Positions 1-64,000 of a stretch of DNA of 64,000 nt are shown here, piece after piece. This stretch comes from Phenylobacterium sp. GTDB taxonomy: Bacteria; Pseudomonadota; Alphaproteobacteria; Caulobacterales; Caulobacteraceae. The translations under genes and the position numbers were made by a program. Each line of letters begins with the position of its first letter. Position 1 is the stretch's first letter. The notes under the pieces are model-generated. The model worked only from the letters and a program-made list of their open reading frames with translations, searched no databases and was not told the DNA's origin. The stretch spans positions 1-64,000 of the forward strand of contig NZ_JACESE010000007.1 in the NCBI RefSeq assembly GCF_013911965.1, in the 5' to 3' direction.

Positions 1-17
1 AACCGGCTCGCACCCTG

Positions 18-293
18 TCAGTCCGGCCAGGGTCCGCCTTGACCGAGGTCAACCTTGAGCGGCGCCGGGCGCACCGATCGCCCCTGGGCCGCGGTGGGCG
101 GACAGGAGGACGAGATCGGGCTTGGCGAGCGGGCGGCCGCGACCACCTTCTCGACGTCGAACTCGGCGAGCGCGGCGGTCGAACGCCACAGGCCGGCGCC
201 GGCCGCGAGGTCCGCCATCCGGCCGAGGCGCCGCCGCAGGCGGGGGGCGGAACGGCGGTTTCCGGGCGGGGCCGCCTGGTGACGGTCGGTCAT
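18..293 (-). CDS. hypothetical protein, 91 aa
   Basis: Unrecognised small basic protein. The ATG at 293 is preceded on the minus strand by a good Shine-Dalgarno (GGAGGAG, about 6 nt upstream), which is the main reason to believe it. The N-terminal half is Arg/Ala-rich; a segment around residues 42-52 (AEFDVEKVVAA) looks protein-like, while the tail is low-complexity Pro/Ser. No signal peptide, membrane segment or known motif is visible. It lies on the same strand as the MFS gene and about 140 bp downstream of it. Another frame through the same DNA is also open, so the C-terminal part could be frameshifted or the ORF spurious. Confidence 0.4.
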   Translation of the reverse strand: MTDRHQAAPPGNRRSAPRLRRRLGRMADLAAGAGLWRSTAALAEFDVEKVVAAARSPSPISSSCPPTAAQGRSVRPAPLKVDLGQGGPWPD

Positions 294-386
294 ATGGACA
301 CTCCTCCAGTTCGGGACCGGCTTCGCAGCGTCCGCGTCGGGGTTCGTGCAAGCCGCATCGCCGTCGAATAGCAGCGCTCCGCGACA

Positions 387-404
387 ATTTAATATCACAA
401 CGAT
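387..404 (-). promoter_or_regulatory. AT-rich dyad, candidate operator/promoter element
   Basis: A rare AT-rich patch in this GC-rich DNA. The arms TTTAATATC and GATAATTAAA form an imperfect dyad around ACAAC. Read on the minus strand it contains CGTTGTGATAT, which resembles CGATGTGAGAT (1824-1834) and CGTTATGAAAT (4185-4195) in the other two promoter gaps of this locus. It sits between the 3' end of the MFS gene and the start of the 91-aa gene. An operator role is inference from similarity and position. Confidence 0.4.
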
Positions 405-432
405 AATTAAACGCGCCAGGGGCTCGCGGCCG

Positions 433-1794
433 CTAGGAGGTGCGGGCGCGGCGGCGGGCGAGGCTGCGGATCACGACGGCGTGCCGCGCATGGGTCAGGC
501 CGTAGCCCGACAGAAGGGCCGCGCAGGCGAGCGCGCCGATGAGGGGCGCGGCGGCGTTGGTCGCCACGATGGCCGTGCGGGCCGCCGCGCCGGAGGGGGC
601 GTCGGCATAGCCCGCCATCTGCAGGAGCAGGCCCAGCCCGGCCGCGGCCAGGGCGATGGCCACCTTCTGCAGGAGGATGGCGAGGGCGAAGGCCAGGGCC
701 TCGGGCCGCTCGCCCGTCCGGCGTTCCACATCGTCGGCGCAGTCGGCGACCATGCCCCAGACGATGCTGTAGACCCCGCTGGCGCCGATTCCGGCGAGGA
801 AGGCCGCCAGGACCAGGTGCTGAGGCGCGGGGCCGAGCAGGAGCAGGGCGGCGAAGGCGCCGGCGCAGGTCAGGTGGGCCGCCTGCAGCACCCGCGCCTT
901 CTCCCAGCGGCCCGACAGCCACGTCCACAGGGGCAGGCCCGCGAATTGCCCGGCCACGCCGACGGCCAGGACGGGCGAGGCGAGGGCCGGGTCGCCGAGC
1001 ACGTGCGTGGTCAGATAGAGCAGGGTCTTGCCGAAGAGCGGCAGGGCCGCCACCGCCACCACGCCGGCGCCGACGGCCAGGAGATAGGGCGGGTGACGGA
1101 GCAAGGCGCCGAGCCCGCGTGTGAAGCTGAGCATCCGGGCGGCGGGCGGAGGCTGGTCGCGGCGGCGAACCGCCGCCCAGGCCAGGATCAGGACGCCGGC
1201 CGATGCGGTTCCGGCCAGGCCGCCATAGAGGGCCAGGAGCGGCGCCGACAGGCCGCCCTGGCGCGCCAGGGGCGCGATGGAGAGGGCGACCGTCAGACTG
1301 GCCAGCGAACTGAAGAAGAAGCGGGCGCCGGCGACCCGCGCCCGCACGCGGCTGTGGGACGTCACCCGCGCCAGGAGGGCGTTGTGCGGAAGATCGACCA
1401 GGGCGTAGCTCGCCCGGAAGAGCATCAGGGCGGCCATGACGACCGCCGGATGGGAAATCCCGAGCTGCGGCAGGGCGAGCAAGAGGGCGAAGCTCAGGCC
1501 GGCCGCCGGCGCGCCGAGGACGATGTAGGCGCCGTACCGGCCCAGCCGGCCGCGGCTGCGGTCGGACTGGCGCGCGATCAGGGGATCGAGAACGGCGTCC
1601 AGCAGCAGCGAGGCCAGCACCATGCCGCCGGCGAGGGCGGGGGAGAGGCCCAGGAGGTCGGTGAGGATGAAGAGCAGGGCCACCTCCAGGGCGCCCCACA
1701 GCAGGTTCTTGCCGAAATTGCCGCTCGCGTAGACGCCGTAGCGCAGGCCGCCGAGGCGGGTCGGCTCCGCAGGCGTGGGACCCGGCTTCAGCAT
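433..1794 (-). CDS. MFS transporter, GPH (glycoside-pentoside-hexuronide:cation symporter) type
   Basis: Inner-membrane symporter of 453 aa with many hydrophobic segments, consistent with 12 helices. The N-terminal region around residues 60-90 carries the GPH-type signature DPLIARQSDRSRGRLGRYG (Asp in helix 2-3 loop, basic cluster), followed by a DLPHNAL segment typical of MelB/GPH proteins. It is divergent from the PI-PLC-like gene across a 59-bp gap holding a candidate operator, so the two are probably co-regulated. With the neighbouring TonB receptor and ROK regulator it suggests uptake of a sugar, polyol or sugar phosphate breakdown product. The substrate cannot be read from sequence. Confidence 0.85.
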   Translation of the reverse strand: MLKPGPTPAEPTRLGGLRYGVYASGNFGKNLLWGALEVALLFILTDLLGLSPALAGGMVLASLLLDAVLDPLIARQSDRSRGRLGRYGAYIVLGAPAAGLSFALLLALPQLGISHPAVVMAALMLFRASYALVDLPHNALLARVTSHSRVRARVAGARFFFSSLASLTVALSIAPLARQGGLSAPLLALYGGLAGTASAGVLILAWAAVRRRDQPPPAARMLSFTRGLGALLRHPPYLLAVGAGVVAVAALPLFGKTLLYLTTHVLGDPALASPVLAVGVAGQFAGLPLWTWLSGRWEKARVLQAAHLTCAGAFAALLLLGPAPQHLVLAAFLAGIGASGVYSIVWGMVADCADDVERRTGERPEALAFALAILLQKVAIALAAAGLGLLLQMAGYADAPSGAAARTAIVATNAAAPLIGALACAALLSGYGLTHARHAVVIRSLARRRARTS

Positions 1795-1821
1795 CGCGTT
1801 GTCATAATCGGCATGTTAAGT

Positions 1822-1839
1822 ACCGATGTGAGATTTAAT
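1822..1839 (+). promoter_or_regulatory. candidate operator in the divergent MFS/PLC promoter
   Basis: ACCGATGTGAGATTTAAT matches the minus strand of 387-404 at 14 of 18 positions. It lies in the short divergent gap between the MFS start (1794) and the PLC-like start (1854), just upstream of the GGAGAG Shine-Dalgarno of the latter. It is a reasonable binding site for the ROK repressor encoded 1.2 kb away. This is inferred, not demonstrated. Confidence 0.4.
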
Positions 1840-1853
1840 ATGGAGAGTGTGGC

Positions 1854-3050
1854 TTGCGGCACTGTTTCAACCGGGCCCTGGCGGTCCTGGCCGGCCTTAC
1901 CGCCGTCGCGGGCGGGACGCCTGACGCCCTGGCGGCTCCCCTTCGGCTCAACGAGCTGCAGTACATCGGAACGCACAACTCCTATCACGTCGCGCCGGAC
2001 GCGGCCGTCTTCGAGGTGATGCGCCGCACAAACTACCGGGAAAGCGAATCCTGGACCGCCGCCCGCCTGGCGCCGGCGCTCAGCTATACCCACGCCCCCA
2101 TCGCAGAGCAGCTCGAGCTCGGCTTGCGCGTCTTCGAATTCGATCTGCACGACGACCCCGACGGCGGACGTTTCGTCGCGCCGGGGTTCCTTAGAGCCCT
2201 GACGCCGGAGGCGCGCCGCGCCCTGGCGCCGGTGGATCCGGCAGGGGAGCTGTCGCGGCCGGGCCTGAAGGTCTTCCACGCCGCCGACACCGATGTCCGC
2301 AGCCGCTGTCTGCGGTTCGTCGCCTGTCTCCAGTCCATTCGCGCCTGGTCCGACGCCCATCCGGACCACGAGCCGATCATCATCCAGCTGGAGACGAAGG
2401 AAGGCGTGAAGCCGCCGTTGGCGGACGCCTATCGGCCGGTCGGCTCCCCGCCGTTCGGGGAGGCGGCCTTCGCGCGCCTGCACGCAGAGATCCTGTCGGT
2501 CTTCCCCGAGGAGCGCCTGTTCCGTCCGGCGGAGGTGCGGGGCGACTTCGACAGCGTCAACGCCGCGGTCCGCGCCGTCGGATGGCCGCCGGTCGACCGG
2601 CTTCGCGGCCGCATCATCTTCCTGCTCCTGGACGCGCCGGAGAAGCAGGACGAGTACGCCGCCTTCGCCCGGCGCGCCGGGGGCGCGCTGCTGTTCGTCT
2701 CCCGCAGTCCGGAGGATCCGGAGACCGGATGGCTCATCCGGCCGGAGCCGGACGTGGCGGCGATCGCCGCTTTCGTCGACCAGGGCTTCCTCGTCTACAC
2801 CCGCGCCGACGCCGACGGCCTGGAGACGCGGACGGGCGACCGATCGCGTTGCCGTCGGGCCGTGGAGTCCGGCGCACAGATGATCGCCACGGACCGCCCC
2901 ACGCCCGACCTCCGCCATTCCGACTACGAGGTCTCCTTCGACGGCGCCTATGTGCGGCCGCGCGCCTCGGCGACGGCGGCCGGCGCCTGCGAGGCGATCA
3001 GGCCTTCTCGAGAAAGCGGACATAGAGGGGCTGGGCCGCAGCCCCGATGA
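1854..3050 (+). CDS. secreted Ca2+-dependent PI-PLC-like phosphodiesterase
   Basis: 398 aa, read from a TTG start because GGAGAG lies 6 nt upstream and the ATG at 1840 is out of frame. The N-terminus is a signal peptide (hydrophobic residues 8-20, Ala-rich cleavage region near 27). The mature protein opens with LNELQYIGTHNSYH, where His41 is the likely catalytic His of the TIM-barrel PLC fold. Later blocks LRVFEFDLHDDPDGG and LKVFHAADTDVRSRC match the Ca2+-dependent phosphoinositide PLC-C1 family as I know it. It probably cleaves phosphoinositide or glycerophospho-polyol headgroups in the periplasm or outside. Its last 53 bp overlap the convergent ROK gene. The substrate is inferred. Confidence 0.8.
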   Translation: MRHCFNRALAVLAGLTAVAGGTPDALAAPLRLNELQYIGTHNSYHVAPDAAVFEVMRRTNYRESESWTAARLAPALSYTHAPIAEQLELGLRVFEFDLHDDPDGGRFVAPGFLRALTPEARRALAPVDPAGELSRPGLKVFHAADTDVRSRCLRFVACLQSIRAWSDAHPDHEPIIIQLETKEGVKPPLADAYRPVGSPPFGEAAFARLHAEILSVFPEERLFRPAEVRGDFDSVNAAVRAVGWPPVDRLRGRIIFLLLDAPEKQDEYAAFARRAGGALLFVSRSPEDPETGWLIRPEPDVAAIAAFVDQGFLVYTRADADGLETRTGDRSRCRRAVESGAQMIATDRPTPDLRHSDYEVSFDGAYVRPRASATAAGACEAIRPSRESGHRGAGPQPR

Positions 3051-4110
3051 CCCCGGCCAGAGGTCCGAGCGCCGAAGCCAGCACGCGCGGGCGCGGCAGT
3101 CCGACGCCCTCGTCGCAGAAGCCCGGCCCATCGATCCGTGCGGCGAGCTCCTGCAGCAGGTGGTGCGGCATTCGCCCGCCGATCACCACCGCCTCGGGGT
3201 CGAGGATCCGGGCGGTGACCGAGAGGCCGCGCTGAAGCTGGCTGGCCGCCCCGTTGAGCCAAGCCTTGAGGGGCGGGCAGGTCTGGGGAAGCAGGTCCTG
3301 CAGGTCGGTGAAGTCCTCGGCCGCGAAGCCCGAGCGCCGCAGATGGTCGAAGAGATCCTGTCCCGAGGGCCGCGGCTCGTCATTGGGGAACTGCACCCCG
3401 ATCAGCCCGGCGTTGCCGTGCACGCCACGGTGAAGCCGTCCGCCCAGGATGAGGCCGCCGCCGATTCCGTGGCCGATGTGGGCGAAGAAGTAGTTGTCGA
3501 TCGACTGCCCGACGCCCAGCAGCCGCTCACCCAGGGCGGCGCTCGCCGCGTCGTTTTCAACGAAGACCTCGTTGCCGAGGTGGGCCTGCAGCTCGGCCTG
3601 CAGGTCCGCGCCGTGGAACAGGGGAAAGCGGGGATGGGGATTGAGCTGCTTGCGGTCGTCGATGAAGTCGCCCGGCAGGGCGAAACCGACGCCGGCGAGC
3701 AGGCTTCGCGCCAGCCCGCGCCGCTCGCAGAAGCCCGCGATAGCGGTTTCGGCCGCCGCGGCCACCTCGGCCGGCGTGCCCGTCCCGAGATCCAGCGTCT
3801 CACGTTCGAGAAGGGCGCCGGACAGGTCGATCATGCCGACCTGGACGTCCTTGGTGGTGAAGTAGACGCCGGCGGAATAGGCCGCGTCGGGGCGCACCAT
3901 CAGCGGCCGCGACGGCTGACCGCGAAGGCCGGTGCGCAGGACTTCCTCGACCAGCAGGCCCCTGTCCGTCAGCTCGCGTGTGATGCGGGTCACCGACATG
4001 GTCGACAGCTCGGTCAGCGGGCTGATGTCGACCCGCGCAATGGGCCCGTGACGCCAGATGACGTCCAGCACGCGCCGTTCGCTCGGGCTGAGATCGTGTG
4101 GGATCGGCAT
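2998..4110 (-). CDS. ROK family transcriptional repressor (Zn-motif-less)
   Basis: 370 aa from the ATG at 4110, chosen over an upstream ATG because GAAGGA precedes it and MPIPHDLSPSERRVLDVI begins the winged HTH directly. Residues about 8-60 form the MarR-like HTH (TELSTMSVTRITREL). The ROK sugar-sensing domain follows, with GFALPGDF, ENDAASAALGE and GHGIGGGLILGG. The usual GH...CxCGxxGCxE zinc motif is missing: the equivalent stretch reads GNAGLIG and has no cysteine cluster. This fits a diverged NagC/XylR-type regulator rather than a sugar kinase. It is divergent from the TonB receptor and convergent with the PLC gene, so it is the likely regulator of the locus. Confidence 0.85.
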   Translation of the reverse strand: MPIPHDLSPSERRVLDVIWRHGPIARVDISPLTELSTMSVTRITRELTDRGLLVEEVLRTGLRGQPSRPLMVRPDAAYSAGVYFTTKDVQVGMIDLSGALLERETLDLGTGTPAEVAAAAETAIAGFCERRGLARSLLAGVGFALPGDFIDDRKQLNPHPRFPLFHGADLQAELQAHLGNEVFVENDAASAALGERLLGVGQSIDNYFFAHIGHGIGGGLILGGRLHRGVHGNAGLIGVQFPNDEPRPSGQDLFDHLRRSGFAAEDFTDLQDLLPQTCPPLKAWLNGAASQLQRGLSVTARILDPEAVVIGGRMPHHLLQELAARIDGPGFCDEGVGLPRPRVLASALGPLAGVIGAAAQPLYVRFLEKA

Positions 4111-4184
4111 TTGCGGTCGTGTCCTTCGCTCGCCCTCGTAATTCGGAACGAACGAAATCGAAAGCCGGCAACTAAATAACATGA

Positions 4185-4206
4185 CGTTATGAAATCGTTA
4201 TGATCG
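4185..4206 (+). promoter_or_regulatory. direct repeat CGTTATGA x2, candidate ROK operator
   Basis: CGTTATGA occurs at 4185-4192 and 4196-4203, 11 bp apart (one helical turn), in the 144-bp divergent gap between the ROK gene and the TonB receptor gene. The first copy extends to CGTTATGAAAT, close to the motif in the other two gaps of this locus. Spacing of one turn on the same face suggests cooperative binding. Inferred autoregulation and control of the receptor. Confidence 0.45.
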
Positions 4207-4254
4207 GGGCGTATGGAGGGCCCGAGGGCGACAAGCTCAGAAAGGGTGGGGATC

Positions 4255-6825
4255 ATGACCATGTCCGGCACAACGTCTCGCATCGGCGGGATTTCGCTTC
4301 TGGCTCTGGCGGCGGCGCTGGCCGCCAGCCCGGCCTTGGCCCAGGCGGAGGGGCAGGCGGCGCCCACCGCGGTGGGCGAGCTGATCGTCACCGGTCAGCG
4401 CCTGGCCAACCGCCGCGCGGTGGAGGCCAAGCGGGAGTCGGCGACCATCAGCGACGTGCTCGCCGCCGACGACCTCAACCGCCTCCCGGACCAGAACCTG
4501 GCCGAGGCGCTCGGCCGCGTGCCCGGCGTGACGGCCTTCCAGGACGAGGGCGCCGGCCTCTATGTCGGCGTGCGTGGCCTCAGCCAGGAATTCGTCAACC
4601 TGACCATCGACGGGGTGGAGGTGTCCTCGGCCTCGCGGACCTGGGACCCCAACCTGCGCGGCGCCAATCTGGAGGCCGTGCCTTCCACCTTCGTGCGGCA
4701 GGTGGAGGTTCTGAAGGCGATGACGCCGGACCTGGACGGCGACGCCATCGCCGGCACGGTCAATCTCGTCACCCGCAGCGCGCTCGACGCGCGCCCGTGG
4801 TTCTCGGCGGGCCTGGCGGCGGGCCAGTACGAAGAGGACGTGCCCGACTCCGAGACGGGGCTGTCGGGGAAGGGCTCCCTTTCCTTCGGCCGCGCCTTCG
4901 CCGACGGCGCCCTGGGCGTGGTGCTGGACGCCAACTTCCGCTCGGTGGAGCGCGACAACCTCAAGCCGGACGCCTGGTTCGGCGCCAAGGCCGCCGACGA
5001 GCTGCCCGAGGAGGTCGGCGGCTATTTCTACGAGCGCGAGGAGACCAGCTATGGCCTCGTCGGAAAGCTGGAGTTCCGGCCCACGGCTGAGCTGAGCGGC
5101 TTCGTGTCGGCGAGCTATTCGGACTCCGACACCCATGTGGCCAAGAACAAGAACGCGCTCTACGGCGCGGTCTCCAATCCCGCCGCCATGAGCTTTACGC
5201 GCGCCGTCGGTACGGCGCGCAACGACGATGTCGACTATGGCGTGGACGGGGCGCTGACCTTCGCCGCGGAAGTCGACTGGCGGGTGGGGCCCCAGACCGA
5301 CCTCGCCCTCAAGGCCTCGACCTCGCAGAGCGCCTCCTATCAGGATGACCCGCGCGTCGACTGGTACAATGGCGGCCCGCTGAGCGGGACCTATTCGACC
5401 GACGGCGAGCGCTTTCTCTACGATCTCGACGCGGCGAGCCAAGCGGTCTTCCTCAACCCCGCGGCCTACGGATTCAACGGCTATCGTCGGTTCCGCGAAC
5501 GGCTGGAAAAGGGCGTCGACGTGGTCCGGCTGGACCTTGCCCACGAACGCCAGGGCGAGACGGGGCTCGGCTTCCAGTTCGGGGCCAAGTGGAAGTCCAC
5601 CGACCTCGACTACACGGCCAGCTACCTCCGCTGGCGCAATCCCACCGTGCCCGTCGATTTCGCTCAGTTCGTGAGCCGCGCCGACTGGACCTTCCCCGGC
5701 ACGTCGAACCCGGCCGTCGTGCTGGCCGACATCGGCGCCCTGAGCGCCTATGCCGAAGCGATCGGCCCCGGCGGCTTCCGGCGCACGGAGGGTTACGACA
5801 ACGCCAACGACTATACGGCCAAGGAGGCGGTCCTCGCCGCCTACGGTCTGGCGGACCTGCGGACCGAGCGCCTGCGGATCGTGGGGGGACTGCGCTACGA
5901 AAGGACCGAGGTGGAGGCCCGCAACCGCTTCAACCACGCCGAGGACGAGGCCTTCGTCGAGACGAGCGGCGACTATGGCGACTGGCTGCCCTCGGCGGTC
6001 ATGACCTATGACCTGGCCGAAGGCTTCCGCCTGCGGCTGGCCGCCAGCCGCGCCATCGGCCGCCCCGACGTTCGCGACCTGGCCCGCGGGGAGACGCCGC
6101 CCAACGACAATGGCGTCTATGAGCGCGGCAATCCCGACCTAGAACCGCGCCGCGCCACCAATCTCGACGCGGCCCTGGAATACGACTTCGACGGCGGGGC
6201 GAGCCTCGTCTCGATCAGCCTGTTTCACAAGGACATCGACAACGAGATCTACGATCTCCAGACGCCCTATCTCTTCACCGACGATACCGGCGCGCAGATC
6301 AACTCCTACTTCGTGCAGCCGGACAACGCCGGCGGGGCGCGGGTGTCGGGGATCGAGATCGGCCTGACCAAGGACCGGTTCAGCTTCCTTCCAGCGCCGT
6401 TCAACCGGCTTGGGCTCAGCGCCAATCTCACCCTCAACCGAGGCGAGATGGACCTGGTAGACGCCGGCGGCGCGGTGGTGCGCACCGTCGATCCCGAGGG
6501 GCTGTCGGAGCGGCTGGCCAACGCCACCCTCTTCTATGAGGGCGAGCGGCTCTCGGCCCGTCTGGCGTGGCGCTACGCCAGCGAACAGACCCAGCAACTC
6601 AGCGTCGACGGTTCGGCCGATCTCATCCTGGACGACTACCAGCAGACCGATCTGCACCTGGCCTACCGGGTCAACAAGCGCCTCGAACTGTTCGGCGAGG
6701 TCTGGAACCTGTTCGAGGACGAGCAGACCTTCACCAACGCCGACTTCGTGGCGGGCCTTCCCAACTGGTACGAGAAGGTCCGTTACGGACGGGCGGTGTG
6801 GATGGGCCTCAACCTGAAGTTCTGA
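4255..6825 (+). CDS. TonB-dependent receptor (Caulobacter/Xanthomonas-type)
   Basis: Outer-membrane active transporter of 856 aa. The ATG at 4255 is preferred over 4213 because GGGTGGGG precedes it and a signal peptide follows at once (about residues 10-31, ending ASPALAQA). A TonB-box-like GELIVTGQR comes next. The plug domain runs from roughly 45 to 170 (DLNRLPDQNLAEALGRVPGV; VRQVEVLKAMTPDLDGDAIA), then the 22-strand barrel ending in the aromatic terminus MGLNLKF. The short plug with DLDGDAIAGTVN is typical of the sugar-type receptors common in Caulobacterales. Beside the ROK regulator, PLC and GPH symporter it probably imports an oligosaccharide, polyol or polyol phosphate. Confidence 0.9.
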   Translation: MTMSGTTSRIGGISLLALAAALAASPALAQAEGQAAPTAVGELIVTGQRLANRRAVEAKRESATISDVLAADDLNRLPDQNLAEALGRVPGVTAFQDEGAGLYVGVRGLSQEFVNLTIDGVEVSSASRTWDPNLRGANLEAVPSTFVRQVEVLKAMTPDLDGDAIAGTVNLVTRSALDARPWFSAGLAAGQYEEDVPDSETGLSGKGSLSFGRAFADGALGVVLDANFRSVERDNLKPDAWFGAKAADELPEEVGGYFYEREETSYGLVGKLEFRPTAELSGFVSASYSDSDTHVAKNKNALYGAVSNPAAMSFTRAVGTARNDDVDYGVDGALTFAAEVDWRVGPQTDLALKASTSQSASYQDDPRVDWYNGGPLSGTYSTDGERFLYDLDAASQAVFLNPAAYGFNGYRRFRERLEKGVDVVRLDLAHERQGETGLGFQFGAKWKSTDLDYTASYLRWRNPTVPVDFAQFVSRADWTFPGTSNPAVVLADIGALSAYAEAIGPGGFRRTEGYDNANDYTAKEAVLAAYGLADLRTERLRIVGGLRYERTEVEARNRFNHAEDEAFVETSGDYGDWLPSAVMTYDLAEGFRLRLAASRAIGRPDVRDLARGETPPNDNGVYERGNPDLEPRRATNLDAALEYDFDGGASLVSISLFHKDIDNEIYDLQTPYLFTDDTGAQINSYFVQPDNAGGARVSGIEIGLTKDRFSFLPAPFNRLGLSANLTLNRGEMDLVDAGGAVVRTVDPEGLSERLANATLFYEGERLSARLAWRYASEQTQQLSVDGSADLILDDYQQTDLHLAYRVNKRLELFGEVWNLFEDEQTFTNADFVAGLPNWYEKVRYGRAVWMGLNLKF

Positions 6826-6829
6826 TCGC

Positions 6830-6861
6830 GGGCGCCGTCGGCCAATGCGTCGGCGGCGCCC
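6830..6861. terminator. hairpin between convergent genes
   Basis: Arms GGGCGCCGTCG (6830-6840) and CGGCGGCGCCC (6851-6861) pair over 11 positions with one G-U, around a 10-nt loop. It sits just after the stop of the TonB receptor and before the 3' end of the convergent protease gene. There is no clear T tract, so a bidirectional terminator is probable but not certain. Confidence 0.5.
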
Positions 6862-6870
6862 CGCCGTGGG

Positions 6871-8466
6871 TCAGGCGATCAGCCAGTCGCCCGGGTTCGT
6901 CGCCGTCACGCCCACCAGGACGATCTGGCCGGCGGTGGGCTGGCCGGTCCAGGCCAGGTCGAGGATGGTGTCGCCGCCCTCGTAGCGCAGGGCGTAGGTC
7001 GTGCCCGGATCGAGCAGGAGCCGGTCCCCCTCGGCGCTGTTGAAGTCGAGGATCCGGTCGAGGCCCGCATCGCCGGAAGAGTGGAAGATATCGGCCCCGG
7101 CGCCGCCCGCCAGGGTGTCGTCGCCGCGGTCGCCGGAGAGCCAGTCGTTTCCGTCGCCGCCGCTCAGCGTGTCGTTGTCCTTGCCGCCGCGGACCAGGTC
7201 GTCTCCCGCGCCGCCCTCGCAGGTGTCGTTCCCCAGATTGCCGTAGACGATGTCGCCGCCGGCGTCGCCGTAGAGCAGGTCCTGATCCTTGCCCCCGACG
7301 ACCCAGTCGGCGCCGTCTTCGCCGCGCACCGTGTCGTCGCCGGCGTTGCCGTGCACGTCGTCGAAGGCCGCGCCGCCCCAGAGCTGGTCGTTCCCATCCA
7401 TCCCGCGCAGGAAGTCGAGCCCGCCGCCGCCCCAGATCTGGTTCTCCGCGGCGTTGCCCAGCACCGTGTCGGCGTCGGGGCCGCCGACGACGTTCTCGAT
7501 GACCGTGTTGAAGGCGATGCCGAGATTGTCCGAGAAGGTGTAGGTCTCGGGCGTGGCGATGTTCTCCTGGAAGAAGTCGCCGGCCCAGGGAAAGCGGACC
7601 AGCAGCTGGGCGATCTGTTCGGCCGCGGAGAAGTAGGCGATCGAGGAGTAGGCGCCCGGCGCCAGGTCGACGCTCGAGCCGCGGAGATTGCCGGAGAGGT
7701 CGAAGGTGTCGACGCCGCCGGCGTCGTAGATGCTCTGGAAGAAGGGGCGGTTCTCGTCCCAGCTATAGGTGGTGTTCCCCGCCGCCGTCGTGGGATCGGC
7801 GCCATAGCGCTGCTGGATGGCGGCGATGTCGAACACCATCGGCGTCTCGGGATAGACCGACTGAGGCACGATCCTCACGCCGGTCGCCGTCGCCTCGGCG
7901 CGCCAGAAGAGAAGGTCCTCGGGCGCGGTGTAGGACATCACCGTGTAGCGGGTGGTGTCGAACTCGGCCGGCAGGGTCGCGCCGTCCTCGAAGCTGTGCT
8001 TGAGGCCGATCGCGTGCCCGATCTCGTGAATCATGGCGCTGAAGTCGTAGCGGCCGGCGGCAAAGTCCGACCCTGTGTGCTCGGCGCTGATCCAGATGTC
8101 GCTCATATAGGCCGACCCGACGCCCCCGGCGTAGGGGGGATAGTAGGCGTAGCCCCAGGTGTCTTCGCCGTCGTCTCCGCTGACATCGGTGAAGGCCACC
8201 CGGATCGCGCCCGGCGCGGAGACATCGTCGGTCTGGACGAAGGTCGCCGCCATCACCTTGTCCCAGGCGTCGGCCGCCGCGGCGAACCGCTGGGCCTGGG
8301 TTGCGTTCAGGACGCTGTAGGCGGGATCGCTCGACTCTTCCCCCGGGCCGTAGTCCGGCCAGGCCGAGCCGGCGCGGGCGACGCTGTAGGTGATCGTGCT
8401 CCCTCCGATCCAATGGGTCGGGACGAGGAGGGCCGACGTGATTGCGCTCAGGGAGGGCAGGACCAT
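6871..8466 (-). CDS. serralysin-type metalloprotease with RTX repeats
   Basis: 531-aa secreted zinc protease of family M10. The catalytic motif HEIGHAIGLKH spans residues 147-157 (His147, Glu148, His151, His157), and the Met-turn MSY is at 177-179. From about residue 345 to 465 there are glycine-rich RTX nonapeptide repeats (GGxGxDxLx type, for example GGAGDDLVRGGKDNDTLSGG), which bind Ca2+. The C-terminus is hydrophobic-rich, as in type I secretion substrates. There is no N-terminal signal peptide, as expected for this export route. No ABC/MFP/TolC exporter or inhibitor gene lies beside it. The start is the only reasonable ATG, with a weak ribosome site. Confidence 0.93.
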   Translation of the reverse strand: MVLPSLSAITSALLVPTHWIGGSTITYSVARAGSAWPDYGPGEESSDPAYSVLNATQAQRFAAAADAWDKVMAATFVQTDDVSAPGAIRVAFTDVSGDDGEDTWGYAYYPPYAGGVGSAYMSDIWISAEHTGSDFAAGRYDFSAMIHEIGHAIGLKHSFEDGATLPAEFDTTRYTVMSYTAPEDLLFWRAEATATGVRIVPQSVYPETPMVFDIAAIQQRYGADPTTAAGNTTYSWDENRPFFQSIYDAGGVDTFDLSGNLRGSSVDLAPGAYSSIAYFSAAEQIAQLLVRFPWAGDFFQENIATPETYTFSDNLGIAFNTVIENVVGGPDADTVLGNAAENQIWGGGGLDFLRGMDGNDQLWGGAAFDDVHGNAGDDTVRGEDGADWVVGGKDQDLLYGDAGGDIVYGNLGNDTCEGGAGDDLVRGGKDNDTLSGGDGNDWLSGDRGDDTLAGGAGADIFHSSGDAGLDRILDFNSAEGDRLLLDPGTTYALRYEGGDTILDLAWTGQPTAGQIVLVGVTATNPGDWLIA

Positions 8467-8590
8467 GGCAGTTCTCGCAAAGGGTGGTCCTGGCTCTTAC
8501 CCGATGTGATCTGAACGAACCGTCCACACATTGACGCACCCCTCAAAGATCACCCACAAGTGATTGAAACTTCAGTAGTCCGGAGATCCG

Positions 8591-10612
8591 ATGGCCGATC
8601 TGCCGCCGGCGACGCCCAGTCCGTTGCTCGCCCCCGCCCCGACTGTGGCCGAAGTCCAGGTGACGGCGCCGCGCCTGCCGCCCAGCCCCGCCATGGGGGC
8701 CTTCTCGGTGATCCGGCTGACGCCTGAGACGCTGGAGGGCAGCCCGCGCCTGGACGAGGCCCTGCGGCGCGTGCCGGGCGTGGAGCTTTTCCGGCGCACC
8801 GCCAGCGACGTGGCCAATCCGACGATCCAGGGCCTTTCGCTGCGCAATTTCGCGCCTTCCGGAGCCGGCCGCGCCCTGGTCACCCTCGACGGCGCCCCCC
8901 AGAACGATCCGTTCGGAGGCTGGGTGATCTGGTCGGCCCTGCCGCCGGAGTCCCTGGCCGAGGTCGAGATCATCAAGGGCGCCGGCGCCGGCCCCTACGG
9001 CGCCGGCGCGCTGACCGGCGTCGTCAACCTGACGGAGCGGGCTGCGCGGGACGGCGTCCTGGGGCTCGACGTCTCGGCCGCCTCGCGGGGCGAGCTCCGC
9101 GGCGTGGCCGTGCTCGGCGCGCCGCACCTGCTGACGGTGGTCAGCGCCTCCACCCGAGACGGCTATGTCCCGGTCCGCGGCCCCGGCCGCGGCGCGGTGG
9201 ACGAGCCTGCGGGACTCGACGCCGCCTCGGTGGCGGCGCGCCTGCAGGGGGAGGTCGCCGGCGTCACGGCCGCCTTCCGGCTCTCGGCCTACCAGGAGGA
9301 CCGCGAGGGCGGCGTCCAGGGCGTCGGTTCGGAGACGAGCGGCGGCTCAGCGACCCTCACCCTGGCGGAGGCCGCAGGGCCCGACGCCGGGGGTTGGCGG
9401 CTGCAGGCGTGGCTGCGCTCCAGCGACATGAAGAACCGCTTCGCCGCCATCGAGGACGACCGGTCGGGCGGCCGTCCGGCGGCCGAACAGTATGCGACGC
9501 CGGCTGTCGGGTACGGTCTCAACGCGGCCTATCGCTGGCGCCGCGGCGCCTGGACCTGGGAGGCCGGCGGCGACCTGCGCATCGCCGAGGGCGAAACCCA
9601 GGAACGCTTCCGCAATCTGGGGGCGGGCTTCACCCGCGGCCGCATCGCCGGCGGCCGGACCGAGGTGGGCGGCCTCTATGCGGAGGGCGTCTATGATGGC
9701 GGGGACCGCCTGTTCACCGGCGCGGTCCGCGTCGACGCCTGGGCTGCGCGGGACGCGGTCCGCCAGGAACGGGATCTCGCCGGCGGCGCCGTGCTGCTCG
9801 ATTCCCGCGCCCCGGATTCCGACGGCGTGACGCCCACGGCGCGGCTGGGCGGGCGGGTGCGCCTGACGGACGCGGTCTGGCTGCGCGGCGCGGCCTATTC
9901 GGGTTTCCGCACGCCCACCCTCAACGAACTGCATCGGCCGTTCCGCGTGGGCGCCGACATCACCGAGGCCAATCCCGAACTCGAACCCGAACGGCTCTAT
10001 GGCGCGGAGTTCGGCCTGTCCGGCGAGGGAGCCGTGAGCTGGGACGCCACTGTCTTCTACAACCGGCTCGAAGACCCCATCACCAATGTCACGCTCGCCC
10101 AGGGCCCGGGGACCTTCCCCATCGCCGGCTTCGTGCCGGCGGGCGGCAGCCTGCGTCAGCGGCGGAACGCCGGGGCCATCGACGCTGTGGGGGTCGAACT
10201 CTCGGCCGCCCGCAGCTTTGGCCCGATCTCCGCCCGCGCCGCCCTGGCCGCCGTGCGGGCCGAGGTGGACGGCGGCTCCGCCGCGCCGCAGCTCACCGGC
10301 CTTCGCCCGGCCCAGACGCCGGAGGTCTCGGCCACCGCCCAGCTGGGCTGGCGGGCCAGCGAGCGCCTGAACCTGTCCGCCGGCCTGCGCTACGAGGGCG
10401 AGCGCTACGAAGACGACCTCAACAGCCGCACGCTGTCGCCCGCCGCAACGCTCGACCTCCAGGCCGCCTGGCGCACGACGTCGGGCGGAGAATTCTACGT
10501 GGCGGCCGACAACCTCTTCGACGCCGAGGTGGAGGTGGATGAGGATGGCGACGGCCTGGAGACCTTCGCCGCGCCGCGCACCTTCCGCGTCGGCTACAGG
10601 CTGCGCCGCTGA
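8591..10612 (+). CDS. TonB-dependent receptor lacking a visible signal peptide
   Basis: 673 aa. Plug motifs are clear: LDEALRRVPGVELFRR, NPTIQGLSLRNFAPSG, VTLDGAPQNDPFGGW and EVEIIKGAGAGPYGAGALTG. The barrel follows, ending FRVGYRLRR. A TonB-box-like VAEVQVTAPR is at residues 19-28. The oddity is the N-terminus: MADLPPATPSPLL is not a signal peptide, and an in-frame TAG lies 15 nt upstream of the ATG, so no longer start is possible in this frame. Either the signal sequence was lost by mutation or sequencing error, or the gene is non-functional. The ligand is unknown; a BtuB/siderophore-like or organic compound receptor is possible. DUF3237 follows after 20 nt. Confidence 0.85.
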   Translation: MADLPPATPSPLLAPAPTVAEVQVTAPRLPPSPAMGAFSVIRLTPETLEGSPRLDEALRRVPGVELFRRTASDVANPTIQGLSLRNFAPSGAGRALVTLDGAPQNDPFGGWVIWSALPPESLAEVEIIKGAGAGPYGAGALTGVVNLTERAARDGVLGLDVSAASRGELRGVAVLGAPHLLTVVSASTRDGYVPVRGPGRGAVDEPAGLDAASVAARLQGEVAGVTAAFRLSAYQEDREGGVQGVGSETSGGSATLTLAEAAGPDAGGWRLQAWLRSSDMKNRFAAIEDDRSGGRPAAEQYATPAVGYGLNAAYRWRRGAWTWEAGGDLRIAEGETQERFRNLGAGFTRGRIAGGRTEVGGLYAEGVYDGGDRLFTGAVRVDAWAARDAVRQERDLAGGAVLLDSRAPDSDGVTPTARLGGRVRLTDAVWLRGAAYSGFRTPTLNELHRPFRVGADITEANPELEPERLYGAEFGLSGEGAVSWDATVFYNRLEDPITNVTLAQGPGTFPIAGFVPAGGSLRQRRNAGAIDAVGVELSAARSFGPISARAALAAVRAEVDGGSAAPQLTGLRPAQTPEVSATAQLGWRASERLNLSAGLRYEGERYEDDLNSRTLSPAATLDLQAAWRTTSGGEFYVAADNLFDAEVEVDEDGDGLETFAAPRTFRVGYRLRR

Positions 10613-10632
10613 AGCGGCTGGGAGAAACGCCG

Positions 10633-11061
10633 ATGGAAACGCCCTTCGCCCGCTTCGTCTTCGAGGCGCTCGTCGACATCGCCCCCGCGATCGTGCAGGG
10701 CGAGACGGCCTCGGGCGTGCGCCGCTTCATCCCCATCACCGGCGGCCGGCTCGAGGGGCCGGAGCTGTCGGGCGAGGTCCTGCCGGGCGGCGCGGACTGG
10801 CAGACCCTGCGGCCCGACGGCTGCACGGAGATCGAGGCCATCTACGCGATCCGGGCGGACGACGGCGCCGTGGTGGCGGTCCGCAACCGCGGGCTTGTCG
10901 CGCCGGTGGAAGGTGGAACGCCCTATGTCCGCACCGTGGCTCAGTTCGAAGCGCCGAAGGGACCGCACGACTGGCTGAACCGCGCCATCTTCGTCGGCAC
11001 GCTCTCCGTCGCCAACGCCGAGCGGACCGTGGTGCGGGTCCGCATCTTCCAGCTCGACTAG
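10633..11061 (+). CDS. DUF3237 (UPF0311) family protein, 142 aa
   Basis: Small cytoplasmic beta-barrel-like protein. Family features visible are FEALVDIAPAIVQGETASGVRRFIPITGG near the start and a terminal VVRVRIFQLD. GGGAGAAAC-type ribosome site (GGGAGAAACGCCG) precedes the ATG. It starts 20 nt after the TonB receptor and is probably cotranscribed with it. The family has no settled function, though members often sit near aromatic or hydrocarbon degradation genes. Its stop overlaps the stop of the convergent topoisomerase gene by 3 bp. Confidence 0.85.
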   Translation: METPFARFVFEALVDIAPAIVQGETASGVRRFIPITGGRLEGPELSGEVLPGGADWQTLRPDGCTEIEAIYAIRADDGAVVAVRNRGLVAPVEGGTPYVRTVAQFEAPKGPHDWLNRAIFVGTLSVANAERTVVRVRIFQLD

Positions 11062-12095
11062 GGCTTCGCCAGGGTCTGCTGGGCGGTCTCCAGGAACCTG
11101 ATCACCGCCAGCTCAAAGGATCGATCGGACGTGGACCCCTTCAGCGGCAGCGCGCCTTCGGCGTAGGCGTCCAGGACGAAGGGGTGGATATAGGCCTTGC
11201 GGCAGACCGTGGGCGTATTGCCCAGCAGGCCCGCAACGGCCTTCACACAGGTGTTCACGTTCCGCTTGGCGGCGGTCGCCGTCTCGCAATCGCCGGCGTC
11301 CGCCAGGGCGCGGGCCGCCGACACCGTCGCCGCCCAGGTGCGGAAGTCCTTGGCCGACACGTCCAGGCCCATCGCCTCGCGCAGGTAGGCGTTGACGTCG
11401 GCCGATTCCACCGCGTGGCGCTCGCCGTCCTCGTCCAGGTATTGGAAGAGCCGCTGGCCGGGAATGTCCTGGCAGGACTTCACCACGCGCGCCAGGCGAC
11501 GGTCCTGGAAGCCGGTCTCGTGATCCTTGCCGGCCTTGCCGCGGAACCGGAAGGTGGCGCCTCGGCTGTTGATGCGCGCGTGCCGGTCGCGCAGCGTCGT
11601 CAGGCCGAAGCTCTTGTTCGTGCGGGCATATTCGTCGTTCCCGACGCGGATCAGCGTCACCTCCAGGAGCCGGACGACGGCGGCCAGCACCTTTTCGCGG
11701 GGGAGGCCGCGCCGGCCAAGGTCGGCCTCGACCTTGCGGCGCAGGCGCGGCAGGGCGCGGCCGAAGGCGGTCAGCCGGTCGAACTTGGCGAGGTCCCGGG
11801 CTTCGCGCCATCGCGCATGATAGCGGTACTGCCGGCGGCCCCGCTGGTCGCGCCCCATGGCCTGGATGTGGCCGTCGGGATCGGGGCAGATCCAGACCTC
11901 GGTCCAGGCCGGCGGAATGGCCAGCTTGCGGATCCGGTCGAGGGTGTCCTCGTCCCGCACCGGCCGGCCCTCAGGGTCGAAATAGGAGAAGCCGCTCGAC
12001 CCGGCGCTGCGCCGGAGCCCGGGATCGTCGGCGTTCACATAGGTCAGGCCCGCCTCGGCGGGATCGGTTTCGAACGTGGCGATGTCGCGGGGCAT
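11058..12095 (-). CDS. DNA topoisomerase IB (poxvirus/eukaryotic type)
   Basis: 345 aa from the ATG at 12095 (MPRDIATFE). A further ATG 45 nt upstream is open but adds a non-conserved tail. Relaxes supercoils through a 3'-phosphotyrosine. The N-terminal domain has IPPAWTEVWICPDPDGHIQA, and the catalytic domain has RVGNDEYARTNKSFGLTTLR, FRGKAGKDH and NTPTVCRKAYIHP, with Tyr302 as the nucleophile. Length and motifs match the bacterial topo IB family. Divergent from rlmJ. Confidence 0.93.
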   Translation of the reverse strand: MPRDIATFETDPAEAGLTYVNADDPGLRRSAGSSGFSYFDPEGRPVRDEDTLDRIRKLAIPPAWTEVWICPDPDGHIQAMGRDQRGRRQYRYHARWREARDLAKFDRLTAFGRALPRLRRKVEADLGRRGLPREKVLAAVVRLLEVTLIRVGNDEYARTNKSFGLTTLRDRHARINSRGATFRFRGKAGKDHETGFQDRRLARVVKSCQDIPGQRLFQYLDEDGERHAVESADVNAYLREAMGLDVSAKDFRTWAATVSAARALADAGDCETATAAKRNVNTCVKAVAGLLGNTPTVCRKAYIHPFVLDAYAEGALPLKGSTSDRSFELAVIRFLETAQQTLAKP

Positions 12096-12186
12096 GAACG
12101 CTGAACTTGAGGCGAACCGGGGGCGGGCGCCGGGCAGCAACGTGCTAGGAGGAGACGCAGTTCCGCTGAGCCCAAGAGTCGCCGAC

Positions 12187-13005
12187 TTGAACTATCGCCA
12201 CGCCTTCCATGCCGGGAATTTCGCCGACATCCTGAAGCATGCGGCCATCCTGATGACCCTCTCGGCGCTCCAGGCGCGGCAGCCGAGGCTGACGGTCATC
12301 GACACCCATGCCGGTTCCGGCGTCTATGATCTGCGCGGCCCCGCCGCACGGAAGTCGAACGAGGCTCAGGCCGGCGTGCTGCGGCTGATGGCCGGGCCGG
12401 CCCCCGCGGCGCTGGAGCCGCTGAAGCGCCAGGTGGCCGCCCTGAACGAGGGCGGCGAGACGGTGCTCTATCCCGGCTCGCCGCGGCTCGTGACCGACGC
12501 GCTGCGGCCGGCGGACCGGTATGTGGGCTTCGAGCTGCAGCCGGACGAGCACAGACGCCTGCGTGAGAACCTGGCCGGTCGACGGAACCTCGACATGAGG
12601 CTGGGCGACGGGTTCGCCGAAGCCTCCGCCCGCATCCCCACCGACGCAGGCGCGCTCCTGCTGATCGACCCGCCCTTCGAAAAGGCCGACGACTATGGCC
12701 GCATCGTCGAGACGGTCGCCGCCGCCCTGGCCCGTTCGCCGGCGGCGACGGCGCTGGTCTGGCTGCCGCTCAAGGACCTGGAGACCTTCGACGCCTTCCT
12801 GCGCGACCTGGAGGACGCCGTCGAGGCCCCGGTCCTGGTCGCCGAGACGCGGCTGCGGCCGCTGGACGACCCGATGAAGATGAACGGCTGCGCGGTCGTG
12901 CTCCTGAACCCGCCCGCGGGCCTGGAAGCCCCGTTGGCCGACGTCGCCGCCTGGGTGAGCGGGGCCGGGGAGGGCGGCGCAGGGCGGGTCTGGCGGATCG
13001 ACTGA
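12187..13005 (+). CDS. rlmJ: 23S rRNA (adenine(2030)-N6)-methyltransferase RlmJ
   Basis: SAM-dependent methyltransferase acting on 23S rRNA. The TTG at 12187 is chosen because it gives the canonical N-terminus (M)NYRHAFHAGNFADILKHA and 272 aa, close to the usual 280. A GTG at 12142 in frame, near a stronger AGGAGGA, is the alternative. Motifs: VIDTHAGSGVYDL (SAM site), YPGSPRL, and the catalytic DPPFE (usually DPPYE). YVGFELQPDEH is the acidic SAM-ribose loop. Divergent from the topoisomerase gene. Confidence 0.9.
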   Translation: MNYRHAFHAGNFADILKHAAILMTLSALQARQPRLTVIDTHAGSGVYDLRGPAARKSNEAQAGVLRLMAGPAPAALEPLKRQVAALNEGGETVLYPGSPRLVTDALRPADRYVGFELQPDEHRRLRENLAGRRNLDMRLGDGFAEASARIPTDAGALLLIDPPFEKADDYGRIVETVAAALARSPAATALVWLPLKDLETFDAFLRDLEDAVEAPVLVAETRLRPLDDPMKMNGCAVVLLNPPAGLEAPLADVAAWVSGAGEGGAGRVWRID

Positions 13006-13076
13006 AGGCCGGGGCAGACGGGCTGGACGACCCGTGTTATGTTGCGGCGCACAAACGCTTCGCGCCGGAGGTCGTC

Positions 13077-13562
13077 ATGATCGAGTCGCCTACCGGGTCG
13101 GACGCCGCTCGCGTCCCGCCCGCCAGCCTTGAAGCCCATCTGCGCGTGCCGCTCGGCGCCGTCTCCCCCCTGTGGTTCTTCTACGCCAGCGCCGCCGCCG
13201 CCGGGGCGACCGCCTGGTGGATGACCCGCTGGATGCAGCCTGTGAACCTGGAAGCCCTGTGGGGAGAGGCCACGCTCTCGTCCCCGCTGCGGCGACCCCT
13301 GCCGCCGCCCGGCGCCGGCCAGCCGACCGCGCCCGAGTCCCCGCCTGTGCCGCTCGCCGCGGAACCGCCGACGGCGGCCGCCGGAGCGGTCGCGGCCGCC
13401 GCGACCGCCTCGCCGCCGCCGGCCGAGGCCGAGCCGGCGCCCGCGGCGCAGGCTTCGAAGCCCTCGCCCCCCGACGCGCCGAAGCCGGCCAGGCCGAAGG
13501 CCGCGCGCGCCGCCGCGGACGGCGCTGCGGCGGCCAAGGGGGCGAACGCCGGCGGCGACTAG
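13077..13562 (+). CDS. hypothetical Ala/Pro-rich single-pass membrane protein
   Basis: 161 aa behind GGAGGTCGTC-ATG. Residues 1-30 are a cytoplasmic-looking head. A hydrophobic segment (about 28-52, VSPLWFFYASAAAAGATAWWM) forms one probable membrane helix. The rest is a disordered tail of Pro, Ala and Glu ending in Lys/Ala repeats, reminiscent of tails that bind DNA or acidic surfaces. No family recognised. It precedes a sugar transferase by 62 bp on the same strand. Confidence 0.65.
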   Translation: MIESPTGSDAARVPPASLEAHLRVPLGAVSPLWFFYASAAAAGATAWWMTRWMQPVNLEALWGEATLSSPLRRPLPPPGAGQPTAPESPPVPLAAEPPTAAAGAVAAAATASPPPAEAEPAPAAQASKPSPPDAPKPARPKAARAAADGAAAAKGANAGGD

Positions 13563-13624
13563 CCTCCGGCGGCGGCCCGTCGTAAGTCTCCGCGCTTCGT
13601 AGCGGGGCGGGGAGCGGCGTCGGC

Positions 13625-14188
13625 GTGATCAAGCGCCTGTTCGACATTGCGGCGGCAAGCGCCGGGCTGCTGGTCCTGTGGCCGGTTCTCCTGGCTCTCG
13701 GCCTCGCGGTCCGCCTGGACAGCCCCGGGCCCGCCATCCACTGGTCGCGCCGCGTGGGGCGGGACAATCAGATCTTCGCCATGCCGAAGTTCCGCACCAT
13801 GCGGACCGATACGCCCGACGTGGCGACCCATCTGCTGACCGAGCCGGAGCGATGGATCACGCCGCTCGGCCGCTGGCTGCGGCGTTCGAGCCTGGACGAG
13901 CTTCCGCAGTTGTGGAGCGTGCTGGTCGGACAGATGAGCCTGGTGGGCCCGCGCCCGGCGCTCTTCAACCAGGACGACCTGATCGCGCTGCGGACGGAGG
14001 CCGGGGTGCACCGCCTGCGCCCCGGGGTCACCGGCTGGGCGCAGATCAACGGCCGCGACGACCTGCCCATCGACGAGAAGGTGCGGCTGGACGCCGAGTA
14101 TCTCACGAAGCGGAGCTTCCTGTTCGACCTGCGCATCATTCTGGTGACGGCGCGCGCTGCGGTTGCGGCGCAGGGGGTCTCGCACTGA
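13625..14188 (+). CDS. undecaprenyl-phosphate sugar phosphotransferase (bacterial sugar transferase domain)
   Basis: 187-aa membrane-bound initiating enzyme for exopolysaccharide, capsule or O-antigen: it moves a sugar-1-phosphate to undecaprenyl phosphate. It is the short form, with one N-terminal re-entrant helix (KRLFDIAAASAGLLVLWPV) and then the catalytic domain. Motifs seen are KFRTMR, WLRRSSLDELPQLW, LVGPRPAL and RPGVTGWAQINGR. The GTG start at 13625 gives the usual (M)IKRLFDI opening. No other glycan genes are adjacent, but a nucleotide-sugar cassette lies at 28.4-32.3 kb. Confidence 0.92.
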   Translation: MIKRLFDIAAASAGLLVLWPVLLALGLAVRLDSPGPAIHWSRRVGRDNQIFAMPKFRTMRTDTPDVATHLLTEPERWITPLGRWLRRSSLDELPQLWSVLVGQMSLVGPRPALFNQDDLIALRTEAGVHRLRPGVTGWAQINGRDDLPIDEKVRLDAEYLTKRSFLFDLRIILVTARAAVAAQGVSH

Positions 14189-14244
14189 CGGACACCGCCG
14201 GGCGGCTCGCGCGTTTGTGAACTCGCCCCCAGGAGTTCACGTCC

Positions 14245-16335
14245 GTGCCCCCTTCCTCCTCCGATGCCCACGACCCGCTCCGCCGCGCACGCGCCTGGGG
14301 CGCGGCGCGCTGGCGCCAGCTTCGCGCCGGCATGGCCGATCCCTACGCGCCGGCGCGGGGGCCGGAGACCGAACGCCGCCGCCGCCGGGGGCTGCAGATC
14401 GCTGCGGGCGTCCTGGCCAGCCTCGCGCTCGTCTTCGTCCTGTTCCTGCTGCTCTTCGACTGGAACATGCTGCGGGGGCCGATCTCGCGCTTCGCTTCGG
14501 CGCAGACGGGGCGGCAGATCGCCATCACCGGGGACCTCGAGGTCCGGCCCTGGTCGCTCAAGCCCGCGGCCGCCTTCAACGGCGTCGTCGTGGACGATCC
14601 TGAATGGGCGGGAGAGGGCAAGACCGCGCAGGTCGAACGCCTCACCGTGCAGATGGAGCTGCTGCCGCTTCTGCGCGGACACAGAATCCTGACGCGGCTG
14701 GAGGTGCGACATCCCGATGTGCGCCTGCTGCGCGCCGCCGACGGCCGCCACACCTGGGACTTCTCCAAGGACGACAAGCCCTCCGGGGAGCCGCTGGAGA
14801 TGCCGCTCATCCGGCGGTTCGTCATCGAGGAAGGCGAACTCCGCTTCGATGACCGCCAGCGCGACCTGACCTTCTCCGGCACGATCTCGGCCCAGGAGGA
14901 GGCCGGCGGGGCGCAGGGCTTCCGTCTGGCCGGCGACGGACGCCTGAACGGCGAGCCGTTTCGCCTGCGGGTCGGCGGCGGGCCGCTGATCAATATCGAT
15001 CCCGGCGATCCCTATCCCTTCGACGGCGAGGTCCGCGCCGGAGCCACCCGGATCACGGCGAAGGGGGCGCTGCCCGAGCCCTTCGATCTCGGCCGCTTCC
15101 ACCTCGACCTGACGGCGGAGGGCCCGGACCTCGCCGATCTCTATCGCCTGACCGGCCTGGCCCTGCCCAACACCCCGCCCTACGAGCTGAAGGGCCGGCT
15201 GGTGCGCGAAGGCCGCGTCTATTCGCTCGACGATCTCGGCGGCCGGCTGGGCGACAGCGACATCCGCGGAGATCTGCGCGTCGACACCCGCGAGGAACGG
15301 CCGTTCCTTCACGCCGACCTGCGTTCGCGCAGGCTCGACTTCGACGACCTGGCCACCCTCTTCGGCGGCGCGCCGGCGACGGGGGAGGGCGAGACCGCCT
15401 CGCAAGGTCAGCAGGCCGTCGCCCGTCAGATGCAGGTCAACGCCCGCATCTTCCCGGATTCCCCGCTTCAGGTGGAGCGCATCCGGGCGATGGACGCCGA
15501 GCTGTCCTATCGCGCCGAGGCCATCGAGGCGCCGCACCTGCCGCTGCGCGGCGCCGATCTGCACCTGACCCTGGACAAGGGCCTGCTGAACGCCGACCGC
15601 GTCGTCTTCAGCCTGCCGCAGGGCGACTTCTCCGGGGCGATCCAGCTCGACGCGCGTCAGGACGTGCCGGTGACCACCATGGACATGCGCCTGAGCGGCG
15701 CCCGCCTCGAACAGCTAATCCCCGTCCAGAGCGGCGGCGCCCAGCCGCTGCGGGGCGATCTTGTCGGCCGCGTGCAGCTGCGCGGACGGGGGCTGTCGGT
15801 GCATGACACCATGTCCACCGCCGACGGCGAGGTGGTGGTGGTCATACCGCAGGGGGAGGTGCGCGAGGCCTTCGCCGAGCTGCTCGGCGTCAATGTCGTA
15901 AAGGGGCTGGGGCTCCTGCTCTCCGGCGACCAGAGCCAGGTCCCGATCCGCTGCGCCGTCGGACACTTCCGGGCCCGTAACGGCGTGCTGCGCTCCAATC
16001 AGATCGTCTTCGACACCGAGCCGGTGCTGGGCCACGGGGAGGGCCGGATCGATCTGGGACGGGAGCGGATGAGCGTGAGGATCGACGGGGAGGCCAAGGA
16101 GCCGCGCCTCATCCGTCTGATGGCGCCGGTGACGGTGAGCGGCCCCCTGCGCAAGCCGAGCCTCGGGGTCGAGGCGGGCGGAGCTATCGCCCAGGCGGGA
16201 CTGGCCGCAGCGCTGGGCGCGGTGGCCGCGCCGCTCGCCGCCCTGCTGCCCTTCGTCGATCCGGGTCTGGCCGAGGACGCCGCCTGCGGCGCCCTCATCG
16301 CCGAGGCCCGCCGCCAGGGGGCGCCGGCCGATTGA
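14245..16335 (+). CDS. AsmA family protein
   Basis: 696 aa from a GTG start with CAGGAG 9 nt upstream. Residues about 50-72 (AAGVLASLALVFVLFLLLFDW) are an inner-membrane anchor. The periplasmic part begins with the AsmA pattern (ISRFASAQTGRQIAITGDLEVRPWSLKPA) and continues with beta-rich repeats to a C-terminal AsmA_2-like region (LLSGDQSQVPIRCAVGHF). The family bridges inner and outer membranes and is linked to phospholipid transport and outer-membrane assembly. A charged N-terminal extension of about 45 residues precedes the helix. Confidence 0.88.
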   Translation: MPPSSSDAHDPLRRARAWGAARWRQLRAGMADPYAPARGPETERRRRRGLQIAAGVLASLALVFVLFLLLFDWNMLRGPISRFASAQTGRQIAITGDLEVRPWSLKPAAAFNGVVVDDPEWAGEGKTAQVERLTVQMELLPLLRGHRILTRLEVRHPDVRLLRAADGRHTWDFSKDDKPSGEPLEMPLIRRFVIEEGELRFDDRQRDLTFSGTISAQEEAGGAQGFRLAGDGRLNGEPFRLRVGGGPLINIDPGDPYPFDGEVRAGATRITAKGALPEPFDLGRFHLDLTAEGPDLADLYRLTGLALPNTPPYELKGRLVREGRVYSLDDLGGRLGDSDIRGDLRVDTREERPFLHADLRSRRLDFDDLATLFGGAPATGEGETASQGQQAVARQMQVNARIFPDSPLQVERIRAMDAELSYRAEAIEAPHLPLRGADLHLTLDKGLLNADRVVFSLPQGDFSGAIQLDARQDVPVTTMDMRLSGARLEQLIPVQSGGAQPLRGDLVGRVQLRGRGLSVHDTMSTADGEVVVVIPQGEVREAFAELLGVNVVKGLGLLLSGDQSQVPIRCAVGHFRARNGVLRSNQIVFDTEPVLGHGEGRIDLGRERMSVRIDGEAKEPRLIRLMAPVTVSGPLRKPSLGVEAGGAIAQAGLAAALGAVAAPLAALLPFVDPGLAEDAACGALIAEARRQGAPAD

Positions 16336-16371
16336 CGGCGCCGCCAAGGGCGTTTCACACTCAAGGCTTCA

Positions 16372-16872
16372 ATGACCAGTCCGGGATTCCGCCTGATGAG
16401 CCCTATTCGCAAGCCTCGAACCCTCGGCCTGGCGGCCGGCGCGATCCTGGCGCTGACCCTGGCCGGGGCGGCTCTGGCCCAGACGGCGGCGGAAAAGGCC
16501 GTCGGCGCGCGCCAGGCGGGCTTCAAGCAGATCGGCGCGGCGTTCAAGACGATCAATGACGAAGCCCGGGCCGGCAAGCCTGACATGGCCGCCATCGCCG
16601 CCGCGGCGGCCAAGCTGAAGACCCACGCCGCCCAGGTGCCGACCTGGTTCCCGAAGGGCAGCGGCGTCGAATCCGGCGCCAAGACCGGCGCCAAGGCCGA
16701 GATCTGGAGCGACGCCGCCGGCTTCGCGAGCGCTTCGGCGAACTTCCAGGCCCAGGCCAACAAGCTCCAGCAGCTGGCCGCGGCGGGGAACGTGGACGCC
16801 ACCAAGGCGCAGGTGCGTCAGGTGGGCGCGGCCTGCCAGGCCTGCCACTCGAAGTATCGCGAGAAGGACTGA
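16372..16872 (+). CDS. cytochrome c' / c556 family protein
   Basis: 166 aa. Signal peptide to about residue 36 (LAAGAILALTLAGAALAQ). The heme-binding CQACH lies at the very C-terminus, residues 155-159, as in the class II c556/c' four-helix bundles. It serves as a periplasmic electron carrier. It sits 4 nt before the cytochrome b561 gene, so both form an electron-transfer pair. An internal ATG at 16396 is an alternative start. Confidence 0.9.
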   Translation: MTSPGFRLMSPIRKPRTLGLAAGAILALTLAGAALAQTAAEKAVGARQAGFKQIGAAFKTINDEARAGKPDMAAIAAAAAKLKTHAAQVPTWFPKGSGVESGAKTGAKAEIWSDAAGFASASANFQAQANKLQQLAAAGNVDATKAQVRQVGAACQACHSKYREKD

Positions 16873-16876
16873 CCCG

Positions 16877-17551
16877 GTGGGCGAGGGGGGCAGCCGCGCC
16901 ATTCCGCTTTGGGATCTGCCGACGCGCCTGACGCACTGGGCGATCGCCGTCGCCTTCGGCGTCTCCTGGTACACGGCCGACAACCACCTGATGGGCGCGC
17001 ACCGGATCTCCGGCTACGTCATCCTGGGGCTGGTGGTCTTCCGGTTGTACTGGGGCGTGGCCGGCGGCTCGACGGCGCGCTTCGCAAGCTTCGTCCGCGG
17101 GCCAGGCGCCACGCTCGCCTACGCCCGCACCCTGCCGCGGCGCGACTCTGTGGCCGTGGCCGGGCACAACCCCCTGGGCGCGTGGAGCGTGGTGGCGATG
17201 ATCGTCCTTCTCGCCGCCCAGGTGGGGATGGGCCTGTTCGCGGTCGACGTGGACGGGTTCGAGTCAGGGCCGCTGTCGCACTGGGTCAGCTTCGAGACGG
17301 GCCGGACGATCGCCGGCGCTCACGAATGGGGCTTCCGCGGACTGCTGGTCCTGATCGGGCTGCATCTGGCCGCGGTGGCCTACTACCACCTCTATAAGCG
17401 GCAGAACCTGATCGGGGCCATGATCCATGGCCGCCGCCGGTTGGGCGAGGGGGCCGAGCCGCTGAAGGGCGCGCCCCTGTGGCGCCTGGCCCTGGGCGTT
17501 GCGATCGCCGCAGGCCTGGCCTGGGCGATCGCCAAAGGGCTGCGGTTCTAG
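16877..17551 (+). CDS. cytochrome b561 / b-type cytochrome
   Basis: 224-aa integral membrane diheme cytochrome of the b561 (Ni,Fe-hydrogenase-I cytochrome b-like) family. The N-terminal WDLPTRLTHWAIAVAFGVSWY gives the first heme-ligand His, and further helices carry His in MGAHRISGYV, AHEWGFRG and GLHLAAVAYYH. GTG start 4 nt after the stop of the cytochrome c556 gene implies translational coupling. Together they probably pass electrons between quinol and the periplasm. Confidence 0.88.
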   Translation: MGEGGSRAIPLWDLPTRLTHWAIAVAFGVSWYTADNHLMGAHRISGYVILGLVVFRLYWGVAGGSTARFASFVRGPGATLAYARTLPRRDSVAVAGHNPLGAWSVVAMIVLLAAQVGMGLFAVDVDGFESGPLSHWVSFETGRTIAGAHEWGFRGLLVLIGLHLAAVAYYHLYKRQNLIGAMIHGRRRLGEGAEPLKGAPLWRLALGVAIAAGLAWAIAKGLRF

Positions 17552-17552
17552 A

Positions 17553-17894
17553 TCAGGCGCCGGCGGAGCGGTCGGCCGACTCGCGCAGGAAGGCGATCCA
17601 GGCGTCCTCGCGCGCCTTCTCGGCTTCGCGCAGCTTGGCCTCGGCCTCCTGGACGGCGGCGTCGTGCTTGCGCCACTCGGCCACGGCGCTCTCGCGCGCC
17701 GCGCGGGCCGCCTCCATGGTCGGGAAGCGGGCCAGGACGGCGCGAACCGAATAGCTGACCGGCGGTCCCACCGACTCGCGATCCGGATAGAATCCCGTCA
17801 CCGAGTCGCCCGACTCCTTTTCGATGTGGAACACATCGGCCCAGCCCGCGTGGTGGCGCATCAGGGCCCAGGGCCGTTCGATCTGGTCGGTCAT
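17553..17894 (-). CDS. hypothetical protein with C-terminal coiled coil, 113 aa
   Basis: ATG at 17894 behind GAGGAGTG. The first half (MTDQIERPWALMRHHAGW, then FYPDRESVGPPVSYSVRAVLARF) is a compact folded-looking region. The second half (about residues 62-105) is an Ala/Glu/Lys/Arg heptad-rich helix, probably a coiled coil. No signal peptide. I do not recognise the family. It is convergent with the cytochrome b561 gene, its stop 1 nt beyond the other gene's end. Confidence 0.75.
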   Translation of the reverse strand: MTDQIERPWALMRHHAGWADVFHIEKESGDSVTGFYPDRESVGPPVSYSVRAVLARFPTMEAARAARESAVAEWRKHDAAVQEAEAKLREAEKAREDAWIAFLRESADRSAGA

Positions 17895-18032
17895 CAGGCA
17901 CTCCTCGATTCCAGTGGCGCGAAACTAGCGCGGGACGCGTCCGGCTCCAATCGGCAGCGCGCGCGATTTGACGATCCTGGGCCAGGAACCCTTGGCCGCC
18001 CGCGCTCGCCCGATTGTGATCGCGGTCCGTTA

Positions 18033-18114
18033 CCCTGTCCGCAATTCCGCCGCCAGGACGAACAGCGGCCAGGGCCGGCGAGCCCGCCGTCGCCCCCCAC
18101 GGTTGCGGACAGGG
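18033..18114. repeat. 12-bp perfect inverted repeat, 58-bp spacer
   Basis: CCCTGTCCGCAA (18033-18044) and TTGCGGACAGGG (18103-18114) are exact reverse complements. The spacer has further GC-rich pairing potential. It could be the closing stem of a structured RNA or leader element, or a pair of protein sites. No matching RNA family is recognised; tRNA, SRP RNA, tmRNA and RNase P hallmarks are absent. Confidence 0.5.
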
Positions 18115-18414
18115 CGGCTGGCTCAGGCGCGCGGCGCTGCGAGGTGACCTCTCCTGCGGCCTTGGCGCGCCTGCGCGAGGAGGCGCAGGGGCCATCCGGA
18201 TCCGCCGCCGTCCGCGGCAGGACGGTGAGCCGGGCCCGCTTCGCGAACCGTTCGCAACAACTCACCCGCCGAAGCGGCGCAAGCGGGCGAATTGCGCCCC
18301 CAAATCGCTTCAGAACGCCGCAGCGTGGAAGATCATTTCAAAAGCGCGGCGTCTGCCCCATCGACAAGCACTGTTCATGCCGGGTAAATGCGCGGTTCCA
18401 CCGCACGTCCGCCA

Positions 18415-18446
18415 CGGCCCTTCGGGGCCGCGCGGGCGCGCGCCCG
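18415..18446 (+). promoter_or_regulatory. tandem hairpins in the gltB leader
   Basis: CGGCCC-TTCG-GGGCCG (18415-18430) is a 6-bp stem with a UUCG tetraloop. CGGGCGCGCGCCCG (18433-18446) is a 14-bp perfect palindrome immediately after it. Both end about 20 nt before the gltB ATG, next to its GAAGGGAG ribosome site. They could modulate translation or stabilise the mRNA. There is no T tract, so a simple attenuator is unlikely. Confidence 0.5.
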
Positions 18447-18467
18447 TAGCAAGTGAAGGGAGTCCTC

Positions 18468-23108
<4,641 letters not shown>

Positions 23109-23131
23109 GACCCGAGATCGGAGTACAGGAC

Positions 23132-24583
23132 ATGGGAAAGCCCACTGGCTTCCTTGAAATCGAGCGTCAGGATCGCGGGTACGACAAGCCGGAAGCCCGC
23201 CTGAAGACCTGGAAGGAATTCGTCCATCCGCTGCCGCAGGGCGAGCTGACCCAGCAGGCCGCCCGCTGCATGGACTGCGGGATTCCGTACTGTCACAACG
23301 GCTGTCCGGTGAACAACCAGATCCCGGACTTCAACAACCTCGTCTATCGCGAGCAGTGGTTGGCGGCGCTGGAAAACCTCCAGTCGACCAACAACTTCCC
23401 GGAGTTCACCGGCCGGGTGTGCCCGGCGCCCTGCGAGGCGTCCTGCACGCTCAACATCATCGACACCCCGGTGACCATCAAGACGATCGAATGCCAGATC
23501 GTCGACAAGGGTTGGGAAGAAGGCTGGATCACCCCGCAGCCTTCGCCGCGCGGCACGGGCAAGCGCGTCGCGGTGGTGGGGTCGGGGCCTGCGGGTCTCG
23601 CCTGCGCCCAGCAGCTGGCCCGCGCCGGCCACGCTCCGACGGTGTTCGAAAAGAACGACCGCGTCGGCGGCCTGCTCCGCTACGGCATCCCGGACTTCAA
23701 GATGGAGAAGCACCTGATCGATCGCCGGGTGCGCCAGATGGAAGCCGAGGGCGTCATCTTCCGCACCAACTTCGAGGTCGGCGTCAACGTCTCGGTCCAG
23801 CGCCTGCTGGACGACTACGACGTGCTGGTCATGGCGGGCGGCGCCGAGAAGCCGCGCGACCTGGAGATCGAGGGCCGCGAACTCGACGGCATCCATTTCG
23901 CCATGGAGTTCCTGACCCAGCAGAACCGCCGCGTGGCGGGCGACCCGGAGGACGTGGCTGCGCCCACCGGGACCCTGTCGGCCAAAGGCAAGCACGTGGT
24001 CGTCATCGGCGGCGGCGACACCGGCTCCGACTGCATCGGCACCTCGAACCGCCACGGCGCGGCCTCGGTCACCCAGCTGGAGATCATGCCCCAGCCGCCG
24101 GAGCGCGAGAACAAGCTGATGACCTGGCCGGACTGGCCGCTGAAGCTGCGCACCTCCTCCTCGCACGAGGAGGGCTGCGAGCGCGAGTTCGCCGTCGCCA
24201 CCAAGCGCGCCATCGGCTCCAACGGCAAGATCGAAGCCCTCGTCTGCGCCCGCCTGGAGTGGGTGAAGGGCGAGGACGGCCGCATGGTCATGAAGGAGGT
24301 CCCGGGCAGCGAGTTCGAGCTGAAGGCCGACCTCGTCCTGCTGGCCATGGGCTTCGTCAGCCCGCGCCACGAAGGCTTCGTCGAGCAGGCCGGCGTCGAC
24401 CTCGACCCGCGCGGCAATGTGAAGGCCAACGTCCAGGACTACCGCACCACCGAGCCGCGCATCTTCGCCTGCGGCGACATGCGGCGCGGCCAGTCCCTGG
24501 TGGTCTGGGCGATCCGCGAAGGCCGCCAGGCCGCCCAGGCCGTGGACGCCTATCTGATGGGCGCAAGCCGCCTGCCGCGTTAG
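23132..24583 (+). CDS. gltD: glutamate synthase small subunit
   Basis: 483 aa. NADPH-oxidising subunit that feeds electrons through FAD and Fe-S clusters to GltB. The N-terminal cysteine sets start at Cys46, 49, 54 and 58 ([15 protein letters not shown]), with a second set in [12 protein letters not shown]. The FAD site is [19 protein letters not shown] and the NADPH site [13 protein letters not shown]. The C-terminal [18 protein letters not shown] closes the second FAD motif. Ribosome site CGGAG precedes the ATG. Last gene of the gltBD operon, followed by a strong hairpin. Confidence 0.98.
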
Positions 24584-24621
24584 GCCGCCGACGCTCCTTC
24601 GGCTTCTCGGAAAGCCGACGC

Positions 24622-24648
24622 GACGCCGCCCCCGTCGGGGGCGGCGTC
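24622..24648 (+). terminator. strong hairpin after gltD
   Basis: GACGCCGCCCCC (24622-24633) pairs perfectly with GGGGGCGGCGTC (24637-24648) around a GTC loop, followed by TTGCGTTT. Placed 38 bp after the gltD stop and before the Fur box of the next gene. A likely intrinsic terminator. Confidence 0.8.
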
Positions 24649-24690
24649 TTGCGTTTCAGGGCCCTGGCGCGCCTTCAAGATCTGGAACGT

Positions 24691-24711
24691 AATTGCGAAA
24701 GATTCTCATTG
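24691..24711 (+). promoter_or_regulatory. Fur box
   Basis: AATTGCGAAAGATTCTCATTG. Its reverse complement, CAATGAGAATCTTTCGCAATT, shares TGAGAA-C-TTCGCAA with the site at 54802-54822, and both resemble the Fur consensus of inverted NAT-rich hexamers. It lies 64 bp before the siderophore receptor start. Iron repression of the receptor (and perhaps piuC) is inferred. Confidence 0.75.
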
Positions 24712-24774
24712 TGAGTTCCCGCGCGGAGTCGTAAGAACGCCTCGCAATAGCATTCGCGTGTTTGGGGGCTTTTC

Positions 24775-27006
24775 ATGATGAAGGTGAAGACGGGCGTGCG
24801 CGCCTATGCGCACGGCAGACTGACGCCGGCCGCCGTGGCCGGTCTGGCGGGGCTGATGGTCGCCCCGGCGGCCCTGGCCGACGACGCGCCGCACGAGGTG
24901 CGCGGCGTCGAGGTGGAGGGCCATTTCGCCGCCGAGCCGGCTTCGCCGAAATTCACGGCCGATCTCGTGAACACCCCGCGCAGCGTGACCGTGATCCCCG
25001 AGACGGTGATCGACCAGACGGCGGCCACATCGCTGCAGGACATCCTGCGCAACTCGCCGGGCATCACCTTCGGGGCGGGGGAGGGCGGCCAGCCGCTGGC
25101 CGACCGGCCCTTCATCCGCGGCCAGTCCTCGGGCAACAACGTCTTCGTCGACGGCGTCCGCGACACCGGCGGGCAGGTGCGGGACGTCTTCAACCTGGAG
25201 CAGGTCGAGGTCATCAAGGGGCCGGATTCGGCCTATAACGGCCGCGGCTCCGGCGGCGGCAGCATCAACCTCACCACCAAACAGCCCAAGCTGGTCGACG
25301 CGACCTCTGCGACCGTGCGGGTGGGAACCGACAGCTATGTCCGCGCCACCGCCGACGCCAACTATGTGCTGGGCGCGACGAGCGCGGTTCGCCTGAACCT
25401 GATGGGCTCCCAGGGCGATGTTCCGAAGCGCGATGCGGTGGACTTCGACACCTGGGGGGCTGCGGTCGCCGCCGCCATGGGCCTGGGGACCGACAGCCGG
25501 CTGAGCGTGAGCTACTATCACCTCACCCGCAACGACATGCCCGACTATGGCGTGCCCCTGTCGCGCAAGCTTCCCGGGGTCACGCCCACCGAGACCGGCG
25601 TCCTCGACGTGCCGCGGGAGTCCTTCTATGGCCTGACCGCCCGCGACTTCCAGGAGACCCGGGCCGACATCGCCACCCTGACCGGCGAACATGACATCAA
25701 CGACGCCATGACCTTCCGCGGCGTCTTCCGCTACGCCAAGACGGTCAACGACTATGTGGTGACCAATCCCGGCGACGGCGGTTCGGCCCAGCTCGTCGAC
25801 GGCCAGTGGTGGATGAAGCGAGGCACGAAGTCCCGCTACAACCCCGCGACCACGACCGCGGCCGTCGCCGACATCTATGGCCGCTTCCGGACGGGCGCCG
25901 TGACCCACGACTACGACGTGGGTCTCGAACTGTCCCGCGAGCTGAACGAGAACGCGAGCTACACGGTCACGACGATCGCAGGCTCGCCTTGCCCGGCCGG
26001 CTTCTCCAATCCGGGGACAGGCGACTGCACCCTCGTCTATGCGCCGAACCCCTCGGACCCGTGGGAAGGGACGCTGACGCGCAATCCGCTCTCAAGCACC
26101 CGTACGCGAACCGCCGCGGTCTACTTCTTCGACACCCTCTCCTTCGGCGAACGCTGGATGCTCAACCTCGGCGTCCGTCATGACCAGTACGAGGTCGAGG
26201 GCCGCAACGCCTCCAGCACCGGCGAGATCACGGTGTCGGACGCCGACTGGAGCTTCACCAACTATCAGGCGGGCCTCGTCTTCAAGCCGACGCCGAGCAG
26301 CAGCGTCTACGTCTCCTACGGCACCGCCTCCACGCCGCCGACCATCTCCGGCGGCGACCAGAACGGCTCCAGCGTCGGCGGCAACGGCGTCGAGGTCCTC
26401 GATCCTGAGGAGACGACCTCGATCGAGGCCGGCGTGAAGTGGGCCTTCTTCGGCGAACGCCTGACCACCTCCGCGGCGATCTTCCAGCTCAAGCGGGAGA
26501 ACGCTCAGATCCAGATCGAACCGGGCGTCTACGCCCAGGCCGGCGAGACGGAGGTCAAGGGCCTGGAACTCGGCGTCAGCGGCCAGGTCACGCCCAAGTG
26601 GTCGGCCTTCGGCGGCTACACCTATATGGACAGCGAGCTGGTGAAGGGCGCCTACAACAACGTCAATGTCGGCGACCCGCTGGCCAATACGCCGGAACAC
26701 AGCTTCAGCCTGTTCTCGACCTATGCGCTCACCGACGCCTTCAGCCTCGGGGGCGGCGCCTACTACGTCTCCGACAGCTTCGGCGGCAATCAGGGCGGCG
26801 CCGGCGGGGGCTCCAACGGCGTCTACGCGCCCGAGTACTGGCGGTTCGACGCCTTCGCCAGCTACCAGATCAACGAGCGGCTGAGCCTTCAGCTCAACGT
26901 CCAGAACGTGACGGACGAGGACTACATCGCCCGCACCAACGGCGTCCACCACGCCGACTACGGGCCGGCGCGACAGGCCATCCTGACCCTGAACGCCAAG
27001 TTCTGA
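24775..27006 (+). CDS. TonB-dependent catecholate siderophore receptor (Fiu-like)
   Basis: 743-aa outer-membrane receptor. Signal peptide to about residue 35 (GLAGLMVAPAALA). The plug has SVTVIPETVIDQTAATSL, LRNSPGITFGAGEGG and EVIKGPDSAYNGRGSGGGSIN, the pattern of the Fiu/FhuE/FpvA-type siderophore receptors. The barrel ends ILTLNAKF. A Fur box upstream and a PiuC-type hydroxylase 90 bp downstream match the known fiu-piuC/ybiX arrangement, which supports ferric catecholate uptake. The exact siderophore cannot be told. Confidence 0.9.
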   Translation: MMKVKTGVRAYAHGRLTPAAVAGLAGLMVAPAALADDAPHEVRGVEVEGHFAAEPASPKFTADLVNTPRSVTVIPETVIDQTAATSLQDILRNSPGITFGAGEGGQPLADRPFIRGQSSGNNVFVDGVRDTGGQVRDVFNLEQVEVIKGPDSAYNGRGSGGGSINLTTKQPKLVDATSATVRVGTDSYVRATADANYVLGATSAVRLNLMGSQGDVPKRDAVDFDTWGAAVAAAMGLGTDSRLSVSYYHLTRNDMPDYGVPLSRKLPGVTPTETGVLDVPRESFYGLTARDFQETRADIATLTGEHDINDAMTFRGVFRYAKTVNDYVVTNPGDGGSAQLVDGQWWMKRGTKSRYNPATTTAAVADIYGRFRTGAVTHDYDVGLELSRELNENASYTVTTIAGSPCPAGFSNPGTGDCTLVYAPNPSDPWEGTLTRNPLSSTRTRTAAVYFFDTLSFGERWMLNLGVRHDQYEVEGRNASSTGEITVSDADWSFTNYQAGLVFKPTPSSSVYVSYGTASTPPTISGGDQNGSSVGGNGVEVLDPEETTSIEAGVKWAFFGERLTTSAAIFQLKRENAQIQIEPGVYAQAGETEVKGLELGVSGQVTPKWSAFGGYTYMDSELVKGAYNNVNVGDPLANTPEHSFSLFSTYALTDAFSLGGGAYYVSDSFGGNQGGAGGGSNGVYAPEYWRFDAFASYQINERLSLQLNVQNVTDEDYIARTNGVHHADYGPARQAILTLNAKF

Positions 27007-27031
27007 TCCCAACCGGAAACTGGCGTTCGGC

Positions 27032-27059
27032 AGGCCCTGCGGTTTCCGCCGCAGGGCCT
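27032..27059 (+). terminator. hairpin between the receptor and piuC
   Basis: AGGCCCTGCGG (27032-27042) pairs with CCGCAGGGCCT (27049-27059) around TTTCCG, followed by GTTCGGCTTA. It is 25 bp after the receptor stop and 37 bp before piuC, so it may partly terminate or protect the receptor transcript and set a lower level of piuC. Confidence 0.6.
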
Positions 27060-27096
27060 GTTCGGCTTAGATCACGGCGACGAGGCCCGACCTGCG

Positions 27097-27780
27097 ATGA
27101 TGCTGCAAATCCCTGAAGTCCTGACCAAGGCCGAGGTCGCCGACCTTCGCCGCCTGATCGACGCCGCCGACTGGGTCGACGGCAACGTCACCTCGGGCAC
27201 GCAGTCGGCGCTCGCCAAGCGCAACGAGCAGTTGCCCGAAGCCTCGCCGGCGGCTCGGGAGGCGGGCGAGCGGATCCTCGACGCCCTGTCGCGCAATCCG
27301 CTCTTCGTCACCGCCGCCCTGCCGCAGACGGTCTTCCCGCCGCTCTTCAACCGCTACGCCGGCGGCCAGACCTTCGGCCTCCACGTGGACAACGCCGTGC
27401 GCCAGAGCCCCGACGGCCGGGTGCGCATCCGCAGCGACCTGTCGGCGACCCTCTTCCTGACCGAGCCCGAGGATTATGATGGCGGCGAGCTCCTGGTCGA
27501 GGACACCTACGGCGTCCACGAGGTGAAGCTGCCGGCGGGCGACATGATCCTCTATCCGGCGTCGAGCCTGCACCAGGTCCGCCCGGTGACGCGGGGCGCG
27601 CGGGTCTCCAGCTTCTTCTGGATCCAGAGCATGATCCGTGAAGATGCGCAGCGGACCCTGCTGTTCCAGATGGACATCGCCATCCAGCAGCTCGCCGGAA
27701 AGGTGGGGGCCGGGGCGCCGGAGCTGGTGTCGCTGACCGGCGCCTATCACAACCTGCTGCGGATGTGGGGCGACCTCTAG
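27097..27780 (+). CDS. piuC: PiuC-type Fe(II)/2-oxoglutarate hydroxylase (PKHD family)
   Basis: 227 aa. Members (PiuC, YbiX) are iron-induced dioxygenases encoded beside siderophore receptors; the substrate is unsettled. The double-stranded beta helix holds the metal triad: GLHVDNAV (His and Asp) and SSLHQVRPV (second His), with the 2-oxoglutarate Arg in [12 protein letters not shown]. The opening [14 protein letters not shown] and [14 protein letters not shown] match the family. ATGATG tandem start; the first is used. Its stop overlaps the stop of the convergent DUF1993 gene by 4 bp. Confidence 0.92.
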
Positions 27781-28292
27781 ACCTGGGCCGCGCCGGCCAG
27801 GAAGTCCAGCTTGCCGATGGGCGCGCCCTTGTGGCGAAGCAGGCCGTAGGCCGTCGTCACATGGAAGAAGAAGTTCGGCAGGGAGAACTTCAGCACGAAG
27901 TCCCTGGCGGTGAAGGTCAGCGTCCGGCTCGGCGTCGGCAGCTCGATGATCCGGTCCTCGTCGCCGTTCACCTGTTCGGGCGTGATCGTCTCCACGAAGG
28001 CGATGGTCCTGGCGATCCGGGCCTTCAGCTCCTCATAGGTGGTCTCGGTGTCCGGCATGGAGGGCGGCGTCTGGCCCGACAGCCGCGCCGCGCCCCCCTT
28101 GGCGGCGTCGCTCGCCAGCTGCACCTGTCCGATCAGGGTATGCATGTCGGGCGCCAGGCGCGCCTCCGTCAGCTCGCTCAGCGCCATGCCGCTCGCGCTG
28201 GCGTGCGTCTCGGCCTTGTCCAGCAGGGCGGCCAGATTCCGGAGCATCTGGAGATAGACGGGGATCGAGGCGTCGTAGAGCGTGATGGGCAC
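27777..28292 (-). CDS. DUF1993 family protein
   Basis: 171 aa, cytoplasmic. The family pattern is plain: [28 protein letters not shown] at the start, then [36 protein letters not shown] and a terminal [16 protein letters not shown]. It is related in fold to DinB/YfiT-like four-helix proteins, some of which bind metals; the conserved His in APDMHTL and [14 protein letters not shown] would fit. Function unknown. Convergent with piuC. Confidence 0.9.
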
Positions 28293-28418
28293 GGGCGTCT
28301 CCTCAGGGCTTCAAGCTCGGCCGCAGATGGGGAGGCGCGGGGTGATGCGCCAGACGGCGGTTCGGCGGCGGTTTCAGAATCGTCCTAAACCTGGGGCGTT
28401 GAACCCCGGATCCAACCC

Positions 28419-28805
28419 ATGAAGCGGCTCGTCTTCGACCTCGACGGCACCCTGACCATCGACGATCCGCAGGTCGACTACGCCGAGCGGCGGCCCAATC
28501 TGGAGGTCGTGGAGAAGCTGCGCGAGTATCGCGCCCTGGGCTTCGAGATCGTCATCTGCTCGGCCCGCAACATGCGCACCTTCGGCGGCCAGCTCGGCAA
28601 GATCAACGCCCACACCCTGCCGGTCATCCTCGACTGGCTGGCGCGGCACGACGTCCCCTATGACGAGCTCCATGTGGGCAAGCCCTGGTGCGGGACCGAG
28701 GGCTTCTACATCGACGACAAGGCCGTCCGGCCGAGCGAGTTCGCCCGGCTGAGCCTGCAGGAGATCGCCGACCTGCTGGCGCGCGAGGCCGGTCAGGCGC
28801 GATGA
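28419..28805 (+). CDS. HAD-superfamily phosphatase, capsule/surface-sugar type
   Basis: 128 aa. The nucleophile motif DLDGT has Asp7 and Asp9. Motif II is CSARNMRT and the C-terminal acidic motif FYIDDKAVRPSEF. It lacks a cap domain, like the small KdsC/capsule-locus phosphatases. It is translationally coupled by an ATGA overlap to the nucleotidyltransferase-kinase fusion, so it probably removes a phosphate within the same activated-metabolite pathway. The substrate is not known. Confidence 0.85.
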   Translation: MKRLVFDLDGTLTIDDPQVDYAERRPNLEVVEKLREYRALGFEIVICSARNMRTFGGQLGKINAHTLPVILDWLARHDVPYDELHVGKPWCGTEGFYIDDKAVRPSEFARLSLQEIADLLAREAGQAR

Positions 28806-30397
28806 CGCCGGTCCGGCTGATCATGTCGGGCGCAGCGGTGGGGCAGGAGCTGGCCGCGGAGTTCGGCCCCTTGCCGCCCTCGCTCCTGCCGGTCGGGGTC
28901 CAGCGGCTCTACGAGCTGCAGGTGGCCGCGCTGGAGGGCGCAGGGCCGCTGCACATGGTGCTGCCGGAGAGCTACGTCCTGTCGGACTACGACCGCGGCC
29001 GGCTGGCGGGGCTGGGGGTCACGGTCGTCGAGGCGCCCGAGGGCCTGACGCTGGGCGAGGCGGTGGTCTATGCGCTCAACTCCATCGGCGCCGGCGACGT
29101 CCCGGTCCACATCCTGCACGGCGACACCCTGATCGAAGGGGCGCCGGTGGCGCAGAGCGACGTCTTCGTGAGCGGCGCGCGCACCAACGAATACGCCTGG
29201 GCCGAGGTCGTGCTGGACGAGGACGGCGCCATCGCCCGCCTGGAGACCACCTCGGCCGGGCAGGCGGGCGGCGAGGGGCGGGCGATCGCGGCGGGCTATT
29301 TCGCCTTCTCTTCGAGCCTCGACCTGCTGCGCGCCCTGACGCGGATGCGCGGCGACTTCATCGCCGGCCTCAACCACTATGTCGCCGAGCGGCCGGTGCG
29401 GCTGGCGCCGGCCAAGGTCTGGCTGGACTTCGGCCACCTTCAGACCTTCTTCCAATCCAAGCTGGCGGTGACCACGGCGCGCGCCTTCAACACGGTGCGG
29501 ATCGACGGCCAGACGGCGCGCAAGTCCAGCGCCGACGAAGCCAAGATCTGGGCCGAGGCCCATTGGCTGCAGGAGATCCCACCGGCGGTCCAGATCCACT
29601 GCGCCCGGCTGCTCGGCTTCGGCGCCCAGGACGGCCGCGTCTTCTACGAGACCGAGTACGAGTTCCTGCCGGTCCTCTCGGAGCTCTTCGTCTTCGGCGC
29701 CGTGGCCCGCCGGCCATGGCTGCGCATCATGGCCTCCTGCGAGGCCTTCCTGGCCGCCTGCGCGGCCGAGGAGGGCAGGGGCGCAGCCGACGACGCCCTG
29801 CTGGCGCTGGCCGGCGACAAGACCCGCGAGCGGCTGGAAGCCTATGCCCGGGCGACGGGCTTTCCCATCGACCGCCCGCTGCGCTACGGCGGACAGCCCT
29901 GTCCCTCGCTGCTGGAGATCGCCGAGCGTCTCGTGCCGGCCTACGGCCTCGGCGGCGGGCGGCGCGAGTGCGTGATGCACGGCGACTTCTGCTTCTCCAA
30001 CATCCTCTACGACTCGCGGGTGAGGCGGATCAAAGCCATCGATCCGCGCGGCCTGGTGGGCGCCCGCTCCACCATCTATGGCGACAGCCGCTACGACCTC
30101 GCCAAGCTCGCCCACTCCATCGTCGGCCGCTACGACCAGATCATCGCCGGGCGCTGCCGGACGAGCGTCGTCGGCGACGACTTCCAGATCGAGTTCGAGC
30201 CGCTGGCCGCGCAGGCCTGGCTGGAGGCGGCCCTGGGGGATCTCCAGGTGGGCGGGGTGTCCGGCGGTTCGTCCGAGGTTCGGGCGGTCATGACCAGCCT
30301 CTTCCTCTCCATGCCGCCCCTGCACGCCGACCGCCCGGAGCGTCAGCAGGCCTTCATCGCCAACGCCCTGCGCCTCTTCCGGGAGCTGGACGCGTGA
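28802..30397 (+). CDS. nucleotidyltransferase / APH-type kinase fusion
   Basis: 531 aa from the ATG at 28802, which overlaps the preceding stop. Residues about 1-235 are a nucleotidyltransferase-like fold: LPPSLLPVGVQRLYELQ stands where the P-K-LLP signature usually is, and VHILHGDTLIEG gives the metal-binding Asp. The canonical GxGxR loop is degenerate. Residues about 270-520 are a choline/aminoglycoside-kinase-like domain with MHGDFCFSNILYD (His393, Asp395, Asn400) and IDPRG (Asp414) in place of DFG. It may phosphorylate a small molecule and join it to a nucleotide for surface glycan decoration. The N-terminal half may instead be regulatory. Confidence 0.75.
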   Translation: MTPVRLIMSGAAVGQELAAEFGPLPPSLLPVGVQRLYELQVAALEGAGPLHMVLPESYVLSDYDRGRLAGLGVTVVEAPEGLTLGEAVVYALNSIGAGDVPVHILHGDTLIEGAPVAQSDVFVSGARTNEYAWAEVVLDEDGAIARLETTSAGQAGGEGRAIAAGYFAFSSSLDLLRALTRMRGDFIAGLNHYVAERPVRLAPAKVWLDFGHLQTFFQSKLAVTTARAFNTVRIDGQTARKSSADEAKIWAEAHWLQEIPPAVQIHCARLLGFGAQDGRVFYETEYEFLPVLSELFVFGAVARRPWLRIMASCEAFLAACAAEEGRGAADDALLALAGDKTRERLEAYARATGFPIDRPLRYGGQPCPSLLEIAERLVPAYGLGGGRRECVMHGDFCFSNILYDSRVRRIKAIDPRGLVGARSTIYGDSRYDLAKLAHSIVGRYDQIIAGRCRTSVVGDDFQIEFEPLAAQAWLEAALGDLQVGGVSGGSSEVRAVMTSLFLSMPPLHADRPERQQAFIANALRLFRELDA

Positions 30398-31113
30398 TCG
30401 TCATCCCCATGGCCGGGCGTTCCCAGAGGTTCTACGACGCCGGCTACGACCGGCCGAAGTTCATGCTGCCGCTCGAGGGCCGCAGCGTCTTCGCCCATGC
30501 GGTGGGGAGCTTCGCGGCGGACTTCGCGACGCGGCCCTTCCTGTTCATCCTGCCGCCGGGCCAGGCGGCGGCCGACTTCGTCCGCGCCGAGTGCCTGGCG
30601 CTCGGCGTCGGGCGCGCCGACTTCGTCAGCCTGGATGGCCCCACCGCCGGCCAGGCGGAGACGGTGGAGCTGGGCCTGGGGGCCCTCGGCGTCAGCGATC
30701 CGACGCCGCTCACCATCTTCAACATCGACACCTTCCGGCCGGGCTTCGTCTTCCCCGGGCCGCCGCTGGACGGCATGGCGGGCTGGCTGGAGGTCTTTCG
30801 CGGCGAGGGCGCCAACTGGTCCTATGTGCGTCCGGGGCGAGGGGATCGGCCCGTGGCGCTTGAGACCGCAGAGAAGAAGCCGATCTCCGACCTCTGCTGC
30901 ACCGGCCTCTACCACTTCGCCCGGGCCGGCGACTTCCGCCGGGCCCTGGCCGCCGAGCGCGAGGCGCCGCAGGCGCCGGAGCTCTATGTCGCGCCGCTCT
31001 ACAACCATCTGATCGCGGCCGGCGCGGAGGTCGGCTACCGGCTGATCGCGCGCAAGGAGGTCATCTTCTGCGGCACGCCGGCCGAGTACGCGGCGCTCAC
31101 TTCGCCTGCCTGA
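30394..31113 (+). CDS. sugar/alditol-phosphate nucleotidyltransferase
   Basis: 239 aa, GTG start with a 4-bp GTGA overlap to the preceding gene. The N-terminus is a canonical nucleotidyltransferase signature, VIPMAGRSQRFYDAGYDRPKF, with the conserved Arg and Lys (seen as PMAGRSQRF and RPKFMLPL). IFNIDTFRPGF supplies the catalytic Asp. It would transfer NMP to a phosphorylated sugar or polyol. Together with the fusion protein and HAD phosphatase it forms a three-gene unit. Its end overlaps the convergent glycosyltransferase by 17 bp. Confidence 0.85.
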   Translation: MIVIPMAGRSQRFYDAGYDRPKFMLPLEGRSVFAHAVGSFAADFATRPFLFILPPGQAAADFVRAECLALGVGRADFVSLDGPTAGQAETVELGLGALGVSDPTPLTIFNIDTFRPGFVFPGPPLDGMAGWLEVFRGEGANWSYVRPGRGDRPVALETAEKKPISDLCCTGLYHFARAGDFRRALAAEREAPQAPELYVAPLYNHLIAAGAEVGYRLIARKEVIFCGTPAEYAALTSPA

Positions 31114-32269
31114 CCGCCTTGGCGAGCTTGGCCGCCCGATCGGTCCAGCGATGCTCGGCCATGGCCTTTTTCGCTCCGGCCCGGGCCATGGCGGCGAGCG
31201 CGGCCTCGTCGGCGAGCAGGCCCTCGATCTGGCCGGGGACCTTGTCGAGTTCGCTCCATGTGAAGGTCGCGATCTCGCGCCCCTCCTTGAAGGCCTCGGC
31301 ATAGTAGCGGCTCTGGTCGGAGATCACGCCGGCGCCCGCGCACATGGCGGTGAAGACCCGCTCATGGCCGCCGGCCACGAAGCCGTTGTTGGTGTTCAGC
31401 ACCAGCCGCGCCTGGCGCAGCAGGTGCAGCGTCTCCTGGAAGCTGCCTTCGCCGCCATAGTCGAAGCCGGGATAGCGGTCGGCCATGGCCTGCCAGCCGA
31501 GGCCATAGACCCGGACCGGCGTCCCCGCCGCGCCCAGCACGTGCAGCAGCCGGTCGCGGTGATAGGCCTCGGCGAAGGACTGGACGGTCTGCAGCAGGGG
31601 CAGCAGCTGCTCGAAGGTCTCGGCGTTCAGTTCGACGCCCAGTTGGGAAAGGGTCTGCTTCAGGGCGTCCAGCGCGGGCAGGCGCCCGTCGGCGGCCATG
31701 CGCTCGGCGGTCTGCTCGATCAGGGTGCGGGCCGGGCTGTCGGGCCAGTCGGCCCAGGCGCGGACTGGATCGCCTCTGTAGGTGCCGGTGAACAGCAGCG
31801 GGATGTCGCGGGCGGCGAAGGCTTCGTCGGAGGTGTCCGGCGGCGACCCGAGTTCGTTGGCGCCGCAGGGCAGGAAGCCGATCTGGCGAAAGGCCGGCGC
31901 CTGGCCCCAGGCGGTCATGAACTGCACGTGGGTGCGGTCGAGGAAGAAGGCCACCTTCTTCTTCACTGGCGTCGTCAGCCGCTGCACGTGGTGCAGGGGA
32001 TGGTCCACATAGATGGAGGCGAAGACGGCGCCGGAGCGGTCGAAGACGGGATTGTCGGGCGTCTGCAGGCCCACGCCCATGCCGCTGAAGCCGAAGAAGC
32101 AGTCGGGCGGGTCGGCGAGGGCGCTGTTCACCTCGTCCACCCAGCCGTCGGCCGCCAGATCGATCCGGCGCGCCTCGTGGCCGAGTTCGACAAGGGCGGC
32201 GGCCAGCTGGTCGGCGTGGAGCCGCAGCGATCCGTACTGCCCCTGGCCCTTGAAGAGAACGAACCGCAC
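31097..32269 (-). CDS. glycosyltransferase-like protein (CgeB-type)
   Basis: 390 aa. The GTG at 32269 is used because GGGGAG lies just upstream and (M)RFVLFKGQGQYGSLRLHADQL is a natural Rossmann opening; an ATG 60 nt further up is open. The C-terminal part carries the GT4/CgeB-like nucleotide-binding block (LVLNTNNGFVAGGHERVF, then TAMCAGAGVISDQSRYYAEAF). No membrane helix. It is convergent with the nucleotidyltransferase cassette and may use its product to decorate a surface glycan or flagellin. Acceptor unknown. Confidence 0.8.
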   Translation of the reverse strand: MRFVLFKGQGQYGSLRLHADQLAAALVELGHEARRIDLAADGWVDEVNSALADPPDCFFGFSGMGVGLQTPDNPVFDRSGAVFASIYVDHPLHHVQRLTTPVKKKVAFFLDRTHVQFMTAWGQAPAFRQIGFLPCGANELGSPPDTSDEAFAARDIPLLFTGTYRGDPVRAWADWPDSPARTLIEQTAERMAADGRLPALDALKQTLSQLGVELNAETFEQLLPLLQTVQSFAEAYHRDRLLHVLGAAGTPVRVYGLGWQAMADRYPGFDYGGEGSFQETLHLLRQARLVLNTNNGFVAGGHERVFTAMCAGAGVISDQSRYYAEAFKEGREIATFTWSELDKVPGQIEGLLADEAALAAMARAGAKKAMAEHRWTDRAAKLAKAVRQAK

Positions 32270-32359
32270 GACCGGCTCCCCACCATCCTGAAAGGCCGCA
32301 GGGTCGGACGATTCCGCAGAACCGCCCAACCCTGCCTCGGGCCTTCGGGGGAGGAAGCT

Positions 32360-33760
32360 CTAGAAGCTCTGGTTGATCTCGACGTAGCCCAAGAGAGGCT
32401 CGCCGCCGGTGGCGTTGGGCGCATCCTCCAGGAACTCGCCGGTGGCCAGCTTGGCGAAGCCGAACTCCAGGCGGGTGGACTTCGGGATCACCCAGTAGCG
32501 GGCGCGGGCCTCGATCTGGTGGCCGGCGAAATCGCCCGACGCGCCGGTCGCGTCGCGCACGCCGGTGCTGGCGAAGGAGTCCGTCGCCTCGTCGAGATAG
32601 AGGGCGCGGTAGAAGACCATGGCGTCCCAGCGGCTGTTGGGCTTCACCTCCAGGCGCACGCCCGGAGAGACGAAGTTGGACCGGCCGAGCGGGCCATAGG
32701 CGCCGGGCGGACCGAAGTCCGGACGACGGGGGCCGAAGAGGCCGTCGAAGCGGTTGTAGTCGCCGTCGGCCGAGCTCTCGTCGCCGCTGGCGAAGTCGTA
32801 TTCGAAGGCCACGCGCGGGGACCAGGCGGCGTCGAAGGTCTTGCCGACCTCGGCGTGGAGGTAGCTGGCGTCGACATCCAGGTCGCGGCGATCGGTGGCG
32901 CTGGACGAATTGCGCGCCTTGCCGGTCTGCCAGCCGCCCTCGATCTCGTAGTCGAAGGCACCCTTCGAGGGCTCGCGGATGGCCCGGCCGCCGAAGGTGG
33001 TGAAGCGGCGGTTCCGCGTGGCGAGCTCGGCGGAGTCTTCCTCCTCCAGGCGGAAGGCGAACACCTCCAGCTGACCGCCCGCCGGCAGGACCTTGGGCGT
33101 GGTGAACATGCCGCCCCAGAAGACCAGATTGTCGTTCTGGCGGTCGGCTTCGATCTCGTTGTCCAGGATGCCGGCCCGGTCGCTGGGCAGCTTCTGAAGC
33201 GGGTAGGTGTAGAAGAGCGTCGCTTCGCCCACGGCCTCGGCGCTCCAGTCGGCGCGCAGGCCGGCGAAGGCGTTGGTGGCGTTGCCGTAGGACGAGCGGC
33301 CGACCAGGCGGCGCGATCCGAGGTCCATGGTGAAGCGCCCGGCGGTCAGGGCGGCTTCCGAGCCTTCGACCAGCAGGTCCCCAGCGTCGAGCGCCACATA
33401 GCCCTGGATCAGCTCCAGCGCATTGACGTCGCCTGTGCCGGTGGGGGAGCCGCTGTCGTTCAGATAGACCCGCGCGTCGATGATCTCGCCGCCGATGCGG
33501 ACGGGCGCGAGGTCGAGTTCGGCGAAGAGAGTGGTGCGGAAGGCGAGCGCCTGGTCGGAACTGTCGCCATAGGCGGGGCGGAACTGGCCGTCCAGGCTCT
33601 CGTAGCGGGCGCGGAACGTGCCCGAGAGCGTCAGGTTGTCCGGCGCGCCGACCGCGTCGTGCAGCGTCCAGGGTTTCGTCTGGGCGGCGGCGGGCGCGGC
33701 GAAGGCGAGGCTGGCGGCGAGCAGGGAGGCGCCGGCGGCGAGGGTGTGACGAAGCGTCAT
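32360..33760 (-). CDS. alginate-export-type outer membrane porin
   Basis: 466 aa from the ATG at 33760 (GGAGAGATTCG upstream); a further ATG 27 nt upstream is less likely. Signal peptide to about residue 27 (AASLAFAAPAAAQ). The rest is an amphipathic beta barrel: FRARYESLDGQFRPAYG, FRTTLFAELDL, GRFTMDLGSRRLVGRSSYGNATNAF, ending VEINQSF with terminal Phe. This matches the alginate_exp (AlgE-like) family, which in Caulobacterales is used for many solutes. It lies 82 bp after the CysA-type ATPase gene on the same strand. Confidence 0.85.
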   Translation of the reverse strand: MTLRHTLAAGASLLAASLAFAAPAAAQTKPWTLHDAVGAPDNLTLSGTFRARYESLDGQFRPAYGDSSDQALAFRTTLFAELDLAPVRIGGEIIDARVYLNDSGSPTGTGDVNALELIQGYVALDAGDLLVEGSEAALTAGRFTMDLGSRRLVGRSSYGNATNAFAGLRADWSAEAVGEATLFYTYPLQKLPSDRAGILDNEIEADRQNDNLVFWGGMFTTPKVLPAGGQLEVFAFRLEEEDSAELATRNRRFTTFGGRAIREPSKGAFDYEIEGGWQTGKARNSSSATDRRDLDVDASYLHAEVGKTFDAAWSPRVAFEYDFASGDESSADGDYNRFDGLFGPRRPDFGPPGAYGPLGRSNFVSPGVRLEVKPNSRWDAMVFYRALYLDEATDSFASTGVRDATGASGDFAGHQIEARARYWVIPKSTRLEFGFAKLATGEFLEDAPNATGGEPLLGYVEINQSF

Positions 33761-33842
33761 GACGGTCGAATCTCTCCGTTCGGACACCCGTGTTCGTCGG
33801 GCATCCGGTGTCGTCGGCTAGACGGCAAAGGTTGCGTGGAAC

Positions 33843-34874
33843 TTAAGGCTGTCGGCCGTGGATCAGCAGCCGGCGGGGCGCCACCCGGATGTCAGGGCCA
33901 AGCTCTACAAGGGTTTGCGGGACCTGGAGGTCGAAAACCCGTCCGCCGATCTGCAGGGTCGCTCGCGACGATCCGCCGCGCTTGCTGAGGTTGAGGATGC
34001 GGGCTGGCGCACCGTCTCCGTGCGCGGGCAGGAAATCGGCGGCCTCGGCGCGGAAGCTGACCGTCACCTCGCCGGAGGGGGCGCCGGCCGGCGCCGGGGT
34101 CCTCCATCCGGCCACGGCGAGGACGCCGTCCCGGACCTGGCCGGGCAGTTGCACCCCTTCGCCGACGAAGGCGAACACGAAGTCGGAGGCTGGCGTCTCA
34201 TAGACCCCCTGGGGCGTATCGACCTGCTCCAGGCGACCGTCCTTCAGTATGGCCACCCGGTCGGCGAGATCGAGCGCCTCCTCCTGGTCATGGGTCACGA
34301 AGATCGTCGTCAGACCCGTCTCGTCGTGGATCTTTCGCAGCCAGACCCGAAGCTCTCGGCGGACCTTGGCGTCGAGCGCGCCGAAGGGCTCGTCCAGCAG
34401 CAGCATGCGCGGGCCGATCGCCAGCGCCCGGGCGAGCGCCACACGCTGCCGCTGGCCGCCGGACAGCTGCGCCGGATAGCGGCCGCCCAGGCCCTCCAGC
34501 TGGACGAGCTTCAGAAGCTCCTCCACGCGGGCGGCGATCTCGTCAGGGCGCAGCCGCGCCTTGCGCGCCTTCACCTCCAGGCCGAAGGCGATGTTCCGGG
34601 CCACTGTCATGTGGCGGAAGAGGGCGTAGTGCTGGAAGACCATGCCCACCCGCCGCTCGCGGGCGTCCACGGCCAGCAGGTCCTCGCCCTGGAAACGGAC
34701 GGCGCCGCGGTCGGGCCGCTCCAGGCCCGCCAGGACGCGGAGCAGGGTGGTCTTGCCCGAGCCCGAGGGACCGAGCAGGGCGAGGAACTCGCCCTCGCGC
34801 GCCTCAAGGGAGACGCCCCCAAGCGCGGCATGGCGGCCGAAGCTCTTGGCCACGTCGTCGATGATCAGGGACAT
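33843..34874 (-). CDS. ABC transporter ATP-binding protein, sulfate CysA type
   Basis: 343 aa. Walker [11 protein letters not shown]-loop [12 protein letters not shown], signature [15 protein letters not shown], Walker [12 protein letters not shown] and the switch His in [15 protein letters not shown]. The C-terminal TOBE/regulatory domain ([17 protein letters not shown]) matches CysA. No CysT, CysW or binding protein gene lies nearby, so the ATPase is orphaned here and must use permeases encoded elsewhere. It follows the alkylsulfatase gene by 19 bp, which supports a role in sulfate import. Confidence 0.88.
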
Positions 34875-34893
34875 GCGCGCTCTGATCCCCGCC

Positions 34894-36783
34894 TCACGGC
34901 ATGACGATCTCGAACCAGAAGTCGAAGCGGTCGAGGAGGGCGAGAAGGGTCCGAAGGGGTGTCGGATCCGCCGTCGTCACCGCGCCCTGTTCGATGGCGG
35001 CGTCCAGCTCCGTCTCCCCGAGCACGAGGCCCACCAGCGCGGCGCGGGTCAGCGTCACGGCCGTTGCGCCGGGGGCGATGCGGTCCCGCCCATGGTGCAG
35101 GACGGCGTTCTCCACGCTCAGACCGTAGCGCTCGCCCGTATCGGAGAAGGTGAGGTCGAGCGCGATCTCCTGCGCGCCGGCCTTGTCGCCGTTCAGGCGG
35201 ACAGAGAGGGAGTCGAGAAGCTGCTCGGGCGGAAGGTTGCGGATCTGGCCCGCCGCGCCCTGGCGAGGCGTGGGGGAGGGCGGGCGCGGATTGCGCAGCT
35301 CCTGGGCGCCGGTCAGGTAGAAGGCCCGCCAGGGCCCGGACTCGGCCTGGTAGCCGAGCTGTTCCAGGGCGTCGGCCTGCAGCTCGCGGGCCTCCGTATG
35401 GCCGGGATCGGCGAAGACCAGGTGGTTCACCAGCTGGGCGGTCCAGCGGTAGTCCCCGGCCGCAAACGCCTCGCGCGCCTTGGCCAGCAGGGCGTCCGGT
35501 CCGCCGGCCAGCTCGACATAGCGCTTGCCCGCCTCGACCGGCGGGTGGGGATGCAGATTGGCCGGATTGCCGTCGAACCAGCCGAGATAGCGCTGGTAGA
35601 CGGCCTTGGCGTTGTGGTTGAGCGTTCCGTAGTAGCCGCGGGTGTGCCACTCGGCCGCCAGCGTCGGCGGCAGCTTCAGGGCCTCGCCGATCTCCAGCGG
35701 CGTCAGGCCGTGGTTGGCCATGCGCAGCGTCTGGTCGTGGATGAACTTGTAGAGGTCGCGCTGCTTCTTCAGGAAATCGACGGCGCGCTCGCGGCCCCAG
35801 CGCGGCCAGTGGTGGCTGGCGAACAGCACCTCGGTCCGGGCGCTGAACATCTCGCTCGCCTCGTCGATGTACCAGGCCCACCGCTTGGCGTCGCGCACCT
35901 GGGCGCCGCGCGGGGTGTAGATGTTGTGCAGGTGGCAGGTGCAGTTCTCGGCCATGCAGAGCGCGCCGAACTGCGGGAAGAAGAAGTTCATCTCCGCCGG
36001 CGCCTCGGTGTCGGGCGTCACCTGGAACTCGATCTCCACGCCGTCGACGGTGAGCCGCGTGCCGGTCTTGGAGATGCTCTCCGTCGGCGGGATCAGGCTG
36101 ACCGCGCCCATGGAGGTGGTCTTGCCGAGGCCGGAGTCCACATGGCCGCGCGGGTCGCGGGGCAGCAGGGCGCCGTACATGTAGGTGGCGCGTCGGCCCA
36201 TGGCGTTGCCGGCCAGCACGTTCTCGCTGACCGCCTCCTCCAGGAAGCCTTCCGGCGCGATGATGCGCATGCCGGCTTCGATGTCGGCGTCGGAGAGGAC
36301 GCCGCGGACGCCGCCGTAGTGGTCGACGTGACTGTGGGTGTAGATCACCGCGCTCACCGGCTTGTCGCCACGATGCCTGCGCATGAGGGCGAGCGCGGCG
36401 GCCGCCGGCTCGGCGGAGATCAGCGGGTCGATGACGATGTAGCCCCGCTCGCCCTCGATGAAGGTGATGTTGGAGAGGTCGAAGCCGCGGACCTGGTAGA
36501 CGCCCTTGGTCACCTCGAAGAGGCCGTGCAGGGCGTTCAGCCGCGCCTGCCGCCAGAGGCTCGGATTGACCGTTGGCGGCGCCGCCTCGGCCTCCTCGAA
36601 GGCGAAGGCGCCCATGTTCCAGACGACCCCGCCGGAGGCGTTCTCGATCCTGGCGTCGGGGATGGTTCCGATGAAGCCGCGGCGCGCATCGGCGAAATCC
36701 TGGCCGTCGTCGGCGGGCAGTTCGGCGCGCAGGGTCTCGTGCGCCCGCAGGGTGGCTTCGGTGGCGTCCTTGGGCGCGGTCAT
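34894..36783 (-). CDS. alkyl sulfatase, SdsA1-like metallo-beta-lactamase
   Basis: 629 aa. Hydrolyses alkyl sulfate esters to alcohol and sulfate at a binuclear zinc site. The metal motif [10 protein letters not shown] (His150, His152, Asp154, His155) sits in an N-terminal metallo-beta-lactamase domain, with [17 protein letters not shown] and [10 protein letters not shown] further on, followed by the dimerisation domain and a C-terminal SCP2-like domain (from about 500). No N-terminal signal peptide is visible, whereas SdsA1 itself is exported. Gene order with the lone CysA ATPase and a porin suggests sulfur scavenging from sulfate esters; maoC and citE lie just upstream in the same direction. 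Confidence 0.92.
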
Positions 36784-36815
36784 GGCTTTCGTTTCCCCCT
36801 GATTGTCTGCGCCGG

Positions 36816-37337
36816 TCAGTAGAGGCTGCCGGGCTTGTCCTCGACGGCGTGGCCGCGGGCCGGGATCAGCATGTCGCGCCGGAAGGTGGCGATGACCTTG
36901 CCGTCCTGATTCTTGCCGATGGTGCGGATGGTGACGATGCCCTGGCCCGGCCGCGACTGGCTCTCGCGTTTGGCCAGCACCTCGCTCTCGCCATAGATGG
37001 TGTCGCCAGCGAAGACGGGGGCGGGGAACTTCACCTCGTCCATGCCCAGATTGGCGATGGCCTTCTGGGAGCAGTCACTGACGCTCATGCCGATCAGCAG
37101 GGCGAGCGTGTAGGTGGAGACGACGAGGTTGCGCCCGAACTCCGTCTGCTTGCCGTATTCGGCGTCGAAGTGCAGCGGGTGGGTGTTCAGCGTCAGCAGG
37201 GTGAAGAGGTGGTTGTCGGCCTCGGTCACCGTCTTGCCCGGCCGGTGCTCGTAGACGTCGCCCACGACGAAGTCGTCGTAGTAGCGCCCGAAGGTTTCGC
37301 GATAGCGGCCGGGGGCCACCTCCTTGACCGTCTTCAC
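36816..37337 (-). CDS. MaoC-family enoyl-CoA hydratase (C5-dicarboxyl-CoA type)
   Basis: 173-aa hot-dog hydratase. The GTG at 37337 is the start: AGGGAGG precedes it and it overlaps the stop of the CitE gene as GTGA. The signature hydratase block is TEADNHLFTLLTLNTHPLHFD (Asp and His), with DEVKFPAPVFAGDTI downstream. The single-domain length and the partnership with a CitE-type lyase match the MaoC proteins of itaconate, mesaconate or citramalyl-CoA metabolism. 32 bp upstream of the sulfatase gene on the same strand. Confidence 0.88.
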   Translation of the reverse strand: MKTVKEVAPGRYRETFGRYYDDFVVGDVYEHRPGKTVTEADNHLFTLLTLNTHPLHFDAEYGKQTEFGRNLVVSTYTLALLIGMSVSDCSQKAIANLGMDEVKFPAPVFAGDTIYGESEVLAKRESQSRPGQGIVTIRTIGKNQDGKVIATFRRDMLIPARGHAVEDKPGSLY

Positions 37338-38155
37338 CTCTGGCCTCCCTTCGCCCGTTCCAGAACCCGCTGGGCGGTCCGCACCACGGGCAGTTCGATC
37401 AGTTTGCCGTCCATCAGCACCGGTCCGCCGGCGGCCGCCTCGAAGGCCGCGATCACCTGGTGGGCGTGCGCCACCTCGGCCTCGGCGGGCGTGTAGATGG
37501 CGTTCACCGGTCCCACCTGGTCGGGATGGATGCAGGCCCGGCCGGTGAAGCCCAGCCGGCGCGACCGGTCGGTTTCCGCGGTCAGGACCTCCGGCTCGCC
37601 GACAGCGGCCGGCGGGGCGTCCAGAAGCTGCACGCCGGCGCGCGCGCAGGCGGCGGCCAGCTGGCTGCGGGCGAAGAGCAGGGGCTCCCAGGCCATGTCG
37701 CAGCCGACCTCGGCCGAATAGTCGAAAGCGCCGAACAGCACGCCGGCCACGGCTGTGGCGCCGGCGATGTCCCAGCAGCGCATCAGGCCCTCGGGCGTCT
37801 CGATCAGCGGCCAGAAGGGCCGGTCCTCGCCGAGCGCACGGTGCAGCATGGCGAATTCCTGCGCGCCGGAGGCCTTGGGGATCATGAAGAAGTCGGCCTC
37901 TGCGCGTGCGGCGGCCTGCAGGTCGGCGTCGAACCAGGGCGTGCCGCGCCCGTTCAGCCGCAGGCCCACCTTCACCGGCGACTTCGCGCGTGCGGCCAGG
38001 AAGCGGACCGCCTCGTCGCGGGCGCGGTCCTTGTCCTGGGGCGCCACCGCGTCTTCGAGGTCGAGGCAGACGGCGTCCGCGCCGCTGGTCAGGGCGCGTT
38101 CGAAGCGGTTCGGCCGCGTGGCGGGTGTGAAGAGCAGGGATCGGAACTGGTCCAA
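37334..38155 (-). CDS. HpcH/HpaI (CitE-like) acyl-CoA lyase
   Basis: 273 aa. The TTG at 38155 is chosen because of the perfect GGAGGA 5 nt upstream and the family start (M)DQFRSLLFTPATRPNRFERAL. TIM barrel with CLDLEDAVAPQDKDRARDE (acidic Mg2+ site), LRLNGRGTPWFDADL, PLIETPEGL (Mg2+ Glu) and GRACIHPDQVGPVNAIY. These fit malyl-, beta-methylmalyl- or citramalyl-CoA lyases. It is coupled to maoC and divergent (123 bp) from a Mct-like CoA transferase, so a C5 acyl-CoA substrate is the best guess. Confidence 0.88.
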   Translation of the reverse strand: MDQFRSLLFTPATRPNRFERALTSGADAVCLDLEDAVAPQDKDRARDEAVRFLAARAKSPVKVGLRLNGRGTPWFDADLQAAARAEADFFMIPKASGAQEFAMLHRALGEDRPFWPLIETPEGLMRCWDIAGATAVAGVLFGAFDYSAEVGCDMAWEPLLFARSQLAAACARAGVQLLDAPPAAVGEPEVLTAETDRSRRLGFTGRACIHPDQVGPVNAIYTPAEAEVAHAHQVIAAFEAAAGGPVLMDGKLIELPVVRTAQRVLERAKGGQR

Positions 38156-38278
38156 GCGTCCTCCGGGGCGGGGCTGAGTCGCTGAGAGCGCGATAGAACA
38201 CCCAAGCGCCGCGCCGGGCCAGGGCGCCCCTAGCGTCAAGGCGCGCACGTGCTAAGCGGCTCGCAAGGGAGAGACGCC

Positions 38279-39493
38279 ATGTACGACCTTCTGAAGGGCC
38301 TGACGGTGGTCGAGGGTTCGGCCTTCATCGCCGGTCCCACCTGCGGCCTCTATCTCGCCCAGCTGGGCGCCCAGGTGATCCGTTTCGACAATATCGGCGG
38401 CGGGCCGGACTTCCGGCGCTGGCCGCTGGCCGCCAGCGGGGCGAGCCTCTATTGGGAGGGGCTGAATAAGGGCAAGAAGTCGGTGGCCATCGACCTCTCC
38501 CGGCCCGAGGGGCGGGAGCTCGCCCAGCGTCTGGCCGCCGCGCCGGGCGAGGACGCCGGCCTCTTCGTCACCAACTTCCCTGTCGAAGGGTTCCTCGCCT
38601 ACGAGAGGCTGAAGGCCCTGCGCGAGGACGTCATCTGCGTGCGCGTCATGGGCTGGGCCGACGGCGGCCCGGGCGTCGACTACACGATCAACAGCGCCGT
38701 CGGCGTGCCCCTGATGACCGGCCATCCGGACGATCCGCGGCCGGTGAACCACGTCCTGCCGGCCTGGGACCTGCTGACCGGCGCCTTCGCGGCCTTCAAC
38801 CTCGTCGCGGCCCTGCTGGCCCGTCATCGGACCGGCCAGGGGCGGGAGATCCGCATCCCTTTGTCCGACGTCGCCGCCGCCAGCCTCGCCAATATGGGCA
38901 TGACAGCCGAGATCCTGGCCGGCGGGGGCCTGCGGCCGCGCCTGGGCAACGAACTCTTCGGCGCCTTCGGTCGCGATTTCGTCACCCGCGACGGCAAGCG
39001 GCTGATGGTGGTGGCGATCACGCCGCGCCAGTGGACGGGGCTCATCGAGGTCCTCGGCGTGGGCGAGGCCGTGGCCGCGGTGGAGCGCACGCGCGATGTC
39101 GACTTCCGCAAGGACGAGGGGCTGCGGTTCGCGCACAAGGACGTGCTCATGCCGATCTTCGAGGATGGCTTCGCCCGCGCCGACAGCGCCGACATCCTGC
39201 CGCGTTTCGACGAACTCGGCGTCTGCTGGGGGCCCTATCAGCGGCTGGAGGAGGCGCTGGAGGATCCGCGCCTCTTCGCCGGCAACCCGATCTTTTCCGA
39301 GCTCACCCAGCCGTCGGGCGAGACCTATCCGGTTCCGGGCTACGCCGCGACCCTGCCGCAGGACGCGCGGCGGCCGGCGCTTCCGGCCTCGCGCCTGGGT
39401 CAGCATACCGAGGAGGTGCTGGCGGGGCTGCTCGGTCTGAGCGGCGGCGAGATCGCCCGCCTGCACGATGCGGGGGTGGTGGCCTCGGGGTGA
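38279..39493 (+). CDS. CaiB/BaiF CoA-transferase, mesaconyl-CoA C1-C4 transferase (Mct)-like
   Basis: 404 aa; ATG behind AAGGGAGAG. Class III CoA-transferase. The opening LLKGLTVVEGSAFIAGP, then LAQLGAQVIRFDNIGGGPDF and GLNKGKKSVAIDLSR, agrees with what I remember of the intramolecular mesaconyl-C1-CoA:C4 transferase of Chloroflexus more than with typical formyl-CoA transferases. NHVLPAWDLLTGAF holds the expected catalytic Asp. It is divergent from the CitE and MaoC genes, which are the other enzymes of mesaconyl/citramalyl-CoA interconversion. Exact substrate inferred. Confidence 0.85.
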   Translation: MYDLLKGLTVVEGSAFIAGPTCGLYLAQLGAQVIRFDNIGGGPDFRRWPLAASGASLYWEGLNKGKKSVAIDLSRPEGRELAQRLAAAPGEDAGLFVTNFPVEGFLAYERLKALREDVICVRVMGWADGGPGVDYTINSAVGVPLMTGHPDDPRPVNHVLPAWDLLTGAFAAFNLVAALLARHRTGQGREIRIPLSDVAAASLANMGMTAEILAGGGLRPRLGNELFGAFGRDFVTRDGKRLMVVAITPRQWTGLIEVLGVGEAVAAVERTRDVDFRKDEGLRFAHKDVLMPIFEDGFARADSADILPRFDELGVCWGPYQRLEEALEDPRLFAGNPIFSELTQPSGETYPVPGYAATLPQDARRPALPASRLGQHTEEVLAGLLGLSGGEIARLHDAGVVASG

Positions 39494-39509
39494 GACTCAA
39501 ACTCCGCCC

Positions 39510-39596
39510 GTCATGCTCGCCCGTGTGGCGAGCATCCCTTGCAGGGGCAGGCGCGAGCCTCGTCCGGGATTCCCGGCGCAGGGCCGGCGATGACGG
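39510..39596. repeat. 87-bp two-hairpin intergenic repeat, copy A
   Basis: Starts GTCAT and ends ATGACGG. First hairpin GCTCGCC-CGTGT-GGCGAGC; second hairpin ATTCCCGGC-GCAGG-GCCGGCGAT (one mismatch, one G-U). A matching 87-bp element lies at 44453-44539. It fills the 118-bp gap between the convergent CaiB and slipin genes. Looks like a REP/MITE-class mobile palindrome; it may also act as a bidirectional terminator. Confidence 0.8.
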
Positions 39597-39611
39597 ATTT
39601 GGCGTGCGGAG

Positions 39612-40370
39612 CTAGTCGGCCTTGGCCATCTTGCTCAGCAGCGTCCCCAGCTCCACCGGCATCGGGAAGACGATGGTGGAGTTCTTGTCGGCGCCGATGT
39701 CGTAGAGGGTCGAGAGGTAGCGCAGCTGCATGGCCTCCGGCTGGCCGGCCAGGGTCTGGGCGGCCTCCAGCATGGCCTGGGCGGCCTGCTTTTCGCCGTC
39801 GGCGTTGATGATGCGGGCGCGGCGGTTCCGCTCGGCCTCGGCCTGGCGGGCGATGGCGCGGACCATGCTCTCGTCGATGTCGACGTGCTTGATCTCCACA
39901 TTGGCCACCTTGATGCCCCAGGCCTCGGTCTGGGCGTCGAGGATCTCCTCGATGTCGCGGTTGAGCTTGTCGCGCTCGCCCAGCATCTCGTCGAGGTCGT
40001 GCTTGCCCAGCACCGAACGCAGCGTCGTCTGGGCGAGCTGGCTGGTGGCGCCCATATAGTCCTCCACCTGGATCACCGCCCGGTCGGGATCGATGACTCG
40101 GAAGTAGAGGACCGCCGACACCTTCACCGAGACGTTGTCGCGGCTGATGACGTCCTGGCTCGGCACGTCGAGCACGATGGTCCGCAGATCCACCTTCACC
40201 ATCTGCTGGACGATGGGGATCAGCAGGATCAGGCCCGGCCCCTTGACGCCGGAATAGCGGCCCAGGGTGAAGACGACGGCGCGCTCGTATTCGCGCAGGA
40301 TCTTCACGGCCTGCATCAGGATGATGATGGCGAGGACTGCGAGAGCGAGATAGCTGGCGAGGTCGATCAT
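39612..40370 (-). CDS. slipin / SPFH (band 7) membrane protein
   Basis: 252 aa. N-terminal membrane helix ([18 protein letters not shown]), then the SPFH domain with [20 protein letters not shown] and [27 protein letters not shown] helical Glu/Ala/Arg region follows ([21 protein letters not shown]). It forms microdomain scaffolds. The CGGAGAG ribosome site precedes ATG 40370. It lies 14 bp after the NfeD protease gene; this slipin/NfeD pair is a classic operon in which the protease can cleave the slipin C-terminus. Confidence 0.93.
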
Positions 40371-40384
40371 GGGACTCTCCGGGT

Positions 40385-41755
40385 TCAGGCGGACGGATCG
40401 GGTTCGACGATGAGGGTGAGGCCGTCGCGGCCGGTGACGCGCACCGCCTGGCCCGGGATGAGGGCGGCTTCGGAGCGGGCCTGCCAGCTCTCGCCCTGGG
40501 CGTGGACGAAGCCGCGGCCGGCGCTCCAGCTCTTCACCTTTCCGGCTGCGCCGATGAGGGAGGCGGCGCCGGTCACCACCTTGCGCCGTGCGGCGCGCAC
40601 GGCCGCACGAAGGGCGATGAGGAAGAAGCCGACGCTGAGCGCGATGGTCAGGAAGATGACCCAGGGCGACAGGCGGAAGCCCGGCGCGTCCCGGAACAGC
40701 AGGATCGAGCCGATGGCCAGGGCGACGACGCCGCCCAGGCCGAAGACGCCGACGCCCGGCACGAGCGCCTCGGCGGTCAGGAGGCCGATCCCCAGCAGCA
40801 GCAGGGCCGCGCCGGCATAGTTCACCGGCAGCATGTTGAGAGCGAACAGGCCGACGACCAGGCAGACCGCGCCCACCACGCCCGGCCCCACCGCGCCCGG
40901 CGACATGAACTCGAAGATGAGGCCGTACACCCCGACCATCAGCAGGAGGTAGGCGATGTTGGGATTGGTGATGATGGCGAGAAGCCTCGCCCGCCAGTCG
41001 GGGGCGATCTCCACCACCTCCGCGCCGGCCGTGCGCAGCGTGAAGGGTTCGCCGTCCAGCATCACCGCGCGGCCATCGGCCTGGGTCACCAGATCGTCCA
41101 TGTCGCGCGCCAGCAGTTCGATCACGTTCTGGTCCAGCGCCTCGCGCGCCGTCAGCGTCTCGGCCCGCCGCACGGCGGCCTCGGCCCATTCGGCGTTGCG
41201 GTCCTGCAGGCCGGCGAGCGAACGGATATAGGCCGCCGCATCATTGGTGACCTTGGCGGTCATGGCGTCCTGCGACGCGGCCTTCTCTTCCTCGCCTTCG
41301 CCCGGTTCGGGATCGGGCGCCAGCGGGTTGGAGCCGCCCATCTGGACGGGCGTCGCCGCGCCCAGGTGCGCGCCGGGCGTCATGGCCGCCAGGTGGCTCG
41401 CATAGAGGATGTAGGTGCCCGCGCTCGCCGCCCGCGCGCCCGCCGGCGTCACGAAGACCGCCACGGGGACGGGCGAGTCCAGCATGTCGGAGATGATGTC
41501 GCGGGTGGAGGAGTCGAGGCCGCCCGGCGTGTCCATGCGGATGACCACCAGGGCCGCGTCGCGCTCGGCGGCTTCCTCCAGGCCCTGGGCGATGTACTCC
41601 CGCGTCGCCGGGCCGACCGCGCCGTCGAGGTCCAGCGCGATGACCGGGCCGTTCGCCGCCGGCGTCTGGGCCGCCGCCGGAGCGGCCAGCATCGTCCAGA
41701 TGGCCAGGATGGCGGCCAGCAGGGTCAGGACGGCCGGGGCAGCGCGGCCTTTCAT
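40385..41755 (-). CDS. NfeD-family ClpP-class membrane serine protease
   Basis: 456 aa from ATG 41755 (GGGAGG upstream). Signal peptide/anchor ([22 protein letters not shown]), then a periplasmic ClpP/SppA-like protease domain. [16 protein letters not shown] forms the oxyanion region; AASAGTYI has the nucleophile Ser111, and Lys168 (AKVTND) is the likely general base, as in the Ser-Lys dyad of archaeal PH1510. Several membrane helices follow (about 235-350), and a C-terminal NfeD OB-fold ([21 protein letters not shown]). Co-transcribed with the slipin. Confidence 0.93.
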
Positions 41756-41880
41756 GGTCGGACCTCCCTCGTAGCGGCGCCCACCATGGCACAGGCCAGG
41801 CGGCCGCGTCTTGCCTTGCAGGACTCTTGATCCCGCCGCGCGGAGGCGCCACCCAGGGCGCACAGTCCAAGGAGCCTCCC

Positions 41881-42990
<1,110 letters not shown>

Positions 42991-43001
42991 GGCCGCGGGC
43001 G

Positions 43002-43844
43002 ATGAGCGTCGAAATCCTGCAGCAGCATCGCGTCCACGGCGGGACCCTGCGCTACGTCCGCCACGACAGCGCCGCCACCGGCACGCCCATGCGCTTCTCC
43101 CTCTTCCTGCCGGAAGGGGAGGGACCGTTCCCCCTGCTGGTCTGGCTCTCAGGGCTCACCTGCACCGAGGACAACTTCACCACCAAGGCCGGCGCCTATG
43201 GCCCGGCCGCGGCGCATGGCGTGGCCATCCTCGCGCCCGACACGAGCCCCCGCGGCGAGGGCGTGGCTGATGACGAGGCCTATGACCTCGGCCAGGGCGC
43301 AGGCTTCTATGTGGACGCCACGCAGGCCCCCTGGGCCCCGCACTTCCGCATGGAGACCTATGTCACCGGCGATCTGCTGGAGACCGTGTTCGCCGCGTTT
43401 CCCGTCGACCGCGCCCGCACCGGCGTCTCCGGCCACTCCATGGGCGGCCATGGCGCCCTGACGCTCGCCCTGCGCCATCCGGACCTGTTCCGCAGCGTCT
43501 CAGCCTTCGCGCCCATCTGCTCGCCCACCCGCTGCCCGTGGGGCGAGAAGGCCTTCTCCGCCTATCTGGGCGAGGATCGCGCGGCCTGGGCGGAGCACGA
43601 CGCCGCACGCCTGATCGAGGCGGGCGCGGCCAAGGGGCGGTTCGACGACATCCTGGTGGACCAGGGTCTGGCCGACAATTTCCTGGAAGGCCAGCTGAAG
43701 CCGGACCTGCTGGAAGCCGCCTGCGCCGCCGCCGGCCAGAAGCTGACCCTGCGCCGCCAGGAAGGCTACGACCACTCCTACTTCTTCATGGCCAGCTTCA
43801 TCGCCGACCACGTGGCGTTTCATGCGGAGAAGCTGAAGGGCTGA
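43002..43844 (+). CDS. fghA: S-formylglutathione hydrolase
   Basis: 280 aa, esterase D-type alpha/beta hydrolase that frees formate from S-formylglutathione. The nucleophile is Ser146 in GHSMGGHGAL. YDHSYFFMASF supplies the catalytic His, and LVWLSGLTCTEDNF is the oxyanion region typical of the family. Starts 11 bp after frmA and completes the pathway. Confidence 0.97.
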   Translation: MSVEILQQHRVHGGTLRYVRHDSAATGTPMRFSLFLPEGEGPFPLLVWLSGLTCTEDNFTTKAGAYGPAAAHGVAILAPDTSPRGEGVADDEAYDLGQGAGFYVDATQAPWAPHFRMETYVTGDLLETVFAAFPVDRARTGVSGHSMGGHGALTLALRHPDLFRSVSAFAPICSPTRCPWGEKAFSAYLGEDRAAWAEHDAARLIEAGAAKGRFDDILVDQGLADNFLEGQLKPDLLEAACAAAGQKLTLRRQEGYDHSYFFMASFIADHVAFHAEKLKG

Positions 43845-43892
43845 GGGTCGGTGGGCGTGGACGAACCTCCGCTCACAACCCTTTGTGCAAGC

Positions 43893-44312
43893 TCAGATTG
43901 GCGAAGGTGGAGCGACGGGAGGCATATCGTCGAACACTGCGCAGCCATCAGGGTACGCGATCCACGGCATGCCCTGTGCGCAGCGCACCGCGATGGTGGG
44001 AACCGGCAGCGTCGGATCGGCGAAGCAGCCTCCGGCAAATCCGGTCTGTCCGGGCCTCCACGCTCCGAACGACCGCCAATAGATGGTTGAACCGCACTTC
44101 GAGCAGAACCAGCGTTTGCCAAAGCCCTCGAGAACAGCCAGCGGACCCTCCACTCTCCTGACCTGCTCATCTTGAAAGTAGACTGACCAGCCGACCGGAG
44201 CGCCCGTACGCCGTTTGCAGTTGTCGCAGCTACATAGTCCGCTGCTGACCGGCTCGCCCTGAACCTCGACCAAGCATGCGCCACAGGCGCATTGGGCAGT
44301 CCGAATTCTCAT
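43893..44312 (-). CDS. GFA-family (glutathione-dependent formaldehyde-activating-like) zinc protein
   Basis: 139 aa from ATG 44312. Zinc-binding cysteines are seen as CACGAC near residue 8-13, then CSCDNCKRRTG and FCSKCGSTIYW. The fold is the Gfa/CENP-V type. The prototype was reported to speed glutathione-formaldehyde adduct formation, though most members are uncharacterised. Its place downstream of and convergent with frmA-fghA supports a formaldehyde link. Ribosome site is weak. Confidence 0.88.
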   Translation of the reverse strand: MRIRTAQCACGACLVEVQGEPVSSGLCSCDNCKRRTGAPVGWSVYFQDEQVRRVEGPLAVLEGFGKRWFCSKCGSTIYWRSFGAWRPGQTGFAGGCFADPTLPVPTIAVRCAQGMPWIAYPDGCAVFDDMPPVAPPSPI

Positions 44313-44554
44313 GGCAGGTCCCGCTGATCTCGCCAGATACCAACATCGTGGGCGCTGCAGCGGAAGGCCCAAACGAGTCGCCAGCCTCGGTCCTCTAGCC
44401 ACCCATCGCCGCGCTGAGCATCCCCCGCTCCCAGGATGCCACCGCCACCCAAGTCATGCTCGCCCCTGTGGCGAGCATCCCTGTCGAGGGCGGGCGCGGG
44501 CAGCGCGAGGGATTCTCGGCGCAAGGCCGAGAATGACGGGGAGGGGCGGAGCCT
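44313..44554. other. 242-bp intergenic region with a repeat
   Basis: Between the GFA gene and ectR, both on the minus strand. It contains the second copy of the 87-bp two-hairpin repeat (44453-44539) and no credible gene. The repeat may end ectR transcripts, since ectR runs into it. Confidence 0.6.
44453..44539. repeat. 87-bp two-hairpin intergenic repeat, copy B
   Basis: Same length, ends and architecture as 39510-39596. First hairpin GCTCGCC-CCTGT-GGCGAGC; second hairpin ATTCTCGGC-GCAAG-GCCGAGAAT, perfect over 9 bp. Relative to copy A a C-G pair is a T-A pair here, a compensatory change that keeps the stem. It lies 16 bp past the ectR stop. Confidence 0.8.
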
Positions 44555-45025
44555 CTAGTCCAGCCGCCCCACGTCCAGCACCGGCGAGGCGTCGATGCCT
44601 TCGGCGTCCATGAGGGCGGAGACGCGTTCCAGGGCGGCGATGATGGAGGCCTGCTCCCAGTCGGCCAGTTTTGAGAAGCGGGCGGCGAAGCGGTCCTGCA
44701 GCAGGTCCGGGGTCTCGGCGAGCGCCTTGCGGCCCTCCGGCGTCAGGACGACGGAGATGCGCCGGCGGTCGGCGCTGGTCTTTTGGCGCACGATGAAGCC
44801 GCGCGCTTCCAGCTTGTCGAGAAGGGCGGTGACCGTGGCCTGGCTGAGCCGCGCGGCCTCGGCGATGGCGCCGGCGCCGGGCTCGCCCGCGCGGGCCACG
44901 ATCTGAAGCACGATCAGCTGGGAGGGCGTCAGGCCCGTCGCCCGCGTCAGGTCGCGCGAAGCGAACTCCGCCGCCCGCACGATCCGGCGGATCGCCACCA
45001 GGGCGTCACTGACGCGAGATTCCAT
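44555..45025 (-). CDS. ectR: MarR-family regulator, probable ectoine operon repressor
   Basis: 156 aa. Winged-helix MarR protein: LTPSQLIVLQIVARAGEPGAGAIAEAARLSQATVTALLDKLEARGF, seen as the segments LTPSQLIVLQIV and SQATVTALLDKLE, with the wing TSADRRRISVVLT. It is divergent from ectA across 240 bp, the usual place of the MarR-type EctR that represses ectoine genes in methylotrophs and other proteobacteria. It probably binds near the ectA promoter and its own. Confidence 0.85.
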   Translation of the reverse strand: MESRVSDALVAIRRIVRAAEFASRDLTRATGLTPSQLIVLQIVARAGEPGAGAIAEAARLSQATVTALLDKLEARGFIVRQKTSADRRRISVVLTPEGRKALAETPDLLQDRFAARFSKLADWEQASIIAALERVSALMDAEGIDASPVLDVGRLD

Positions 45026-45230
45026 CCGCCGACCGCGCCTCCCGACCGAGTCATTGCGATTCCCCTCATGACGCGCCGACGGCAGCCGCGCAAGCGCCTC
45101 GAAGTTCCGTTTTCACGATCATTCGAGTAACAAAACAATTGATCTGACGAATTCTCATGTCGGTGCACGTTTTTCCCGCGATTTCCGGGAACCCACCGGG
45201 CGATTGTGCGTAAACGCTGGGCGCCAAGGG

Positions 45231-45260
45231 TTGACATAGTTAGATCGACGAACCAAATAC
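45231..45260 (+). promoter_or_regulatory. candidate ectA promoter
   Basis: A consensus TTGACA (45231-45236) followed after 17-18 bp by an AT-rich AAATAC, only about 7 bp from the ectA ATG at 45266. If AAATAC is the -10, the transcript would be almost leaderless, so the hexamer may instead belong to another spacing or an EctR site. The surrounding TAGTTAGATC is unusually AT-rich for this DNA. Confidence 0.45.
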
Positions 45261-45265
45261 GAGGC

Positions 45266-47192
<1,927 letters not shown>

Positions 47193-47204
47193 GGGAGTAA
47201 GCTT

Positions 47205-47597
47205 ATGATCGTCCGCGACCTGAACGAAGCCAACCAGACCCGACGCCGCGTCGTCTCGAAGGGGTGGGAGAGCACCCGCCTTCTTCTGAAGGACGACCAG
47301 ATGGGCTTCTCGTTCCACATCACGACCATCTACGCCGGCGCGGAACTGCCGATGCATTACCAGAACCATCTGGAGTCGGTTTACTGCATCTCCGGCGAGG
47401 GCTCGATCGAGGACACCGCCACGGGCGAAGTCCATGAGATCAAGCCGGGCGTCATGTACGCGCTGGACAAGCACGACAAGCACATCCTGCGCGGCAAGAC
47501 CGAGATGAAGATGGCCTGCGTCTTCAATCCGCCGCTCAACGGCCTGGAAGTCCATGACGACACCGGCGCCTATCCCCTGGAGGCCGAGACCGTCTGA
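47205..47597 (+). CDS. ectC: L-ectoine synthase
   Basis: 130-aa cupin that cyclises N-acetyl-diaminobutyrate to ectoine. [29 protein letters not shown]-type opening ([12 protein letters not shown]), [17 protein letters not shown] with the metal His/Glu, and [16 protein letters not shown] are diagnostic. Starts 12 bp after ectB. A strong hairpin follows before ectD. Confidence 0.97.
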
Positions 47598-47606
47598 GGC
47601 AGGATC

Positions 47607-47630
47607 GCCGGCCCCGATCGCGGGGCCGGC
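47607..47630 (+). terminator. hairpin between ectC and ectD
   Basis: GCCGGCCCCG (47607-47616) and CGGGGCCGGC (47621-47630) pair perfectly around ATCG, 9 bp after the ectC stop. No T run follows. It probably works as a partial terminator or mRNA 3'-end stabiliser that lowers ectD-ask expression relative to ectABC. Confidence 0.6.
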
Positions 47631-47710
47631 CCGCATCACCCTTTGACTTTCCGACCCGCCGTGGCGCCCGACGGCCGCCGGGCGGGATGCGAGGCAGGAG
47701 GACGCCTTCC

Positions 47711-48634
47711 ATGACCGATCTTTATCCATCACGCGTGGCCGACCAGCCGACCTGGCTGGAGCGCAAGGACCCGGTGGTCCACAGCCCGTGGCACTCGGAA
47801 TCGCCGCTGAGCCAGGCCCAGCACGAGGCCTTCGAGCGCGACGGCTTCCTGGTGCTGCAGAACGTGTTCGAGGAAGACGAAATCGCCGCCCTGCAGGCGG
47901 AGATGAACCGCCTGCGCGGCATGCCGCCCACGCTCGACGCCGAGACCATCGTCGCCGAGCCCGCCTCGGGCGCCCTGCGCTCGATCTTCGCCATCCACCG
48001 GCAGAGCGCCCTGATCGGGCGGCTCGCCTCGGACGAGCGCCTGGTGTCGATCGCCAAGCACATCCTGGGCGACGAGGTCTACATCCACCAGTCGCGCCTG
48101 AACTATAAGCCCGGCTTCGACGGCAAGGAGTTCTACTGGCACTCCGACTTCGAGACCTGGCACACCGAGGACGGCATGCCGCGCATGCGCGCCATCTCGA
48201 TGTCGGTGCAACTCGTGGACAATTTCGAGTTCAACGGGCCGCTGATGCTGATGCCCGGCTCGCACAAGACCTATGTCACCTGCGTCGGCGAGACGCCGGA
48301 GGACCACTACAAGCAGTCCCTGCGCAAGCAGGAGTACGGCGTGCCGGACCGTGAGAGCCTGGCCAAGCTGGCCGAGCAGCACGGCATCGCCGCGCCGACG
48401 GGCCCGGCGGGCTCGGTCGTGATCTTCGACTGCAACACCATGCACGGCTCGAACGGCAACATCACGCCGTATCCCCGGGCCAACGCCTTCATGGTCTACA
48501 ACGCCGAGAGCAACGCCCTGCAGGCGCCGTTCGCGGCCCAGACGCCGCGCCCCGAATTCATCGGCGCGCGCGAACACACAGAGCGCCTGGTTCCCGTCCG
48601 CGGCAGCCTGGCCGAGCAGGTGAGGGCGGCCTGA
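47711..48634 (+). CDS. ectD: ectoine 5-hydroxylase
   Basis: 307-aa Fe(II)/2-oxoglutarate dioxygenase that turns ectoine into 5-hydroxyectoine. ATG 47711 has AGGAGG upstream. The family signature FYWHSDFETWHTEDGMPRM contains the iron ligands His144 and Asp146, and the third ligand is His245 (CNTMHGSNGN), matching spacing in characterised EctD. 1-bp overlap (TGATG) with the following aspartokinase gene. Confidence 0.96.
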   Translation: MTDLYPSRVADQPTWLERKDPVVHSPWHSESPLSQAQHEAFERDGFLVLQNVFEEDEIAALQAEMNRLRGMPPTLDAETIVAEPASGALRSIFAIHRQSALIGRLASDERLVSIAKHILGDEVYIHQSRLNYKPGFDGKEFYWHSDFETWHTEDGMPRMRAISMSVQLVDNFEFNGPLMLMPGSHKTYVTCVGETPEDHYKQSLRKQEYGVPDRESLAKLAEQHGIAAPTGPAGSVVIFDCNTMHGSNGNITPYPRANAFMVYNAESNALQAPFAAQTPRPEFIGAREHTERLVPVRGSLAEQVRAA

Positions 48635-50079
48635 TGGGACATACGGTCGAAAAGATCGGCGGGACTTCGATCTCCAATACGGACGCGGTGCTCGCCAACA
48701 TCCTCATCGCCGATCGCAAGGGCGATGACCTGTACAACCGCATCTTCGTGGTTTCGGCCTATGCCGGCATCACCAACCACCTGCTCGAGCACAAGAAGAC
48801 CGGCGAGCCGGGCGTTTACGCCCTGTTCGCCTCGGCCTCGGCGCTGGAGGCGTCGGCCTGGCTGGATTCGCTGGCCAAGCTGCAGGCCGAGATGCTCCGC
48901 ATCAACGCCGACCGGTTCGGCGACGGCCCCGATCGCAGGACGGCCGACGAGTTCATCCTGGCCCGCATCGAAGACGCCCGCTCGGCGCTGACCGATCTGC
49001 AGCGCCTGTGCGCCCACGGCCACTTCCGCCTCGACACCCAGCTGGGCGTCGTGCGCGAGATGCTGGCGTCCATGGGCGAGGCCCACAGCGCGCATAACCT
49101 GACGCTGGAGCTGAAGGCCCGCGGCGTGAACGCCCGCTTCGTCGACCTGACGGCCTGGGAGGACAAGCGGGCGCTGAGCCTGGACGAGCGCATCGCCGAC
49201 GCCTTCGCCGGGGTCGACGTGACCAGCGAGCTGCCCATCGTCACCGGCTTCGCCCAGCGCAAGGACGGCCTGATGAAGGAGTTCGGGCGGGGCTATAGCG
49301 AGGTGGTCTTCAGCCGCATCGGCGTGATCACCGGCGCCAGCGAAGCCATCATCCACAAGGAGTTCCACCTTTCGAGCGCCGATCCCAAGCTCGTGGGCGA
49401 GAACGCCGTCCGCAAGATCGGCCGCACCAACTACGACGTGGCCGACCAGCTGGCGAACCTGGGCATGGAGGCCATCCACCCCCGCGCGGCGCGCGGCCTG
49501 CGCCACGCCAACATCCCGCTGATCGTCAAGAACACCTTCGAGCCGGAAGACCGAGGCACGTCCATCTGCGGCGACTTCGTCTCCGAGACGCCGCGGGTGG
49601 AGATCATCGCCGGCATGAAGGGCGTGACGGCGCTCGAACTGCTCGAGCAGGACATGGTGGGGGTGAAGGGCTACGACGCCGGCATCCTGGAGGTTCTGAC
49701 GCGCCACAAGGTGCGGATCGTCTCCAAGGCGTCGAACGCCAACACCATCACCCACCATCTGGACGCCAACCCCAAGCAGGTGAAGCGGGTCATCGCCGAA
49801 CTGGAGGAGCGATTCCCCAATGCGGCCATCTCCACCCAGAAGGTGGCCATCGTGGCGGCCATCGGCAGCGACCTGAACGTGCCGGGCCTGACCAGCCGCG
49901 CCACCGTCGCGCTCGGAGAGGCCGGCGTGGAGGTCCTGGGGATGCAGCAGCTCTCCCGTCGCGTGGACATCCAGTTCACCGTCGCCGAAGACGACTATGC
50001 CGCCGCCGTGACGGCGCTCCACCGACGGCTCGTCGAGGAGGAGGCCTCCCTGGCGAGGCCGATGCGCAGCGCCGCCTGA
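48634..50079 (+). CDS. ask_ect: ectoine-specific aspartate kinase
   Basis: 481 aa. Phosphorylates aspartate to supply aspartate semialdehyde to the ectoine branch, thought to escape normal feedback control. Starts MGHTVEKIGGTSISN, with the kinase motif and a C-terminal pair of ACT domains (VAIVAAIGSDLNVPGLTSRATVALGEAG). The split between FVVSAYAGITNHLLEHK and the Lys-poor middle matches the Ask_Ect subgroup. Translationally coupled to ectD. Confidence 0.93.
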   Translation: MGHTVEKIGGTSISNTDAVLANILIADRKGDDLYNRIFVVSAYAGITNHLLEHKKTGEPGVYALFASASALEASAWLDSLAKLQAEMLRINADRFGDGPDRRTADEFILARIEDARSALTDLQRLCAHGHFRLDTQLGVVREMLASMGEAHSAHNLTLELKARGVNARFVDLTAWEDKRALSLDERIADAFAGVDVTSELPIVTGFAQRKDGLMKEFGRGYSEVVFSRIGVITGASEAIIHKEFHLSSADPKLVGENAVRKIGRTNYDVADQLANLGMEAIHPRAARGLRHANIPLIVKNTFEPEDRGTSICGDFVSETPRVEIIAGMKGVTALELLEQDMVGVKGYDAGILEVLTRHKVRIVSKASNANTITHHLDANPKQVKRVIAELEERFPNAAISTQKVAIVAAIGSDLNVPGLTSRATVALGEAGVEVLGMQQLSRRVDIQFTVAEDDYAAAVTALHRRLVEEEASLARPMRSAA

Positions 50080-50086
50080 TCCGGCG

Positions 50087-50116
50087 GAAGCCCGCGGCCC
50101 CGGCGCCGCGGGCTTC
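50087..50116 (+). terminator. terminator of the ect operon
   Basis: GAAGCCCGCGG (50087-50097) pairs perfectly with CCGCGGGCTTC (50106-50116) around an 8-nt loop, followed by TTGCTG. It begins 7 bp after the ask stop. Confidence 0.75.
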
Positions 50117-50156
50117 TTGCTGACGGCCAAGAACAAGACCCGGAGGAGGGCGACCC

Positions 50157-51604
50157 GTGACGATGTTCGTATTCCTGCTGTGCCTGGCGGCCTTCGTCGC
50201 CATCGGCCTTGCCTCGGTCCGCAAGGCCAAGGCCTCGAAGAAGGACTACTACCTCGCCAGCAGCAGCGTACATCCCGCCTTCGCCGGGCTTTCGGCGGTG
50301 GCCACGAACAACTCCGGCTACATGTTCATCGGGGTGATCGGCTTCACCTACGCCACGGGACTGGCGGCCATCTGGCTGATGATTGGCTGGATCCTCGGGG
50401 ACTTCCTGGCCTCGCTCTTCATCCACCGTCGCCTGCGCGAGGTGACGGAAGTTTCCGGTCAGGTCTCGTTCGCCGCCGTCGTGGCCAAGTGGTCGGGGCA
50501 GGACTTCGGCGTCTGGCGCAAGATCGCCGCGGTCATCGCCGTGATCTTCCTCGGCGCCTATGCCGCCGCCCAGATCGCCGCCGGCGGCAAGGCCCTGCAG
50601 GGCGTGCTCGGCTGGACCCCGCAGTCGGGCGCCATCATCTCGGCCATCCTCATCCTGGCCTACAGCGCCTTCGGGGGCATCCGCGCCTCGATCTGGACCG
50701 ATGCGGCGCAGTCCATCGTCATGGTCTTCGCCATGAGCCTGCTGCTGTTCGTCGCCGTCGCCGGCCGCGGCGGACTGGACGCCACCCACGCCGAGATGGC
50801 GGCCATACCCGGCTTCCTGAACCTCTTCCCCGACGACCTTCTGTTCCCGGGATTCCTGGGCATGGCGCTGTTCGTGCTCGGCTGGATGGCCGCCGGCCTC
50901 TCCGTCATCGGCCAGCCGCACGTCATGGTGCGCTTCATGGCGCTGAAGGAAGCCGACGACATGGCCGCCGCGCGCGGCTGGTACTACGGCTATTTCACCC
51001 TCTTCTACCTGCTGGCCACCGGCGTCGGCATGATGTCGCGCCTCTATCTGCCCGATCTCGCCGCCCTCACCCCGAACTCGCCCTGCCGACCATGGCCGTG
51101 GAACTGCTGCCGCCGGTGCTGGTCGGAGTCATCCTGGCCGGCATCTTCGCCGCCACCATGTCGACGGCCGACTCCCTCGTCCTGGCGTGCTCGGCGGCGA
51201 TCACCAGCGACCTCGCCGAGAACCGCATCCAGCGGCCCTGGATCATGAAGTCGGTCACCGCCGCGGTGACGCTGCTGGCGCTCGGCTTCGCCCTGAGCGG
51301 ATCGCGCAGCGTCTTCAGCCTCGTCATCCTGGCCTGGTCGACGCTCGCCTGCGCCTTCGGCCCGCTGATGATCATCCAGGCTCTGGGGCGGCGGGTGAAC
51401 CAGCCGGTCGCCATCGGCCTCATGCTGGGCGGCGTCGGCATCGCGCTCTGGTGGCGGATGATGGGCTGGGAAGGGCAGGTCTATGAAGGCCTGCCGGGCA
51501 TTCTGATCCCGACGCTCGTCGGCTTTGCGCTCAGCCGGCCCGTGGGGGCCGGGCGGGCGGCCGGCGGCGCGCCGGAGACGGCGGCCCCGGCGCCCGGTTC
51601 TTGA
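50157..51604 (+). pseudogene. Na+/solute symporter (PutP-like SSS family), frameshifted
   Basis: Reads as one 482-aa symporter if a base is restored near 51072. Frame one (from GTG 50157, GGAGGAGG upstream) covers YYLASSSVHPAFAGLSAVATNNSGYM through GMMSRLYLPDLAALTP, then turns into CRPWPWNCCRR nonsense. Frame two continues with ELALPTMAVELLPPVLVGVILAGIFAATMSTADS, the expected next helix. Joining needs one extra nucleotide in CCCCGAAC (51070-51077). It follows the ect operon by 78 bp, so it may have been an ectoine or proline uptake system. It could be a real inactivation or a base-calling error in a C run. Confidence 0.85.
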
Positions 51605-51751
51605 CCGGCGGAGATTGACCCGACGCCGCACTCCGACGCATGACTCTCCGCCGGAGGAGTTGCGGCCCGCGCTCCCTGTCCCACACCGAACCCTAGAATT
51701 CGGCGAGGATGCGAGATCTGCGGGCCCTGAACGGAAGCGGAGACCCCAGCC

Positions 51752-52321
51752 ATGCGCCTGGCCAAGCCAAGGATCGCCCCCCTCGCCGACGGGGAGCTCG
51801 ACGCCGACCAGAAGGAGCTCCTGGCGCCCATGGCCGACCGCGGCCGGGTCCTGAACATCTTCCGCACCCTGGCGCGCGCGCCGAAGGCGATGAAGGGCTT
51901 CATGGGCTGGGGCAACTACGTCATGTCCCGCCGCAACGATCTGCCGGCGCGGGAGCGGGAGATCGTCATCCTGCGGACAGGCTATCTCTGCCGCTCGGGC
52001 TATGAGTGGACCCAACACGTCCCGATCGGAAAGCAGGCCGGCCTGACCGACGAGGAGGTGGCGCGCCTCAAGGCCGGCCCCGACGCGCCGGGCTGGAGCG
52101 CGGCCGACGCCGCCCTGATCCGCGCCGCTGACGAGCTTCACCAGGACCAGTTCGTCACCGAGCCGACCTGGCGGGCCCTGGGCGAGCATTTCAGCGACAA
52201 GCAGCGGATGGACGTGGTCTTCACCGCCGGCCAGTACACCCAGGTCTCCATGATGCTGAACACCTTCGGCGTGCAGCTGGACGAGGGGCAGACGCTCGAT
52301 CCCGACCTGAAGGCCTTCTGA
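51752..52321 (+). CDS. carboxymuconolactone decarboxylase-family (AhpD-like) protein
   Basis: 189 aa. All-helical CMD fold: LNIFRTLARAPKAMKGFMGWGNYV, LPAREREIVILRTGYLCRSGYEWTQHVPIGKQAG and DVVFTAGQYTQVSMMLNTFG. The CxxC pair of AhpD peroxidases is absent (only one Cys), so a decarboxylase-like or unknown role is likelier. Its stop overlaps the start of the SDR gene by 1 bp. Such genes often sit with SDRs in aromatic or terpenoid/steroid catabolism. Confidence 0.88.
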   Translation: MRLAKPRIAPLADGELDADQKELLAPMADRGRVLNIFRTLARAPKAMKGFMGWGNYVMSRRNDLPAREREIVILRTGYLCRSGYEWTQHVPIGKQAGLTDEEVARLKAGPDAPGWSAADAALIRAADELHQDQFVTEPTWRALGEHFSDKQRMDVVFTAGQYTQVSMMLNTFGVQLDEGQTLDPDLKAF

Positions 52322-53118
52322 TGGGCCGGCTGGACGGCAAGGCCGCGGTCATCTGCGGCGCCGGCCAGACGCCGGGCGAGACGCTCGGCAACGGGCGGGC
52401 CATGGCGCTGCTGTTCGCCCGCGAGGGGGCGAAGGTCCTCTGCGTCGACCGGGTGGGAGAGCGCGCCGCCGAAACCGCCCGGATGACCGCCGACGAAGGC
52501 GGGGCGGCCGAGTGGCTCGAGGCCGACATCTCCAAGGCCGAAGGCGCTGCGGCGGCGGTGGCTGCGGCGCGGGAGAAGTTCGGGGCGCTGGACGTCCTGG
52601 TCAACAATGTCGGCATCGGGGGCGGCGACGCGCCCGCGCACCTGGTGGAGGAGCAGGCCTTCGACCGCATCCTGTCGGTGAACCTGAAGGGCGCCTGGCT
52701 GACGTCGAAGGCGGCCATTCCGGTGATGCGCGAACAGGGCGGCGGAGCGATCGTGAACATCTCGTCCCTGGCCTCCATCGCCGGCGGCATCCAGGTGGCC
52801 TACGAAGTGTCGAAGGCGGCGATGAACCGGCTGACCACAAGCGTCGCCCAGTCGAACGCCAAGTACGGGATTCGCTGCAACGCCGTCCTGCCGGGGCTGA
52901 TGGACACGCCCATGGCGGTGGACGGGATCGCCCGCGCCACCGGCCAGACGCCGCAGGCCGTCCGAGAGGCGCGCAGCGCCCGAGTGCCTCTGGGCGGAAA
53001 GATGGGCACGGCCTGGGATACGGCCTATGCCGCCCTGTTCCTGGCGTGCGACGAGAGCCGCTTCGTCACCGGCGTGCTGCTGCCGGTCGACGGCGGCATG
53101 TCCAGCCGCATCGGCTGA
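52321..53118 (+). CDS. short-chain dehydrogenase/reductase
   Basis: 265 aa. Classical SDR with cofactor loop GAGQTPGETLGNG, an unusually long glycine-rich loop, DVLVNNVGIGGG, catalytic Ser in NISSLASIAG and YEVSK (Tyr and Lys). The terminal FVTGVLLPVDGG matches oxidoreductases acting on hydroxy compounds. The Asp at the end of beta-2 (VLCVDR) suggests NAD+. Coupled to the CMD gene by TGATG. Substrate unknown. Confidence 0.92.
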   Translation: MGRLDGKAAVICGAGQTPGETLGNGRAMALLFAREGAKVLCVDRVGERAAETARMTADEGGAAEWLEADISKAEGAAAAVAAAREKFGALDVLVNNVGIGGGDAPAHLVEEQAFDRILSVNLKGAWLTSKAAIPVMREQGGGAIVNISSLASIAGGIQVAYEVSKAAMNRLTTSVAQSNAKYGIRCNAVLPGLMDTPMAVDGIARATGQTPQAVREARSARVPLGGKMGTAWDTAYAALFLACDESRFVTGVLLPVDGGMSSRIG

Positions 53119-53144
53119 AAACCATTTTCATTCAGGAGATTGCT

Positions 53145-53912
53145 TTGAAGAACCTGTTCAGCGTCGAGGGCAAGGTCGTCCTCATCACCGGCGGCAGCCG
53201 CGGCATCGGCGAGATGATCGCCCGCGGCTATGTGGAGAACGGCGCCAAGGTCTACATCTCCTCGCGCAAGGCCGAGGTCTGCGACCGGGTGGCCGAGGAG
53301 CTGTCGGAATACGGGACCTGCATTTCTCTGCCCTTCGACCTGGGCGGCATGGACGGGATCGAGGGCCTGGCCAATGCGGTCAAGGAACGCGAGTCCCGCC
53401 TGGACGTGCTGGTGAACAACGCCGGCGCCACCTGGGGCGCGCCCATCGACGAGTATCCCGAGGACGGCTGGGACAAGACCGTCGACCTGAACGTCAAATC
53501 GATCTTCTTCCTGACCCAGAAGCTGCTGCCCCTGCTGCGGGCCGCGGCCAGCGCCGACGAGCCCGCGCGCGTGATCAACATCGCCTCGGTGAACGGCATC
53601 GAGCCGCCGGCCCTGGAGACCTATGCCTATTCGACCTCCAAGGCCGGCTGCATCATGCTGACCCGCCACCTGGCCAAGCGGCTGGCGCCGGAGCACATAC
53701 TGGTCAACGCCATCGCGCCGGGGCCCTTCCCGTCGAAGATGATGGCCGCGACGCTCGCCCAGGCGGGCGACGCCATCGCCAAGAACAATCCCCGCGGCCG
53801 CATCGGCCAGCCGGAGGACATCGCCGGCGTCGCCATCTTCCTGGGCAGCCGCGCCTCGGCCTACACGACCGGCGCCACCATCCCCTGCGACGGCGGCTCC
53901 GCCGAGGTCTGA
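53145..53912 (+). CDS. short-chain dehydrogenase/reductase (gluconate 5-dehydrogenase/RhlG-like)
   Basis: 255 aa from a TTG start with CAGGAG 7 nt upstream. Cofactor motif TGGSRGIG, with Arg in YISSRKAEVCD suggesting NADP(H). NNAGATWGAPIDEYPEDGWDKT, catalytic YAYSTSKAG and the terminal YTTGATIPCDGG follow. The ATWGAP/PEDGWDK pattern is shared by RhlG-like and many catabolic SDRs. Lies 26 bp after the first SDR; the three genes form an operon. Confidence 0.9.
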   Translation: MKNLFSVEGKVVLITGGSRGIGEMIARGYVENGAKVYISSRKAEVCDRVAEELSEYGTCISLPFDLGGMDGIEGLANAVKERESRLDVLVNNAGATWGAPIDEYPEDGWDKTVDLNVKSIFFLTQKLLPLLRAAASADEPARVINIASVNGIEPPALETYAYSTSKAGCIMLTRHLAKRLAPEHILVNAIAPGPFPSKMMAATLAQAGDAIAKNNPRGRIGQPEDIAGVAIFLGSRASAYTTGATIPCDGGSAEV

Positions 53913-53918
53913 TCCGGC

Positions 53919-54698
53919 TTAAGGATAGCCGCGCGCGGCGATGTAGGCGTCCAGCTGCTGGACGCGCGCGGCGTCCGAGGGGTGGGTCGACAGGATCGCC
54001 GGTCCGCTGGACCCGCTCGCCCGGGCGGCCATGCGCCGCCAAAGGTCCACCCCGCGGCGGGCGCTGAAGCCCGCGCGGACCATCAGGTCCAGGCCCAGCC
54101 GGTCCGCCTCCAGCTCATGCTGGCGCGAATAGGGCATCAGAACCGCCACCTGCAGGGCGGGGCCGGCGTAGCGCCCGAGCGCCTGGGCCAGGCCGCTCTC
54201 GGCGTTCTGCGTGGCGGCGCCGACGAGCCCGGCGCCGACCTGGGCCAGGGCCGTCTGCGAGTAGCGCTCTGCGGCGTGGTTGGCGGTCACGTGCGCCACC
54301 TCGTGACCCAGCACGGCGGCCAGTTCGTCGTCATTGGCCACGAACTTCATCATGCCGGTGGTCACGCCGACCTTGCCGCCCGGCAGGACGAAGGCGTTGA
54401 TCGCGTCGTCCTGGAAGACGGCGTATTCCCAGGCCTGTCCGCCGAGGGCCGCGGCCTGGACGATCTGGCCGCCGACGCGCCGCACCCGCGCATTGGCCGC
54501 CGGGTCGTTGGAGAGCCGTTCGGTCTGCTTCATCTGCGCCCAGGCCTGGGCGCCCTGCTGCGAGAGCGCGGCCGGGTCGACCAGCAGCACCTGCTGGCGA
54601 CCGAGATCCGAATTGTAGGAACAGGCGGCCAGCGCCATGGCCAGGGCTGGCGCGGTCAGGCGGCGGGCAGGGGTCATGGCGCGGCGGGTCTGGGACAT
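53919..54698 (-). CDS. M48-family metalloprotease, lipoprotein
   Basis: 259 aa from ATG 54698 (GGAGGAG upstream). Lipobox LAAC at about residues 23-26 (Cys26) marks a membrane-anchored periplasmic protein. Zinc motif HEVAH at 132-136 with the third ligand in HELEADRLGLDLM. Likely the BepA/LoiP-like quality-control class (M48C) acting on outer-membrane proteins. Convergent with the SDR operon and divergent (135 bp) from the Fur-box gene. Confidence 0.93.
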   Translation of the reverse strand: MSQTRRAMTPARRLTAPALAMALAACSYNSDLGRQQVLLVDPAALSQQGAQAWAQMKQTERLSNDPAANARVRRVGGQIVQAAALGGQAWEYAVFQDDAINAFVLPGGKVGVTTGMMKFVANDDELAAVLGHEVAHVTANHAAERYSQTALAQVGAGLVGAATQNAESGLAQALGRYAGPALQVAVLMPYSRQHELEADRLGLDLMVRAGFSARRGVDLWRRMAARASGSSGPAILSTHPSDAARVQQLDAYIAARGYP

Positions 54699-54801
54699 GC
54701 GGCGGGCTCCTCCGATCAGCTTCACGTTAGCGCAGAAACGTGTCGCCGCAGAATGGGTCGCATGCCGCCGCATTGACGACCCATCTCTCCGCCAGTATCG
54801 A

Positions 54802-54822
54802 TATTGAGAACCATTCGCAAAT
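54802..54822 (+). promoter_or_regulatory. Fur box
   Basis: TATTGAGAACCATTCGCAAAT, which shares TGAGAA-C-TTCGCAA with the inverted Fur box at 24691-24711. It ends 11 bp before the ATG of the 165-aa gene, directly abutting its GGAGAG ribosome site, so binding would block transcription. Inferred iron control. Confidence 0.7.
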
Positions 54823-54833
54823 GGAGAGTCGCC

Positions 54834-55331
54834 ATGGCGGGCGTCGAGGCGTGGACCGCACTTCCCCAACACGAGGGGCCGCAGGGCCTGACCTGCGGCG
54901 AGCAGCTCGTGCTCGCCGGCTGCCGGTACTGGGCGAGCCTGCGCCTTGCGGGGCAGGAGCCGCAGGGGCCGGTCCGCAGTCTGGTTGCGGCCCGGGCGAG
55001 CGACCGTGCCGCGGCCCTGTTCGTGGCCATGATGGAGAGCCTCGAGAAGCAGACGCGGCGGCCCCTCGACTTCCGGTGCGGCGGCTGCGCCGGCTATTCC
55101 CCCGACGAGCAGCGCCTGGTCGTCGCCTGCGGGATCAGCCGCATCGACATGCAGACCGCGCGCGCCCTCCTGACGCCCCTGGTGCACCAGCCCGAGCCGG
55201 TGGTGGTCTTCGCCCGCGCCGTGAACATGGTGCTGGCCCACGAAGGTCTGGACCTGCCCGTCAGGCTCTCCGATCCGAAGCCGCAGATCCGGCCGGGCGC
55301 CGCCCGCCCGGCGGGGGCGACGCTCCATTGA
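54834..55331 (+). CDS. hypothetical protein, probably iron-regulated
   Basis: 165 aa from ATG 54834 (GGAGAG upstream); a longer in-frame ATG at 54804 lies inside the Fur box and is rejected. No signal peptide. Cysteines are in LTCGEQLVLAGCRYW and FRCGGCAGYSPDEQRLVVACG, so it could bind a metal or cofactor. Central helices (RASDRAAALFVAMMESLEKQT) look well folded. I do not recognise the family. The Fur box suggests a role in iron starvation, for example heme or iron trafficking; this is inference. Confidence 0.8.
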   Translation: MAGVEAWTALPQHEGPQGLTCGEQLVLAGCRYWASLRLAGQEPQGPVRSLVAARASDRAAALFVAMMESLEKQTRRPLDFRCGGCAGYSPDEQRLVVACGISRIDMQTARALLTPLVHQPEPVVVFARAVNMVLAHEGLDLPVRLSDPKPQIRPGAARPAGATLH

Positions 55332-55406
55332 GGCGGGGGGCGACCCATTTCCGCCACGAGCCCGTGGGAGCAGGGGCCGGCCGTTGAACCGCAGGAGATC
55401 TCCGCC

Positions 55407-55646
55407 ATGCCTCGCCGCCTCGTCGTGACCGCCCTGTCCCTCTGCGGCCTGTTCGCCGCCGGATCGGCTTCGGCCGCCGAGGGCCGCTTCATCCACCCGG
55501 CCGACACGGACCGCGACGACCGCATCAGTCGGGAGGAATGGGTGGCCTACAAGCTTCCCGCCGCGGAGTTCGACAAGGCCGATACGGACGGCGACGGCGT
55601 GATCAACGGGCCGGAATTCGTCGCCTGGAGCCAGACCCGCAACTGA
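55407..55646 (+). CDS. small exported EF-hand protein
   Basis: 79 aa behind AGGAGATCTCCGCC-ATG. Signal peptide to about residue 24 (ALSLCGLFAAGSASA). Two EF-hand Ca2+-binding loops: DTDRDDRISREEW and DTDGDGVINGPEF. Likely a periplasmic calcium-binding protein of the CREC/calmodulin-like small class common in Caulobacterales; role unknown. Confidence 0.85.
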   Translation: MPRRLVVTALSLCGLFAAGSASAAEGRFIHPADTDRDDRISREEWVAYKLPAAEFDKADTDGDGVINGPEFVAWSQTRN

Positions 55647-55704
55647 TCGCCCGGAACGGCCCGCCGCCGGACGCGTTTGCCAAGCTCAAGCTTGGAGGCG
55701 TCGA

Positions 55705-55872
55705 ATGCTGAAGTGGGCCGGAATTTTCCTGCTGGTGATGATCGCTGCGGCGATTGTCGGCTTTCTGGTGGAGGCGGTGCGCTTTATCGCCGGCTTCCTC
55801 GTCGTGGCCTGCCTCATCGGCTTCGTCGCCACCGGCGGCCTCAAGATGTTCGGGAAGAAGGGCGGCGACTGA
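55705..55872 (+). CDS. small membrane protein, 55 aa
   Basis: ATG 55705 with GGAGG 6 nt upstream. Two hydrophobic segments (residues about 4-22 and 28-45) and a terminal Lys/Gly-rich tail (KMFGKKGGD). It resembles DUF1328/UPF0391-type small membrane proteins in size and layout, but the match is loose. Confidence 0.7.
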   Translation: MLKWAGIFLLVMIAAAIVGFLVEAVRFIAGFLVVACLIGFVATGGLKMFGKKGGD

Positions 55873-55896
55873 CGCCGCCCCAGCCCCTTCGGGCCG

Positions 55897-56385
55897 CTAT
55901 TCCCGCGTGTAGTGGTCCGGGATCTTCGGCTCCTTGCCCGCCTTGCCCCACAGGACGATCTCGTTGCCCCAGGGGTCGCGGAAGGCGTGGTTGAAGCCGT
56001 TGAACTCGGCCCAGTAGTGGTTCTTCCACAGGATGGTCGCGCCTCGGGCCTCGGCGGCCGAGAGGATGCGTTCGGGCGTGTCGTCGTCGCTGATCAGGAT
56101 CCAGACCCGCGGCTTGCGGCCGTCGCTGACGGTGCGGGGTTCGACGCCCTCGGGGTTCGGATGCGGCCGGGCGTTGGCCGTCTTGTGGATGCCGATGTGC
56201 AGATTGCCGATCTCGCTGTCGCTGCCGTCCGGATTGCGGAACTGGCCGCCCGGAACCAGCCGGTGATAGAGCCCCTTGGGCCGGGGATCGTCCTGCCAGC
56301 CGAAGACCTCGGCATAGAACTGGCCGGCGGCGGCGGGGTCGTCGGCGGCGAGGTCGACGAAGATCAGGGTGTTGGGATAGCCCAC
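55897..56385 (-). CDS. VOC/glyoxalase-fold protein
   Basis: 162 aa from the GTG at 56385 (AAGAGGAG upstream). NTLIFVDLAADDPAAAGQFYAEVFGW is the usual first beta-alpha-beta repeat, and NHAFRDPWGNEIVLWG the second, with metal-ligand positions. These belong to the vicinal oxygen chelate superfamily (dioxygenases, glyoxalases, resistance proteins). Function not assignable. Divergent from the RutE-like gene. Confidence 0.88.
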   Translation of the reverse strand: MGYPNTLIFVDLAADDPAAAGQFYAEVFGWQDDPRPKGLYHRLVPGGQFRNPDGSDSEIGNLHIGIHKTANARPHPNPEGVEPRTVSDGRKPRVWILISDDDTPERILSAAEARGATILWKNHYWAEFNGFNHAFRDPWGNEIVLWGKAGKEPKIPDHYTRE

Positions 56386-56614
56386 GGGAACTCCTCTTGG
56401 CTCACAGGCCGCCTGCGCGGCGCACGCGGAACCTAGGGGAGGGCGGGCCTCGGCTTCTTGTCCGTCCGCGCCGAGGACCTTGCCTGAGCGCGCAAAGAAC
56501 AAGCTCTGAGCGCTCTTCTGAAATTTTACTGAAAATGTGCAAAAGGACTGGTCAAACCGGCGCCGCAGCCGCCACCCTGGGCGGCATCGCAGTTCCTCGA
56601 TCCCAGGAGTTCAC
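56386..56614. other. 229-bp divergent promoter region
   Basis: Between the VOC gene and rutE-like gene. It holds an AT-rich patch (CTGAAATTTTACTGAAAATGTGC around 56519-56541) likely to be the rut-side promoter. No gene seen; TTCTGAAATTTTAC is a loose relative of the TGACATTTC motif found further down the cluster. Confidence 0.4.
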
Positions 56615-57202
56615 GTGCAGGACCTCGCCGACCGTACGCTCGACCAGCTCTTCCGCCAGGCGCGCACGCACAATGTGTGGTCCGACGAGCCGATCTCCGA
56701 GGCGACCCTCCACGCGCTCTACGAGCTTCTGAAGTGGGGGCCCACCTCCGGAAACTGCGGCCCCGGCCGCTTCGTCTTCCTGCGTTCGGCCGAGGCCAAG
56801 GAGAAGCTCTCGCCGCACCTGTCGCGCGGCAACCGGGCCAAGACCATGGCCGCCCCGGTGTGCGTGATCGTCGCCTACGACCTGAACTTCGCCGAGAAGC
56901 TGCCCTATCTCTTCCCTCACGACCCCAAGGCCAAGGACTGGTTCGCCGATCCTCAGGTCCGTTTCGAGACCGCCCTGCGAAATTCGAGCCTCCAGGGCGC
57001 CTATCTGATCATGGCGGCCCGGGCGCTCGGCCTCGACTGCGGCCCGATGTCGGGCTTCGACAACGCCGGCGTGGACGAGGCCTTCTTCGCCGGCACGAGC
57101 TGGCGGTCCAACTTCCTCGTGGCCCTGGGCCGCGGCAAGCCCGAAGGCGTCTATCCGCGAAATCCGAGGCTGGCCTTCGAGGAGGCCTGCCAGATCCTCT
57201 GA
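56615..57202 (+). CDS. rutE: RutE-like malonic semialdehyde reductase / nitroreductase-family protein
   Basis: 195 aa; GTG 56615 behind CAGGAG gives the family start (M)[21 protein letters not shown] and the family length (196 aa in E. coli RutE). FMN motifs [30 protein letters not shown] and [18 protein letters not shown] are those of the HadB/RutE subgroup. In uracil breakdown it reduces malonic semialdehyde to 3-hydroxypropionate. It heads a cluster with RutA- and RutB-like genes. Subfamily assignment is good, its exact substrate less so. Confidence 0.88.
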
Positions 57203-57239
57203 CGGCGGGCCGCGGAATCGCCGCGGCGCTGGCCGGTCC

Positions 57240-57249
57240 TGACATTTCA
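57240..57249 (+). promoter_or_regulatory. TGACATTTCA motif, candidate GntR operator (site 1)
   Basis: Lies 59 bp before the GntR start. The same sequence recurs at 58174-58183, with variants at 58186-58195 and, inverted, at 58293-58301, always in gaps around the GntR and TonB receptor genes. A good candidate site for the GntR protein in autoregulation. Confidence 0.5.
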
Positions 57250-57307
57250 GACTAAGCACTTGGGGTGACCAGGCCGAAGAGCCCGGCGTCCGGAGGAAGG
57301 AAGAAGA

Positions 57308-58078
57308 GTGGGACGGAGTGTCAGCGTGAACCCGGCTGCGGCAGGCAGAGAGACCCAGGGCGAGGGAATCATCGCCGCCACCGGAGAGTGGTCGCCGGAA
57401 CTGCAGAAGGCGCGCGCCTACGAGCAGATCCTGCTGGACATCATCCTGGGCGAACTGGCGCCTGGGGCGCGCCTCGACGAGCAGGCGCTCACCCGCCGCT
57501 ACAATACGGGCCTGGCCGGGGTGCGTGACGCCCTCGGTCGCCTGGCCCTGGAAGGCATGGTGGTCCGCCGCTCCCGCGCGGGCACCACGGTTTCGCCGCT
57601 CGACCTCGTCGATCTCCGCGAAGGCTACGAGGCCCGCGCCCTGATCGAGCCGCACTGCGCGGCCATGGCCGCGCGCAACGCCAACGAGGACGAGATCGCC
57701 CAGATCCTCGCCGCCTTCGACGACGCCGAGCGGGCGACGCGCGACTATGACCGCCGCGCCCTCGTGGCCATGGACCAGCGCTTCCATGCGCTGATCGCGC
57801 GGGCCAGCCGCAACGCCGCGCTCGCCCGCATCCTCATTCCGCTGCAGCACAAGGCGGCGCGCTTCTGGGTCTATTCCATGGGCGCGACCACGGAGGAGGA
57901 GCGGCTGGCCGACATCTGCCACCACCGCGCCATCGCCCAGCGGATCGCCGCCCGCGACGCCGAGGGCGCCCGCGCGGCCATGATCCTCGTCCTCGGCTCC
58001 ATGCCCCAGACCGTGCGGCGCTCTCTCACCGGCTTCGGCGAGGAGGACGCGCAATCGGCGAGCGCGGGTGCGGCCTGA
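57308..58078 (+). CDS. GntR-family regulator (FadR/FCD type)
   Basis: 256 aa; GTG 57308 behind GAGGAAGGAAG (a second GTG lies 18 nt later). Winged HTH at about residues 36-98 (YEQILLDIILGELAPGARLDEQALTRRYNTG; RDALGRLALEGMVVRRSRAGTTV seen as two helices). The FCD effector domain follows with EARALIEPHCAAMAARN, MDQRFHALIARAS (metal/ligand His) and HHRAIAQRIAARDAEGARAAM. Probably senses an acidic substrate or intermediate and controls this cluster. Confidence 0.9.
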   Translation: MGRSVSVNPAAAGRETQGEGIIAATGEWSPELQKARAYEQILLDIILGELAPGARLDEQALTRRYNTGLAGVRDALGRLALEGMVVRRSRAGTTVSPLDLVDLREGYEARALIEPHCAAMAARNANEDEIAQILAAFDDAERATRDYDRRALVAMDQRFHALIARASRNAALARILIPLQHKAARFWVYSMGATTEEERLADICHHRAIAQRIAARDAEGARAAMILVLGSMPQTVRRSLTGFGEEDAQSASAGAA

Positions 58079-58173
58079 CCACCTTCTGGTTGATCCCCGG
58101 CCCGGGGGTGATCCACGGGCGGGCGCCGCATCGCCGAAACTGAGCGTCAGGCGGGCGCCTCTGAAATTCCGTC

Positions 58174-58195
58174 TGACATTTCACGTGACATTTTT
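58174..58195 (+). promoter_or_regulatory. TGACATTTCA + TGACATTTTT, candidate GntR operator (sites 2-3)
   Basis: Two copies 12 bp apart, start to start, about one helical turn, in the 217-bp gap before the TonB receptor gene. The upstream TCTGAAATTCC partly inverts the motif. Placement suggests cooperative repression of the receptor promoter. Confidence 0.55.
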
Positions 58196-58292
58196 GACCT
58201 GCCGGGCGCGGCGGGCGAGCTTGTGTCCAAGAGCAGCGCGGACGCGGGGATAACCGCCACCCGGCGGAGGGTCCGCGCTCTCGGATGAGGGC

Positions 58293-58301
58293 GAAATGTC
58301 A
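58293..58301 (-). promoter_or_regulatory. inverted GAAATGTCA motif over the receptor start codon (site 4)
   Basis: Reverse complement of TGACATTTC, overlapping the ATG of the TonB receptor at 58296. Weak by itself, since it includes ATG, but its match adds to sites 1-3. Confidence 0.35.
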
Positions 58302-60680
58302 AAGAGACTTCTGCTGGTGGCGGGCGCCTCCCTGTCCGCACTGATTGCAAGCCCTGGGTTCGCCTGGGCCCAGGCCGACCTGGTCGACGAAGTGGTGGTG
58401 ACGGCGCGCGACAAGACGGGCCTTCTGGAGAAGGATCCCAGCGACAGCGTGTTCGGCCTGGACAAGGCCCTTATCGAGACGCCGCGCTCGGCCAGCTTCG
58501 CCAGCGACGTGACGCTGGAGCGCTATGGCATCCAGTCCATCGACGACCTGACGGCGGTCTCGCCCGGCACCTATACCGCCAGCTTCTATGGCGTGCCCGG
58601 CGCCCTGAACATTCGCGGCACCCTGGCGGAGAACTACTTCCGCGGCTTCAAGCGCATCGAGAACCGCGGCACCTATTCGACGCCGATCGCCGACGCGGCG
58701 CAGATCGAGATCGTCCGCGGCCCGCCCACGCCCATCTATGGCGCGGGCAAGGTGGGCGGCATGCTCAACTTCATCCCCAAGTCCGGGAAGATGGAGGGCG
58801 AGTACATCTCCGAGATCGGCGGCGACGTCTCGCTGACCGTCGGCTCGTACCAGAAGAAGCTGGCCAACGGGCAGATCAGCATCCCGCTCAACTTCGGCGG
58901 CACGGAGGGCGGCTTCCACCTGTTCGCCGAGGCGGAGAACTCCGAGAGCTTCTATCGGGGGATCACGCCCCGGAAGGAGATCATCGAAGCCTCCGTCGAC
59001 TTCGAGCTCGGCGACGGCTGGAGCACGGCCTTCGGCGGCATGGCCTACCACTCCGACGGCGACGTCCAGACGCCGGGCTGGAACCGCCTGACCCAGGAAC
59101 TGATCGACGACCAGACCTACATCACCGGCCGGGACACCACGCTGACGGACGCCAATGGCGACGGCAAGCTCACGCCGAACGAGATCGGCTTCTACCCGTA
59201 CGCCTCGGCGCTCTATCTCGCCTACTACGGCTTCCCGCAGTCGGACGCGAACCACACGCTGGACACCGGCGTGGGCACGACCAAGCTCGACCCGCGAACG
59301 GTCTACATCAGCGACGCCGACTTCTCGCACACCTGGACGCGGACGGCGTACTTCGACCTGGTCAAGGACTTCGACAACGGCTCGGCGCTGAAGTTCCAGC
59401 TCTTCTACGACGACCTGAAGAACAAGCGCTTCGTGTCCTACGGCTATCCGGCCTATTTCGACTCCTGGGTGGGTGAGGCGCGGGTCACCTACAACTTCGA
59501 CTACGACCTCGCCTTCATGACGTCGCAGTCCTTCGTCGGCGCCTCCTATCGCAAGTTCGACGGCAATCGGAAGGAGAGCTACAACTCCGGCCTGATCGCG
59601 CTCGACCGCCGCGACATCGCCTTCGGCGCCACGCCTAACGACATCATCGACGAGCCCTATTCCGTCGAGCCCTACGGCCTGCAGTGGGAGAACGACAACG
59701 CCTCCACCTGGAGCCAGGCGGGCGTGTTCTTCACCTCCGACATCTATTTCGGCGAGCGGCTGAACCTGATGATCGGCGGCCGCTATGACGACTACAAGGT
59801 CGAGTCCGAGGATACGGGCCTGGTCAGCTATCAGCCGGCCGGCGAAAAGAAGGACGGCAAGGGGAAGGGCACCTACACCGCCTCGCTGTCCTACCAGTTC
59901 GACTTCGGCCTGATGCCCTACATCACCTATGCCGAGGCCGCGGCGCTCGAGATGAGCCAGGCCGGCGACATCGCCCCCTCGCTGATCGCCAACCAGTCCT
60001 GGCTGTCGGACTCCGACCTCGCCGAGGCGGGCGTGAAGTTCCAGCTCCTGCAGGGCACGCTGGTCGGCTCCATCGCCGCCTACCGGCAGAACCGGACCCA
60101 GCTGACCGGCGGACCGAACCCGACGGTGCGGGGCAGCCGCTCCAAGGGCGTCGAGCTCGAGGTGCGCTATCTCGCTAGCGAGAATCTCAGCTTCACCTTC
60201 GCCGGCAACAACCAGAGCACGACCATTAAGGGACCGGACGCGAGCTTCGCCTATATCCCCTACTATGTGACGGGCGTCGATCCGGTGAACGCCTTCGGCG
60301 GGACCTATGTGGTGTGGGCCTTCTCCGACCTTCCGGGCCGGGGCGGCGACTACGACTACACCCTGATCCCCGAAACCGTGCTCAGCCTCTATGGCAGCTA
60401 CACCAGCGACGAGTACGCCTGGGGCCAGGTGGGCGGAACGTTCGGCGCCACCTATGTGAGCGAGACCGCGCAGACGGTGGAGAACCCGATCACCTATCCG
60501 TCCTACACCACCGCCAGCCTGTCCATGTTCTACCAGCGCGGTCCGTTCCAGGCCTCGCTGAACGTCGATAACGTCTTCGACGAGCTTTATTTCACGCCCG
60601 CCGCGGACTCCTACGCCAACCTCGCGGCCCTTCCGGGCAAGGGCCGCGAATGGCGGGTGACCCTGAAGCGGTCGTTCTGA
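58296..60680 (+). CDS. TonB-dependent receptor of the rut-like cluster
   Basis: 794 aa. Signal peptide to about residue 26 (GASLSALIASPGFAWAQ), TonB-box-like DEVVVTARD, a plug with SIDDLTAVSPGTYTASFYGVPG and IEIVRGPPTPIYGAGKVGGMLNF, and a barrel ending WRVTLKRSF. An EF-hand-like Ca2+ loop, DANGDGKLTPNEI (residues about 284-296), is inserted in a barrel loop. Sits between a GntR regulator and an MFS transporter in the rut-like cluster, so it probably imports the heterocyclic substrate or a polymer of it across the outer membrane. Confidence 0.9.
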   Translation: MSKRLLLVAGASLSALIASPGFAWAQADLVDEVVVTARDKTGLLEKDPSDSVFGLDKALIETPRSASFASDVTLERYGIQSIDDLTAVSPGTYTASFYGVPGALNIRGTLAENYFRGFKRIENRGTYSTPIADAAQIEIVRGPPTPIYGAGKVGGMLNFIPKSGKMEGEYISEIGGDVSLTVGSYQKKLANGQISIPLNFGGTEGGFHLFAEAENSESFYRGITPRKEIIEASVDFELGDGWSTAFGGMAYHSDGDVQTPGWNRLTQELIDDQTYITGRDTTLTDANGDGKLTPNEIGFYPYASALYLAYYGFPQSDANHTLDTGVGTTKLDPRTVYISDADFSHTWTRTAYFDLVKDFDNGSALKFQLFYDDLKNKRFVSYGYPAYFDSWVGEARVTYNFDYDLAFMTSQSFVGASYRKFDGNRKESYNSGLIALDRRDIAFGATPNDIIDEPYSVEPYGLQWENDNASTWSQAGVFFTSDIYFGERLNLMIGGRYDDYKVESEDTGLVSYQPAGEKKDGKGKGTYTASLSYQFDFGLMPYITYAEAAALEMSQAGDIAPSLIANQSWLSDSDLAEAGVKFQLLQGTLVGSIAAYRQNRTQLTGGPNPTVRGSRSKGVELEVRYLASENLSFTFAGNNQSTTIKGPDASFAYIPYYVTGVDPVNAFGGTYVVWAFSDLPGRGGDYDYTLIPETVLSLYGSYTSDEYAWGQVGGTFGATYVSETAQTVENPITYPSYTTASLSMFYQRGPFQASLNVDNVFDELYFTPAADSYANLAALPGKGREWRVTLKRSF

Positions 60681-60687
60681 TCCATGC

Positions 60688-60714
60688 GTCCGCCGGCCGG
60701 GCCGGCCGGCGGAC
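60688..60714 (+). terminator. hairpin after the receptor gene
   Basis: GTCCGCCGGCC (60688-60698) and GGCCGGCGGAC (60704-60714) pair over 11 bp around GGGCC. There is no T run, and the MFS gene follows 28 bp later, so it is likely an intra-operon attenuator or stability element. Confidence 0.5.
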
Positions 60715-60742
60715 CGCTCTGTGAGTTTCGAGGAGGCATGAC

Positions 60743-62053
60743 ATGCCCCGACTGGAATCGCTGCGTCCCTGGGTGCTCCTGGGCGTCTTCAGCCTGCTCC
60801 TGTTCCTGATCTCGGGCGCGACCTTTTCGTCTCTGGGCGTCGTCCTGCCGGCCATGGTCGCCGACCAGAAATGGAGCTGGGCCCAGGCGGGCCTGGGCTT
60901 CACCCTGCTGGGCGCCTGCTGCGGCGGCTCGGCCTGGTTCCCGCCCATCGTCATCCGCAGGTTCGGCGTCCGTGCAGCCCTGCTGCTGGGCACGGCGGTC
61001 ATGGCGGCGGGCTTCCTCTGCCTCTATGCGACGCCCAACGTCTGGATCTACTTCCTCGGCACGGCGCTGTGCGGCGTGGCCTACCAGTTGATGGCCCTGA
61101 TCCCGGGCACGCATGTCCTGGCGGCGGTGTTCCAGAAGCGGGCCATGGCGTTTGGCCTCTACTTCACCCTTGGCGGCCTGGGCGGCGTGGCCGGCCCGAT
61201 GATGGCGCTGGCCGTCATGGAGCTGACCGGCGGCGCATGGCGGCCCTTCTGGGCGCTGCAGGCGATCGCCGCGCTCGCCATCGGCGTCCTCTGCTCCCTG
61301 CTGATCCCGAGCAGCGCCTGGCTGCGCGCCTCCTCGGAAAGGATCGACGCGGCTGTGAAGGCCGAGGCCGAAGCGGCTGCGGCCGCGCCCCAGACCGCGC
61401 CTCTGGCGGTGTACCGCACGGTCCAGGACTGGACGCTGAAGCAGGCCATGGGGACGGTGCAGTTCTACATCCTGGTGGCGGCCTACTTCGTCCACCTGCT
61501 GTCCGGCGTGACGGTGTCGAGCCTTTCGGTGGCGCACCTGACCGAGCGGGGCGTCGCCGCCGGCGTGGCGGCCGGCATGCTGAGCCTGGAAGGCCTTATG
61601 GCCACCGTCGCCCGATTGGGCGGGGGCTTTATCGGGGATCGGATCGATCCGAAGTGGCTGCTGATCCTGGCGGTCGGGGCGCTTGGCATGGGGTCCTTGG
61701 CCCTCAGCGTGGCCGACAGCTACGCCCTGATGATCGTCTACGCCATCGGCACAGGCGTCGGCTTCGGCCTGACCGCGCTCGCCGTGACCATCCTCCTGCT
61801 CAACTACTACGGCCGGCAGAACAATCTGGAGATCTTCTCCACGGTCTGCCTCGTCGGAGCGGTCTCCGCGCTCGGTCCGCTGATCGGCGGCTCGCTGCGC
61901 GACCTGCTGGGCAGCTTCTCGCCCACCTTCCAGCTCTTCGGCCTGGTGGCCGCCGGCGTCTTCGTCGCCTCGCTCTTCATGCGCCCGCCGCAGATGAAGA
62001 GGGCGGGCGAGGGCGCCGCGGTCCCGGCCGGCCTGATCAACGATCCTGTCTAA
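60743..62053 (+). CDS. MFS transporter of the rut-like cluster
   Basis: 436 aa, 12 hydrophobic segments. AGLGFTLLGACCGGSAWFPPIVIRRFGVRAAL includes the MFS-type basic loop (IRRFGVRA), and LGGGFIGDRIDPKWLLI carries the GDRI loop. Resembles monocarboxylate/oxalate-formate-type MFS carriers. Gene order suggests inner-membrane uptake of the same compound handled by the TonB receptor. GAGGAGG ribosome site precedes the ATG; rutA-like follows after 11 bp. Confidence 0.88.
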   Translation: MPRLESLRPWVLLGVFSLLLFLISGATFSSLGVVLPAMVADQKWSWAQAGLGFTLLGACCGGSAWFPPIVIRRFGVRAALLLGTAVMAAGFLCLYATPNVWIYFLGTALCGVAYQLMALIPGTHVLAAVFQKRAMAFGLYFTLGGLGGVAGPMMALAVMELTGGAWRPFWALQAIAALAIGVLCSLLIPSSAWLRASSERIDAAVKAEAEAAAAAPQTAPLAVYRTVQDWTLKQAMGTVQFYILVAAYFVHLLSGVTVSSLSVAHLTERGVAAGVAAGMLSLEGLMATVARLGGGFIGDRIDPKWLLILAVGALGMGSLALSVADSYALMIVYAIGTGVGFGLTALAVTILLLNYYGRQNNLEIFSTVCLVGAVSALGPLIGGSLRDLLGSFSPTFQLFGLVAAGVFVASLFMRPPQMKRAGEGAAVPAGLINDPV

Positions 62054-62064
62054 AGGCGCGCGCC

Positions 62065-63129
62065 ATGTATCAGAAGCCCTCCCCCAACAAGGAATTCGGC
62101 GTCTTCCTGCCGGTGGCCAACGGCGGTTGGATCATCTCCAAGACCTCGCCGCCGCTCGACGACCTGTGGACCCAGAACCGTGCGGCGGCGATCACCGCCG
62201 ACGAGGTGGGCATGGACTTCGTCATGTCCATGGGCAAGTGGCGCGGCTTCGGCGGCGAGACCAACCACTGGGGCCACTCGCTGGAGTCGGTGACCATGAT
62301 GGCCGGCATCGCCGAGGCCACCAAGAACGTGAAGATCTGGGCCACCGTCCATCCGCTGCTGCAGAACCCCGCGGTGACGGCCAAGATGATCGCCACGCTC
62401 GACCACATCAGCGGCGGGCGCGCGGGCCTCAACATCGTGGCGGGCGCCTATCGCGCCGAGTTCGACCAGATGGGCATGTGGGACGACAGCCTCGACCACG
62501 ACGCCCGCTACGCGCTCACCGAGGAATGGACGGCGATCGTCAAGCGCCTGTGGAAGGAGGAGAGCGTCGATCACGCGGGGCGCTTCTTCACCATGAAGGA
62601 CGCCCAGTCGAACCCCAAGCCGCTGTCGCGGCCGCGGCCCGAGCTGATCTGCGCCGGCCAGTCCGATCGCGGCTTCCAGTTCTCCGTGCGCGAGGCCGAC
62701 ATCTGCTTCATCGGCGGCCGCACGCCGGAAGAGCGCCGCGACAACTCCCTGCGCGCCAAGAAGGTGGCCGAGGAGCTCGGCAAGTCGATCAAGACCTACG
62801 CCATGTGCACCATCGTCCACGGCGAGACCGACGCGAAAGCCGAGGCCATGGTCGAGCACTACAAGACCGGGACCGACATGGGCGCCATCCTGGAGATGCT
62901 GCGCAGCTGGGGCGTGCCGGCCGACAAGCTCGACGTGGTCGCCAAACAGCAGGGCGCCTTCATGACCCACACCGCCGTGGGCTCGCCTTCCACCTGCGCC
63001 GAGCAGGTGCAGGAGTATGTGGAATTCGCTCAGCTCGACGGGCTGATGCTGATCTTCCCCGACTATGTGGAGGGCCTGAAGATGTTCGGCGCGGAGATCC
63101 TGCCCGGCCTGCGCTCGGCCTTCGCATGA
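62065..63129 (+). CDS. rutA: RutA-like flavin-dependent monooxygenase (LLM class)
   Basis: 354 aa. Family traits visible: GVFLPVANGGWIIS, FGGETNHWGHSLESVTMMAGIAEAT, GGRAGLNIVAGAYRAEFDQMGMW and LICAGQSDRGFQFS. These are the RutA blocks of the bacterial luciferase-like superfamily, which opens the uracil ring (C4-N3 cleavage) with FMNH2 and O2. RutA homologues also attack other N-heterocycles and chloroaromatics, so the substrate is inferred from context. An ATGA overlap with the RutB-like gene shows tight coupling. No RutF flavin reductase is seen in the window. Confidence 0.88.
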   Translation: MYQKPSPNKEFGVFLPVANGGWIISKTSPPLDDLWTQNRAAAITADEVGMDFVMSMGKWRGFGGETNHWGHSLESVTMMAGIAEATKNVKIWATVHPLLQNPAVTAKMIATLDHISGGRAGLNIVAGAYRAEFDQMGMWDDSLDHDARYALTEEWTAIVKRLWKEESVDHAGRFFTMKDAQSNPKPLSRPRPELICAGQSDRGFQFSVREADICFIGGRTPEERRDNSLRAKKVAEELGKSIKTYAMCTIVHGETDAKAEAMVEHYKTGTDMGAILEMLRSWGVPADKLDVVAKQQGAFMTHTAVGSPSTCAEQVQEYVEFAQLDGLMLIFPDYVEGLKMFGAEILPGLRSAFA

Positions 63130-63791
63130 ACGCCGCGGCCCAAGCCGGGGCCGGCGCGCGAGACGGGCTGAGCGCCTGGATCGCGCCCGCGCGGACGGCC
63201 CTCGTCATCATCGACATGCAGGTCGACTTCGCCGCGCCGGACGGCCAGATCGGCCAGTGGGGCGTGGACCTGTCCGCCGTTCCGCCGGCCCTGGAGAAGG
63301 CGCAGGCCCTGGCGGCCGCGGCGCGGAAGGCGGGGACGCCGGTCGTCTTCGTCGCCCTGGTGACGCGCAAGGAGACCGACTCCGTCGCCTGGCGCGAGCG
63401 GATGCGCCGTCGCGGCGGGGATGCGGAGAGCGACTCCGGCCTGTGCCGCGCCGGTACGCGCGGCGTCGACTTCTACGGCCCCCAGCCTCTGCCGGGCGAG
63501 CCTGTGGTGGAAAAGGCGCGCTACAGCGGCTTCCACCAGGCCGATCTCGACGGGGTGCTGAAGGGGCTGAAGGTGGACACCCTGGTGGTGGCCGGCCTGA
63601 CCACCGAATGCTGCGTGGACTGCACGGTCCGCGACGCGTTCCACCTCGACTACCACGTGTTCGTAGCCCGCGACGCCTGCGCCGCCTACGAGCCCGACGT
63701 CCACGAAGCGGCGCTCAAGTCGCTCGAACTCAACTGCGCGATCCTGGTCGACACCGACCAGGTGGTCGCCGCCTGGGAGGAGGCCGCGTAA
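63126..63791 (+). CDS. rutB: RutB-like cysteine amidohydrolase (isochorismatase fold)
   Basis: 221 aa. Catalytic triad Asp in ALVIIDMQVDFA, Lys in VVEKARYSGFHQADLD, and Cys in AGLTTECCVDCTVRDAF. These match the ureidoacrylate amidohydrolase group and its relatives. It would hydrolyse the ureido/peroxy acid product of the upstream monooxygenase. Overlaps rutA-like by ATGA and the M20 gene by TAATG. Confidence 0.88.
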   Translation: MNAAAQAGAGARDGLSAWIAPARTALVIIDMQVDFAAPDGQIGQWGVDLSAVPPALEKAQALAAAARKAGTPVVFVALVTRKETDSVAWRERMRRRGGDAESDSGLCRAGTRGVDFYGPQPLPGEPVVEKARYSGFHQADLDGVLKGLKVDTLVVAGLTTECCVDCTVRDAFHLDYHVFVARDACAAYEPDVHEAALKSLELNCAILVDTDQVVAAWEEAA

Positions 63792-64000
63792 TGGCCGACG
63801 GAGTCCAACTGCCCGGCGCGCAGGCGCCCTTCGCCGTCACCGACGCCGACCGGGCCGCCATCGCCGCGGCCATCGACGAGACCGAGGCCGTCGAGCTGGC
63901 CCTGGCGCTGGGCAATATTCCGAGCCCGGCGGGGCACGAGTTCGAGGCGGGCAACTTCGTCTACGACTGGATGGCCAGGGAGGGGTTCAATCCCCGCAAG
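63791..64000 (+). CDS. M20-family metallohydrolase (partial, cut by the window edge)
   Basis: 70 N-terminal residues only. VELALALGNIPSPAGHEFEAG followed by YDWMAREGF matches the ArgE/DapE/aminoacylase opening (L-x-IPSPxGxE). TAATG overlap with the RutB-like gene. M20 members of this kind include N-carbamoyl amino acid amidohydrolases, which would fit removal of a carbamoyl or acyl group in the pathway. The active-site zinc residues lie beyond the window. Confidence 0.85.
   Translation, partial: MADGVQLPGAQAPFAVTDADRAAIAAAIDETEAVELALALGNIPSPAGHEFEAGNFVYDWMAREGFNPRK

Follow-up and report, generated by a model that had tools for sequence, protein, structure and literature searches.

The gene cluster studied here lies at the 3' end of the window, i.e., of the whole 64,000-nt stretch of Phenylobacterium sp. 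DNA that was analysed, and continues past its edge. Its genes and one upstream neighbour are as follows, with contig positions given beyond the window.

55897..56502, minus strand: glyoxalase/VOC-fold protein (PF18029, PF00903; listed ORF, the true start may lie further in)
56615..57202, plus strand: RutE-like nitroreductase, 195 aa, with a loose tie to the cluster (malonic semialdehyde reductase model NF003768, 304 bits at a cut-off of 152)
57308..58078, plus strand: GntR/FCD regulator (PF00392 and PF07729)
58296..60680, plus strand: TonB-dependent receptor, 794 aa (PF00593, PF07715)
60743..62053, plus strand: MFS transporter, 436 aa (PF07690)
62065..63129, plus strand: RutA-like flavin-dependent monooxygenase, 354 aa, of a non-RutA clade (TIGR03612, tree, residues)
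63126..63791, plus strand: RutB/BiuH-like isochorismatase-fold amidohydrolase, 221 aa (PF00857)
63791..64000, plus strand: 5' part of an M20 hydrolase gene that ends at contig position 65173 (PDB 5k8p/5k8m)
contig 65173-65682, same run, past the window: RutF/HpaC-type flavin reductase (family profiles)
contig 65694-66506, same run, past the window: first TauD dioxygenase (family profiles)

ORF list and family profiles place all seven genes of the window cluster in one direction on the plus strand, in agreement with the initial annotation, and the couplings it had described are present: an ATGA overlap at 63126-63129 joins the RutA-like to the RutB-like gene and a TAATG overlap at 63789-63793 joins the latter to the M20 gene. 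The gap between the MFS and the RutA-like gene measures 11 bp, those 3' of the RutE-like and GntR genes 105 and 217 bp, respectively. The set had been called complete, but the window ends inside the M20 gene, and past 64,000 the run goes on with the flavin reductase, the TauD dioxygenase and more genes. That is, RutF had been reported as not seen because of the window edge, given that a RutF-type reductase lies directly downstream; RutC and RutD, also reported as not seen, and RutG were not found in the stretch up to contig position 74999 either. Overall, the gene set extends about 9 kb beyond the edge, with SDR, TauD, Rieske, extradiol-dioxygenase, amidase and AraC genes downstream of the first TauD gene. 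The cluster shows two blocks, each with its own regulator, and a ribokinase-type gene adjoins it on the same contig. The VOC-fold protein, for which NCBIfam gave no match, is likely a pathway member. A GST gene at 66579-67238 was rejected as part of the pathway (0/56 related loci at an identity of at least 50%). Rfam gave no match at gathering level for the six loci searched.

Within the whole genome, the RutG permease family (PF00860) has no match, and the RidA family of RutC (PF01042) has two, both on other contigs. The genome holds three luciferase-family genes, the RutA-like monooxygenase included; the second has a different monooxygenase as best PDB match, and the third (331 residues) was judged by eye. 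No riboflavin lyase was found among these three. In Glaciihabitans, a DszA-like monooxygenase beside the RutA-like/RutB-like pair was considered as riboflavin lyase and rejected (262 bits for DszA vs. 183 for riboflavin lyase).

RutA is a model enzyme of flavin-N5 oxygenation. The RutA-like protein of the window obtains 266.1 bits with the curated equivalog model TIGR03612, i.e., less than the cut-off of 498.3. In a tree built from 35 of 71 sequences, which warns of long branches, it falls into a group of 28 rows (support 99/96) and RutA into a separate one of 5 rows (98/95), such that it does not join E. coli RutA in the orthodox uracil clade. Its own clade comprises 24 rows (98/90), with 100/95 for the 22 proteobacterial ones. 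In the alignment, T105, N134, V136, K69, E143 and F224 are kept in 53/53 core sequences, and the oxygen-site residues T105, N134 and V136 of RutA are thus retained. Changed are W139 (to A or S), which we take to be a substrate-contacting residue of RutA, Q140 (to Y or F) and L65 (to M), and these changes adjoin N134/V136; the locus L060, inside the clade, shows G at position 139 and R at 140. Mutations of RutA at T105, N134 and V136 abolish activity, except for T105S (PMC7662398).

Canonical RutA (62-70% identity) is also encoded in 17 of 30 genomes with a RutA-like protein, which were hand-chosen from the loci at hand; the Phenylobacterium genome has no canonical RutA. Judged by its sequence, the RutA-like protein is not RutA. 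Since it forms a separate clade, lacks RutA residues, coexists with canonical RutA and has no rutC, rutD or rutG found alongside, its substrate is probably not (only) uracil, and in this form the earlier suggestion of a non-uracil substrate stands. An orthodox Rut operon is rejected by the cut-offs, the residues, the coexisting RutA, the tree and the absence of a uracil-permease-family gene.

The curated cut-offs of RutA, RutB and RutF are all missed by the cluster proteins. With regard to the RutB-like protein, the best NCBIfam model is that of the biuret amidohydrolase BiuH (99 bits, cut-off 370), and the RutB model gives 95 bits (cut-off 378), i.e., both scores stay below the cut-off; no s-triazine genes were noticed in the window cluster. 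With the RutB-like protein as query, 8 of 37 genomes from a single genus gave matches of 32-35%. The downstream reductase reaches 91 bits with the RutF model (cut-off 255) and is of the partner type rather than RutF itself.

The M20 hydrolase is present as annotated but more telling than first read. Its sole PDB relatives (E up to 0.01) are the 5-nitroanthranilate aminohydrolases 5k8p/5k8m, the best match covering residues 33-439 (E 6e-86, 292 bits), while the general Pfam M20 model gives 19.8 bits, below its cut-off of 24.6. Both proteins have the motifs HLDT, GEI..EP, RGG and SMWRD in common; in contrast to 5k8p, the window protein has NDRG for NCKG, and no 5-nitrosalicylate dioxygenase-like gene was noticed beside it. 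5-Nitroanthranilate aminohydrolase acts on an ortho-amino carboxylate and swaps the aryl amine for a hydroxyl group. Opening a fused uracil ring and removing the ureido group would lead to just this substrate type. Among 394 actinobacterial genomes, only two weak M20 matches were found (25-26% identity), by eye in a different Rieske/hydrolase setting.

These data bear on a variant uracil/thymine pathway, in which uracil or thymine is the substrate of the RutA-like and RutB-like enzymes, malonic semialdehyde that of the RutE-like one, and the M20 enzyme replaces RutC/RutD. The presence of RutA, RutB, RutE and RutF relatives, the retained oxygen-site residues and a window genome without canonical RutA are in its favor. 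We consider it improbable, given that 17/30 genomes already have canonical RutA, that W139, Q140 and L65 are altered, that the M20 protein is a relative of an aryl-amine hydrolase and that the genome has no uracil-permease-family gene. Furthermore, the RutE-like gene is present in 7/56 related loci, and aromatic-ring genes travel with the cluster.

Related sets occur in Caulobacteraceae, Hyphomonas and Hyphomicrobiales as well as on plasmids of Kozakia, Novosphingobium, Paraburkholderia and Acinetobacter. Among the 38 related loci that span 21 kb or more, we find the RutB-like gene in 38, M20, TonB receptor and MFS genes in 32 each, the first TauD gene in 28 and the flavin reductase in 26; M20 is missing in 6/38 and the Rieske gene in 19/38. 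Within 56 related loci (leaving out L061-L064, i.e., 4/60), the RutB-like gene is observed in 52, MFS in 45, TonB receptor in 44, M20 in 42, the GntR regulator in 18 and the RutE-like gene in 7. These are raw counts in which some loci share one genome, and it is the regularity itself that forms the argument. In L123-L125, the GntR gene immediately precedes that of the monooxygenase. The TonB receptor is of a different type in L084, L085 and L118, and likewise on the Kozakia and Novosphingobium plasmids. On these plasmids, the cluster is again accompanied by Rieske, extradiol, amidase, VOC and SDR genes, joined by TauD genes in Kozakia; homologues of the Kozakia VOC protein appear in 22/56 related loci and also in L085 and L107. 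The gene set is probably part of a mobile-looking catabolic pathway. Ribokinase-type genes adjoin the cluster in L016, L039, L046, L085, L124 and L125 (near it in 3/56 loci of the first scan and 2/11 of a later set; absent near it in OR37 and Root343), which hints at the involvement of a sugar.

The layout might also reflect two independent neighbouring modules, one for a heterocycle (receptor, MFS, RutA-like, RutB-like, M20, reductase) and one for aromatic degradation or N-dealkylation (Rieske, extradiol dioxygenase, amidase, AraC). The loss of the Rieske gene in half of the longer loci and the separate regulators of the two window blocks would fit, as would the short form on the Paraburkholderia and Acinetobacter plasmids, in which we recognised the first module only, with an AraC-type regulator. 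Yet the blocks are adjacent and partly interleaved in Kozakia, Novosphingobium, L056 and G323 (L075/L107), and adjacent also in L118, there without a Rieske match. Such kept adjacency is hard to explain by unrelated modules, and we regard this alternative, partly compatible with a fused-ring substrate as it is, as unlikely.

In L119 and L120, amidohydrolase-family proteins lie beside the RutA-like/RutB-like pair, that of L120 being closest in PDB to atrazine chlorohydrolase, and no M20 match was found there. Hence, the enzyme acting on the amine might precede the others, with an exocyclic amine as its target. This would suit an amino-heterocycle (thiamine-type pyrimidine, pterin or purine-type ring), which the M20 or an ATZ/TRZ-type enzyme deaminates to the dione that the RutA-like enzyme then opens; a sister clade of RutA-like proteins, moreover, adjoins TenA, thiamine-pyrimidine-like transporters and aminohydrolases. 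Around the window clade, however, reading of ORF lists and annotated plasmids brought up neither TenA nor a thiamine gene, and Rieske and extradiol dioxygenases point more to a benzenoid ring than to a pyrimidine or imidazole, which makes such a pathway rather unlikely.

Compared to the E. coli Rut pathway (rutABCDEFG), the succession of a RutA-family monooxygenase and a RutB-family amidohydrolase gene with overlapping ends is the same, and a flavin reductase partner and a RutE relative are shared. In contrast, RutC, RutD and RutG were not found alongside, the genome has no RutG-family gene, and the cluster adds TonB receptor, MFS, M20, TauD, Rieske and extradiol proteins. Another precedent is lumichrome degradation in Nocardioides simplex, where the pyrimidine ring is opened by LumH, after which LumI (24 kDa) cuts the urea and LumM (52 kDa) the amine, followed by Rieske and extradiol dioxygenases; lumichrome is also a plant and quorum-sensing signal (PMC12746152). 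The window cluster would resemble this pathway in its steps, where the opening of the ring is followed by hydrolysis of the urea and of the amine and, later on, by Rieske and extradiol reactions; its opening is predicted to be oxidative, whereas that of LumH is hydrolytic. Reading the ORFs near the cluster, we noticed no counterparts of LumU, LumJ or LumKL and no P450, xanthine-oxidase or TPP decarboxylase genes. The gene set was not recognised in the literature on RutA-like enzymes, M20 hydrolases and lumichrome catabolism at the level of titles and abstract openings, extended by PMC12746152, PMC12752717 and PMC7662398.

Taking the observed genes, families, clade, residues and synteny together, we lean towards the cluster being the upper part of a pathway for a compound in which a uracil-type (pyrimidine-2,4-dione) ring and an aromatic ring are fused. 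A scarce or large compound would enter through the TonB receptor and the MFS transporter, and the downstream reductase would supply FMNH2 to the RutA-like monooxygenase, which may open the uracil-type ring at the amide with flavin-N5 chemistry of the kind used by RutA. Next, the RutB/BiuH-like enzyme would release the ureido group in the form of NH3 and CO2, and in the resulting ortho-amino carboxylate the M20 enzyme could replace the aryl amine by OH, like 5-nitroanthranilate aminohydrolase. Finally, the remaining ring would be opened by oxygenases of the TauD and Rieske types together with a DOPA-type extradiol dioxygenase. Counted for a fused ring were the genome's lack of a uracil-permease-family gene, the three-step lumichrome precedent and the recurring Rieske, extradiol, amidase, VOC and SDR genes. 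Counted against it were the Rieske protein, which is closest to carnitine/betaine-type oxygenases, the loci missing M20 or Rieske genes and the L060 residues.

The single most likely substrate, which we name tentatively and with less than even confidence, is a flavin-derived alloxazine, i.e., lumichrome, with the ribose passed to the ribokinase. A new Gram-negative pathway of flavin breakdown, in which the TonB receptor admits riboflavin or lumichrome, ribose is released by an alpha-ketoglutarate or Rieske oxygenase and a RutA-family flavoenzyme opens the flavin's uracil ring, is conceivable but doubtful. A flavin gains some support from the ribokinase-type genes that adjoin the cluster in several lineages; against it, we counted that no riboflavin lyase was found and that few loci have a ribokinase.

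RutA-like genes of the window type are easily mistaken for uracil genes and should, as a caution, not be named rutA. If a fused ring is indeed the substrate, this sister clade of RutA, in which residues next to the oxygen site are altered and which is tied to a relative of an aryl-amine hydrolase and a TonB receptor, would show that flavin-N5 chemistry also serves larger heterocycles. The cluster would then be a candidate Gram-negative route for the removal of vitamin B2 or lumichrome and, if the substrate is a flavin, a flavin-dependent enzyme would destroy flavin.

The genes listed by the initial annotation, i.e., a run from a RutE-like reductase to an M20 hydrolase, were found at their positions and on a single strand. 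It had taken this set as complete and seen no RutF; beyond position 64000 of the contig (205976 bases, from a 3.86-Mb genome), the M20 gene closes at 65173 and the gene run continues with a RutF-type flavin reductase and a TauD gene. The features of this continuation are:

63791–65173 (+), M20 hydrolase, its end overlapping the start of the flavin reductase
65173–65682 (+), flavin reductase, 91 bits against a RutF cut-off of 255
65694–66506 (+), TauD-type dioxygenase (TauD1), 11 bp after the flavin reductase
66579–67238 (-), GST
67409–68242 (-), SDR
68244–69128 (-), second TauD (TauD2)
69389–70591 (+), Rieske oxygenase
70588–71406 (+), DOPA-type extradiol dioxygenase, 336 bits against a cut-off of 233
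71429–72520 (+), acetamidase/formamidase-family protein
72532–73497 (+), AraC regulator
73494–74402 (-), ribokinase-type gene

Upstream, at 51752–53912, lie a carboxymuconolactone-decarboxylase-like gene and SDR genes (names assigned by eye), the first two of which have positional matches in close relatives (e.g., loci L007, L010 and L012). The closest named relatives by monooxygenase are metagenome-assembled genomes of Phenylobacterium and other Caulobacteraceae (93–96% identity).

From 60 related loci of named genomes, four (L061–L064) were set aside, such that 56 were counted, 38 of which span at least 21 kb. Within these 38, using gene-specific identity thresholds, with some genomes giving two loci and genes past the flank being missed, we found RutB-like genes in 38, M20, TonB receptor and MFS in 32 each, TauD1 in 28, the reductase in 26, SDR in 22, TauD2, Rieske, extradiol and the glyoxalase-fold VOC gene in 19 each, the amidase in 17, GntR in 11, AraC in 9, RutE-like in 4 and ribokinase in 3. 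The GST gene has no match in any of the 38. Six Caulobacter-type loci (L038, L040, L042, L043, L048, L052) carry the monooxygenase/RutB-like pair with no receptor or MFS match nearby, L038 and L043 also with M20; going by record title, five of the six genomes also hold a fuller-cluster locus (L023, L024, L021, L035, L027). In two metagenome genomes, a HyuA/HyuB-like pair and a cupin (by eye) lie immediately upstream of the cluster (L041 548–4515, L044 44–3831).

The initial annotation had suspected a substrate other than uracil. In profile searches, both key enzymes stay below the curated cut-offs, i.e., 266 bits versus 498 for RutA and 95 versus 378 for RutB, with BiuH slightly higher for the latter protein (99 versus 370). 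A maximum-likelihood tree of 35 rows, which carries a long-branch warning (among others for L059, L060, L084, L111 and L112), places the window monooxygenase in a 24-row group (support 98/90), separate from a five-row RutA group (98/95) and a four-row third group (100/99). All 53 core sequences, i.e., RutA-like proteins of the window kind, retain K69, T105, N134, V136, E143 and F224 of RutA, while W139 is replaced by A (52) or S (1), Q140 by Y (52) or F (1), and L65 by M throughout. A RutA study describes an oxygen pocket lined by T105, N134 and V136, whose mutants are inactive except T105S (PMC7662398). With these residues kept and positions 139, 140 and 65 changed, the window monooxygenase likely retains N5-type chemistry with an altered substrate side.

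Using E. coli RutA as query against 30 hand-chosen genomes, each yields at least one match of the window kind (34–40%), and 17 additionally hold a 62–70% match, i.e., canonical RutA. This coexistence is the best single test that the window monooxygenase is not RutA. Canonical RutA was found neither in the window genome (99.99% complete) nor in 12 others of the 30, several of them metagenome-assembled. A search for the uracil/xanthine permease family, positive in 11 of 14 known genomes used as control, likewise gave no match in the window genome. Two RidA-family genes of this genome are located outside the window, on contigs C33 and C12.

The M20 protein (460 residues) scores 19.8 bits with the Pfam M20 model, below the cut-off of 24.6. 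A PDB search up to E 0.01 returned no molecule besides 5-nitroanthranilate aminohydrolase, which matches residues 33–439 (E 6e-86). That enzyme puts OH in place of an aromatic amine that stands ortho to a carboxylate. Opening of a uracil-type ring fused to an aromatic, followed by removal of the ureido carbonyl, would give an ortho-amino carboxylate, a product type that would suit an aryl-amine hydrolase relative; for aminoacrylate, the product from simple uracil, an M20-type enzyme would make little sense. The M20 relationship thus favours a fused uracil-type ring over simple uracil, and we consider it modestly probable that the gene set serves the catabolism of this substrate class. Against this reading count the absence of the Rieske gene from half of the 38 loci and of M20 from six (L040, L042, L048, L050, L054, L055).

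A further point against it comes from amidohydrolase-family proteins that adjoin the monooxygenase/RutB-like pair in L119 (810–2321) and L120 (11700–13103), where an M20 match was not found; the nearest PDB match of the L120 protein is atrazine chlorohydrolase. Given these proteins in place of M20, deamination on an exocyclic amine could precede ring opening. The same order seems likely for the third clade of RutA-like monooxygenases (L086 9977–11086, L087 9986–11092, L088 9977–11095, L089 10001–11119), with S139, N140, P141 and D143 at the RutA positions. Two of its four members (L086, L089) lie near TenA, thiamine-pyrimidine-like ABC transporters, aminohydrolases and an M20 deacylase, in L089 annotated as N-formyl-aminomethylpyrimidine deformylase, such that this clade looks like thiamine-pyrimidine catabolism. 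A divergent RutA-like gene on the Variovorax RA8 plasmid (L112 4565–13035), with SDR, isochorismatase, isocitrate-lyase-like, leuCD and RibBA genes, apparently belongs to another heterocycle pathway.

For the fused-ring reading, the lumichrome pathway of Nocardioides simplex offers a comparison: LumH breaks open the pyrimidine ring of 7-carboxylumichrome, the urea is then hydrolysed by LumI (24 kDa) and the resulting amine by LumM (52 kDa), and opening of the quinoxaline and the catechol later falls to a Rieske and an extradiol dioxygenase; the authors of that study consider variant pathways possible (PMC12746152). The window set, with a 221-residue amidohydrolase, the 460-residue aryl-amine hydrolase relative, a Rieske oxygenase and an extradiol dioxygenase, appears to resemble this pathway in logic, not as a member. 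The differences are large, i.e., no P450, xanthine-oxidase or TPP pair was noticed on reading the window-set ORFs, and the window Rieske protein is closest to carnitine and glycine-betaine monooxygenases.

A ribokinase-type gene adjoins the cluster, in varying arrangements, in the window contig and in L016, L039, L046, L085, L124 and L125, a hint that the substrate may be a ribose-bearing compound, e.g., riboflavin. Of five such genes scanned against NCBIfam, four (window, L039, L046, L085) match closely, their top model being ribokinase TIGR02152 at 216–273 bits, below the cut-off of 299.65; the fifth, in L107, is weaker (83 bits). Downstream of the cluster, the first 13 kb or so in OR37 and Root343 showed no ribokinase-type gene, and neither did the stretches from Kozakia, Hyphomonas and L056; only 2 of 11 further loci have it. 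No obvious gene for freeing ribose was seen in the window genome. Of its two other luciferase-family proteins, one is closest in the PDB to a different monooxygenase; the other, 331 residues long, was judged by eye. A flavin-derived compound is our leading guess for the substrate, held tentatively.

According to the annotation as distributed, a Kozakia baliensis plasmid again carries most of the set between IS5 genes, along with a TonB receptor and a PDR/VanB-type reductase of a kind that fits the Rieske protein. A Novosphingobium resinovorum plasmid holds extradiol, amidase, VOC, Rieske, AraC, SDR, monooxygenase, RutB-like, MFS, ribokinase and TonB receptor genes. The receptors of both and of L118 share 33–57% mutual identity versus 24–27% with the window receptor, over part of its length, which points to another receptor type, such that one role is filled by different proteins. 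A shorter version of the set (MFS, monooxygenase, RutB-like, M20, reductase, AraC) is present on plasmids of Paraburkholderia and Acinetobacter. On the Acinetobacter baumannii plasmid it lies amid IS66 and IS3 elements (L083 12122–16616). Within Caulobacteraceae the monooxygenase gene is patchy (36/149 genomes at E 1e-100), and a sample of the phylum has it in 3 of 398 at E 1e-75, one being the window genome and one from its family. We regard the conserved, mobile-looking gene set around a RutA paralogue whose active site is altered as real; its patchy occurrence and plasmid copies fit an accessory pathway moving between hosts.
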